41,686 nucleotides of DNA from a virus. The position numbers and the translations under genes were made by a program. Location of the stretch: positions 1 to 41,686 of the IMG/VR virus record IMGVR_UViG_3300047495_000038, one strand, 5' to 3'. The notes under the pieces are model-generated. The model ran no database searches. It was not told the DNA's origin and saw only the letters and a program-made list of their open reading frames with translations. Of the stretch, positions 1 to 41,686 are shown piece after piece; the first letter of the stretch is position 1; each line of letters opens with the position of its first letter.

Positions 1-465
1 TGTCATTTTCAAGTTCTTTAGGTCGAGATTTGCGGTGTTCTTCAGGTAGATGGGAGTGTAGACATAGGAGTCGTTCCAAGGCATGCCGTCGGTCGGCTTG
101 TAGTCAGGCCATGACACGAAGTCCAGTGTCAGAGCAGTACCAAGAGAAGAATCATGTTGCTCAGAAGACGCCGCCGTCGATTGCGCGGTGAAGTTCTTCA
201 TTTGTCTGCTACTCACCCACCGGAGTGATTCCGGCAGTCCCACTCCAACACAGCACCAGATCGCGACGGCCGCACTTATGCGCCACCATGTTGGCTGGTC
301 CGTGCGAAGTTCCCACACCAGACCGGTTCCACCCAGAAAAACGGCAGAGAGCCAAAAACAGCATTTGGCAATTGCATACTCTGGAGGAGTCAGCCCAAGC
401 ACGCTAACCCCCACTCCGATGAGCAGTGCGACAACAACACCGACAATACCCCAGGCGATATCCAT
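1..465 (-). CDS. Membrane protein of unknown function, 3' end cut by the window
   Basis: An open minus-strand frame runs from an ATG at 465 off the left edge (155 codons, no stop). The first ~90 residues hold about three hydrophobic segments (starting MDIAWGIVGVVVALLIG), followed by a soluble part rich in Asp, Asn and Tyr. No family was recognised. It lies 52 bp downstream of the esterase/fibre gene on the same strand and may be co-transcribed with it. No clear ribosome binding site precedes the ATG; the frame stays open further upstream, so an earlier TTG start is possible. Local GC drops to about 42-53% in places, lower than the phage core. It could be a phage accessory gene or flanking host sequence. 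Confidence 0.55.
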   Translation of the reverse strand, partial: MDIAWGIVGVVVALLIGVGVSVLGLTPPEYAIAKCCFWLSAVFLGGTGLVWELRTDQPTWWRISAAVAIWCCVGVGLPESLRWVSSRQMKNFTAQSTAASSEQHDSSLGTALTLDFVSWPDYKPTDGMPWNDSYVYTPIYLKNTANLDLKNLKMT

Positions 466-517
466 GAAGGCAAGTGTCTCAACAGGGTCGCTGAAGAACA
501 AGGTGACATTTGATCGA

Positions 518-3500
518 TCATTGCTGCTCTGCTCTCCACCGGGAATAGGCCTCGAAGATCTTGGCGTTACCCGCGTCCGTCCAATGCAGGTTGTCGTTGT
601 AGAAGAGACCTGGATTTTCGCCGAAGTTCAGCGCGTCTGAGCGAAACACCGGAACGCCATATTGTCTGCATATTGTCTGCGCTGCTCCGGAGAACAGGTA
701 GAAGTTGGGGTTGGTCGGTGGGTACTGGGGGAGGACGTACTTGACGTTGGCTCCCTGGCCCTGGAGGTACGCGAACATCCTCGCGAGCCCCGCCTGGAAC
801 GCCGCCAGCCCACTCGGGCCGCCTGCCATGTCGTTCGTGATGAGGTCGATAATGACCTCGGGAGAGCTTCCGCCGCCAAGCGCTGTGGCTTGCTTCAGTG
901 CAGACGCCATCTCCTGAGTTTGGAAGTTGGTGGTTGCGAAGCCGCCGTGAGAGGCCCGCATGGTGTAGATGGGGTTCGAACCGGTGACCAGCGCGGTGGG
1001 GTTTTGCCGGACCAAGCCGGTGATGACGACCGGACCCCCTGTTGCGGTGAGAGTGTACGTTCCGGAGGCGGTCTGCCCGGTCGATGTGGGGCCTGAGTAC
1101 ACGTCGGTGGTAGCCGTCCCGGCCGTGTTCACCGTCTTGAACGTGGTCCCGTTGTATGCCATGACGACGGAGCCTGCGCTGGGAGACTGATCGTAGAAGA
1201 AGTCGACCTGAGTGTAAGCGCCGGTGAAGGTGATCGATCCGCCAGCAGCGAGTGTCGTCGATGAGTTGATCGGGCCTGTCGAGTTGTCGGTGTTTCCGCT
1301 CAGCGTCAGACCGTAAAAAGAGAGCGGCTGATTGGTGGTGTCCGCGCTGCTGTGGAAGAAGTCGTTCACCGGCAGCATGGTCCCGGCGAAACCGTAATTG
1401 ATCCAGTTCGTGTACAGATCGAACCATGTGTTTGCTGCGACGGTCGCGCCGGTACCTGCAAACAAGCTATCGCCCATGAGAATGATGGCGGATCCAGTCG
1501 ACGACTGAAGTGCGAGAGCTGAGCGGTTAGCGAGCTGCAGGCTGGTGTCATGGGGCGTGCGCCAGATCGGATGGCGGACGCCACTCACAAACAGAGTGCC
1601 GTCGCCCCAGAAGCCCTGGCCGTGCTTCGGAATGGAGGTCAGCGAGAACTTACCCACCGGCACGTAGGGAGAGGGATGCGCGGTCAGTGCGGAGGAGAAG
1701 AACGCGGTGGCGTCAGTCGCGCCGGTGGCGTCTGCTCCCGCGAGTAACCCGATCCCGGCACCTGCGGTGGTGCTGTTTGCGCTTCCGGCGGCAAGGGTGT
1801 CGAAGACGCCCGAGGTCACCGTGTAGTTATAAGGGACCGTTGTATTGGAGAAGGTTCCTTGAGCAGGCGTATTTGTGCCGACGACCCCGTTGGCGTACCA
1901 CACACTACTTGTGCCGGCAGAAGCCTTGATGCCGTTCACATAGATGCCAAAGTACTGCCCCGCCGTGATCGGGAGCGAAAAACCAGAGAAGGAGTTGAGG
2001 CCGGCCCCGTTGACCGGGAGAGATGCGGACGTCGCAGTCGCGGTATAGGTTCCGTTGCCGTTATTCGTAGCTACGAAGAAGGTGATGCTCCCTGTGCCTG
2101 ACGTGTAGACAAGGGCGCTCCGGACATTGCCGGTGGCAGTCGACGGGATCTGGTTGATGTACGAGAAGGTTCCGAAGCTCGAAGTGCCGTTCGCCGGCGA
2201 TGCGAGCCCCTGAACCGATGTCGCGCCCACCGTTCCAAGTGCAGCGGTGTTGGCGGCGATGTTCTGCTCATCACCGTTGAGTTGCTTGGCCAGGCCTGAA
2301 CCAACAGAGAAGTTGAACTGAGGGATACCTGGAAGAGCGCAACTGGTCGGAGCGGTGGACGTGGAGATTTGACCTGTTGTGTAGCAGCTGTGGGTTGTGC
2401 CGCTGAACGAGAGGGGGCTGCCTCCGCTGCCGGCGGAGTAAATTCCGAGGTACTGCCCGGCCGCGATCGGGAGGGACAGATTGCTGAAAGTGTTCAGACC
2501 AGGAACGAGGGATACGCTGGCTGTGGCGGTCGACGTATAGGTTCCGCCGCTGAAGGTAGCCACGATGAGTGTTGCGGGCGAGACCGAGACAGCATAGACC
2601 TGAGCGCCGTAGACAGTGCCAGAGCTCGCGGCTGGGGAGAGGCTTAGATACGTTTTGCCGTTATCGTAGGTCTGGCCACCGTTGACCGGGGTTGCTGGGC
2701 CGATCTGCGTCAGGCTTCCCAGTGCAGCTGACGTCGCGGAGGCGAGGCTTGCGGTGCTGGAGAGAGTTGCCTGCGAAGTCGAGATGGAATCGTAGAGACC
2801 AGTGGTGATGATCCCGTTGACCTGGGCTGTTCCGGTGATCGACGTCATGGACGTCGACGTGCCCGTCAGTCCGACAGCGTAGTACAGAGTTCCGGTGGAG
2901 GCGACGGCTACCGAGGAGCCGACGGTGTTGCCGAAGGCGTCGGTGGCAGGAGTATAGATCCCGAGGAGCTGCCCGGCCGTGATCGGCAGCGACAGACCGT
3001 AGAACGTGTTCTGTCCGGCGACGAGAGAGACGCTCACCGAGGCATTCAGCGTGAAGGTCCCGCCCCCGTTGGCCGTCGCTACAAAGAGGGTTGCGGGTGA
3101 AGAAGCCACAGCGTAAACCGAAGCGGTGTGAATCGTGCCACTCGCGGGGGCGGGCGTCGAGTTGATGAGAGAATCGCCAGCCGTGTACGTGCTTCCTGTT
3201 GCCAGGCTCGCAGGGCCGATTGTGGAGGAGTTCCCGAGACCCGCCAGCTGTGAGAGCTGGGTGGAGTTCAAGGTTCCAGCGGCTGCCAGCAGCGCCCATT
3301 TCGTGGGGCTTGAGGGAGGCGCGTTAGCCGTGTTGCCGGACGTCAGACTGACGTAGCTGGAGCCGTCCGTGTAGGAGGCAGAGTCTCCGATCGCATAAGT
3401 GGTCGACGCAGAGTATGCGCCCTTGAAGCTGACAGGCGGTCCCTGCGGGCCGGTCAGAGCGATGTAAACACCGTTGTGGCAGACATACGCACCGGTGGAG

Positions 3501-4024
3501 TCGCTTGGAATCCAGATGGACGGCGAGGTGCAGTTTGACGGCACGCCGGTTCCATAGCCGACTGTGTTGGACAGTGGAGTCGACACACTCACAGGAGGCG
3601 TGTACTGTTCGAGCGCGAAGGCAGGACCGCAGACGTTGGGAACCGCGGAAAACGGAATCGCTGATCCGCTCGCGGAACCTCCGGCCGTCAGAACTTGAAT
3701 CGAGAAGTTATATCGAATTGGCGCAGATGCATTGGTGTGGCATGCATCTGGAACATTGAGGCCGCCAGTAAGAACGCCGCCCGTGACCGTTCCGCAGAGG
3801 CTTGGCGTCGGTAATACCAGGCCCCAAGTAGGCGCGGAAACCGTAATGGGATTGCCATACTGATCTGCTGGGGTAGCGCAAACCCGTGCATTTGCAACGG
3901 CCGTGCCGCCCGCCTGAAGACTGGCCAGCGTGACATTCGTGGTGTAGTTCGGTGTCGACTGAGCGAAGCTAGGAAGGGAAAGCAGTAGGACAAGCGGAGC
4001 TAGCAAACGAGAGAGAAAGCGCAT
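518..4024 (-). CDS. Exported tail-fibre-like protein with C-terminal SGNH/GDSL esterase domain
   Basis: 1168 residues. Residues 1-21 form a textbook signal peptide (basic MRFLSR, leucine core, cleavage near SFA-Q). A short collagen-like GPQGPP lies at ~192-197. A carbohydrate-binding (CBM5/12-like) segment follows at ~199-246, with the usual Y..GD...Y.G..Y pattern. Three diverged beta-rich repeats follow at ~255-440, ~440-600 and ~600-760, each with a core like LPITAGQxLGIY. After a short Gly-rich lead comes an SGNH hydrolase with GDS at Ser853, an Asn block (ITND) and the DxxH block at Asp1144/His1147. The likely role is binding and deacylating surface glycans. The architecture is that of a receptor-binding fibre, but a signal peptide is unexpected for a virion protein, so an exported lysogeny protein is the alternative. 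It lies 69 bp downstream of the early operon. Confidence 0.75.
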   Translation of the reverse strand: MRFLSRLLAPLVLLLSLPSFAQSTPNYTTNVTLASLQAGGTAVANARVCATPADQYGNPITVSAPTWGLVLPTPSLCGTVTGGVLTGGLNVPDACHTNASAPIRYNFSIQVLTAGGSASGSAIPFSAVPNVCGPAFALEQYTPPVSVSTPLSNTVGYGTGVPSNCTSPSIWIPSDSTGAYVCHNGVYIALTGPQGPPVSFKGAYSASTTYAIGDSASYTDGSSYVSLTSGNTANAPPSSPTKWALLAAAGTLNSTQLSQLAGLGNSSTIGPASLATGSTYTAGDSLINSTPAPASGTIHTASVYAVASSPATLFVATANGGGTFTLNASVSVSLVAGQNTFYGLSLPITAGQLLGIYTPATDAFGNTVGSSVAVASTGTLYYAVGLTGTSTSMTSITGTAQVNGIITTGLYDSISTSQATLSSTASLASATSAALGSLTQIGPATPVNGGQTYDNGKTYLSLSPAASSGTVYGAQVYAVSVSPATLIVATFSGGTYTSTATASVSLVPGLNTFSNLSLPIAAGQYLGIYSAGSGGSPLSFSGTTHSCYTTGQISTSTAPTSCALPGIPQFNFSVGSGLAKQLNGDEQNIAANTAALGTVGATSVQGLASPANGTSSFGTFSYINQIPSTATGNVRSALVYTSGTGSITFFVATNNGNGTYTATATSASLPVNGAGLNSFSGFSLPITAGQYFGIYVNGIKASAGTSSVWYANGVVGTNTPAQGTFSNTTVPYNYTVTSGVFDTLAAGSANSTTAGAGIGLLAGADATGATDATAFFSSALTAHPSPYVPVGKFSLTSIPKHGQGFWGDGTLFVSGVRHPIWRTPHDTSLQLANRSALALQSSTGSAIILMGDSLFAGTGATVAANTWFDLYTNWINYGFAGTMLPVNDFFHSSADTTNQPLSFYGLTLSGNTDNSTGPINSSTTLAAGGSITFTGAYTQVDFFYDQSPSAGSVVMAYNGTTFKTVNTAGTATTDVYSGPTSTGQTASGTYTLTATGGPVVITGLVRQNPTALVTGSNPIYTMRASHGGFATTNFQTQEMASALKQATALGGGSSPEVIIDLITNDMAGGPSGLAAFQAGLARMFAYLQGQGANVKYVLPQYPPTNPNFYLFSGAAQTICRQYGVPVFRSDALNFGENPGLFYNDNLHWTDAGNAKIFEAYSRWRAEQQ

Positions 4025-4093
4025 GATGCATCTTGTTTCCGAACGGAGGTTTCTCGGCTGCGTCTTGCCTCATAGGTTCGAGGAAAACAATTG

Positions 4094-4570
4094 CTAGCTC
4101 GCCATCGACCGCATGCGTTCGCAGAGCTGCTGGAGCGACCGTTTGCTGATGCGCCAGAGACCGTCGTCGTGAACTTTGTAGGAAAGCAGCTTGCCCTCTT
4201 CACAGAGGTGCCGTACGGTTTGCTCGGCGTAGCGTAGGACGTCGGCGACCTCAGCAATTGTCATCGTGTCTTCAGCCAGAGAAAAAGGCATCAGCTCTTC
4301 ATCGCGATAGCGGCCAAAGATGCCGCCGCGCTTGGGCCTGGTGTCTTCAATGTGGTACTTCTCCCGGAGCTTGTCGCAGTACTCGACGATGGATTGATAG
4401 GAGATGAAGTAGTTCCCGGTCTCATGCTTCCGAAACGCCCTGATAAGCTTCTTCTCGATAAGGAAGAGCACCACCGATCGCGAGACGCCGAAGATCTTCA
4501 TCGTCCGGCGCACGGACACCTCGTCGCGTTCAGCGAAAGGCAGAGCGAACTGGGATTCGGGATGGGTCAC
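4094..4570 (-). CDS. Regulator with two excisionase/MerR-type HTH domains, Mor-like position
   Basis: I prefer the GTG at 4570, two bases after the upstream stop with GGAG in front (158 aa). An ATG at 4639 would add 23 residues and overlap the GemA-like gene by 68 bp. There are two helix-turn-helix units: one around MKIFGVSRSVVLFLIEKKLI and a C-terminal one around TIAEVADVLRYAEQTVRHL, both of the excisionase/MerR N-terminal type. It is the last gene of the early operon, straight after GemA. In Mu the activator of middle transcription (Mor) sits there, so a role in the early-to-late switch is inferred from position. There is no sequence similarity to Mor that I can see. Confidence 0.75.
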   Translation of the reverse strand: MTHPESQFALPFAERDEVSVRRTMKIFGVSRSVVLFLIEKKLIRAFRKHETGNYFISYQSIVEYCDKLREKYHIEDTRPKRGGIFGRYRDEELMPFSLAEDTMTIAEVADVLRYAEQTVRHLCEEGKLLSYKVHDDGLWRISKRSLQQLCERMRSMAS

Positions 4571-4571
4571 G

Positions 4572-5087
4572 TCAACCGGCTCTCCGTTCCGGATCAGGCT
4601 TGATGTGGTTGAGCGCCCAGTGGACGCGGTTGGCGTCATGCAGGGTGCGGATGACGGTTCGGCGGTCGATCGGGCTGCGCGGTGAGGCGAGGAAGGCTTC
4701 CAGCCGCGCCTGGTCCCAGCCTAGGCGGTCCAGGTCGCGCTGGATCCGCGCGATGTCCCGCGGGCCGACCAGGGTGATCTCGTCGTGGAGCTGATCGTGG
4801 CGGCCTTCGGTGCCCTGCTTCTCGGCGTCGCGGCGCGTCGGCCGACGGCGTGGCGACTTCGACGGCACCTTGCGCCCGAGCGCGCTCTGCAGCGTGTCGA
4901 TGAGGCGTCGGCCTTCGTCGAGGGTCAGGTCCTTGAAGCTCGTGACGGCGCGGCCTGCGGCCTGTGAGGCCCACTGCAGGCGCTCCTGGCGAGCCGCGCC
5001 TGGCGCGTCGAGCGAATGTCGCTCGTACTGGCCGTAGAGAATCTGTAGGCGCTGGATCTGGGCGGGGGTGATGGTGGCGGCGATCAT
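4572..5087 (-). CDS. gemA: GemA/Gp16-like early regulatory protein (DUF1018 family)
   Basis: 171 residues. The N-terminus (ITPAQIQRLQILYGQYERH...) and the following segment with V-T-S-F-K-D-L-T...EGRRLIDTL match the layout of Mu Gp16/GemA proteins, which modulate host gene expression and DNA topology during early growth. The middle is basic (PSKSPRRRPTRRDAEK). The C-terminal half (IARIQRDLDRLGWDQARLEAFL) is a helical region typical of phage GemA homologues. The start codon overlaps the previous stop as ATGA, so translation is coupled. In Mu, gemA directly precedes mor, and here it directly precedes the two-HTH regulator, which supports the assignment. Confidence 0.65.
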   Translation of the reverse strand: MIAATITPAQIQRLQILYGQYERHSLDAPGAARQERLQWASQAAGRAVTSFKDLTLDEGRRLIDTLQSALGRKVPSKSPRRRPTRRDAEKQGTEGRHDQLHDEITLVGPRDIARIQRDLDRLGWDQARLEAFLASPRSPIDRRTVIRTLHDANRVHWALNHIKPDPERRAG

Positions 5088-5233
5088 GCGATACCCCGTG
5101 CATCAACGAGGTAGCTGCGATAGCACCCAACATGGCAGAAAGCCACAGCGCCGAAGTCTTCAAAGAGGACGATCGTCGAGCAGTGGACAGGAGCTACAGA
5201 GGCACAGTTTGGGCTCCCGCACTTGCCGGTCAT
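5084..5233 (-). CDS. Possible separate 49-residue Cys-rich protein (in-frame tail of the preceding long frame)
   Basis: An ATG at 5233 with AGGA just before it opens the last 49 codons of the 5084-5761 frame. The product begins MTGKCGSPNCASVAPVHC and contains a second cluster FCHVGCY, resembling a small metal-binding protein. Because it starts immediately after the nested zinc-finger stop, it may be translated on its own by coupling. The alternative is that it is only made as the C-terminus of the long protein. The GemA-like gene overlaps its stop as ATGA, so this end is certainly translated. Confidence 0.4.
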   Translation of the reverse strand: MTGKCGSPNCASVAPVHCSTIVLFEDFGAVAFCHVGCYRSYLVDARGIA

Positions 5234-5761
5234 GTTCCTATCGCCTGCGAGGGCGACCTGACTTCTTGACGCACGTTCCGTCACACTTCGGGCAGGAGCA
5301 GCCGTGCTTCCGGATGTACTCTCTGAGGGCGATCTGGACGGCGGCGTTGAACTGTTCTCGCTCCTTGCGGCGGCGCTCGTTATAGTCGGCCTGCTGGCAG
5401 ACTCTGCCGCAGAAGCGCTTGGTGCCTTCGACTCGCCGGTTGCAGATCCCCCACTGACACTTCCTGGCCATGCTTGATGCTTCTCCTGTGCTCTCTGGTG
5501 CTGCTCTGCGCCGCGGATCCCATAGCCGGCGATGTCCGGCCAGGTGTCGTCGCCCTCATCGGGGTGACCGGTGGCTTTGCGCTGGAGCTTGTCCAGGATG
5601 CGGGCGGTCAGCAGCATGTCGTTGTAGCGCTCCAGCGGAACGCCGTTCGGGTAAAGAATGGCGAGAATGGCGGCGGAGCTGGTGATCGAGTCGCCGTAGA
5701 TCTCGCGCTTGCGCTCGACGAGTTCACCGATCTCGATCGCGATCTGCATCAGGGTTGTCAT
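5084..5761 (-). CDS. Small phage protein (DUF1599/Nmad1-like N-terminus) running through a nested gene
   Basis: 225 codons from an ATG that overlaps the upstream stop (ATGA). Residues 1-90 form a helical phage domain with YGDS, a stretch about a gene-product-like NGVP...YND, and RILDKLQRKATG...DIAGYG. This pattern resembles DUF1599 (nucleotide modification associated domain 1). Homologues as I remember them end soon after this point. Here the frame continues without a stop through a Ser/Thr/Ala-rich low-complexity stretch (~98-175), which is exactly the region overlapped by a zinc-finger gene in another frame. It then ends in a Cys-rich 49-residue tail. Either this is a real fusion overlapping a nested gene, or the first domain has lost its stop. 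Confidence 0.6.
   Translation of the reverse strand: MTTLMQIAIEIGELVERKREIYGDSITSSAAILAILYPNGVPLERYNDMLLTARILDKLQRKATGHPDEGDDTWPDIAGYGIRGAEQHQRAQEKHQAWPGSVSGGSATGESKAPSASAAESASRPTITSAAARSENSSTPPSRSPSESTSGSTAAPARSVTERASRSQVALAGDRNMTGKCGSPNCASVAPVHCSTIVLFEDFGAVAFCHVGCYRSYLVDARGIA
5238..5471 (-). CDS. Small zinc-finger-like protein nested within another frame
   Basis: 77 residues. Paired cysteines near the N-terminus (CQWGIC and FCGRVC) and near the C-terminus (CSCPKC...C) look like two metal-binding knuckles joined by a basic helix (NERRRKEREQF). Its product is far more protein-like than the Ser/Ala/Thr-rich reading of the overlapping frame, so I take it as real. An AGGAG lies about 10 nt before its ATG. 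Its stop (5238-5240) is followed within a few bases by an ATG at 5233, suggesting coupled translation of a third small product. DNA or RNA binding is inferred only from the cysteines and basic charge. Confidence 0.65.
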   Translation of the reverse strand: MARKCQWGICNRRVEGTKRFCGRVCQQADYNERRRKEREQFNAAVQIALREYIRKHGCSCPKCDGTCVKKSGRPRRR

Positions 5762-6111
5762 GCGAACAGTCCTCTTTCTTCCCGGGCGGGGAGCGTGGCC
5801 AAGTACTCGCGGCCGGCGCGGGTGATGTGGAGCGGGTCAGAGAGCTTGCGGCCGTTCTTCCAGGCTTCCTCGATCCAGCCGTTGTGCTGCAGCCGGTTCA
5901 TGGCGCTGCGGTAGATCGCGCCGGTGCTGGAGTAGGTCAGGTCCATGCGGGCGTCGGACCGGGCGTCACCGATCGCGAGATCGCGGAGCTTGACCATCAT
6001 CTGGAACTGCGTGGCGGTGGGACTTCCGTCCGCCATCGTGAGGATCCAGAAGTCGATCAGATCGCGCTTGGCGTGGTATCCCACCCAGTCCTGGGTTTGC
6101 AGGCGGTTCAT
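5758..6111 (-). CDS. Winged-helix-like early protein
   Basis: 117 residues. The order of helices and the end ...YRSAMNRLQHNGWIEEAW...ITRAGREYLATL fit a PadR/MarR-like winged helix, where a recognition helix precedes a two-strand wing and a final TRAGREYL helix. The family was not identified further. It starts in an ATGA overlap with the upstream stop and ends in another ATGA overlap, deep inside the early operon. A role as a DNA-binding regulator is an inference from fold-like pattern only. Confidence 0.65.
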   Translation of the reverse strand: MNRLQTQDWVGYHAKRDLIDFWILTMADGSPTATQFQMMVKLRDLAIGDARSDARMDLTYSSTGAIYRSAMNRLQHNGWIEEAWKNGRKLSDPLHITRAGREYLATLPAREERGLFA

Positions 6112-6461
6112 GCAAGCCTCCCGAGTGGTAGGCTGTCCGGATGATGAATCACATCGTTATATCCGCATCCGAGACCGTCGGCGCAGAGCCACTCTACCTC
6201 GCAGTTTGTCTCGTTCCAGCCGGTGCTGGAGGACGAGTACCCGACATGACGGGAAGCGATCTGGAGCGGCGCTTGGCTTTGCTTGGGCGCTCTGTTCCAA
6301 CGATCCAACACATCAAAGAGACGATCGAAGCGCGCGGCTACTTCACCCTTCAGTTCGAAGGCAGGGAATGGCACAAGTTCGCGGATCAGCCGATCTTCTT
6401 GGGTGAAGAACGTGTAGGAACTGCAGGTCTGTGATCTCGTAGAACCATGAAGTAAGCTCAT
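6108..6461 (-). CDS. Early phage protein of unknown function
   Basis: 117 residues, no family recognised. The N-terminal half has a charged helical segment (LVPFPAFELKGEVAARFDRL). The C-terminal half contains NETNCEVEWLCADGLGCGYND, with three cysteines. Start and stop both form ATGA overlaps with their neighbours, which decides in favour of this frame over a 97-codon plus-strand frame across the same DNA. It is expressed as part of the compact early operon. Confidence 0.55.
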   Translation of the reverse strand: MSLLHGSTRSQTCSSYTFFTQEDRLIRELVPFPAFELKGEVAARFDRLFDVLDRWNRAPKQSQAPLQIASRHVGYSSSSTGWNETNCEVEWLCADGLGCGYNDVIHHPDSLPLGRLA

Positions 6462-6715
6462 GCGGTCCTCCTGGTGACGCGGGGGATGTAAGGGAGCTCA
6501 GGCTTGCGCACGGACAGGGGAACTTTCTTCGGTGGCAGCGCGGACCTGAGCGCCGCTTGGAGCTGTGAGATCGCCAGCTTGAGATCCGCGACCTCAAGTT
6601 CGAGGCGATCCCCTCTGACCCGCTCGGCCGCGGCCAGCTCCTGCGCATAGAGGTCGCTCGACAGGCGATCCTCCATCGAGAGCGGTACCGTTGCCTGGCA
6701 GCGGGGACACTTCAT
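6458..6715 (-). CDS. Small CxxC protein with coiled-coil helix
   Basis: 85 residues. It starts MKCPRCQATVP, a single CxxC knuckle, followed by a predicted coiled-coil helix (~20-60) rich in Leu, Glu, Arg and Ala, then a basic Pro-containing tail. The pattern suits a small dimeric nucleic-acid-associated protein, but no family was identified. Start and stop overlap their neighbours as ATGA. Confidence 0.6.
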   Translation of the reverse strand: MKCPRCQATVPLSMEDRLSSDLYAQELAAAERVRGDRLELEVADLKLAISQLQAALRSALPPKKVPLSVRKPELPYIPRVTRRTA

Positions 6716-6954
6716 AGCGAGAGGGCTCCTTGCTGAGGCTGGCCTGCGTGTTTGGGGCAGTGGTCAACTTCAGGCGCGACGGCGGTGGCGCACTGGGAGC
6801 ACATGTACGCGTCACACGTTGCGCCGGACTTGCCGACGGGAAAGTCGCATTGCTTGTCGGCTTCACGGGCCTTGCAGAAGCTGCAGCGATGTGGCCGCTG
6901 TCCGCGCATGCAGATGTGTGCATGCCCTCCGCCGGGCATTTCGATCCAGGGCAT
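6712..6954 (-). CDS. Cys-rich zinc-binding phage protein
   Basis: 80 residues. Cysteines are spaced C..C (CSFC), C (QCD), C (TCD), C..C (CSQC) and a final C-P-K-H, which gives two likely treble-clef or zinc-ribbon sites. The opening MPWIEMPGGGHAHICMRG is typical of short zinc proteins carried by many tailed phages in their early region. The function is unknown. It starts within the upstream stop (TGATG). Confidence 0.65.
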   Translation of the reverse strand: MPWIEMPGGGHAHICMRGQRPHRCSFCKAREADKQCDFPVGKSGATCDAYMCSQCATAVAPEVDHCPKHAGQPQQGALSL

Positions 6955-7556
6955 CAGAGGGCTGCCTTATCCAAAGGCTGTTCGCGCCACGCGTAGGCCG
7001 TCTTATCCCTTACCCCGCCCTTCACAGTGTGGCCTTGTGCTTTTGCCTTGGAGCGTAGCTGCGTCAAGGTGTTGGTCGCGTGCTTGGGATCTTTACACGG
7101 AATTTCAAGAGCCTTTTCTGCAGGGGCTTTCAACAGTTCCGCAAGCAGGACGTCGATGCGCCCCCGCGAAGTGAACTCCGGAAGATCACTCCGGTCAATC
7201 AGGCGGAAAGGTCCTTCTTGGGTGACGGGGACCGCAGGAGGAAGCTTGGTTAGAGCAGACGTAATCATCGGCTTTTCCTTTTGTGTTGGGTGTGTGGTGC
7301 GTTTCGGTGATCGGATCGCCTTCGTTCCGGTAACCGGTTTCGTGTACGCCTGATCCGCAATCGGTTCTGGGCGCTTCCAGGAGAGTTGGGGAGCTTGCTC
7401 GCGGGCTCTGCGTTCAGCAGCGTCTTTCGCTCGCATCTCTTCCGTCACCTCGATCGAGACGCACGGGGCCGGGCAGAACCGCTCGTCTTCGATTGGTTCA
7501 CCGAAGACATCGCAATTGCGCAGAGCGCCAGGCGTCAGGAACGGGTTCCGGTTCAT
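6954..7556 (-). CDS. Early phage protein of unknown function
   Basis: 200 residues. The first ~90 are low in predicted structure, with a C..C pair (CPAPC) and a basic linker rich in Lys, Thr and Pro. Residues ~95-200 look folded: a helix around RIDVLLAELLKAPAEKALEI, then TLTQLRSKAKAQGHTVKG and VRDKTAYAWRE. The C-terminal part resembles short phage domains thought to bind nucleic acid, but this is only an impression. ATGA overlap upstream and TGATG overlap downstream. Confidence 0.6.
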   Translation of the reverse strand: MNRNPFLTPGALRNCDVFGEPIEDERFCPAPCVSIEVTEEMRAKDAAERRAREQAPQLSWKRPEPIADQAYTKPVTGTKAIRSPKRTTHPTQKEKPMITSALTKLPPAVPVTQEGPFRLIDRSDLPEFTSRGRIDVLLAELLKAPAEKALEIPCKDPKHATNTLTQLRSKAKAQGHTVKGGVRDKTAYAWREQPLDKAAL

Positions 7557-8020
7557 AGCGTGGTGTCTCCTTTCGAGATCTCGTTGCGGACGAAGTTGGC
7601 GGCGGAGATGAGGTCGGTGCGGAGCTCCTCGGCCGGGAGTCCGTTGCGCCAGGTGGCGATGGTGCCCTGGTCATCGATCAGCACGACGGCGCGGGCGCGG
7701 AAGCGCGATTGCAGGCTGCGGAGCTGCTGCTCGATCGTCTTTGGATCGCGGCCGCCGGCCGGCGTGTTCGGATCGGCTGCGGGCGCGGGTGCCATGCCCG
7801 GCTTTGCCTTGGTGAACTGGTCTGCCTTGGGGCAGGTCTTGAAGTGGCTCACCACCGGCGTATCGTCGCCCTCGATCGCGTCGAAGATCATGGTCTTGCC
7901 GTGCGTCGTCTTCCAGAACTCGATCCTGGCCGGGCACGCGTTGCACTTGCGCGATGCGATGAACTCATAGCGTGCCTTCCGCATCTCGCGGCGGGTTTCA
8001 GGGATGCTGGGCTTACCCAT
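7553..8020 (-). CDS. Early phage protein with CxxC knuckle
   Basis: 155 residues when started at the ATG at 8020, which has AGGAGG six bases ahead. An ATG at 8041 would add seven residues, overlap the upstream gene more and lack such a site. A basic helix (ETRREMRKARYEFIASR) leads into CNACPARIEFW and later TCPKAD, suggesting a four-cysteine metal site. A Pro/Ala linker (~75-95) separates a C-terminal alpha/beta segment containing RARAVVLIDDQGTIATWRNG. No family was recognised. Confidence 0.6.
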   Translation of the reverse strand: MGKPSIPETRREMRKARYEFIASRKCNACPARIEFWKTTHGKTMIFDAIEGDDTPVVSHFKTCPKADQFTKAKPGMAPAPAADPNTPAGGRDPKTIEQQLRSLQSRFRARAVVLIDDQGTIATWRNGLPAEELRTDLISAANFVRNEISKGDTTL

Positions 8021-8534
8021 GGGTGACCTCCTGGTCTGCATCGCGGTTGAGGTCCAGGCTGAGCTGGGTGAGGACCTGCTGGATGGCGGAGCGGCCGCCG
8101 CGCATGGCGCAGACCACCTTCAGCATGGTGACGGCCTGGTGGAGCATCGGCTCGGTGCTGTCGAGGCTCTCTTCCGCCGTGGCGATCAGGTAGTAGCCGC
8201 CGGCCTCGCCGTCACGGGATGCGCCGAGCTGCACGCCGAAGTTGAGGCGCAGCTCCTGCACGATCTCCTTCACGGTGCGCGGCGTGACGTGCATACGCTC
8301 ACACAGGGCACCCAGGGCGACGGCGCGGTTCTTGCCCTGATGGTTCCGCAGCAGCGTCAGCAGCGTTGTGTCTGCAAGCGTGGGCTGCCACTTGCAGGCC
8401 TTGCCCGCGATGACCTCGTCGACGCGCCGCATGACGCGATCGGCATAGGTCTCGAAGAGCGGGAGCGCGGCCTCGGCGGCCTGCGCCTTTTGGTGGCTGT
8501 AGATGCCCTGTTCGAAGTCGCGATCAGTTGCCAT
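8013..8534 (-). CDS. Winged-helix early protein
   Basis: 173 residues. The central section (TLLTLLRNHQGKNRAVALGAL, then CERMHVTPRTVKEIVQELR) reads as an HTH_11-like winged helix with recognition helix VTPRTVKEIVQEL. A turn and beta strands follow (GASRDGEAGGYYLIAT), then a long C-terminal helix. This suggests a DNA-binding early regulator. Its start overlaps the upstream stop (TGATG) and its end overlaps the next gene by 8 bp. Confidence 0.6.
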   Translation of the reverse strand: MATDRDFEQGIYSHQKAQAAEAALPLFETYADRVMRRVDEVIAGKACKWQPTLADTTLLTLLRNHQGKNRAVALGALCERMHVTPRTVKEIVQELRLNFGVQLGASRDGEAGGYYLIATAEESLDSTEPMLHQAVTMLKVVCAMRGGRSAIQQVLTQLSLDLNRDADQEVTHG

Positions 8535-8893
8535 CAGCGCACCGCCTCGCTCTCATCCAGCATCGAGACCCAATTGGAGTGATCCGGGTGGCGGGCGATC
8601 AGGCCGCGCAGATCCAGGTACTTGACCGCCTCGCTAACGAAGTCTCCGGAGAACTCCGCAACATCGTCGGTGTCGAACCAGTCGCCATGCTCGACACCTG
8701 CCGGGGTGCAGTTGGTGTCGATCGTGCTGCAGGCCGCGTCGTAGGCAAGACCGCGCTCCAGCTTGCGCAGATCGGACTGCTCGGCCGCGCGGAGATCGAA
8801 TAGCTCGTCGAAGATGGCTGCGAGCTCCTGGCCGAGCTTGTGGAGGTCCTTGGTCAACTTCGGGCGCTTGACGGTGACGGAGAGCTTAGACAT
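8534..8893 (-). CDS. Early phage protein of unknown function
   Basis: 119 residues, mainly helical (DLHKLGQELAAIFDELFDLR...), acidic in the middle (GDWFDTDDVAEFSGDF), ending HSNWVSMLDESEAVR. No family was recognised. Its start overlaps the end of the upstream gene by 8 bp and its stop overlaps the next ATG by one base, so it belongs to the coupled early operon. Confidence 0.55.
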   Translation of the reverse strand: MSKLSVTVKRPKLTKDLHKLGQELAAIFDELFDLRAAEQSDLRKLERGLAYDAACSTIDTNCTPAGVEHGDWFDTDDVAEFSGDFVSEAVKYLDLRGLIARHPDHSNWVSMLDESEAVR

Positions 8894-9077
8894 GAGCGTT
8901 CCTCGTTTCCTGCAGCTGGCGATCGGCGGCGCGGCGGTCGAGCAGTTCCTCGATTGCGCAGGTGAGGCCGGTCGCTGTCTCGGTCACAGCTTCCGGGGAA
9001 CCCGCCCATGCGGCCAGCTTGCGGAAGTTGCGTGCGTGCTGTTCGAGCTGCTCGTCTGTGAGGTCACAGTGACGCAT
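8886..9077 (-). CDS. Small helical early protein
   Basis: 63 residues, predicted almost entirely helical (LTDEQLEQHARNFRKLAAWA, then AIEELLDRRAADRQLQE). It overlaps both neighbours by 8-14 bp. No family was recognised. Its place in the coupled operon is the main reason to accept it. Confidence 0.5.
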   Translation of the reverse strand: MRHCDLTDEQLEQHARNFRKLAAWAGSPEAVTETATGLTCAIEELLDRRAADRQLQETRNAHV

Positions 9078-9504
9078 CGGCGGCCTCCTTGGCGGTGCGC
9101 ACCAGTCGGGGTTTCCCTAGCGACGCCAGGACGGCCGCGGCAGCCTCCAGGACGGCGGATGTGGGGTTCAGCAGCGGGATTGCACCGCGCTTGCTCTCCA
9201 TGACGGCCAGGTGCCGCTGGACGCAGCCGGCGGTGCTGCATACGGTGTGGTCCGCGTCGAACCAACTGCAGCCGTCCGGGCAGGCATGCTCGTCATCGCA
9301 GCCGCAGTAAAGGCAGGTGTCGACTTCCGGGCCGAGCGACGCCTCGTAGATCTCGGCCTTCTGCTCGGGCGAGAGGTTCGCCCACCAGGTGTCGAGCGTG
9401 GCCTCGGTGTGGGTGAGGGCATGATCGCCGTCGAAGACGATGCAGAGGATGCTGCCGGGCTGCAGGGCAATGCCCTGCTCGCGGAGATGGGCGGCGGTGT
9501 TCAA
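9064..9504 (-). CDS. Cys-rich early protein, probable zinc binding
   Basis: 146 residues from a TTG start (9504) that overlaps the previous stop and has GGAGG six bases ahead. The centre carries CLYCGC...ACPDGC...C...GC, at least seven cysteines within ~35 residues, which points to one or two zinc sites. Before it comes DTWWANLSPEQKAEIYEA and after it an Ala-rich helix (SAVLEAAAAVLASLGK). Phage proteins with this kind of C-x-x-C-x-C-x-x-x-x-x-C centre occur in many early regions. The function is unknown. Confidence 0.6.
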   Translation of the reverse strand: MNTAAHLREQGIALQPGSILCIVFDGDHALTHTEATLDTWWANLSPEQKAEIYEASLGPEVDTCLYCGCDDEHACPDGCSWFDADHTVCSTAGCVQRHLAVMESKRGAIPLLNPTSAVLEAAAAVLASLGKPRLVRTAKEAADASL

Positions 9505-9848
9505 TTGCCACCTCCCATGCGTGCGGCACGTTGTAGACGTTGAATCTCAGCGGCAACTAGTGCGCCCGAGATGACCATGCGCCGGAGTGAACTTCCTTCG
9601 CGGAGAGAGCGGGGGAGGTCTTCAACGCTCTCTCCGAACGGCCAGAAGGAAAAGATGTCTGCGACCTCAGCCTCTGGAGAGCAGGCAGTGATATAGGCCA
9701 TCGCCATCTGTCCAAGCTCACCGTCAACGTAGGTGTCGTCGATGGTTGGGTCCTGATTCTCTTCCGAGAACTGCCGCACATTCTCGGCGTAGATCAGATC
9801 GTGTGCTGAGCCAAGCAGGAGGTTCTCTGCAACCTTGGGGTTGGTCAT
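9501..9848 (-). CDS. Phage NTP-pyrophosphatase-like (MazG-type) domain protein
   Basis: 115 residues from the ATG at 9848 (TGATG overlap). The pattern E..RQFSEE...D.TYVDGELGQMAMAYI, an interrupted middle, then a Trp-Pro-Phe-Gly, LRRMVISGALVAAEIQRL end matches the small all-alpha phage proteins whose signature is D.YxxGELA.AA..Y and LvkAgALI.AEIdRLdR. Those are thought to resemble MazG/dUTPase-like NTP-PPases that clean or alter the nucleotide pool. The assignment rests on my recall of that pattern. Confidence 0.5.
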   Translation of the reverse strand: MTNPKVAENLLLGSAHDLIYAENVRQFSEENQDPTIDDTYVDGELGQMAMAYITACSPEAEVADIFSFWPFGESVEDLPRSLREGSSLRRMVISGALVAAEIQRLQRAARMGGGN

Positions 9849-10111
9849 CAAGCGGCCGCCTTTCCACAGCGCGGCTTGGCAACAGCCGCGTCCGCCTTCG
9901 CGTGTGCTTTCTGAACCGTCTGGCGGACGCGGTTCTGGAGCGGCCGCATCTCCTGCTGAAGGGTGTAGTTGGCACAGAGCAGGTCGCGGATCGCACCGCT
10001 CATCGCGGGTGCATTGCGGGCTCCGTCCAGCGACTCCATCCGGCTGAGCGCGAGTTCCATCTGGCGCATTGATCTGCGCGCGTCCAGGATGTGTTGGCGT
10101 GTGCTTGGCAT
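9848..10111 (-). CDS. Small helical protein in a cassette bounded by direct repeats
   Basis: 87 residues, one long predicted helix set (ARRSMRQMELALSRMES...) and a basic Ala/Lys-rich end finishing in GKAAA. The upstream gene also ends in GKAAA, because the same 20-bp sequence lies at both gene ends (9846-9865 and 10109-10128). Start overlaps the previous stop (TGATG) and stop overlaps the next start in the same way. No function was recognised. Confidence 0.55.
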   Translation of the reverse strand: MPSTRQHILDARRSMRQMELALSRMESLDGARNAPAMSGAIRDLLCANYTLQQEMRPLQNRVRQTVQKAHAKADAAVAKPRCGKAAA

Positions 10112-10728
10112 CAGGCGGCCGCCTTTCCGCGCGACTTCTTCGCCGCTGCTGCCACGGCCCGCGCCGCGGCTTCTTCCTCAGCCTCGCGCTGGCGCTGTGC
10201 GATCGCTGCCTTCGAGTCCACGGTGAGGGCGGGCGTGTTCGTCTTCGCGTCGAAGCAGCGCATGTAGGCGATCACTACCTGGTCCTTGATCGCCTTCGGC
10301 CACTTCGTGTGCAGAATCGTCTCGCGAGCCGTGGGCTGGAGCGTGTACTCGATGCGCGGACGGAACAGCAGGGCGAAGAGAGCCCGGAGCTTGCTGGTCT
10401 TGCCGAGCAGCTGCCGCAAGGATTCAACGGCCTCGTCGTCGACATCAATCGTGGTGCCGGTGGTGAGGGTGGAAACGAACTCGGACGTCTCGATCCGCAC
10501 GCTCTTCGGCGCGCCATCCGGCACCGATCCGTACTTGGAGAGCGCCGCGATGATGCCGGGCTTCAGTGACTTGAGCGCGTCCTGAGCGACTCTCTCTGCC
10601 TCCTTCTGGCGGAAGTACTCGGCGAGGTCGATCTCCAGCTTGCGGAGCGTGGCCGCTTTGATCTCTGCCTCGGTGGGCGCGATCGCGGTGACTTGCTCAA
10701 GGGAATGTGAGTCAGTGGCGGGTGTCAT
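10111..10728 (-). CDS. Early phage protein, Gam-like position
   Basis: 205 residues from the ATG at 10728, which has AGGAG 10 bases upstream. The longer reading from 10887 is a shadow of the neighbouring gene. An N-terminal coiled-coil helix (~15-55) leads to a segment PKSVRIETSEFVSTLTTGTT, a helical block (~90-130) and an Ala/Lys/Arg-rich tail ending SRGKAAA. The position in the early operon after MuB and the helix-then-strand layout recall Mu Gam, the DNA-end-binding protein, but I cannot show homology. Confidence 0.55.
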   Translation of the reverse strand: MTPATDSHSLEQVTAIAPTEAEIKAATLRKLEIDLAEYFRQKEAERVAQDALKSLKPGIIAALSKYGSVPDGAPKSVRIETSEFVSTLTTGTTIDVDDEAVESLRQLLGKTSKLRALFALLFRPRIEYTLQPTARETILHTKWPKAIKDQVVIAYMRCFDAKTNTPALTVDSKAAIAQRQREAEEEAAARAVAAAAKKSRGKAAA

Positions 10729-10741
10729 GGGGCGCTTTCTC

Positions 10742-11023
10742 CTAAGTGAGTTCTGCGAAGCTCTCCTGGCTGAAGTGCGCCGGGATGAGGTTGAGGGTGG
10801 AGTCCAGGCTGCGGTCCCGGAGATAGCGCTCGACGACGCTAAGGGCGGATCCGTCGCCGCAGACCAGCACCGTGCCGGGCCGTTCATAGTTCATGTCGCC
10901 GTCCTTCTCCAGGCGCGAGCTGCAGAGATCGCCGTCCGAGTCCACCCAGAAGGCTCTCCAGCGTCTGTCGACCGGCTGCTCACACAGGCAGCCGCCGCAG
11001 AAGGCGGTGTGCGCGGGTGCCAT
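10742..11023 (-). CDS. Small Cys-containing early protein
   Basis: 93 residues from the ATG at 11023, which overlaps the last base of the upstream stop. The N-terminus has CGGCLC (a likely metal knuckle) followed by a strand-rich section RWRAFWVDSDGDLCSS and later TVLVCGDGSALSVVERYL. No family was recognised. An upstream in-frame ATG at 11116 would overlap the membrane protein gene by 94 bp and give an Arg-rich, unlikely N-terminus. Confidence 0.55.
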   Translation of the reverse strand: MAPAHTAFCGGCLCEQPVDRRWRAFWVDSDGDLCSSRLEKDGDMNYERPGTVLVCGDGSALSVVERYLRDRSLDSTLNLIPAHFSQESFAELT

Positions 11024-11400
11024 TACCGGAGGCTCCGCTCGATCGCGCCGGTGGCACTGGCGGTCCAGACAATCCAGACGAGGTATCCAGCCACGACGGA
11101 AAGAAGCAGGGCGCAACCGGAGGTGGCGGCGCGATCGGCGCGGTTCTGGTCCGAGAAGTCGATCCAGCGGCTCAACTCCTCATGCATGAAGAAGCCGATC
11201 AGGCCGAGTGCGGCGAGGCAGAGAAACAGGGTGTCGATCACGCGCGGCAAGGCCTTGCCGATCTTGCAGGCGCGTGCGATGTACCGGCTCTGCAGGCTGA
11301 TCACGGTGACGGTGCGGGCTGGCTGAGTCTCGCGCACACCGGCGCGGTCCAGGTAGCGGCGGGCGTGAAGAGGCATTGGCGGAGTGAGGGGGCGGCTCAT
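11023..11400 (-). CDS. Two-helix membrane protein directly after MuB
   Basis: 125 residues. Two membrane segments are visible at ~54-72 (VIDTLFLCLAALGLIGFFM) and ~94-115 (CALLLSVVAGYLVWIVW), with a basic cytoplasmic-looking N-terminus. It starts in an ATGA overlap with the MuB-like gene. Mu has kil and other host-takeover genes just after B, so an inner-membrane effector or exclusion protein is plausible. This is inferred from position; no family was recognised. Confidence 0.65.
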   Translation of the reverse strand: MSRPLTPPMPLHARRYLDRAGVRETQPARTVTVISLQSRYIARACKIGKALPRVIDTLFLCLAALGLIGFFMHEELSRWIDFSDQNRADRAATSGCALLLSVVAGYLVWIVWTASATGAIERSLR

Positions 11401-12437
11401 ACTGCGCTCTCTTTCTGCGCTGCGGCGAACTGTGTCCGCAGATCGTCCAGCGCGTTGCAAAGGGTGCGGATGTTGATGTAGGTGGCCTGCGGGGATCCTT
11501 CCGCCACTGGAACGTAGGCATCGATCACGGTCGCGCCCTTGATGAGCTTGTCTGCGATCTGGTCCGCGGTGGACTTGCGGTCCTTGCCGGAGAGCGATGG
11601 CGCATTGGGGATGTGGCCGGCCTCGCGGAAGACGATGGCGCGTGCCTCCTCCTGCGAGCAGCCGGGGAGCCGCACCTTCTGCGCGATGCGGGAGTTCCAC
11701 TGCTCCAGCGTGGCGCTGGCCCGCTCGAACATCCGGAAGAGGTCATGCGACCCGGTGATGAGGAGCGAGAAGAGTTGACTGTCCAGCAGCTCGCGGATGA
11801 CCTCGAAGCAGGACAGGTCCATCAGTTGGGCTTCATCAATCACCAGCACCGAGCGGTGGCCCTGATGATCGATCCGGAGGTTGGTGAGGATGCGGTCGAT
11901 GCTGCCCGTGCTCTGCGTGCCGCACGCGGTGGCGATGCGCTTGAGCATGTCGCTGGGCCGGATGCCTTCGCGGGCGCGAACGTAGTAGGCGCGGCCGGCG
12001 TTCTGTCCCTTGGCGATCTCGCGCTGGTTGAGCGCGTAGACCTCATGCTGCACGACGAATGTCTTCTGGCTTCCGGGCGGCGCGTAGATCATGAAGGCAC
12101 GCGGCCGGATGAGCAGCTTAGTGAAGGTGTCCCGGATCAGCCGGACGTTGGCCGTCTCAAACAGATCGCCCTCGACCGGACGGACGGGCGCGATCGGATG
12201 CGCCTCCATGTACGCCTGGGCCGCCTTGATGATGTTCCACTCGGCGCGGGATACGTTCAGGTTCTTCTTGCCGAGAAACGTGGTGATGGTGCGGGCTGAG
12301 AAACCGATGCGCTTGGCGAAATCTGAGGGATGGATCCCGGTGCGATCGACATAGTCGATGACAGCGATCTGGCAGGCGTGCCGGTGGTCTTTCGCCACCT
12401 GGAACAACTGCCGTTCGGAATGGGGTAGAAGGCTCAT
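11397..12437 (-). CDS. MuB-like AAA+ ATPase, transposition target selector
   Basis: 346 residues. An N-terminal HTH (~35-60, FAKRIGFSARTITTFLG) is followed by an AAA+ core: Walker A APPGSQKT at 119-126, Walker B VLVIDEAQ at 197-204 and a sensor segment LLITGSHD at ~226-233. This is the domain order of the MuB/IstB-like transposition ATPases. In Mu, MuB coats target DNA in an ATP-dependent way, delivers it to the transposome and protects phage DNA from self-insertion. Start overlaps the MuA stop (ATGA). The Walker A motif lacks the second glycine of GxxGxGKT, having Gln before Lys, as seen in other members of this group. Confidence 0.9.
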   Translation of the reverse strand: MSLLPHSERQLFQVAKDHRHACQIAVIDYVDRTGIHPSDFAKRIGFSARTITTFLGKKNLNVSRAEWNIIKAAQAYMEAHPIAPVRPVEGDLFETANVRLIRDTFTKLLIRPRAFMIYAPPGSQKTFVVQHEVYALNQREIAKGQNAGRAYYVRAREGIRPSDMLKRIATACGTQSTGSIDRILTNLRIDHQGHRSVLVIDEAQLMDLSCFEVIRELLDSQLFSLLITGSHDLFRMFERASATLEQWNSRIAQKVRLPGCSQEEARAIVFREAGHIPNAPSLSGKDRKSTADQIADKLIKGATVIDAYVPVAEGSPQATYINIRTLCNALDDLRTQFAAAQKESAV

Positions 12438-14554
12438 GCGAGGAGTTCTCCAAGAACGTCTTTTGCGAGGTCGAAGGCTGAGGCTGGGGCGTGGGCGTGG
12501 TCGTTCGGCCGAAGAGCCTGGCGAACGATGCGTTGGGAGATCAGGTCGTCGACGGGCGTCTTCGCGGCAACGCGTTCGGCGAGGTGCTCGATAGCAGACT
12601 TGTGTCCGGCCAGGGCTACCTGCTCGTGCATGGTCGCGATGGCGATGCTGGACGCCTTGAGCAGACGGCCTTTGGTCTGGCTCATCTGCCGCACGGGCTC
12701 ACGGGATTCAGGGGTCGAAATCAGAGGATTCTCGACGAGCGTCTCTGCGATCAGGTCTGCCAGCTTGCGGCCGGAGTCGTCCAGGGCGACCGCACGTTGC
12801 GGATCGAGCGGATCGAAGACCACGACAACGGTGCGGCGGTTCTCGTTGAATAGACCCGCCCATGACTCGGGAGAAGATGGCGGCGGCATATAGCGTCGCC
12901 CGTCCACAGTCACGGCCGTGCGCCTGACGACAGCCGTGCGGCGCTCATAGAGCAGCTGTGCCAGCACGTCGGGATCCGCTTGCCGCCGATTCGCCAAGGG
13001 ATAGCCCTCGTCGAAAACTTCGTTTGGAGAGCGGCCGCCCATCCCCTTGCCGCGGTGGTGGTGATCGCGGTTGTAGTCCTCCTCGATCCAGGTCTCCGCG
13101 CACTGAATGAAGAAGCTGGCCGGCATCAGAGCCGACTCGCCGCCGCGTCCGGCTTTCACCAGCTTGCGGTGCTGCGCCCCGAGGAGAATCGCCGCGTCCG
13201 GACGGTTGTAGGAGTTGCCGGTCAGATACCCGTGAATGATGGCGTCCAGCCGCTTATGCACAGTACCGAAGAGCCGCTCGATGGGCTTTGCCTGCGCGTT
13301 ATAGGGCAGGCAAAACTTGACCTCGCTGCCGAGCTGCTGGATGGCTCCGCACCGCGCGATGTAGTCTGCGCCCTGCTGGATCGATTCCGCTGTTGGTCGC
13401 GTGCGTTTCGCGCCTTTCGCGACCTTTTTGAAGTCCGCCCCGTTGTCGCAGTAGAAGACCTGGCAAGGACCGTAGCGCTCGGCGGCGCGGCGGAGCGCCG
13501 TGACAATGGACCGCCAGTCGCCCTCGATTGCCCAGCAATAGCCGACTATCTTGCGTGAGCGCATGTCCATAATGCAGGTGAAGCGCAGCCGGACTGGTGC
13601 ATGCAGCGGAAGGCCTGGAAAGCAATCGTTGCTCAACTCCACGTCGTGGATCTGGTGATCGGCAACCCAGAAGGCGTTCGCGGAAATGTCCGTGTATGCG
13701 CGGGCGACGTGCGGTGCGCAGGTCTCGTTGTAGCGGCGGAGACCCTGACGGGCGAGGATCGCTGGCGGTTGTGGCAGGGACTCCAGGAAGTTGCGAACCG
13801 TCTCGTAGCTCGGCAACTCGTCGGCTGGTATCTGCAGCAGCTGTTGATCGCGGATGATGGCGTCGTAGGCTCGGGCGAACGTCGCGTGCGGCTTGTGGCG
13901 CTCCGCCATCGCAAGCATGGCTGCGGCGGGGTATCGGGTGAAGAAGCTGGAGGTGCCCTTGTCCTTGCGAGGCTTACGGGCGAGAGCGGGAAGACCACCC
14001 GTCCGGTACGCCTTGACCCAGGCCCAAAGGGTGGTCCGAGAGACCTTCTTCCGCCCAACCTCTCGCGTCTCGGCGATGTAGCTGGCCATTAGGTTCGCGG
14101 TGGTCACGGCCTGACCGTCCCTGAGCCGCAGAGCGGAGTACTTGGCGCGGTCGAAGTGGAGGAGCGGCTGGATGGCGTCCAGCCGCTCCGCTGCCTGGCG
14201 CTCTGCCTGCGGCGAGAGGCTGATGCGCTGGCCTGGCCGGTCCGGAGCAGGCGCGGCGGCGAAGAGGGGTGCGGACTCCTGGGACGGAGCGGCGGGGCAC
14301 ACCTCAATCTGCGGCTTGCTCGGAGGGCACAGCTTATTGCGAAGCTCCATGGGAAGCGACGCGACCTGGAACTGCCGGATCGGGCGACCGTTCCGGCCGC
14401 GCGTTGAGATCTCGCGGAATCGGGTCTTACCCTCTTTGGCGTAGCGCTGGAGTGTGCGCTCGTGGATGCCCGTCTTCGTGGCGATCTCAGAGGCCGTGAA
14501 CCAGAGATCGGCCTGGTGTATATGGATGGGAAGGTAGGATAGGGCGGCGCTCAC
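12434..14554 (-). CDS. MuA-like DDE transposase
   Basis: 706 residues, close to the 663 of Mu MuA. GTG start in a GTGA overlap with the upstream gene. An N-terminal winged helix (residues ~15-75, WFTASEIATKTGIHERTLQRYAKEG...) matches the Mu DNA-binding domain. A second HTH lies at ~150-200. The RNase H-like catalytic core shows Asp299 (WVADHQIHDV), Asp370 (FYCDNG) and Glu426 (QAKPIERLFG), the DDE triad. The Mu-transposase C-terminal beta-barrel and tail follow from ~520. It cuts and joins phage ends for integration and replicative transposition together with the MuB-like ATPase. All catalytic residues are present, so it is probably active. Confidence 0.95.
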   Translation of the reverse strand: MSAALSYLPIHIHQADLWFTASEIATKTGIHERTLQRYAKEGKTRFREISTRGRNGRPIRQFQVASLPMELRNKLCPPSKPQIEVCPAAPSQESAPLFAAAPAPDRPGQRISLSPQAERQAAERLDAIQPLLHFDRAKYSALRLRDGQAVTTANLMASYIAETREVGRKKVSRTTLWAWVKAYRTGGLPALARKPRKDKGTSSFFTRYPAAAMLAMAERHKPHATFARAYDAIIRDQQLLQIPADELPSYETVRNFLESLPQPPAILARQGLRRYNETCAPHVARAYTDISANAFWVADHQIHDVELSNDCFPGLPLHAPVRLRFTCIMDMRSRKIVGYCWAIEGDWRSIVTALRRAAERYGPCQVFYCDNGADFKKVAKGAKRTRPTAESIQQGADYIARCGAIQQLGSEVKFCLPYNAQAKPIERLFGTVHKRLDAIIHGYLTGNSYNRPDAAILLGAQHRKLVKAGRGGESALMPASFFIQCAETWIEEDYNRDHHHRGKGMGGRSPNEVFDEGYPLANRRQADPDVLAQLLYERRTAVVRRTAVTVDGRRYMPPPSSPESWAGLFNENRRTVVVVFDPLDPQRAVALDDSGRKLADLIAETLVENPLISTPESREPVRQMSQTKGRLLKASSIAIATMHEQVALAGHKSAIEHLAERVAAKTPVDDLISQRIVRQALRPNDHAHAPASAFDLAKDVLGELLA

Positions 14555-15033
14555 AGGGTCACCTCGGCAAGTTCCAGCTCCAGGCGCGACACAGCTTCAG
14601 CCGCGCGCTTGCCAATCAGGTACTGGCGGCCAAGTTCGAGAAGCTTCCTCTCGGAAGCGGAAATCACATGTAATCCGGCTCGTTCCGTTACACAGCGAAG
14701 CAGGGACCAATCGCCGGTCACATAGCAAAACGCGCGTGTGTATTGTGCCGGGAAGCGGTTTTGATCGGCGGACTCAGACGTATATGAATCGAGTGAGCGC
14801 TTGGTAACCGTCGCACCGAGCAGGCGACTCATCTCTTCAGCGATTACTTCCCGGCTCTTCCGGCAGTTACGAATGGCAGTCGTTATTGCCCCGCGAATAA
14901 CAAACTCATCGTTATAGCTGCCTGGTGCTGGCTCTCCGGAGGCGATCAGCGGATCGGATGTAAAAAGTTCTGGTGTTTCCGCTAGTGACCTCGGATTGCT
15001 ACGTGATCGAAGATCGGCCTGTGAAACTTTCAT
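14551..15033 (-). CDS. Early regulator upstream of the transposase
   Basis: 160 residues. The central part (FVIRGAITTAIRNC, then REVIAEEMSRLLGATVTKRSLDSYTSES) looks like a helix-turn-helix unit of the kind found in phage proteins lying between the Ner/Cro gene and the MuA gene. The segment YTRAFCYVTGDWSLLRCV is typical of that group as I recall it. It is likely to bind DNA and act on early transcription or transposition. ATGA overlap with the HTH gene before it and GTGA overlap with the transposase after it. Confidence 0.6.
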   Translation of the reverse strand: MKVSQADLRSRSNPRSLAETPELFTSDPLIASGEPAPGSYNDEFVIRGAITTAIRNCRKSREVIAEEMSRLLGATVTKRSLDSYTSESADQNRFPAQYTRAFCYVTGDWSLLRCVTERAGLHVISASERKLLELGRQYLIGKRAAEAVSRLELELAEVTL

Positions 15034-15266
15034 GCAGCGCGCCCCCGGACCGACTGACGCTCACGCCGCTTCTTCTCTGCGGCCAAAGCCCTCGTGACCC
15101 GCGAACTCGTCCGCCGCCCCAGAGAGACTTGACGAACGTGCTCATGCGACAGGCCGAGGCGTCGAGCTACGGCCGCACACAGTCCCCACATCGGGTTTGG
15201 TTGCTGCAACGCGCTATGTAAGGGGGTAAAATCCACGGTGGAAATCAACTCTCTAGAGAAGGACAT
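15030..15266 (-). CDS. Ner/Cro-like HTH protein, first gene of the early operon
   Basis: 78 residues, with an HTH around residues 30-52 (LCAAVARRLGLSHEHVRQVSLG) and a strongly basic C-terminus. As the first gene of the leftward operon, facing the repressor gene 15 bp away, it is placed like Mu Ner or lambda Cro, which lower early transcription. The start is uncertain. The ATG at 15266 has no clear ribosome binding site and lies very near a possible promoter for its own strand, so a shorter form from an ATG at 15191 (53 aa, still with the HTH) is possible. Confidence 0.65.
   Translation of the reverse strand: MSFSRELISTVDFTPLHSALQQPNPMWGLCAAVARRLGLSHEHVRQVSLGRRTSSRVTRALAAEKKRRERQSVRGRAA
15250..15259. 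promoter_or_regulatory. 10-bp palindrome, candidate second operator
   Basis: TCTCTAGAGA is a perfect palindrome inside the first codons of the Ner-like gene. Its centre is 20 bp (two helical turns) from the centre of the stronger palindrome at 15267-15282, a spacing that suits cooperative binding of two dimers on one DNA face. Function is inferred. Confidence 0.35.
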
Positions 15267-15282
15267 TACGCGGAACCGCGTA
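15267..15282. promoter_or_regulatory. Candidate repressor operator between divergent genes
   Basis: TACGCGG-AA-CCGCGTA is a perfect inverted repeat with 7-bp arms. It fills the 15-bp gap between the starts of the Ner-like gene and the repressor gene and includes the first base of the repressor ATG. On the minus strand, a TTGACT at 15287-15292 and a weak TAATGT at 15263-15268 (18-bp spacing) would place it between -35 and -10 of a leftward early promoter. On the plus strand, TAAAAT at 15227-15232 could be a -10 box for the repressor. Binding by the repressor or the Ner-like protein is inferred. Confidence 0.55.
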
Positions 15283-15980
15283 TGCCAGTCAATAACAAAA
15301 CGCGCCTCCGCGTTTCAGCCGAACTACGCCCACAGATCGCGGAGGCGCTGCGGCATGCCCGGAACTCCCTCGGGTTCACGCAAACCGAGCTGGCTCAGGC
15401 ACTTGGCTGCTCACAGGGAGCCATCACTCGGTGGGAACGTGCGATCGACAGTCCGCCAATCTCCGCGATCTCGCTATTGGCGAAAATGGTGCCTGCAGAC
15501 CAAACCGCGTTTTGGTTGGGGGCTGGAGCGATGACCGGCGATCACGAAATCGGAGGTCGCCAAGTTCCCGTGCTCCGCGATGCAGCGGCGGCCGGGACTC
15601 CGCGTGCGATCGACGAGGGCGAGATTGAATATACGTTGACCTTCCCACCCAGTCTGCTGCCGCGCGGGGGAAAGCTATTCGGTGTGAAGATCGAAGGTGA
15701 TTCCATGTCTCCATTCCTGGAGACGGGCTATGTTGTTCTGATCGACGTGGCTTCAAGAAGTCCCGAGCGGCTGGCCGGGAGAATGGTCGCCGCTAGGGAA
15801 GGCGACGGTCTAACGATCAAATGGCTGCGCAAACAGGGGGACGGGGTGTATCTGCTCGTTCCGCAAAATACGTCTCTGCGCCACCAGATCCACATCATGC
15901 ACGCCGACGGCGACTGGTCTATCGTAGGCGAGGTTGTGAAGTGGATCGGCGAGCCACCCCCTCCGCCAAAGAGGAAGTAA
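15282..15980 (+). CDS. LexA/CI-type self-cleaving repressor (HTH plus S24 peptidase)
   Basis: 232 residues. The N-terminal HTH_3 domain (~17-70) has recognition region FTQTELAQALGCSQGAITRW. The C-terminal S24 peptidase domain (~95-225) carries an Ala104-Gly105 cleavage pair, Ser141 in EGDSMSP and Lys180 in DGLTIKW, the nucleophile and base of LexA-type autolysis. It should hold the leftward transposition operon silent in the lysogen and be inactivated by RecA filaments after DNA damage. Its ATG abuts the palindromic operator and has only a distant AGAAGGA, so its translation may be weak or nearly leaderless. A MuF-like gene follows 3 bp after the stop. Confidence 0.9.
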   Translation: MPVNNKTRLRVSAELRPQIAEALRHARNSLGFTQTELAQALGCSQGAITRWERAIDSPPISAISLLAKMVPADQTAFWLGAGAMTGDHEIGGRQVPVLRDAAAAGTPRAIDEGEIEYTLTFPPSLLPRGGKLFGVKIEGDSMSPFLETGYVVLIDVASRSPERLAGRMVAAREGDGLTIKWLRKQGDGVYLLVPQNTSLRHQIHIMHADGDWSIVGEVVKWIGEPPPPPKRK

Positions 15981-15983
15981 AAC

Positions 15984-16595
15984 ATGAGGGCGTTCAGACG
16001 TGGATCTTCTCCCTCGCGTTCCACTCATGCCGCTCCATATGACCCCGCCATTTGGCGTGCCACTGTAGCGGCACGCCAAAGAATGTTTCGCTTTGGGTTG
16101 GAATTCGCTTGCGGTTCTACGGAAGAGAGTTCTAGCCAATTTGTAGAACGTGTTTTCCTCCGGTCGCGCCGATGGACAGATTTTCATCAGGCTTGCCTCA
16201 CCCAGTCGGAGCATCGGGAATTGGCTGCACTCTCGATCTACTGGGCGTCGACTCTCTACAATACGGCGGCACAGATCATGAATGGCTACCGGCACTTCCA
16301 AGACCGAGCGAAGCTGCTGAGACAGCAAACATTTCCGTTCCTTGAGGTGTCTACACCATCACCATGCTGGAATTCTCCTCACGCCTCGATTGCCGGATAT
16401 TCCGCTCCGGTCGGCGATCCAATTTGGGAGCAAATCCGGCCTCCGTTTGATTACAGTTGCGCCTGCATGGTATCTCCCGTGGGAGCTGCGACGATAGCGC
16501 TGGACTCAGCGGCTATACCAAAGGAAGCGCTTGGTTCACATGACTGGATGTCTGTCTTCCCCGCACATCTGAGGCTGACAAGATTTACCGCATAG
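15984..16595 (+). CDS. Lone MuF-like protein co-transcribed with the repressor
   Basis: 203 residues, with a strong GAGGAAG six bases before the ATG and only 3 bp after the repressor stop, so it should be expressed in the lysogen. Residues ~95-170 read like the end of a phage Mu F/SPP1 gp7 domain: a helix with YNTAAQIMNGYRHF, then FPFLEVST, HASIAGY, DPIWEQIRPP and a final YSCACMV. This corresponds to the family's H..ldG...P.ddP.W...PP....CrC signature. A normal MuF-type gene for virions exists at 24994-25890, so this copy is a second, orphan one. GC is near 50% over much of the gene against about 60-67% in late genes, suggesting separate acquisition. Exclusion, capsid interference or a toxin-related role are possibilities, none shown. 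Confidence 0.6.
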   Translation: MRAFRRGSSPSRSTHAAPYDPAIWRATVAARQRMFRFGLEFACGSTEESSSQFVERVFLRSRRWTDFHQACLTQSEHRELAALSIYWASTLYNTAAQIMNGYRHFQDRAKLLRQQTFPFLEVSTPSPCWNSPHASIAGYSAPVGDPIWEQIRPPFDYSCACMVSPVGAATIALDSAAIPKEALGSHDWMSVFPAHLRLTRFTA

Positions 16596-16640
16596 TCTTC
16601 GCCTTTACTTCGCCTTAGGTTTCGAGCTACGCTGCTCGTC

Positions 16641-17438
16641 ATGCCCTCTGTTCGATCTCCCTTTGCGTGGCCTGGCGGGAAGCGCGGCCTGACCAAGACG
16701 CTGCTCGGCCGCCTGCCGGAGCACCGCGTCTATGTCGAGGTCTTCGCCGGATCGGCGAAGCTGCTCTTCGCCAAGGCTCCCTCAGAGCGTGAGGTGATGA
16801 ACGATCTGAACGGCGAGGTGACCAACTTCTTCCGGGTGGCAAAGCACCGGCCGGCCGAGCTGGCGGAGTGCTTCGACCAGGAGATCGTCCACGCAGGCCG
16901 CTTCCGCGAGCTGCGGGAATTCACCGGCCAGGAGGATGAGCTGCACCGGGCGCTCCGGTTCGCGTACCTGGTCTGGTACAGCTACGGGGCGAAGGGCGAT
17001 CACTTTGCTGGCGGCTCTGCGAAGATGGTGGAGGGTCGGCCGCTTCGTTCCCTCGATCGCGTCCGCGAGCTGCTGGCGCAGACCGCGACCCGGCTGCGGA
17101 ACGTCCTCATCGAGCAGCGCGACTTCTCCCAGGTGCTCACGCGGTACGACTCGGCCGACGCCTTCTTTTACCTGGATCCGCCATACGTCCACTTCGGCAA
17201 TCTGGCGCGGTATGATGCCCTGAGTGAGGAGCGCCGGACGGAGCTCTTCCAGCTGCTCTCGGAACTCAAGGGCAAGTTCCTGATGAGCTTCGACGACTGC
17301 GACGAGGTCCGAGACCTGAGCCGCCGGCATAAGTTCCAGGTCGAGCGTGTTGAAGTGAGTTACACGTTGGCGAATACACCTGGCTCGCGGGGTAAGCGAG
17401 GCGAGGTTCTTATCACTGGTCCGCGCCAGCGGACTTAG
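16641..17438 (+). CDS. Dam-type (D12 class) DNA adenine N6-methyltransferase
   Basis: 265 residues. The N-terminal SPFAWPGGKRGL and VEVFAGSAKLLFAK (~35-45) are the S-adenosylmethionine-binding motifs of the D12/Dam class, followed by NDLNGEV. The catalytic DPPY is at 179-182. The order of motifs and the length (~265) match Dam-type orphan methylases, which methylate adenine, usually in GATC. Uses for a transposable phage include protection from restriction and marking of transposition targets or promoters. It lies 45 bp after the MuF-like gene on the same strand and may be expressed from the prophage. No paired restriction enzyme is present. No strong ribosome binding site precedes the ATG. 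Confidence 0.9.
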   Translation: MPSVRSPFAWPGGKRGLTKTLLGRLPEHRVYVEVFAGSAKLLFAKAPSEREVMNDLNGEVTNFFRVAKHRPAELAECFDQEIVHAGRFRELREFTGQEDELHRALRFAYLVWYSYGAKGDHFAGGSAKMVEGRPLRSLDRVRELLAQTATRLRNVLIEQRDFSQVLTRYDSADAFFYLDPPYVHFGNLARYDALSEERRTELFQLLSELKGKFLMSFDDCDEVRDLSRRHKFQVERVEVSYTLANTPGSRGKRGEVLITGPRQRT

Positions 17439-17577
17439 AAATTGTCTTAGTCGAACTCATCGGCGACTCCGCAGACTTACAAGCAACGTCACACCCTACT
17501 CTCCATCTACGACCCAGTCGCGGCACTCAATCCCTCTCTTGAAAGGAGGGCGAGCGAGCCAGAGCAGGACTGGAAGA

Positions 17578-17606
17578 CACCCGCGCCGGAAAGGTTGGCG
17601 CGGGTG
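17578..17606 (+). other. GC-rich hairpin before the endolysin start
   Basis: A perfect 10-bp stem (17578-17587 with 17597-17606) encloses a 9-nt loop. It lies in the 192-bp gap after the methylase and ends about 12 bp before the GGAG of the endolysin. No T-run follows, so it looks more like an RNA structure or attenuator than a classical terminator. The rest of the gap shows no gene. Confidence 0.45.
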
Positions 17607-17630
17607 CCAGTCCAAGACGGAGAGTATGGC

Positions 17631-18131
17631 GTGGCTACCCCAGAACAACTCGGATGGCTCAACTCGATGGTTCCGGCCGCGCAGACGACGGCACGTCTCT
17701 GGAAGGTCCCCGCGTCGGTCACGCTGGCACAATGCATCTTGGAGTCCGCCTGGGGAACCTCGCAGCTTGCGACCAGGGCAAGGAACTTCTTCGGTATCAA
17801 GGCAACTCCCGGCGAAGCGTATATCGAGTTTTCTACCCGCGAGGTGGTGACGGGACGCTCTGTCATGGAGCAGGCCAAGTTCGCCAGGTACGGCAGTGCG
17901 GTCGATTGCTTCGCCGCGCACGCCCACCTGATCTCCACGTCTCCGCGCTACGCGCCCGCGATGGCGTGCTTCCGCGATGTCTATGAGTTTGCGAACAGGT
18001 TGCAGAGCTGCGGCTACTCGACCGAGCCCACGTATGGCGATCGCCTTGGTGAGCTGATCCGCGCCTACAACCTGCAGCAGTACGATGTTCCGCCGCCGGA
18101 TCAACCGGCAGCGGCAAAGGAGGCAGCATGA
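17631..18131 (+). CDS. Endolysin, glucosaminidase (FlgJ/LytG-like) domain
   Basis: 166 residues from a GTG at 17631, chosen because GGAG lies 8 bases before it; a TTG at 17595 would overlap the hairpin. The domain fills the protein: VTLAQCILESAWGTSQLA with the catalytic Glu38, NFFGIKA, a middle KFARYGSAVDCFAAH and the YEFANRLQSCGYSTEPTYGDRL end typical of glucosaminidase/muramidase domains. It hydrolyses peptidoglycan glycan strands at lysis. There is no signal peptide, so it needs a holin, and two small membrane proteins follow downstream. Stop overlaps the next ATG. Confidence 0.85.
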   Translation: MATPEQLGWLNSMVPAAQTTARLWKVPASVTLAQCILESAWGTSQLATRARNFFGIKATPGEAYIEFSTREVVTGRSVMEQAKFARYGSAVDCFAAHAHLISTSPRYAPAMACFRDVYEFANRLQSCGYSTEPTYGDRLGELIRAYNLQQYDVPPPDQPAAAKEAA

Positions 18132-18355
18132 TTCAGATTCCCCTCACCCCGGCGCAGTTCGCGGCGAAGTCGGCAGAGATCAAGGCAGAGTACGGCGTCG
18201 AGATCACCGGCAAGACCGGACAGGTCGAACACAAGGGGTACACCCTCAGCTACGTGTACGACGATTCCACGCTCAGCCTGAACGTGCTTCATAAGCCCGC
18301 GCTCGTTCCCGAAGCCATGGTCGAGCACGAGCTCCGCAGCTGGTTCGCGATCTAA
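18128..18355 (+). CDS. Small protein of unknown function in the lysis cassette
   Basis: 75 residues beginning MIQIPLTPAQFAAKSAEI. A helix and then alternating beta strands (VEHKGYTLSYVYDDSTLSLN) end in EHELRSWFAI. No membrane segment. It starts in an ATGA overlap with the endolysin, so its product is made together with it. An endolysin-associated or immunity-like role is conceivable, but no family was recognised. Confidence 0.6.
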   Translation: MIQIPLTPAQFAAKSAEIKAEYGVEITGKTGQVEHKGYTLSYVYDDSTLSLNVLHKPALVPEAMVEHELRSWFAI

Positions 18356-18393
18356 CGGCGATCCAACACCGCCCAACGCTTTAGAGACGTTCA

Positions 18394-18416
18394 CCTGGTC
18401 GGCTCAACCGACCAGG
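18394..18416 (+). other. Hairpin just upstream of a ribosome binding site
   Basis: CCTGGTCGG and CCGACCAGG form a perfect 9-bp stem with a 5-nt loop (CTCAA). The stem ends four bases before the AAGGAGG of the next gene. There is no T-run, so it may stabilise the mRNA or affect access to that ribosome binding site rather than terminate transcription. Confidence 0.5.
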
Positions 18417-18431
18417 GCGCAAGGAGGCAGT

Positions 18432-19136
18432 ATGAAGTTGAAGCGCGTAGTAGGATTTGCCATTCTCGCAGCGGCGTCGATCGTCTGCATGGCCGCATCC
18501 GGCGGTTGTGGTTCCAGCCTCCACAAGGCCGAGGTCTCGGCCGGAGCTATTGCGGCCAGTCTGCACACCGCGGCCACCACCAACCACACCAACACCCTGG
18601 AGACGCCGGAAGAGCGGACGCTCATCGCGACATACATCTCCCAGGCAGCCTCGGCCAATGACAACTTCATCGGCGTGCTGAAGAGCGCCGAGGTAGCCGG
18701 CGGCACACCGAACACCGCGGCGATCGTCACGGCATTCAGTGATTTGAGTAAGCAGATCGAGCAGCTCAACTCCGAAGGGATTCTGCACCTGAAGAGTACC
18801 CAGGCGCAGGCCGATTTCTCGCTCATTATGTCTTCCATTCAGGGAGAGATCGCGATCATCCAGGGGCTGTATCCCGCACCTGCATCGGCGAGTGCAGGCC
18901 GTCGACCTCCCGTGCCTCTGCGTCGGTACCCGCTGCCGGTCGCGGCACTGGTGTTGACGGCCGAGGAGATCGAGGAGCTGGTGTCGCTTGCGATCGCCGC
19001 AGGTTCGACCCTGGTTCCGAAACTGCTTGCTTTGAAGGGGCAGACCGGCGCGGAGATCCTGAGCGGTGCTTCGGCAGACGACATTGCGGCGGAGCAGATC
19101 GCGGAGAGCGATGGAGCTCCGGCCCTCAAGACATAA
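18432..19136 (+). CDS. Probable lipoprotein in the lysis region
   Basis: 234 residues, strong AAGGAGG before the ATG. A signal peptide (basic MKLKR, hydrophobic core) ends in MAASGGC, giving a probable lipid-attached Cys26 with an imperfect lipobox (Gly-Gly before Cys). The mature part is helical (~30-145), then a Pro/Arg-rich linker (~150-170), then a second helical block (EEIEELVSLAIAAG...). Its place after the endolysin would suit an outer-membrane spanin or a lysis timing protein, but length and sequence do not match known spanins. Confidence 0.6.
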   Translation: MKLKRVVGFAILAAASIVCMAASGGCGSSLHKAEVSAGAIAASLHTAATTNHTNTLETPEERTLIATYISQAASANDNFIGVLKSAEVAGGTPNTAAIVTAFSDLSKQIEQLNSEGILHLKSTQAQADFSLIMSSIQGEIAIIQGLYPAPASASAGRRPPVPLRRYPLPVAALVLTAEEIEELVSLAIAAGSTLVPKLLALKGQTGAEILSGASADDIAAEQIAESDGAPALKT

Positions 19137-19257
19137 CCCTAATAGACGAGAGCCGGTGGGCTGGGAGCCTCAATCGCGAGCTGAAAGACGGCAGGGATAC
19201 CACGCGAAGACGGGCCAACCCACATCGGAAGACAGGCCGGCAGACGATGCAACAAAG

Positions 19258-19276
19258 GCGGGGACCGTCTCCCCGC
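19258..19276 (+). terminator. Possible weak terminator
   Basis: GCGGGGA and TCCCCGC form a perfect 7-bp stem with a 5-nt loop, followed after six bases by TCTTTT. It lies in the 162-bp gap upstream of the next small gene, close to that gene's AGAGG. It could partly terminate or act as a leader structure. Nothing else is evident in this gap. Confidence 0.4.
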
Positions 19277-19298
19277 GAAGTCTTTTAGAGGTTCCTCC

Positions 19299-19688
19299 AT
19301 GAGAATCGTTCGCGCACTCATCCTTTGCAGTTCCCTGGCTTGTTTGCAGCAGCTCGGGGCTCAGGTGCCAGATGCCTCGGCTCCGGTCGAACCTTTCGAC
19401 TGCCTGGATCAGTACACCGCTGCGGAGAGCGCTTCGCTCGATCTGATTCCGCTGGTACCCAGTGGTGAGAGACACGCGATGTACGTGCTGAACGAGACGC
19501 TGCACGAGGCTGGCTCGGTCCTGCTTCGTGAGTCCATCGCCTCCGACCGCCTCTGCGCTCCGGTCCGGCTCGCCAAGCTGAAGGTTCTGACAGCACAGAT
19601 GACGAGACGGAGAGATGCGCTCGTGGCCGAGCGTAAAGCAGCCTGGATTACAGCAATTGAGGCTGCTATGGACAAGGCCGTTCCGTGA
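19299..19688 (+). CDS. Small exported protein, spanin-like position
   Basis: 129 residues. A signal peptide (MRIVRALILCSSLACLQQLGA, cleavage near residue 21) is followed by a short Cys-containing segment (FDCLDQY) and a long helical C-terminal half with a second Cys (DRLCAPVRLAKLK). A periplasmic helical protein between endolysin and holin-like genes could be a spanin-type component, but this is inference from place and shape. AGAGG lies 7 bases before the ATG. Confidence 0.55.
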   Translation: MRIVRALILCSSLACLQQLGAQVPDASAPVEPFDCLDQYTAAESASLDLIPLVPSGERHAMYVLNETLHEAGSVLLRESIASDRLCAPVRLAKLKVLTAQMTRRRDALVAERKAAWITAIEAAMDKAVP

Positions 19689-19788
19689 CGAGGCGGATGG
19701 CGTTTCGCTGGGGTAGGTATCGGAAATAGGACGGCAGGGCTGCGCGCTATTTTGCTGCGCCGGGAAGCTACATCAGGGAGAAGTATCG

Positions 19789-20136
19789 ATGGTCGCAATA
19801 CGGGGTTGGATGAGCGGGCGAAAGACGTATCTGCTTTCGGGGTTGCTTCTGGTGGTGACCCTCGGGCTGCTGGCGGCGGGGAAGCTGAGCCCCGCGACGA
19901 CGCTTGCCCTGATCGCGCTTGGCGGGTTTCCGGCGACGTTCCGGTCTGCCCTGGCCCGCCACTCGGAGGAGGAGCTGAGGCTGCTGGCGGAGATCGCGGC
20001 GGCGGGTGCCGGCCTTGCGATCCACAACTATCCGATCGTGCGTGAAGCCGGGGGCGCTGCTGTGATGCAGGCGCTGCAGCTCGGCCGTGAGCTTCAGGCT
20101 GACTGCAGCAACAAAGCGAACGGGGGACAGGCTTGA
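19789..20136 (+). CDS. Holin-like small membrane protein
   Basis: 115 residues with two close hydrophobic segments (~14-31, YLLSGLLLVVTLGLLAAG, and ~33-49) and a charged helical C-terminus containing ARHSEEELRLLAEIA. The SD-like GGGAGAAG stands before the ATG. Size, topology and the short distance to the endolysin suit a class II holin or an anti-holin. The next membrane gene starts in its stop (TGATG), so the two are made together. Confidence 0.55.
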   Translation: MVAIRGWMSGRKTYLLSGLLLVVTLGLLAAGKLSPATTLALIALGGFPATFRSALARHSEEELRLLAEIAAAGAGLAIHNYPIVREAGGAAVMQALQLGRELQADCSNKANGGQA

Positions 20137-20684
20137 TGGAGGTGGCTGAACTGAAGCACCCGGAAGGCAAATTGAAGCTGCGGGTCAAGACGGCCTGGCT
20201 TCGTGGACTCCTGGTACTTGGCGCGGGCGCTGGTGGCAGCATGGCCTTGGGTCTCGGCGTTATTCAGGCGCTCGCCAAGAACCCAGGGGAGGGGTTCGGC
20301 CTGTTGAAGGCCTGGGGACCTTGGGCGCTGATCGTCGGCTTTGTGGTGTGGGTGATCTGGAAGATCGTCGTGGAGGCGATCTCCGTTGTGCGGGACGGTA
20401 TGAACGCTTGGGTCAAGACGGCGGAGAAGGGGGCCGACGCGCAGACGAGAACCGCGGACGCGCTGACCAAGCTGGCCGACCAGGGCGGCCGATCGGCGGA
20501 AGAGGTCAAGCGGCTGACCGTGTATGCCGCCCAGGAGTTCCCCTGTGTGTATCAGCGTTTCGATGCACAGGACGCAATGCTGAAGCAAAGTAACGATGCG
20601 TTGGTTGCCCTCACTCAGTCCGTGTTGGCGTTGACTATCAAGCTAAACGAGGACGCCCAGCGGGGGAGGAGGGACGGTAGATGA
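20136..20684 (+). CDS. Membrane-anchored coiled-coil protein, possible DUF2730/holin partner
   Basis: 182 residues from the ATG at 20136. Two membrane segments (~22-46 and ~61-82, WALIVGFVVWVIWKIVV) precede a long helical region (~85-180) with TEKGADAQTRTADALTKLAD-like heptads. In Mu the genes just before gp27 (gp25/gp26) include a DUF2730 protein with an N-terminal membrane helix and coiled coil, so this may be its counterpart. A second holin is the alternative. Confidence 0.5.
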   Translation: MEVAELKHPEGKLKLRVKTAWLRGLLVLGAGAGGSMALGLGVIQALAKNPGEGFGLLKAWGPWALIVGFVVWVIWKIVVEAISVVRDGMNAWVKTAEKGADAQTRTADALTKLADQGGRSAEEVKRLTVYAAQEFPCVYQRFDAQDAMLKQSNDALVALTQSVLALTIKLNEDAQRGRRDGR

Positions 20685-21001
20685 GCACCGAATTGGAGGT
20701 TCGGCAGTTGAAGCGGCAGCGGGCGAGGATGCTCCGGACGATTCGCCAGGGACACGAAAAGCAGCTTCACCACATGGACGACTTTGAGATCTTCGCGTTC
20801 ATGCAGGACATCGGGATGCGGATGAGCCGCAACCAGGTCATCACCATGCTTCAGGACCTCTGCATCATGGGTTACCTGCAGTTCAAGCAGGTATTCGACG
20901 ACGAGAGCGAGCGCATGCGGCTGTACGAGATTGAACTGACTTCCGTGGGGATCGCGCTCGTGCTCCGTCGCAAGAGCAACGATGAGGTGCTCTTCGACTA
21001 A
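20681..21001 (+). CDS. Winged-helix protein of the packaging module (Mu gp26-like position)
   Basis: 106 residues. The core has DDFEIFAFMQDIGMRMSRNQV, ITMLQDLCIMGYLQF, then a two-strand wing (RMRLYEIELTSVG). This is a winged-helix layout known from small proteins that precede gp27/DUF3486 in Mu-like phages. It overlaps the membrane protein by four bases and the Gp27-like protein by one. A DNA-binding role in packaging is inferred. Confidence 0.6.
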   Translation: MSTELEVRQLKRQRARMLRTIRQGHEKQLHHMDDFEIFAFMQDIGMRMSRNQVITMLQDLCIMGYLQFKQVFDDESERMRLYEIELTSVGIALVLRRKSNDEVLFD

Positions 21002-21783
21002 TGGAAAACAGGAGCCAAGGACCGGGTGATGGAACGCGCCGGAAGCGTCCGGGGATCGGAGACGCCCGCGAGGTCAGGCAGCCGCTGAACATCGACCGCC
21101 TTCCCGAAGAGGCGCGCGAGGCCATTCAGGCGCTTCGCAACGGCTACGGGAAGACGTGGCAGGAGATCGCGGAGCAAAGTGCGCGCCCTTATAGCGCGAA
21201 TTGGAAGAGCGACAACGGCGGGTTTGTGAACTGGGATGCCCTGGAGACCCCTGTCCTGGAACTGTTCCCGGAGATGCGGCTAAGTCGCACGAGCTTGAAC
21301 CGCTGGTTCGATCTCCGTATCGACCAGGTGCGCACCGAGGTCCTCGCGGAGTCGGCAGCGTCTCGTGCCTTCGCCGAGAAGTTTGCCGGAGTAACGGTCG
21401 CCGGCGGCAACGAGCTGATCATCAACGCGATGCGGGACGAGGTGTTCGCCATGATGCGGAGCCTCGATGCCGGATCGCGCGTGGGCTTCCTCAAAGGTCT
21501 GAACGGGCTTTCGCTCGCGGTCTCGCGGATCGAGCGCCTGGAGCTGTCGAAGCGGCGGGTCGAGGCCGAGATCGCCAGGAGCGAGACGGAGCGGGCGAAG
21601 ATCGCCGCGCAATCCGGAGACCCACGCGAGGTGTACATGCAGGCCATCACGGACCTGCTCAAGAAACTCCGCACCAGGGTGGAAGTCCGCGCTGTGCTGG
21701 ACCCGATCAAGGATGAGTTGATCCAGGAGATGTCGCATGGCGCTGAGGCCTTCGCAAAACAAATCGAAGCGTCAGCGGCTTGA
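21001..21783 (+). CDS. Gp27-like protein (DUF3486), probable small terminase
   Basis: 260 residues. The section NIDRLPEEAREAIQALRNGYGKTWQEIAE is the hallmark opening of Mu Gp27/DUF3486 proteins (I.rLPeevr..I...L..g.t..eI...L), with an HTH that continues to LSRTSLNRWFD. The rest is helical with a coiled coil (~170-215). In Mu-type phages this protein acts with the large terminase as the DNA-recognition subunit. Here the insertion of ~25 residues between LP... and SRTSL is larger than in Mu. It overlaps the terminase gene by 47 bp. Confidence 0.75.
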   Translation: MENRSQGPGDGTRRKRPGIGDAREVRQPLNIDRLPEEAREAIQALRNGYGKTWQEIAEQSARPYSANWKSDNGGFVNWDALETPVLELFPEMRLSRTSLNRWFDLRIDQVRTEVLAESAASRAFAEKFAGVTVAGGNELIINAMRDEVFAMMRSLDAGSRVGFLKGLNGLSLAVSRIERLELSKRRVEAEIARSETERAKIAAQSGDPREVYMQAITDLLKKLRTRVEVRAVLDPIKDELIQEMSHGAEAFAKQIEASAA

Positions 21784-23392
21784 CCAGGCCGGCGCGAGGA
21801 TTCGCGCCGCCTTCGGTATCAATCCGGAGATCGTAGACCTCCAGAAGAAGGATCCCGCGCAGCTCATGCAGCAGGCGTGGGAGATGGCCGCGGAGATCAC
21901 GGAGTTCGCGATCACGTACCTCGGCCACTTCATGGTGGACCCGAAGACGGGCGAGTTCACGGCTCCGGCCGACTTCCACAAAGACATCTACAAGATCCTG
22001 CTCTCCGAGCAGTACGCCGCAATCGCCGCGCCCCGCGAGCATGCGAAGTCCACCGTTGTCTCGGTGATTTTGCCGCTCTACTGCATCTGCTACAAGATTC
22101 GCCGCTTCATTGTTCTCATCTCCGATACCCAGCCGCAGGCCGCCCTGCAGCTCGCCGCGGTCAAGGAGGAGATCGAGAATAACGATGACCTCCGCAGGGA
22201 CTTCGGCGAGTTGATGGGGGACAAGAAGTGGGACGTCAACGATTGCCGGACGTCGACCGGTATCACGATCGTCGCGCGTGGAGCTGGGCAGAGCCTTCGC
22301 GGTCTGCGCTACCGGATGTGGCGTCCGGACCTCGTCATCTGCGATGACCTCGAAAACGAAGAGGATGTCGAGAACCCGGATAGCCGCGAGAAGCTGAAGC
22401 GTTGGTTTGTGGGAACGGTCATGAACCTGGGCAAGTATTGCCAGATCTTCGTGATTGGAACAATCCTTCACTACGACTCGTTCCTGTCCGAGTTACTCGA
22501 CGAGAGTAAGTTCAAGAGCTTTGTGAAGCGGCGCTATATGGCCGTTGATATGGAATGGACACCTGAGTCGGTACTTTGGCCTGCTAAGTGGGACCTGGAT
22601 TCCCTCCGGAAGAAGGAGGGCGATGTAGGATCGGTCTTCTTCAACCAGGAGTTCCGCAACCTTCCGATCTCGGCGGACACCCAGGTATTCCAGGAAGCTT
22701 GGATCAAGCGTCACCAGTTCTGGCGCGAGCACGTCGCCGGCGAGCACCTGGTCAAGATCACGTATCACGATCCCGCCATCAGCGAGAAGCGTAAGGCGGA
22801 CTACTTCGGCTCCGTGACGATCGGCGTGCGCTTCAACGGCGAGATCCTGGTGCTGCGCGCAGACCAGAAGCGTATGCCCTTCACCAAGCAGGTGGAGTAC
22901 ATCCTGGAGCGGTACGACGAAGAGAAGCCGGAAGCGGTCGGCATTGAGGATCAGGCCTACCAAACGGCACTCAAACAGACCATCGAAGAGATGAGCAAGC
23001 TCTCCGGCCGGTATATCAACGTGATCGGCGTGCCTCACCTGACGGACAAGTTCATGCGGATCGCTACGTTGAGCTCCCTGGTGGAGAATGGGACGCTCCG
23101 CTTCTGCCTGGACGGCACGCAAAAGGATGTCATCTCGCAGCTGCTCTTCCTCGGCAAGATCAAGGATGACCTGGCGGACGCGCTGGAGAGCGCCGTCTCG
23201 ATCGCGCGGCAGATGAACTTCAGGCCGGCCATGGCCATGTCGCCTACGGCTAGCGTAGGCGAGCGGCCGGCGCAGGACGCACGCGGCATCATGTCGCAAC
23301 TCTTCATCAAGCATGCCGCGAATCAAGGCGGCCACAACCCTGAGCAGCAGCAGGAGTTCGTTCAAAGGGCGAGGAAAAGTATATGGGGATGA
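21737..23392 (+). CDS. Terminase large subunit (packaging ATPase-nuclease)
   Basis: 551 residues, AGGAG eight bases before the ATG. The ATPase half has a deviant Walker A AAPREHAKST (97-106), as in many Mu-type terminases, and Walker B LVICDDLENEED with Asp203-Asp204. An RNase H-like nuclease half begins near ITYHDPAISEKRKADYFG and contains VGIEDQAYQ and a later Asp (KIKDDLADAL). It translocates phage DNA into proheads and cuts it. The 47-bp overlap with the small subunit and the portal overlap (10 bp) point to coupled expression. Confidence 0.9.
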   Translation: MALRPSQNKSKRQRLDQAGARIRAAFGINPEIVDLQKKDPAQLMQQAWEMAAEITEFAITYLGHFMVDPKTGEFTAPADFHKDIYKILLSEQYAAIAAPREHAKSTVVSVILPLYCICYKIRRFIVLISDTQPQAALQLAAVKEEIENNDDLRRDFGELMGDKKWDVNDCRTSTGITIVARGAGQSLRGLRYRMWRPDLVICDDLENEEDVENPDSREKLKRWFVGTVMNLGKYCQIFVIGTILHYDSFLSELLDESKFKSFVKRRYMAVDMEWTPESVLWPAKWDLDSLRKKEGDVGSVFFNQEFRNLPISADTQVFQEAWIKRHQFWREHVAGEHLVKITYHDPAISEKRKADYFGSVTIGVRFNGEILVLRADQKRMPFTKQVEYILERYDEEKPEAVGIEDQAYQTALKQTIEEMSKLSGRYINVIGVPHLTDKFMRIATLSSLVENGTLRFCLDGTQKDVISQLLFLGKIKDDLADALESAVSIARQMNFRPAMAMSPTASVGERPAQDARGIMSQLFIKHAANQGGHNPEQQQEFVQRARKSIWG

Positions 23393-24993
23393 CTTTGTTG
23401 AATCTAAATCGCACGGGCGGAGACGTCCAGGATCGGGCAGGCCTGGTCCTGCTGGATCTCTCTGAGGCACGGGAGGCATACGTTGCCCGGCGCGATGCCG
23501 AAGAGGTGCGCCTGGAGCAAAAAAAAGTTCAGGAGGCGATCGGCCCCGCGCTCTTCTCACTGACGGCCGCCGATGGCCAGGACGCCAAGTTCCGGCGCAT
23601 CACGTCGCCCCAGACGCTGCGGGATCTCAATCCGCTGATGCACGACCGCATGCAGCAGGTGTGCTTCTTCCTCGCGGTCACCACGCCCTTCGGCAAGCGC
23701 ATCGTCGAGATCATCACCAGCTATGTGGTGGGTGAGCGCTTCAAGGTCATCTGCGAGGATCCTGCAGCTCAGGCCATCGTCGATCGCTTCTGGGATGACG
23801 AGATCAACAACATGGAAGATCGCGTCCAGTCGATGTGTAACGAGCTGAGCATCTTCGGAGAGTTCTGCTCGCCGGTCGCGGTCAATCCCGTCGATGGCTT
23901 CGTGCGCCTCGGCTACATCGATCCCATGCTGATTGAGGCGATCGAGTACGGCAAGATGGTCACGGCCGGTGGCGACCAGGAGGTGAGCTTTCCAGTCAAC
24001 GTGCGGCTGCGCAAGGAGGTGGGAGTTCCAGACCAGAAGCGCCTCGCGATCGTCCGGATGGATGAGGACGTGAACTCCGCGACCTATGGATATCTGAACG
24101 GCGACACCTTCTACTTCGCAATCAATAAGGCGATGAGCGGCAGCCGCGGCATATCGGAGCTCTTCCACCTGGCGGACTGGATCGACGTCTTCGACCAGAT
24201 GATCTTCGACTTCGCCGACAAGGTGCGCTTCCTCAACTCCTACGTCTGGCACTACACGATGACGGGCGCGAACTCCAAAGACGTCGACGACTACCAGAAG
24301 AAGATCACTGCGAATCCTCCTCGCCAGGGCGGCGTCTTCGTGACCAACGAGAAGGTTGAGGTGGAAGCCAAGACCCCCGACTTCAAAGGTGCCGACATGT
24401 CGGCCGGCGCGGAGATGGTGAAGAAGTACGGGCTCGGAGGCGCCGGGCTCCCTGATTGGTTCTTCGCAGACTCCGGCAGCGGCAACCGTTCCACCGCGGC
24501 GGAGATGCAGGGACCCACCGGTAAGAAGCTGACCATGCGCCAGAATCACCTGGTCAACTGCATCACCCGCATGATCAGCTTCGTCCTGCAGCAGGCGAAG
24601 CTGCATGGCACGCTGGGTCTGAACGTCAGCACCAAGCACACCGTAGAAGTGCCCGAGCTGCTGGTCAGGGATCTCACCAGCGCGGCGACCACCCTCACCG
24701 GTGTCACCGGCGCTGTCGCGATCGCGGAAGACCGCGGCTGGATCCAGGGCGTGACGGCGGCGCGTGCATTGCACATGATGCTTGAGCAGCTCGGCATGGT
24801 CATCGACGATTCGAAGGCGGAGTATGAGGCCGCTCAGCAGCAGCTCGCAGATCGCGCGACTCAACGGCAGAACAACCTCTTCCCCCAAGGAGCGCTGGCC
24901 ACCGCGCTCGCGCTGCAGGGAGCGCAGCCGGCCGCCCCGGACCCAAAGGCGGACGCTGCCACCGCCGCGGCGGCGACGAACATGGTGCAGTAA
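23383..24993 (+). CDS. Phage portal protein
   Basis: 536 residues, following the terminase and preceding the MuF gene, the normal place of the portal. FGKRIVEIITSYVVGERF, VQSMCNELSIFGEF and RGISELFHLADWIDVFDQMIFD are typical of portal crown/stem helices. The C-terminus is Gln/Ala-rich with a coiled coil. It differs from the DUF935 portals of Mu itself and looks nearer other Caudoviricetes portals. The ring of this protein would form the packaging channel and docking site for terminase and neck. Start ATG 23383; a second ATG six bases later could also be used. Confidence 0.8.
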   Translation: MGMTLLNLNRTGGDVQDRAGLVLLDLSEAREAYVARRDAEEVRLEQKKVQEAIGPALFSLTAADGQDAKFRRITSPQTLRDLNPLMHDRMQQVCFFLAVTTPFGKRIVEIITSYVVGERFKVICEDPAAQAIVDRFWDDEINNMEDRVQSMCNELSIFGEFCSPVAVNPVDGFVRLGYIDPMLIEAIEYGKMVTAGGDQEVSFPVNVRLRKEVGVPDQKRLAIVRMDEDVNSATYGYLNGDTFYFAINKAMSGSRGISELFHLADWIDVFDQMIFDFADKVRFLNSYVWHYTMTGANSKDVDDYQKKITANPPRQGGVFVTNEKVEVEAKTPDFKGADMSAGAEMVKKYGLGGAGLPDWFFADSGSGNRSTAAEMQGPTGKKLTMRQNHLVNCITRMISFVLQQAKLHGTLGLNVSTKHTVEVPELLVRDLTSAATTLTGVTGAVAIAEDRGWIQGVTAARALHMMLEQLGMVIDDSKAEYEAAQQQLADRATQRQNNLFPQGALATALALQGAQPAAPDPKADAATAAAATNMVQ

Positions 24994-25890
24994 GTGGCCA
25001 CACGCGCAGAGCTGTACGCAGCCCAGGTCGCGCAGCTGATCGAGGGAGCGAAGGCGCTCACGCCAGAGGCCGAGCACGCGATCGAGCGGCTCCTGGCACA
25101 GGCGGATCGCGAGATCCTGGGCCGGATCGCCTGGCTCGATCCGAAGAGCTTTACTGCGTTCCAGCTCGACTCGCTTCGCACGTCGATCGATCAGGCGATG
25201 GCACAGTTTCGGACGGCCGCCACCGACAAGGTCCAGCAGCTACAGGAGAAGGCGGCGATCGCGGCCACGCACGGGACCAGCAATACCGTTGCGGCCGCGC
25301 TAGGAACCGCTGTTTCCCTCGGAGCCGTGAATCCGACGACGCTGAGGATTGCGCAGGGTTACAGCGCGGATCTCATCTCCGGGCTGTCGGCCGATGCTTC
25401 GGCCAAGATCAAGGGTGTCGTGCAGCGCGCGTTCCTGGGCGGCCAGTCCCTTTCCGACATCATCGCTGGAGTGGGGCACTCGCTCGACGGTGGCAAGTTC
25501 TCCGGCGTCTTCACCGAGGTCGGCGATCGAGCGATGAAGTTGGCCGTGAACGAAGTTCTGCGCGTGCATTCCATCTCCGGCCAGGCACGCCTCCAGGATC
25601 TCGCCAGCCGTAACGCCGCGATTCAGAAGATGTGGATGCACATACCAGCCGCGCGGGTTCCACGGATCACGCATCTGCTGGCGGATGGGCAGGTGGTCGC
25701 GGTGGATAAGCCATTCCTAGTCGGTGGCGAAGAACTGATGTTTCCGCGCGATCCCAGCGGATCACCGGAGAACACGATCTTCTGTCACTGCGTTTCAGTC
25801 GCTTACATCGACGACGCCGACTTATACGCTACTGCCGCAGACAGAGAAACCTTGGCCAAGGTAGGTCTAAAAGTAAGTCGCGGCAACTAG
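24994..25890 (+). CDS. MuF-type head morphogenesis protein
   Basis: 298 residues from a GTG directly after the portal stop. The C-terminal ~90 residues (MWMHIPAARVPRITHLLADGQ, DKPFLVGGEELMFPRD, NTIFCHCVSVAY) match the Mu F/SPP1 gp7 signature: D.rvr.~H....G....d.pF...g......P.dp....~nCrC. The N-terminal two thirds are helical. Such proteins enter proheads through the portal and affect head assembly or DNA ejection. This is the canonical copy; a second MuF-like domain is encoded beside the repressor at 15984-16595. Confidence 0.8.
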   Translation: MATRAELYAAQVAQLIEGAKALTPEAEHAIERLLAQADREILGRIAWLDPKSFTAFQLDSLRTSIDQAMAQFRTAATDKVQQLQEKAAIAATHGTSNTVAAALGTAVSLGAVNPTTLRIAQGYSADLISGLSADASAKIKGVVQRAFLGGQSLSDIIAGVGHSLDGGKFSGVFTEVGDRAMKLAVNEVLRVHSISGQARLQDLASRNAAIQKMWMHIPAARVPRITHLLADGQVVAVDKPFLVGGEELMFPRDPSGSPENTIFCHCVSVAYIDDADLYATAADRETLAKVGLKVSRGN

Positions 25891-25996
25891 AAATCGACCT
25901 CCTCGCACCTCTCGACCTACACGCAAGTAGACGGAGCAACGCAGGACTTACTTTCAGGCTAGCGAATCCGCATCACCAACCACACGAGGAACCATC

Positions 25997-26365
25997 ATGG
26001 CCGAAGTGAAGATCCCGAATCCTCCCGCGCATCTGCCTAAGTCAGTTGCCGCGAACTGGACCAAAACCTACCGCGACACCCTGAAGCAGGCGACGGCAGA
26101 CCTTCCTGAGAATCCGAGCGGCCAGCACACTACGGCTCTCCGCGCCGCGAATGCGCTGGTGAAGGTTCAGGAGCCCGAGAATCACGAGCAGGCAGCGAAG
26201 CTCGTTGAGGCATTCAAGAATGGCTCCGAGGACGGCTGGAAGATCATCGCTCACGGCACTCGCAACATCGCAGGCAAGGAACACCTGGCGATCGTCACCG
26301 CGAACGGTCGCAAGCACCTTTATCCCGTGCCCGCCGGCAAGCCCGCCGCCTCCGCCACCACTTAA
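25997..26365 (+). CDS. Small head-region protein, ChaB-like N-terminus
   Basis: 122 residues. LPKSVAANWTKTYRDTLKQA is similar in pattern to ChaB-like phage proteins (LP.sV......Y..ai..A). The second half (GWKIIAHGTRNIAGKEHLAIVTANGRKHLYPVP) is beta-rich. It stands alone between the MuF gene and the capsid gene, where accessory scaffold or internal head proteins are common. A 106-bp gap lies in front, with no evident structure; ACACGAGGA precedes the ATG. Confidence 0.5.
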   Translation: MAEVKIPNPPAHLPKSVAANWTKTYRDTLKQATADLPENPSGQHTTALRAANALVKVQEPENHEQAAKLVEAFKNGSEDGWKIIAHGTRNIAGKEHLAIVTANGRKHLYPVPAGKPAASATT

Positions 26366-26380
26366 GTCGGTAAGGAACTC

Positions 26381-28792
26381 ATGAAGCGACGGAACTCTCT
26401 ACTGATGTGGCTGACGGTTCGCGAGCAAGCGGCGGCCGCAGATATGTCCTTTTCGGATCGGGGCGCTCTCCTTGAGGGGGCGCTCCGCGACCAGTTTGGG
26501 ATGGACGGCACCGGCTATCCGCGCTTCTATGTGCAGGATATCTTCAACGATTACCTTATTGCCCGGAGCACCCAGGGCGAGCTTCTGTATCGCATCCCGT
26601 ACACGATCTCCGGCACGGACGTTTCGTTTGGCGATGCGGCGGAAGTGGAGACGGCGTATGTGCCGGTCGCGGAGGCGGGCGGCTTCGTCGCTGAAGCTGC
26701 TACGGGCGCGGCTCTTGACGACTGCGTGTACCCGGTGTCGGTGCTCAAGGCCGGCTGGGGACTGGGCACCGTCTCCGGTGCCAACTCACTCCCGCACTAC
26801 TATCCCGCTTCGTTCGTTGCCGAGGTTGCGGAGGCGGCCAACCAGGCAAAGTTTGGTCGTCGCCATCCGGACGGTCCGGGCTTCGGCGAGAACGATCCCG
26901 AGCGCGTAGCCGGCTGGTTCAGCAATGGCCAGATGGCATCTGCGGCTGGCGAGGCCCGAGCGAACCTGAATCTTCTCAAGAGCGAGACGGACCTGCGTAG
27001 CAAGTTTGCCGCTGCCCGCGAGGCGAAGAAGTTGGACCTGTATGGCCTGTCCATCCTGGCCACGGTTGGCTTCGCGCCTGCGGTGATCGAGGGCAAGAAG
27101 TGCCTCGAAGCCAAGAAGCTCGGCAAGCTCTTCAGTATCGACCTCGTCTCCGAGGCCGGTGCCGGTGGGCGGTTCCTGGAAGAGATGCGCGTCGCGGCCT
27201 CCGCTGACGTGAGCAGAGAGATTGCGGCGGTTCAGTCAGCCGCAGTGAGACAAGGTTCGCCTGTCCATCCGGTCAGGCATAGCGGCGGCGCGCAAGGCCG
27301 TGGGAGCTCTGAGATGAACAAGCTGTTGATTATGCGGGTGATTGAAGCCCTGCGCACCAAGGACGCGACCAGCGCGGCTGCCTTCCATACAGAATTGAAC
27401 GCCGCGACCGAAGACAAGTACGAGGGCATCATGACGCGCGTCACTGAGGCGCTGTCCGCGAAGGCAACCGAGCAGGCCACGGCTGCTCTGGAGGCTGCGA
27501 ACGCCGCCAACGCCGCGACGGCGAAGTTGCAGTTCCAGAACGTCATGGAGGCGAAGCTTACCGACTCCAAGCTGCCGGAGCCTGGCAAGAAGCTGGTCCG
27601 TCGTGCCTTCGAGAACGTTGTAGGAACTCCGGAGCTTCTGGATGCGGAGATCGTGAGCGTCCGCGAGGCTCTTGCGGCAACCGCCGCCACCGGCCGCATC
27701 AGCGGCTACGTTGTTCCTGGCCTGGATACGGCCGACAAGGCGCAGCTCGCGATGGACCGCATGTTGGGCGTCAAGGCGGCCGCATCGAGTGGTGTAGCCG
27801 CCTTCCGCGGCGTGCGGGAGGCCTACTCCTTCTTGACGGGTGATAGCGACCTCACCCTGCTTCGCCAGGGCGCTGGAGCCTTCTACCGCGTCTCGGAAGC
27901 GTTTGCCTCTACGGACTTCCCGAACCTGCTGCTGAACTCTATGACGAAGAAGCTGCTGCAAGACTGGGCGGAGCTCGGCATGGGCGGTCTGGACCTGCTG
28001 TACACCACGTCCACCGTGACGAACTACAAGCTGCAGGATCGTGTCCGTGACGGCATGTTCCCCGAGTTGCCGATCGTCGCGGAGAACGCGCCGTACCTGG
28101 AGCTGGCGAAGTTCACCGACGAGCGCGTGAACTACCAGGTGGTGAACCGCGGAGGCGTGGTGACGATCTCCGAGCAGACCATCCGCAACGATGATCTCGG
28201 CGCAATCACCCGCGTCCCCAACAAGCTCACCCGCGCCGGCCACCGCACGCTGAAGAACTTCATCTCCCAGTTCTTCATCGCCAACGGCAGCTACATGCCA
28301 GACGGTGTCAACATCTTCGACACCACGCATGCGAATCTCGGATCCGCCCCGCTCTCGCAAGATGCGCTGATCGTCGCCGAGCAGGCACTGATGAAGCAGA
28401 CCGAGAAGGACTCCGGCGAGCGCCTGGGGCTTTCGCTCGACTGGCTGATGGTGCCGATCGAGTTGAAGAATGTCGCGATCCAGATCAACCAGACCAATAC
28501 GGCTGGAGCGAATGCCTTCTATCAGCGGTTCGGTGCGAACAACGAGCGCATCATCGTCAACGAGAAGCTCACGGATGCGACCGACTGGTACTACGGAACG
28601 CTTCCCAACAACGCGCCCTTCCTGGAGATGGGCTTCCTGGATGGGATCGTGGAGCCGCAGATCTTCCTCGCCAACAACCCGGTGGTTGGCGCGATGTTCA
28701 CCAACGACCAGATTCAGTACAAGGTCAAGCAGGTCTTCGGCGGAGCATTCATCGACTATCGCGGCGTCGGTAAGCAGGTCGTCGCCGGCTAA
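26381..28792 (+). CDS. Prohead protease - scaffold - major capsid protein fusion
   Basis: 803 residues, TAAGGA before the ATG. Residues ~100-290 form a phage prohead protease of the Mu I type: His162 (GRRHPDG), GLSI with Ser224, and KLFSIDLVSEAGAGGRFLEEM. A short Gly/Ser-rich linker (~288-311) follows. Residues ~312-465 are helical and Ala-rich, as in scaffold or delta domains. Residues ~465-803 (from YSFLTGDSDLTLLRQG to the end) are the major capsid protein, including FPELPIVAENAPYLEL and VFGGAFIDYRGVG. Fused protease-capsid proteins are known in phages. Self-processing would release capsid subunits. An in-frame ATG at 27314 may give a scaffold-capsid product without the protease. Confidence 0.85.
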   Translation: MKRRNSLLMWLTVREQAAAADMSFSDRGALLEGALRDQFGMDGTGYPRFYVQDIFNDYLIARSTQGELLYRIPYTISGTDVSFGDAAEVETAYVPVAEAGGFVAEAATGAALDDCVYPVSVLKAGWGLGTVSGANSLPHYYPASFVAEVAEAANQAKFGRRHPDGPGFGENDPERVAGWFSNGQMASAAGEARANLNLLKSETDLRSKFAAAREAKKLDLYGLSILATVGFAPAVIEGKKCLEAKKLGKLFSIDLVSEAGAGGRFLEEMRVAASADVSREIAAVQSAAVRQGSPVHPVRHSGGAQGRGSSEMNKLLIMRVIEALRTKDATSAAAFHTELNAATEDKYEGIMTRVTEALSAKATEQATAALEAANAANAATAKLQFQNVMEAKLTDSKLPEPGKKLVRRAFENVVGTPELLDAEIVSVREALAATAATGRISGYVVPGLDTADKAQLAMDRMLGVKAAASSGVAAFRGVREAYSFLTGDSDLTLLRQGAGAFYRVSEAFASTDFPNLLLNSMTKKLLQDWAELGMGGLDLLYTTSTVTNYKLQDRVRDGMFPELPIVAENAPYLELAKFTDERVNYQVVNRGGVVTISEQTIRNDDLGAITRVPNKLTRAGHRTLKNFISQFFIANGSYMPDGVNIFDTTHANLGSAPLSQDALIVAEQALMKQTEKDSGERLGLSLDWLMVPIELKNVAIQINQTNTAGANAFYQRFGANNERIIVNEKLTDATDWYYGTLPNNAPFLEMGFLDGIVEPQIFLANNPVVGAMFTNDQIQYKVKQVFGGAFIDYRGVGKQVVAG
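27302..27316 (+). promoter_or_regulatory. Candidate internal start within the protease-capsid gene
   Basis: GGGAG (27302-27306) stands seven bases before an in-frame ATG (27314-27316, residue 312), right at the linker between protease and scaffold parts. Starting here would produce a 492-residue scaffold-capsid protein (27314-28792), comparable to Mu, where Z is made by in-frame internal initiation within I. Whether it is used is not shown by the sequence alone. Confidence 0.5.
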
Positions 28793-28805
28793 TTGTTTTC
28801 CCAGG

Positions 28806-28845
28806 CAGCCCGGCTCCGAGGGGTGAACTCCTTGGAGGCGGGCTG
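28806..28845 (+). terminator. Hairpin after the capsid gene
   Basis: 12-nt arms (28806-28817 and 28834-28845) pair with one mismatch and a 16-nt loop in the 103-bp gap after the capsid fusion. There is no T-run after it, so partial termination or protection of the upstream mRNA end is more likely than full termination. This would raise capsid mRNA over downstream genes. Confidence 0.45.
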
Positions 28846-28895
28846 GATCTCCAACGCACCATCACCGTTCCAATCTCCTCGACGAGGTCCGTTCC

Positions 28896-29321
28896 ATGAA
28901 TGAAGCCACCATCACCTCCGCTTTCCCCGGCACCGCCACCGAGACCAACCTTGGTCTCAAGGAAGTCGTGCCCGCGTCGACCGGTACCCAGGTCACCCTT
29001 CCGACCGATGTCGCCACCTCCGAAGCCAACGCCCGCCTCTCGCCTGGTCCTGCCGTCGTGCAGGAGGTTCCCGGCGCGGTGAAGCAGGTTGAAACCACGC
29101 ACATTGTGGAGCCCGTTCACACGGCCGCAGCGGCCGAGCCGGTTGCCGTGCTCCGCGAGACTCAGGCAGTTCCTGTCGTCGAAGCTGTGCCGGTGACGCA
29201 TTCCGTCGCCGCGATCGCGCCCGCAGGCGTCCAGGCCGGCGAGGCGCAGGCCGCAGTGAACCGCGCCGGAACCATTCCCGCCGTCGAGGTGCCTTCGGGC
29301 ACCGTCATCCACGATAAGTAA
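28896..29321 (+). CDS. Low-complexity Ala/Val/Pro-rich protein after the capsid gene
   Basis: 141 residues, low in charge and rich in Ala, Val, Thr, Pro and Glu, with loose repeats such as VETTHIVEPVHTAAA and VVEAVPVTHSVAAIAP. No fold was recognised; it may be extended or disordered. It sits between the capsid and a probable decoration gene, flanked by hairpins on both sides. A head fibre, head-surface or linker role is possible, but only by position. Confidence 0.5.
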   Translation: MNEATITSAFPGTATETNLGLKEVVPASTGTQVTLPTDVATSEANARLSPGPAVVQEVPGAVKQVETTHIVEPVHTAAAAEPVAVLRETQAVPVVEAVPVTHSVAAIAPAGVQAGEAQAAVNRAGTIPAVEVPSGTVIHDK

Positions 29322-29331
29322 GAACCAGGGC

Positions 29332-29369
29332 GCGGTCCTGCCTGCCCACAACGGGCTTCGCAGGGCCGC
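29332..29369 (+). terminator. Nested hairpin between head genes
   Basis: GCGGTCCTGC (29332-29341) pairs with GCAGGGCCGC (29360-29369), 10 bp with one G-U pair. Within the loop, GCCC and GGGC form a further 4-bp stem. It lies 10 bp after the preceding stop in a 98-bp gap and has no T-run. It may limit read-through or shield the mRNA. Confidence 0.45.
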
Positions 29370-29419
29370 TTCCGCTTACCGCCCACTCATCGGCAACGTA
29401 TTACGGAAGGATCTCGATC

Positions 29420-29809
29420 ATGGAGCAGCTCCGCAAAAGTTACATCACTCTTCCTCTTCCGGCGTCTCCTGCCGCGGGTGCGGGGCAGGCCACCTTTATC
29501 GCTACTCACGCGATGCGGATCGTCTCCGCGCAGATCGGCCTCTCTGACACTGGCGCTGGAGCTGGCGCGACCGCCGTCCAGGTGAACAGGAATGGCGTTG
29601 CCCTGGTCACCACCACTGCGCTTTCTGTGGCGCAGGGGGCGGCCGCCAAGGCTGTCAAGGCGACTGTCAGCGGCACCCCGGCCAGCTATCCCGGCGGACA
29701 GGGTGTACAGCCCGGAGACGTCATCACGGTGGATGTCCTGAGCGTCCCCGCCGTGACGCCGCCCAAGGTGGTCACCGTCGTCCTCTCCGTCACCCAGACC
29801 GACGTATAA
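29420..29809 (+). CDS. Probable head decoration protein
   Basis: 129 residues, beta-rich, with a single-domain look: YITLPLPASPAAGAGQATF, IVSAQIGLSDTGAGAG, QVNRNGVALVTTTALSV, ending VVTVVLSVTQTDV. Repeated polar strands and its place after the capsid gene fit a small decoration or fibre-like protein. The family was not identified. GGAAGGA precedes the ATG. A surface-exposed role is inferred. Confidence 0.45.
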   Translation: MEQLRKSYITLPLPASPAAGAGQATFIATHAMRIVSAQIGLSDTGAGAGATAVQVNRNGVALVTTTALSVAQGAAAKAVKATVSGTPASYPGGQGVQPGDVITVDVLSVPAVTPPKVVTVVLSVTQTDV

Positions 29810-29830
29810 GCGAAAGCCGTTCCCCCCACC

Positions 29831-30613
29831 ATGTCTGAACCAGTCCAGAACCCGCTGCAGGAGTTTATCGACGCCATCACCCCGGTGATCAGCGACGGTG
29901 GCGGCTGGGTGACGGACTCCCTCGATCGCTTTATTCAGCAGGCAATCCTTCAACGCTACTCGAAGGATTGCCCGCTAGAACTGGTGAGCGACGTCGCCGG
30001 TAACGGCACCTCGTTCCTCGCATTGCCGGTGGCGTTCCCTGGCGCGGCCGCTGTGCCAGCCGTGGGGAACACTCCCGCAGTCGCCGCGATCCCAGCGCAG
30101 TTCGGAATCTTCGACCCGAAGTTCTCCTCGGTCCGCCAGATCGAGTATCCGATCGGCAACGTGCCGGAGGAGGATGTCCGGCCGGAGGACTGGCAGATCT
30201 ATCGCACGCCCACTGGCTACCAGCTGCAGCTGATGGCGTTCGTTCCTCAGCCAGGCGAATTATGCCGCATCACCTGGACCGCGCAGCATGCGCCGGATGG
30301 ATCGACCGTCGCCCAGGCCGACTTCTACGCTGTCTGCGACTTCGCCGCGTCGCTCTGCCTGGAGGCGATGGCCGCGCGGGCCTCACAGTTCGGCGATAAC
30401 ACGATGGGCGCTGACACCGTGAACTATCGCAGCAAGAGCCAGGAGTTCCTATCGCTCGCCAAGGCCAAGCGGAAGTCCTACTTCAACCACTTCGGAATCG
30501 ACGAGAACGATCACTCGGTCGAGGACAAGCCCGCGATCTCGGTTGGCAGTCTGCATAACATCATGAGCTCCGCCGGCGTCGATCGCATCATCCACGGCAG
30601 GTACACGCGATGA
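29831..30613 (+). CDS. Head-tail connector/adaptor protein
   Basis: 260 residues. WVTDSLDRFIQQAILQRYSKD resembles the opening helix of the phage adaptor (gp6/gp15-like) family. A strand-rich insert (~60-140) and a helical C-terminal part follow (FYAVCDFAASLCLEAMAARASQ, then EFLSLAKAKRKSYFNHFG). The helix-insert-helix layout and the position between head and neck genes support an adaptor that binds under the portal. The stop overlaps the next ATG (ATGA). Confidence 0.6.
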   Translation: MSEPVQNPLQEFIDAITPVISDGGGWVTDSLDRFIQQAILQRYSKDCPLELVSDVAGNGTSFLALPVAFPGAAAVPAVGNTPAVAAIPAQFGIFDPKFSSVRQIEYPIGNVPEEDVRPEDWQIYRTPTGYQLQLMAFVPQPGELCRITWTAQHAPDGSTVAQADFYAVCDFAASLCLEAMAARASQFGDNTMGADTVNYRSKSQEFLSLAKAKRKSYFNHFGIDENDHSVEDKPAISVGSLHNIMSSAGVDRIIHGRYTR

Positions 30614-31146
30614 GCGAGCCGATCATCATCTCGGGGCTGGAGAACGCGACCGAAGAGATCCGCCGCGCCACGCATGCAGGAGTGCTTGCGGGGCTTGAGG
30701 CTGTCGGCGTCGTAGCCCAGAAGCAAGTCGTGGAGAACATCCGCACGCCGTACAACGGCATGCCATCTGCCGTGGCAACGGGAAACCTCGCGGCCTCGGT
30801 CTTCGCTACCGTTACGCCAGGCATGGTCCTGAGCCGCTTGCTGGTGGCCGCTGGCGCTCCGGCTGACGTCTACGTCGACCCGGTGAACTACGGGGCTCGC
30901 CCTCACCTGCCGCCGGTCAATGCTCTCCTCCCCTGGGTGAAGCTGAAGTTTGGCGTCGACGACGAGAAGGCTGCGCTGAGGATCGCCTGGGCGATTGCGA
31001 TCAACCAGGCGAAGAAGGGTATGCAACCTCGGATGATGTTCGACCGCGCTCAGGCGATCGTCGAGCCGCAGGCCGCCTCCATCATCGAGCGGCAGATCGC
31101 CGTATCCATCCGCTCCATGCAGGGAGGTTCCGATGTCCCTGCCTAA
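30610..31146 (+). CDS. Neck/tail-completion protein (HK97 gp10-like)
   Basis: 178 residues. IRRATHAGVLAGLEAVGVVAQKQVVENIRT, VATGNLAASVFA and the C-terminal PRMMFDRAQAIVEPQ...IIERQIAVSI follow the pattern of HK97 gp10-like neck proteins (helix, RTG.L..s, R.fl..a......~i~~~i). It would bridge the connector and the tail. ATGA start overlap upstream; the end overlaps the next gene by 14 bp. Confidence 0.65.
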   Translation: MSEPIIISGLENATEEIRRATHAGVLAGLEAVGVVAQKQVVENIRTPYNGMPSAVATGNLAASVFATVTPGMVLSRLLVAAGAPADVYVDPVNYGARPHLPPVNALLPWVKLKFGVDDEKAALRIAWAIAINQAKKGMQPRMMFDRAQAIVEPQAASIIERQIAVSIRSMQGGSDVPA

Positions 31147-31585
31147 CGTGATCGCGGCCGTGACCGCCCGGCTCACCGCCGTTCCTTCGACGAAGAACGT
31201 GTACAGCTATGCCCGCGAAGCGAAGGAGATGGCACAGTTCACCAAGCTCTTCCTCGACCCGGCTGCAAAGACAATCCACGCCTGGATGGTCACGCGCGAA
31301 GGCACCGCCGCCCGCGATGAGGAGCTGAGCACCTACCGGCGCACGCACTCCATCGTGATGATGGGCTACTACGCCGTCAACGACACCCTCAATAGCGAGG
31401 GAGCGTTCCAGGGCATCATCGAGGACGTCTGCCAGGCCTTCGACCCGCTTGCCCTGCGCCAGTATGACGGCGCGGTGGACTGGAGCGATCCGGTCCAGGT
31501 GGAAGGCCCAACAGTCCTGATGTACGGCCAGGTTCTGTGTCACGCAGTCAAGCTGATTCACCGGGTACAGGAGGTCATTTACTGA
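31133..31585 (+). CDS. Tail terminator-like protein
   Basis: 150 residues, GGAGG five bases before the ATG. An N-terminal helix (NVIAAVTARLTAVPSTKNVYSY) and alternating strands (HAWMVTREG, THSIVMMGYYAVNDT, GPTVLMYGQVLCHAVKLIHRV) give the alpha/beta layout of siphophage tail terminators. Position between neck and tail tube supports this. It caps the tail tube and joins it to the head. One-base stop/start overlap with the next gene. Confidence 0.6.
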   Translation: MSLPNVIAAVTARLTAVPSTKNVYSYAREAKEMAQFTKLFLDPAAKTIHAWMVTREGTAARDEELSTYRRTHSIVMMGYYAVNDTLNSEGAFQGIIEDVCQAFDPLALRQYDGAVDWSDPVQVEGPTVLMYGQVLCHAVKLIHRVQEVIY

Positions 31586-31827
31586 TGCGCAAAGAAGACA
31601 CAGTCAACGTCCGGCTTACGGAGCACGGTCTGGAGATGGCGCAGGGCGGAACGCTCAGGCTGCACGGCGGCAAGGTGCCGCTTTCCTTCACAGGAGACAA
31701 GCCCAGCACCGTTCACCTCACCGCGTGGCACGAGCTGCTCAAGACCACCGCGCCCCACGGCAAGCCACTCTTCGAGATCGTACCGGCCGCCGAGCAGCCG
31801 GCCACCCAACCCGCCTCGGAAGAGTAG
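31585..31827 (+). CDS. Small protein between tail terminator and tail tube
   Basis: 80 residues, starting in the previous stop (TGATG). The sequence has a beta-rich middle (VRLTEHGLEMAQGGTLRLHGG) and an acidic/Ala/Pro end. No family was recognised. It probably belongs to the tail morphogenesis operon. Confidence 0.5.
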   Translation: MRKEDTVNVRLTEHGLEMAQGGTLRLHGGKVPLSFTGDKPSTVHLTAWHELLKTTAPHGKPLFEIVPAAEQPATQPASEE

Positions 31828-31860
31828 CTCCGAGCCAGCGTCACCCCCAGGAGAAGAACC

Positions 31861-32883
31861 TTGCCACCCTTACTACCCAACGGCTTTGTCGGCCAGAAAT
31901 CCATCCTCCGCCAGCTCATCGTGGCTCCCAACGTCCAGACCACTTGGGGTATTCCCGTCGCTCAACCGTCGCTGACGGAAGCGCTTCGCTCTGACGTGAG
32001 CGGCTTCGTCAAGTTCGTGCAGAGCAAGGAGTCCACATACGGCATGGCAGGTGCAACCAACAGCTTCGCCAATGACAACTGGGTGACTGCCTGGAAGAGC
32101 TCGCTTGATATCAGCGGCTTCGTCAACGAGTGGCTCGCCGGCTGGCTGATCGCGCTCGCGCTCGGCAAAGAGGTCGTCGTCGGTGCGGCCGCGCCGTACA
32201 CCCACACCTTCAACTTCCTGGACAGCGGAACCATCGCACAGGCGACGACGCTGTACGCCAGGGACACCAAAGACGTTGCGTACCAGCTCGTCGACATGGG
32301 CATCAGTCAGCTCACCATCACGTCCTCCGCATCCGGAGCCCTGAAGTTCAAAGCGACCCTCATGGGCACCGGCCGCACCGTAGACGGCGTGCTGGCGAAC
32401 ATGCCCACGCCCGTCACCCGGCAGAACCTGTATGGACACGACACCCAGGTGTCGATCGGTCCAGCGGGTGGCGCTCTAACGAGCTTCTATCCGCGCGTGA
32501 AGTCCTGGGAGCTGACGATCGATGCCGGCATGGCGGAGGAGCGGCCGTCCGGCAGCGGCCTCTATGCCTCGCACCTGACTATCTCCATGCCGAAGGTGAA
32601 GTACAAGATGGTGATCTCCGCCAATGGCACGGATGACATCTACGGATGGAAGCGGAACAACACGCTGCTGCAGATGACCGCGAACACCACCAGCGGCGCG
32701 GCCTCGCTGAACGTCTCCATCCCCAACTTCACGCTCGATGAGAACTGCTCGCTGGGAGACTCCAGCGGATCTGCCGCCTGGACCATTGACCTGGGTGAAA
32801 CCGACATCCTGCAGATCGGGGCTACGCCGCTCATGACTGCCACCGTCATCAACGACTGCGCCAGCTACCTGACAGCGGCCTAA
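31861..32883 (+). CDS. Major tail tube protein
   Basis: 340 residues from a TTG start with a strong AGGAG before it. Multiple beta strands (DNWVTAWKSSLDISGFVNEW, TKDVAYQLVDMGISQLTI, SWELTIDAGMAEERP) and pattern ...YTHTFNFL match siphophage tail tube proteins. The order connector, terminator, tube, chaperones, tape measure agrees. Polymers of this protein form the tail tube. A Thr/Ser-rich C-terminal section (~260-340) may be an additional Ig-like surface domain. A terminator-like hairpin follows. Confidence 0.75.
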   Translation: MPPLLPNGFVGQKSILRQLIVAPNVQTTWGIPVAQPSLTEALRSDVSGFVKFVQSKESTYGMAGATNSFANDNWVTAWKSSLDISGFVNEWLAGWLIALALGKEVVVGAAAPYTHTFNFLDSGTIAQATTLYARDTKDVAYQLVDMGISQLTITSSASGALKFKATLMGTGRTVDGVLANMPTPVTRQNLYGHDTQVSIGPAGGALTSFYPRVKSWELTIDAGMAEERPSGSGLYASHLTISMPKVKYKMVISANGTDDIYGWKRNNTLLQMTANTTSGAASLNVSIPNFTLDENCSLGDSSGSAAWTIDLGETDILQIGATPLMTATVINDCASYLTAA

Positions 32884-32903
32884 CCGGCATCCCTTTTCTC
32901 CAA

Positions 32904-32939
32904 ACGGGGCGGCATGTTCCCAGCCCGCCCCGTACTTTT
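32904..32939 (+). terminator. Rho-independent terminator-like hairpin after the tail tube gene
   Basis: ACGGGGCGG (32904-32912) and CCGCCCCGT (32925-32933) form a perfect 9-bp stem with a 12-nt loop, followed by ACTTTTA. It is the best terminator candidate in the late region. Since tail genes downstream need expression, partial termination that lifts tube protein over later tail proteins is the likely effect. Confidence 0.65.
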
Positions 32940-32973
32940 ACAAGCTCAATTCCACTTCTGAAGGAGCTGACCC

Positions 32974-33750
32974 GTGTCTGAAAGCACCGAAAATCCGAAT
33001 GCTGTAACCGGTCTAGAACTCGCCGAAGGGCGCGTGATCGAGATGCTGTTTGCCGGACGGCCGTACCGCTGGACCTTCCGGCCGGTGACGCGCTCGGACT
33101 GGGAGAAGTTCTTCCAGGCCTTCGAATCCGAGACCGTCCAGATGGCCGGTGAGCAGATCGAGACGTTCGAGATCGAGACCGGCCTGGTGGAGCTCGCGCG
33201 GACCTGTGTGCAGTCCGTCGACGGTTACAAGCTGCCGGAGTCCGGCGACTTCCGGCCCATGCTGCCGCGCGGGCACCTGAAGGCGTTCGGCCTGGCGCTT
33301 CGGGATGTCACGGTCTCGAAGATCTCGAACAACGAGCCGATCGCGCTGACCGAGCTGCATGAGATCTCCATCGATTGCACCTGGTCACTCGGGCCGGACG
33401 GAAAGATGGTCCGGTGGAGCGAGCTGAAGCATCGCTTCAACGCACCCAGCCTGAAGCAGATGCGTGCCTTCAATCGCGCCAGCAACACCTTCCGCATCAT
33501 CGGCGACGATCGCGGCGGCCGCACGCGGTACCCGGCCAAGCAGCCGCTGATGATGGACTTCTACGACGAGCTGATCCACAGCGTGGACCTCAGCTATAGC
33601 TTCCATGGCGAGCCGCTGCAGGACCGCCAGGCCATCGTCCGGCACATGGATGCGGCGCACAAGGTGGCGGCCGTCCAGGGCTTTCTGAACGCGGGCGGTA
33701 GCGGCCGCATCGCCACGCCGGCTCGCACGGAGGAGGACGTCATTCAGTGA
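32974..33750 (+). CDS. Probable tail assembly chaperone
   Basis: 258 residues from a GTG with AAGGAG in front. EMLFAGRPYRWTFRPVTRSDWEKFFQAF and later RTRYPAKQPLMMDFYDELIHSV appear in a mixed alpha/beta chain. It lies between the tail tube and the tape measure, the place of lambda gpG. It overlaps a small downstream gene by GTGA, as in many G/GT-like pairs, but no slippery heptamer for a -1 frameshift was found in its 3' end. It probably keeps the tape measure soluble during assembly. Confidence 0.5.
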   Translation: MSESTENPNAVTGLELAEGRVIEMLFAGRPYRWTFRPVTRSDWEKFFQAFESETVQMAGEQIETFEIETGLVELARTCVQSVDGYKLPESGDFRPMLPRGHLKAFGLALRDVTVSKISNNEPIALTELHEISIDCTWSLGPDGKMVRWSELKHRFNAPSLKQMRAFNRASNTFRIIGDDRGGRTRYPAKQPLMMDFYDELIHSVDLSYSFHGEPLQDRQAIVRHMDAAHKVAAVQGFLNAGGSGRIATPARTEEDVIQ

Positions 33751-34133
33751 TCGACGTGCGCCGCGACTTTGCCGGTCTGAAGATCGCGGCGGCCGAGTTG
33801 TACATCGAGTCGTTCCTCCGGCCGGATCTCGAAGCTTCCCTGATTGGGTGCGATCCGGAGCGGGCCGTCGAGGCGGTCAGCAAGACAAACCCGCCCAGGA
33901 GCGTTTCGCAGGGCTACTACCTCTGGGTGATGTACCTGATGTGGCTGAAGTCAGTGATGGGTCTGCCAGGCCAGCAGATTGAGTTGTACGGCGATGAGGC
34001 GGAGGGTCTCCTGGTCCTGGCGGATGCGGAGAGAGCCTTCCGGAAAGAGCACCCGTCCTGTTACAAGTGCGGCGCTCTGAACATGAAGCACGCTGGGTCC
34101 TGCAGGGAGTGCGGGGCGGAGTTCAAGGAATAG
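33747..34133 (+). CDS. Tail chaperone-position protein with zinc ribbon
   Basis: 128 residues, GTG start in a GTGA overlap. A helical first part (AAELYIESFLRPDLEASLIG, YYLWVMYLMWLKSVMG) is followed by a C-terminal zinc ribbon CYKCGAL...CRECGAEF. The position corresponds to the gpT-like part of a tail chaperone pair, but the zinc ribbon is unusual there. Separate initiation, not frameshifting, seems to be used. Confidence 0.55.
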   Translation: MIDVRRDFAGLKIAAAELYIESFLRPDLEASLIGCDPERAVEAVSKTNPPRSVSQGYYLWVMYLMWLKSVMGLPGQQIELYGDEAEGLLVLADAERAFRKEHPSCYKCGALNMKHAGSCRECGAEFKE

Positions 34134-34136
34134 AGC

Positions 34137-37100
34137 ATGGCGGCGCAGGCGACAGTCAGTCTGGTGGTGGATGAGAGCGGAACGGTAGCGGGGCTAACGC
34201 GCTTTCAGCAGCGCGCCATGGCATCCTTCAAGGGGCCGCGGGCTGAGGCTCTCGCGCTGAACGAACAGATCGCCAGGCTCGCCGTGTCGATCGATGGACT
34301 TGCGGCGTCCGGGAAGAAAGCCGGTGACGCCCAGGCCGCGGGCCATGACAAGGCCAACGCTCACGCCCTCACCAATCTGGATACCGTGCGCCTGCTGCGC
34401 GATGACTTGGGTGTGCGAATCCCGCGTGCGATGGAGAAGCTGATCTCCCAGACGGCTGCCTTCCAGGCGATCGCCTCGACCGCCTTCAGCGCCTTCGCTC
34501 TCGTCGGTGTGTTGGAGCTGGTGGGTACGATCGGCGGGAAGATTGGCGACTGGGCTCATTACCTGATGGGCGACACGAAAGCGCTTCAGGACTTCCGCAA
34601 AGAACTCGTCGCGGCGAATGACGAGGCACGGGTAAATACTCCGAACAGTTTCGTCGCGATGAAAAGTCTTGCTGACTACAACAAGGAAATCGCGGATCTT
34701 GAGAGACGGCAGAAAGCAGTGCATACTCCATTCGTGAGCGCCATCGCAGAAACGCTCACGTCGCATACCGATATCCGGAGCGGCGAACAAGACGTTGAAA
34801 GGAACGCCTTCACTGGAGATGATGAAGCGATTCTGCAAAAGGACTACGCGGAGCGCAAACAGCTCCAGATGAACGACTCCCAACGTCGCAAACAGATCAA
34901 TGCCGACGATCTGAAGCAGCAACGAGAGATATCTGAGATCGGCCTCGAAAATATTCGGAAGGTAGAACAAGCACGGAAGAATGCTCATGCAGCGATCTTC
35001 GACAGGGTGCACGGAACCAACGACGTTACTCCGGATCTCGCACCTGACCAGGGGAAGCGAGAGGATGCGCTAATTGACCAGAAGGCTGCAGCGGAGCGGT
35101 TGGCTCTGGAAACGGAGACCCAGCGTGAGATCCGCCGCATGCGGGCGGAGACGGCGGCCATCGGGCTGAAGGGGGAGAAGGAGATCAATGCGCAGGGCGC
35201 GGCGGAGATTGCCGGCCTGTCCACCAAGGACGCGGCATACGGCGCGAAGAAGCTGGAAATCGAACGCCAGACCGCGGCAAAGATCGAAGCCCTTCGAAAG
35301 GATGCAGCGGACAAGACGCATGACATGAATGAGCAGGCCGTGCTGGCCGGGCTCACCGGAAATGCGCGCGTGCTCGAAGAGGAACGGCACAGCAACTACG
35401 AAACGAACCGCCTTGCGAGCGAGTCGCTGATCACCGAGGAGGACGCCCAGAACCGCCGAGCCGATGCTCACATCATCGCGGATGCGCAAATCCGCAAAAG
35501 CCTGGAGGACTACGCGAAGGCTGAGCGTCAGATGAGAGATAGCCTGGATGTATCCGGTTCGAAGGGGTACAACCACATCGGCGCGGAGAACACGCGCATG
35601 CAGGACGACGCTCTCGACCGCTACAAGAAGCAGGTCGACGGTATGGATGAGACCGATGAGCGGCGTACCCAGGCGTACGCAACCTACCAGGCTGATCTGA
35701 GGGCTATCGCAGCCAAGACAGAAAACGACATCAAGGACCTGCACCAACGGAACCTGGATGAGACGGCAAACCTGGAAGACCAGGCCGCGTCCGTCCGCTC
35801 CGGAGCACAGAAGGAGGGGCTCTTCGGTCTGTTCGCGCAAGAGCAGGATCAGACGCGCCGCATCACGGCCGAGTACGAAAAGCGTGAGCGTCACCTCCAG
35901 GAGTCGCTCAAGGACGGTGTGCTGAGCCACCAGGAAGCGGCCCAGCAGCAAGCCGCGCTGGACGATCTACGGAATGCCCAGATGGAAGAACAGCAGCGCG
36001 GTCTCCGGGACAAGCTGGCCAGCTCCATCGAGCAGGGCTTCAAGGACCCGTTCGGCTCAATCCAGAATGAGATGAAGCATGAGATGGCCACCATCATCGC
36101 GGACTGGATCATGCAGCTTTCCGTCTTCAAGCGGTTCTTCGGCAGCTCCATGAGCGGCACGCTGAGCGGCGGCCAAGGCGGAGGCCAGAGTCAGGCGCCG
36201 GGTGGCCTGCTGGGGGCGCTCATGCAGCGCCACGGCACTTCGCATGCGGCGCGGCAGGGCACCTCATCTGATGTCTCGCCAGCTTCGGAGCACGCGGCCG
36301 CGGTCTCCAGCGTGAGCTCGATCGGCGGCGTTACGGGTCCATCCGGCACGATCGAGCAGGCTCTGATCGCACCTGGTGTTAGCAGTACGAACACGGGCTC
36401 CGGTATCTCGACGTCTGACACGGTCGGCGTAGGCGGAGTGGTAGGCAGCTCAATGCTCTCGGGTGCATCCAGCATCGCCGACACCGGGCTTTCCTTGGCG
36501 CGGGCGATGCATGCGGCACGCGGCCTCCGCGCTGGCGGCGGCTCCGCCGCGGACGCGTTGAACAGCGGCGCAAACCAGACGCGGATCTCGAACTCGTATG
36601 CCACAGCGGATAACGGGGAGGATGGAGGCTTTGCCGGCTACCTCACCGGCGACTCAGACCCCACCACGTCAAATCCGTTCGGCTCCGATCTCAGCGGAAC
36701 ACAGGACGTGAACTCCGCGGCCGCAAGCCAGGTGCAGACGGCAAACCAAGATATAGCCGCCGCTGGTGTGGACAATGGTCTCTCTACAGGCATGACGGTA
36801 GCGGGCGCGGCGATGGGCGCGTACGGAGGTGCCAAGGGTGTTATCAGCTCCTTCGAGAGTGGAAAGGCAAGCGGCATCCTTACTGGCGCGGAGAGCGGAG
36901 CGGAACTCGGTGGCTCGATTGGCATGCTGGCAGGCCCGCTCGGGGCGGCGATCGGCGCGGGAGTCGGCGCGCTGGGCGGCGCGGCCGTGGGGCTGGTGGG
37001 TTGGGCAACTGGCGAGGGCGGCCGGATTGGTGGTGCGAAGTACTTCAAGGACACTATGCGGCCTGAGATGGAGCAGGTGGAAACGACGTACATGAGCGGC

Positions 37101-37664
37101 GGCGGGGGCGATGCCTTGAGCGCGATCTCGCAGCTCAACAGCACGTCCGCGCAGGGGTACCTGTACCTCGCCAAACAGTTCGGATACGACGCGGCTGCTT
37201 GGGTCAAAACGGCGTACATCGACAAGGAGCGCAACAAGGTCACCAGCGATATCAACCGTCTGGCACTCGGCGGCCGCGATTACACAGCCCGCTCGGCCGC
37301 CGAGTTTCATGACGGCGGTGTCATCACCGGATTCGGCGACTGGGGCACGAGCAGCAACGAAGGCATGATCCACGCTCTGCTGGATGAGACGGTGATGAAC
37401 CGGCAGGCAAGCGTCACGCACGGGCCGGTCCTCGGCGCGATGAATTCCGGTGCCAGCCCTGCGGAGATCGCTGGCATGTATCTCGAACGTTCCGCTGCAG
37501 CAGGCGGGGCGGCCGCCGCTACCCAGTATCACCAGCACGATCACACGCTGAATGCGATTGACGCCGCCTCCTTCGAGCAGTTCCTCAAGAGGCGCGGCGG
37601 CATGGACGCGATCGCGCGGGCGACGACGAAGCGCAACACACAGCAGGGGGGAGACTCGGACTGA
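34137..37664 (+). CDS. Tail tape measure protein
   Basis: 1175 residues, the longest late gene. Residues 1-150 include a hydrophobic segment FQAIASTAFSAFALVGVLELVG. Residues ~170-640 are charged coiled coil (Ala, Glu, Lys, Arg, Gln-rich). A Ser/Gly/Thr-rich region (~690-900) and a glycine-zipper-like membrane segment (~920-960, PLGAAIGAGVGALGGAAVG) follow. The C-terminus HTLNAIDAASFEQFLKRRGG...ATTKRN matches lambda-like tape measure ends. It fixes tail length and may insert into the host membrane during DNA entry. A length of ~1.2 kb residues would predict a long tail. Confidence 0.85.
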   Translation: MAAQATVSLVVDESGTVAGLTRFQQRAMASFKGPRAEALALNEQIARLAVSIDGLAASGKKAGDAQAAGHDKANAHALTNLDTVRLLRDDLGVRIPRAMEKLISQTAAFQAIASTAFSAFALVGVLELVGTIGGKIGDWAHYLMGDTKALQDFRKELVAANDEARVNTPNSFVAMKSLADYNKEIADLERRQKAVHTPFVSAIAETLTSHTDIRSGEQDVERNAFTGDDEAILQKDYAERKQLQMNDSQRRKQINADDLKQQREISEIGLENIRKVEQARKNAHAAIFDRVHGTNDVTPDLAPDQGKREDALIDQKAAAERLALETETQREIRRMRAETAAIGLKGEKEINAQGAAEIAGLSTKDAAYGAKKLEIERQTAAKIEALRKDAADKTHDMNEQAVLAGLTGNARVLEEERHSNYETNRLASESLITEEDAQNRRADAHIIADAQIRKSLEDYAKAERQMRDSLDVSGSKGYNHIGAENTRMQDDALDRYKKQVDGMDETDERRTQAYATYQADLRAIAAKTENDIKDLHQRNLDETANLEDQAASVRSGAQKEGLFGLFAQEQDQTRRITAEYEKRERHLQESLKDGVLSHQEAAQQQAALDDLRNAQMEEQQRGLRDKLASSIEQGFKDPFGSIQNEMKHEMATIIADWIMQLSVFKRFFGSSMSGTLSGGQGGGQSQAPGGLLGALMQRHGTSHAARQGTSSDVSPASEHAAAVSSVSSIGGVTGPSGTIEQALIAPGVSSTNTGSGISTSDTVGVGGVVGSSMLSGASSIADTGLSLARAMHAARGLRAGGGSAADALNSGANQTRISNSYATADNGEDGGFAGYLTGDSDPTTSNPFGSDLSGTQDVNSAAASQVQTANQDIAAAGVDNGLSTGMTVAGAAMGAYGGAKGVISSFESGKASGILTGAESGAELGGSIGMLAGPLGAAIGAGVGALGGAAVGLVGWATGEGGRIGGAKYFKDTMRPEMEQVETTYMSGGGGDALSAISQLNSTSAQGYLYLAKQFGYDAAAWVKTAYIDKERNKVTSDINRLALGGRDYTARSAAEFHDGGVITGFGDWGTSSNEGMIHALLDETVMNRQASVTHGPVLGAMNSGASPAEIAGMYLERSAAAGGAAAATQYHQHDHTLNAIDAASFEQFLKRRGGMDAIARATTKRNTQQGGDSD

Positions 37665-38557
37665 TGGCAGAGACCGACATCCTCAACCCGGTGCAGGGGT
37701 ACTGGCCCGAGCTGGGCGGCAACCCAACCTGGGACTATGACTACAACCGAAAGAAGGGGAACAATGCCCAGCGCAAGATGCCGCGCCTTGGCCCCTGGAT
37801 CTCGCGCGACATCGCGAATGCGGGGCACAGCTTTACCTGGAACTGGAACAATCGTCCGCTCGCCGTCATTCAGCGGCTGGAGCGTTTTTATGATGACTTC
37901 AAAAACGGCTACTTCACCCTGATCGATTGGGATAACGGCGGTCGGCACTACGTCGGTTGCTTCACGGAACCCCCGAACGTCAAGCAGCTCGGCCACCTAA
38001 TGTTTTCCGTCCAGGGTCTCTCCTTCCAGGAGCGGCCGAGGTCGCGCATGCTGAAGTACCCGAATGACTTCACGGTCTCCGGCCATCCGCTCAACGTGGT
38101 TGATGATGACCTAAATCCTCGCGTTGCGCTGATGGAGGGAGCCTGGGTGCTTCAGGCTTCGCCGCTTGCGGGCGCGGGTGCCTCCGCCAACGATCCGAAG
38201 ACCTTCGAAGCCTTCAATGCTGAACCCGCTGTGGGGGACTGGGCGCAGACTCAATACACGGGATGGGGCTTCCAAATGAACCTGCGCCTGGCGAACACAC
38301 TGGGCACGGTGAACATCTTCCTGGACGGAGTTGAGATCGTAACCAACCTCGATCTCTCGAACGGGACGTCTGCGTTTGTGAACGCGGGAGCGGGATTGCA
38401 GGTCAACCCGCCCGCGCTACCCACGCTGCCTCGGACTGTGACGGTAATTGCGGTCAATGTGCAGCTCGACCAGCACCGAGTGAAGATTGTGGCCTCAACC
38501 CCGAGCGCAAGCGGGGGCACCTCAGTGGTGTATCCGGCGCTGGAGTACATCTACTGA
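37664..38557 (+). CDS. Distal tail/minor tail protein
   Basis: 297 residues, starting in the tape measure stop (TGATG). The N-terminus (TWDYDYNRKKGNNAQRKMPR, GHSFTWNWNNRPLAVIQRLE, FYDDFKNGYFTLIDWDNGGRHYVG) has the layout of DUF2460-like distal tail proteins. The C-terminus (~165-297) is a second beta-sandwich. It follows the tape measure and would form the ring at the tube end. Confidence 0.6.
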   Translation: MAETDILNPVQGYWPELGGNPTWDYDYNRKKGNNAQRKMPRLGPWISRDIANAGHSFTWNWNNRPLAVIQRLERFYDDFKNGYFTLIDWDNGGRHYVGCFTEPPNVKQLGHLMFSVQGLSFQERPRSRMLKYPNDFTVSGHPLNVVDDDLNPRVALMEGAWVLQASPLAGAGASANDPKTFEAFNAEPAVGDWAQTQYTGWGFQMNLRLANTLGTVNIFLDGVEIVTNLDLSNGTSAFVNAGAGLQVNPPALPTLPRTVTVIAVNVQLDQHRVKIVASTPSASGGTSVVYPALEYIY

Positions 38558-39234
38558 TGTCGAACAGTCTTCCAGTTTCGATCAAACAGCCGATGGCCGC
38601 GAGCGGCGGTCCTGAGCCCGTCTCGTTGATGGAGCTTCTGACAATCGCTGGAGCCTTGTATACCTGGTCCGATACGAAGCTCACCGCACCGTCGATCCTG
38701 GACGGCTTGGCACCAGCAAACTTCGTGCCTTGGATCGTAAAGGAGCCGGTCTTTGTTCAGTACAAGAGCATCCAGACCGCGACCTTCACCATCTCGATCC
38801 AGAACCTCAGCGGCGACACCATCCGCCGCGACACCGCGCAGATCTTCAACAAGCAGGAGCTAAACGCCGCGCTGGTCTACTTCCGCATCTGGCGGCTCGA
38901 TGCCGAGCGCTCGATCTTCGATTTTCAAGGCAACGTCGACGACGTCGAGATCGAGGCTGACGGCAATTCGATGGACATCACCGGCGAGGGCAGCTTCTCC
39001 TGGTCGAAGATCCAGGCACCCAGCGTGCAAATCGGCCCAAGCTGCGGAAACACCTTCGGCAGCGTGGAATGCGGGTCGACCGCCGCAGTGCCCTGCAACA
39101 ACAGTTATGGAACCTGCTCCTCGATCGAACGTTTCAAAGGTGTGGTCACTGAGTGGGCCGGTGCTTCGAGCAACGTTTCGCAGTACTCCCAGCCTGCGCC
39201 GCTCCGCTTGTACAACCCCAAGGTGGCGAACTAA
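38557..39234 (+). CDS. Tail tip protein (DUF2163/gpL-like) with four cysteines
   Basis: 225 residues. ALYTWSDTKLTAPSILDGLAP, FTISIQNLSGDTIRRDTAQI and a C-terminal set of cysteines at 163, 172, 180 and 187 (CGNTFGSVECG, PCNNSYGTC) match the DUF2163/BR0599 and lambda gpL pattern. In lambda gpL four such cysteines hold an iron-sulphur cluster. It should connect the distal tail ring to the hub. It starts in the stop of the preceding gene. Confidence 0.7.
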   Translation: MSNSLPVSIKQPMAASGGPEPVSLMELLTIAGALYTWSDTKLTAPSILDGLAPANFVPWIVKEPVFVQYKSIQTATFTISIQNLSGDTIRRDTAQIFNKQELNAALVYFRIWRLDAERSIFDFQGNVDDVEIEADGNSMDITGEGSFSWSKIQAPSVQIGPSCGNTFGSVECGSTAAVPCNNSYGTCSSIERFKGVVTEWAGASSNVSQYSQPAPLRLYNPKVAN

Positions 39235-41486
39235 TGTCGCTCAATCCAGCCTTCGATCAACAGACCTCGCGCCCGCTGCCCTTTATGCTCGGCTGGGTAT
39301 ACGGCCAGGGTGATCAGATACTGACCAACGTCGACGCGGAGGGCGAGACGGTCCAGTTCTACATCCTGGGATCGGGCGAGTGGTGGGGGAACTGGGCACT
39401 TTCCCTCGGCTCTGGGACGCGCTACTTCGGCAACAGCGGCCAGCTTGTGGGAGGAATACCAGCTGTCAGGCAGATCGCGAAGATCCACACAGTCAGCAAC
39501 AATCCGATCTTCTACTACTATCATTTCCATAGCGGCGCATTCGGCACCAAGGGTTTGCCGAACAACCTCATTTCGCTTGGACCGGACCAAGGCACAGACT
39601 TCTTCCAGCAGTCGCTTCCCTCTGTGACGCCGGCACTCACCTACAGCGGCATGGCCTACTACGTGGTTCGGGCGACCATCGGCGGCATTGTGGGCGATGT
39701 TCCGGACCTCACACCCCTGGGCGTCTGGATGGCGACGCGCTGCCGGATCTTCGATGCGAACGGCAACGTCACCGGATACGCCTTCACCGTTAACCCCACT
39801 TGGCAAATGATCGAGACACTGCTGCGATTCCAGATCAAGCCACAGCAGCCAGGGCTGGCTGGACTCAGCGCGGCGGAGAAGGCTTGCTTCGACTGGCCGG
39901 CGATGGTGGCGCATGCTCAACGCAACGCGACAATCCTGCCGAACGGCAAGCCGCGGTTCAGTGGAAGCTGGTGCTTCGCGGCAGATACCACCGTCGCGCA
40001 GATGATGGAGATGCAGCTCCGCAACTGCCTCAGCTTCCGTCGCGTGCGAGGTGGCAAGCTGAGCTTTGTGGGGGAAGAGCAGCGGGCCAGCGTGTTCACG
40101 TTCTCGCAGAGGAATATGTTCCCCGGTTCGCTGAAGCTGAACAAGAAGGACCTCAGCAATGCGCCGAACATCTACGTGCCGCAATATCGCGACCTGGAGA
40201 TCCCGGCCGTTTGCGCAGTGGCGTCCGCCATCACGACTCCGCCCACCAGCAACACGGCCACCGTGACCACGTTCACAACGATCGGTCAGCAGCCCTTCTT
40301 CTCAAACGACTACATGACCTATGGCGGCGGCAGTAACGATGTCCAGTTCGCGGGAGAATACCAGGTCGGGCTCTACACGGCGACTCCAGGTGGAAGCAAC
40401 ACAGCCGTGACCATCGCGCCGCCAATCCCGAATCAGTTCGTCGCGCGAGGTGGTCCAGGCGGCCCTTCGGACGGTGCGCTTCAGGCAACCGGCGGGTACG
40501 TCGGCACTCAGCAATCTCGATTCTCTAAGCGCGCGCCGAATGTTGTGCAGCATCGCGCCCATCAGAGGGCAGTTGGTCAGGTGGCTCCCGGTATCCCGCC
40601 GATCCCCAAGTCGATCAGCGTGAGCTACGACATGGGGAACAACACCTTCGATCAGACCAACCGCGTCATGAAGACCCTTATGGCGCGAGATCTCGGCACG
40701 GACGGACCGAACTGGATTGCTCCGCTGAAGGGCACCATCTCCGGATTCCTCGAAGCCGTTGACGTGAGCGGCAGCGCGCTCATCGAGGTCGAGCCGGGAG
40801 ATGTCATCACGCTGGACGATACGGCCGCTCCAGACTTTCCGGGGCTTTACGAGGTCGTCGATCCGCTGACGACCTATGCGCCTTCCGCTCAGGACGGGTC
40901 TGCCTCGAAGCGCGATCTCACCATTCAAACCTACAACCCCGATGCCTTCACCGACGTGAGCGACGATCCAGGCCTGAGCTTCCAGAGTGTTCCGAACAAC
41001 TATCTACCGATGGACGATATCCTGCCGGCGACGCCCGCATGGTGGCTTGTCCAGGCCACACCCCAGGCTAGCTTCGATAGCAGTTCCACGGGATCCATCA
41101 TCGTTCCGGACGTGACGATCTGGTGGCAGGGCGACACCCTGGCAACCGTCTATCCGTTGATCGAAGAGACCGGCGTGCCCATCGGCCAGAAGGTCACGCT
41201 ATACCTCGTCGTAACGGATAAGGCCACGACACCCACGCTCCGTCTGGACACCACCAACGCTGAGCCGCCCCAGCCGCTTCCTGCCGGCAACGTCATCCTG
41301 TTTTATGGGACCTTCACCAACGTCCAGGCGTTCAACGGTCCTACGGTCAACAGCAGCGCTATCCCGGCCGGCTCGTCGCAGGAGCTGCCGGTCGCGGCCG
41401 GTGCCTCCCAGGGCATGGTTTTCACCCCGTCCAACACCTACCTGGACACCTCAAACGCGACCGGAACGACCCTGAGCACCTCATGA
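39234..41486 (+). CDS. Tail hub/tip (J-like) protein
   Basis: 750 residues from the ATG at 39234, inside the preceding stop; the reading from 39153 is too long. It begins RPLPFMLGWVYGQGDQILT and contains beta-rich hub domains (YYVVRATIGGIVGDVPD, LEIPAVCAV..., PKSISVSYDMGNNTFDQTN, ISGFLEAVDVSGSALIEVEPGD) and a C-terminal sandwich (~580-750). It is the last rightward gene and probably the cell-contacting tail tip. No fibre with a receptor-binding end follows it, which is why the leftward esterase at 518-4024 is of interest. Confidence 0.65.
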   Translation: MSLNPAFDQQTSRPLPFMLGWVYGQGDQILTNVDAEGETVQFYILGSGEWWGNWALSLGSGTRYFGNSGQLVGGIPAVRQIAKIHTVSNNPIFYYYHFHSGAFGTKGLPNNLISLGPDQGTDFFQQSLPSVTPALTYSGMAYYVVRATIGGIVGDVPDLTPLGVWMATRCRIFDANGNVTGYAFTVNPTWQMIETLLRFQIKPQQPGLAGLSAAEKACFDWPAMVAHAQRNATILPNGKPRFSGSWCFAADTTVAQMMEMQLRNCLSFRRVRGGKLSFVGEEQRASVFTFSQRNMFPGSLKLNKKDLSNAPNIYVPQYRDLEIPAVCAVASAITTPPTSNTATVTTFTTIGQQPFFSNDYMTYGGGSNDVQFAGEYQVGLYTATPGGSNTAVTIAPPIPNQFVARGGPGGPSDGALQATGGYVGTQQSRFSKRAPNVVQHRAHQRAVGQVAPGIPPIPKSISVSYDMGNNTFDQTNRVMKTLMARDLGTDGPNWIAPLKGTISGFLEAVDVSGSALIEVEPGDVITLDDTAAPDFPGLYEVVDPLTTYAPSAQDGSASKRDLTIQTYNPDAFTDVSDDPGLSFQSVPNNYLPMDDILPATPAWWLVQATPQASFDSSSTGSIIVPDVTIWWQGDTLATVYPLIEETGVPIGQKVTLYLVVTDKATTPTLRLDTTNAEPPQPLPAGNVILFYGTFTNVQAFNGPTVNSSAIPAGSSQELPVAAGASQGMVFTPSNTYLDTSNATGTTLSTS

Positions 41487-41494
41487 GGACAATA

Positions 41495-41552
41495 CAGCCG
41501 ATAAACTGGACTAGTCCGGAATATCTCCTGCATCAGTCCGGTTTATCGGCTG
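41495..41552. repeat. 18-bp-arm inverted repeat with extra internal copy; terminator or transposase end sites
   Basis: Arms 41495-41512 and 41535-41552 are complementary over 18 nt with one G-U/A-C position and a 22-nt loop. A 13-bp core, AGTCCRG..TATC, is present three times: inverted at 41500-41512 and direct at 41513-41525 and 41535-41547. The two direct copies are exactly 22 bp apart. No T-run follows. It lies 8 bp after the last phage gene. It could be a two-way terminator for the convergent genes or a cluster of MuA-type binding sites at the right end of the phage. Confidence 0.55.
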
Positions 41553-41564
41553 CGGCCACAACGT

Positions 41565-41686
41565 CTACGCGGTCGGCAGCCACGCGTCCGGCGTGACGAA
41601 GCTCGTGTTGCCCAGCCGGGAGAGCAGGCGATCGGTCGCCTCCACCGTCGGCAGACGCGGCTGATCCCAACCGCCGTCGTGCAGCA
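41565..41686 (-). CDS. C-terminal end of a convergent gene, unknown product
   Basis: On the minus strand an open frame enters from the right edge and ends at TAG (41565-41567), giving the last 40 residues of a protein: LHDGGWDQPRLPTVEATDRL ... ending FVTPDAWLPTA. It points toward the phage. It may be the host gene beside the right end, or a phage gene of opposite direction. No family was recognised. Confidence 0.5.
   Translation of the reverse strand, partial: LHDGGWDQPRLPTVEATDRLLSRLGNTSFVTPDAWLPTA

Follow-up and report, generated by a model that had tools for sequence, protein, structure and literature searches.

A Sec signal peptide on a putative receptor-binding tail fibre encoded at the early end of a Mu-like phage of Acidobacteriaceae

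The cytoplasm is regarded as the place where tail fibres fold and become attached, and the locus described here raises the question of what a phage would do with a fibre-like protein that begins with an export signal. The window, i.e. the whole stretch of DNA that was analysed, comprises the 41,686 bases of a virus record, in which an uninterrupted open reading frame with an ATG start (518-4024, minus strand) encodes a fibre-type protein of 1168 aa running from a signal peptide to an SGNH-like tip. A first, sequence-only reading had assigned this gene to the early strand, correctly, and had offered two explanations for its product, namely a virion fibre assembled after export or a lysogenic-conversion enzyme, of which the former is now favoured and the latter has become less likely. 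We consider it probable that a Mu-like phage of Acidobacteriaceae has this protein as its receptor-binding tail fibre, which would be exported through the Sec pathway, become locked by disulphides once in the periplasm and join the virions at lysis. This reading is based on phage ownership of the gene, its signal peptide, its fibre architecture, paired cysteines that track the signal, and the recurrence of homologues in tail operons.

The window belongs with the Mu-like phages, judging from PHROG matches to MuA, MuB, a CI-type repressor and terminase. Its minus strand carries the transposition module of MuB and MuA (11397-14554), a GemA-like early gene that is conserved in relatives and served as synteny anchor (4572-5087) and, directly upstream of the fibre, an HTH-like gene (4094-4639), which is the last early gene before the fibre and is conserved beside it in relatives; a tail hub-like gene occupies 39153-41486 on the plus strand, and it is downstream of this gene that relatives have an alternative fibre slot. 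Five IMG/VR relatives identified through the terminase and compared gene by gene were all collinear with the window over the sequence present in their contigs, and a whole-protein match to the fibre was absent from 10 terminase-relative records in IMG/VR. Searching with the GemA-like anchor yielded 33 viral loci and 5 loci in Acidobacteriaceae genomes, the latter pointing to Acidobacteriaceae as the host group, and on sequence grounds the window is assigned to a Mu-like phage of these bacteria.

Ownership of the fibre gene was established through a related complete prophage contained in a 4.67 Mb contig (G247), where a fibre relative stands beside HTH, GemA, MuB and MuA genes in the same order as in the window, so that the previously noted position downstream of the early operon is encountered again. 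There the L158 fibre, whose N-terminal region is 49% identical to that of the window protein, has the early operon on one side and host cdsA on the other, and the opposite end of the related prophage consists of the hub, with host dxr next to it; the prophage is thus inserted between cdsA and dxr with the fibre gene as its last gene, which makes this a gene of the phage. Host synteny that includes the gene, which the sequence-only reading had named as damaging to its proposal, is not what is seen, as the related-prophage gene is inside the insertion. Between fibre and cdsA, L158 contains four copies of AATCCTAGCGACAG (7268-7428) and one inverted near-copy at 7225, which are probable transposase end sites; no inverted match or target duplication fixing the exact phage ends was detected.

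The protein is built like a fibre. Its signal peptide is followed, with all coordinates on the minus strand, by an Ig-like N-terminal domain identified with hhalign and Foldseek (residues 22-145; 3590-3961), by the collagen-like GPQGPP already recognised in the first reading (residues 192-197; 3434-3451), and by a CBM5/12-like segment (residues 199-248; 3281-3430). The carbohydrate-binding character proposed earlier for this segment obtained no Pfam call in the window protein itself and is backed by the similar segment of L064 and L043, which matches CBM_5_12 (PF02839), over the cutoff in L064 only. Three homologous beta repeats (about residues 263-410, 436-575 and 591-745; 1790-3238) were substantiated by pairwise scores of 262, 218 and 192, each above its shuffled maximum (86, 104 and 80, respectively). 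The C-terminal SGNH-type domain (residues 846-1168; 521-1489) was delimited by motifs and a sub-cutoff Pfam match, and it includes both the nucleophile block GDS (851-853) and the DxxH block (DNLH, 1144-1147), as well as TND (1063-1065), with S853, D1144 and H1147 exactly where they had been placed before; GDS is conserved in L158 and L037. Lipase_GDSL_2 (residues 1055-1154, E 8.6e-6) is the sole Pfam match for the protein and falls below the curated cutoff, as does the SGNH match of its relative L158. The structure model of this region (pLDDT 41) was set aside as being of low confidence, a search for the domain in 249 genomes of the order, run without a positive control, returned no matches, close relatives of the whole protein were absent from IMG/VR, and the phage collection contributed just two weak partial matches to a Vibrio phage SGNH protein. 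These motifs suggest that the C-terminal domain is a putative esterase.

The N-terminus reads MRFLSRLLAPLVLLLSLPSFA|QS and corresponds to a Sec signal peptide in residues 1-21 (3962-4024, minus strand) with predicted cleavage at SFA|QS. The earlier impression of a clear signal peptide was upheld by a rule-based scan, which classified it as a classical tripartite Sec signal with a cleavage site; calls were made with our own rule (n-region charge, hydrophobic core, AxA) instead of SignalP. Of the 478 ORFs that reach 300 aa in the window and its relatives, this rule passed only 33, most of which are fibre-type proteins. Among the controls, which were few overall, all 20 large plus-strand ORFs from D3112, RS1 and T7 stretches were negative, Mu S, lambda J and lambda Stf showed no strong signal peptide, and that of lambda Lom was detected. 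A literature search found no published descriptions of signal peptides on tail fibres. While this pattern suggests Sec export of the window protein, the segment might instead be a hydrophobic anchor or an assembly element; we hold this to be quite improbable, given that 20 of 20 fibres have a signal of 17-27 aa with Ala or Ser at -1 and Gln at +1, at sites as placed by us, and that cysteine pairing tracks the signal, as described below.

With regard to the N-domain, an hhalign comparison of A5 with A4 (a profile set of mostly signal-less fibres) gave a match at E 5e-13, and the domain shares homology with its counterpart in phage fibres that lack a signal. Its structure model (pLDDT 69) had as best PDB match in Foldseek the tail fibre of cyanophage A-1(L) (E 1.4e-4, probability 1.00, with a low TM-score of 0.35), and its top fold matches in a viral library include collagen-like and minor tail proteins; by profile and by Foldseek, the latter with that low TM-score, the window protein has a fibre-type N-terminal domain. 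Homologues among the 249 genomes of the order occur in several non-Mu tail clusters, and two of these, the signal-bearing L129 and the signal-less L133, share one location, with a tape-measure-like gene ahead of them and tail genes behind, and have N-domains that are 60% identical; L133 matches the PHROG tail fiber phrog_5240. The phage collection contained no matches to the N-domain of L133 or to those of two relatives, and a phylum-wide search added no genomes to those already found in the order. Fibres with exchangeable tips (phrog_5240; cyanophage A-1(L), 8KEC) resemble the window protein in having an N-terminal beta domain and, in many cases, a collagen-like linker and an enzymatic or lectin-like tip, whereas the Sec signal peptide and the paired cysteines are additional in the window protein. 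Lambda Stf has an N-terminal domain that is weakly similar (hhalign, 51% probability) but, unlike the window protein, no signal peptide.

Cysteine content of the N-domain follows the signal. Signal-bearing members (n=36) have a mean of 3.25 cysteines, in even number in 33 cases, and signal-less members (n=9) a mean of 1.2, odd in 7 and usually one; parity is associated with the signal (Fisher 8e-5, for values that are not independent because the homologues share ancestry). When the Mu-like set is aligned, cysteine columns appear jointly in members that have the signal, and L035 and L037 lack them. Putative pairs in the window protein are 49-77, 95-132 and 165-182, and L031 lacks 95 and 132 together, a pattern that disulphides would produce if these presumed pairings are right.

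Among Mu-like relatives, a large signal-peptide protein adjoins the last early genes in G001, G005, G008, L031, L033, L042, L043, L053, L059 and L064, with an N-domain of the window kind, clearly so in most, and with a different tip, and the early-end fibre is signal-less in L035-L037. The C-terminal tip is variable among relatives, being SGNH-type, CBM-containing or unassigned. In eight other records (L069, L073-L078 and L081) a signal-peptide fibre-like protein instead follows shortly after the hub, with none at the early end. Where both ends could be read, six records have an early-end fibre only (the window, G247, G014, G016, G029 and G039; two of the six signal-less), six have a late fibre only (G017, G018, G033, G037, G040 and G041), and none has both (Fisher 0.002, for records that kinship makes non-independent, in a limited sample in which the early side of three late-only records ends within about 1 kb of GemA). 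The earlier claim that no other fibre gene follows the hub also stood, as the final 200 bp of the window contain no gene beyond the hub and the hub of the related complete prophage abuts host dxr. An export signal joined to receptor-binding architecture would also suit a non-virion fibre that occupies receptors on the infected-cell surface or debris and so blocks superinfection or re-adsorption of progeny. This is improbable, as it would leave the window and the related prophage fibreless, and signal-less homologues in the same slots (L133, L037) show that the fibre works there without export.

A secreted SGNH-type esterase that modifies surface glycans of the lysogen and thereby blocks other phages would likewise account for a signal peptide combined with an SGNH-type domain, in a gene at the prophage edge, a frequent site of accessory genes. 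Lambda Lom provides a precedent, since this signal-peptide protein from the tail cluster is described as a beta-barrel protein of the outer membrane, with a gene that lies among tail genes and is expressed in lysogens (PMC12309495), indicating that such a protein need not belong to the virion; unlike the window protein, it has 206 aa in its record and no fibre architecture. Against a conversion enzyme are the presence of homologues within tail operons of other phages, the variation of tips among relatives, the fibre-type N-domain and the single fibre slot per assessable record. To these can be added Tunturi_1, an isolated podovirus of Tunturiibacter in which no integrase is annotated, as integrase or recombinase genes were reported in Tunturi 3-5 only (PMC11924767), and its tail region has five signal-peptide genes, gp12, gp13, gp14 (tail spike), gp16 and gp17 (virion structural protein), four of them cysteine-rich (10-32 Cys) and gp16 with 2. 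These resemble the window protein as signal-peptide products from the tail region of an acidobacterial phage, although the phage type differs and no shared N-domain was shown. The text of the Tunturi paper mentions neither signal peptides nor mass spectrometry (PMC11924767). No signal-peptide fibres were found within the first 50 kb of each of Tunturi_3 and Tunturi_4, so export is not obligatory. Conversion therefore appears unlikely as the main role, if somewhat less so than receptor occupation, and is possible for temperate members. The exported virion fibre is favoured by slot alternation, tail-operon homologues, the fibre-like N-domain fold, signal-less homologues in the same slot and Tunturi_1; counting against it, a position on the early strand is a poor match for late expression, and a promoter was not identified.

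The exported virion fibre would be made as a Sec precursor, whose chain would move to the periplasm and lose its signal peptide; the cysteine-paired N-domain and the beta repeats would then fold and be oxidised there, a trimer would dock onto the tail tip by way of its N-domain at cell lysis, and the SGNH-type domain may subsequently bind or deacylate host surface glycan. The recurrence of Sec signals and cysteine pairing on fibres of related acidobacterial phages suggests that these are made outside the cytoplasm, by a different maturation route. That acidobacterial phage virions are assembled in two compartments, heads and tails in the cytoplasm and disulphide-locked fibres in the periplasm, with the parts brought together no earlier than lysis, is a tentative extension to which we give slightly less than an even chance. 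Isolated phages with cultured hosts make the maturation route testable now.

Several features near the fibre slots and the window edges were also recorded. Two neighbouring signal-peptide fibre-type genes occur in some prophages (L131, L138, L143). A small gene separates the hub from the late-slot fibre in most records (L069, 5879-6475; L073, 5041-5418; L081, 5008-5358), the L069 copy having no Pfam match. For L071 (2472-6197) and the L070 hub, the C-terminus of the hub ends SHEYLVGGVWTHN, which resembles a Hint-type motif, and a Big_2 domain is the only Pfam report for L071. Beyond the fibre, a partial ORF of 167 aa without a Pfam match (1-501, minus strand) is open at the window edge, and after the hub an inverted repeat, CAGCCGATAAA...TTTATCGGCTG (about 41493-41551), with a similar one after the hub in L166, is likely to be a terminator or end element.
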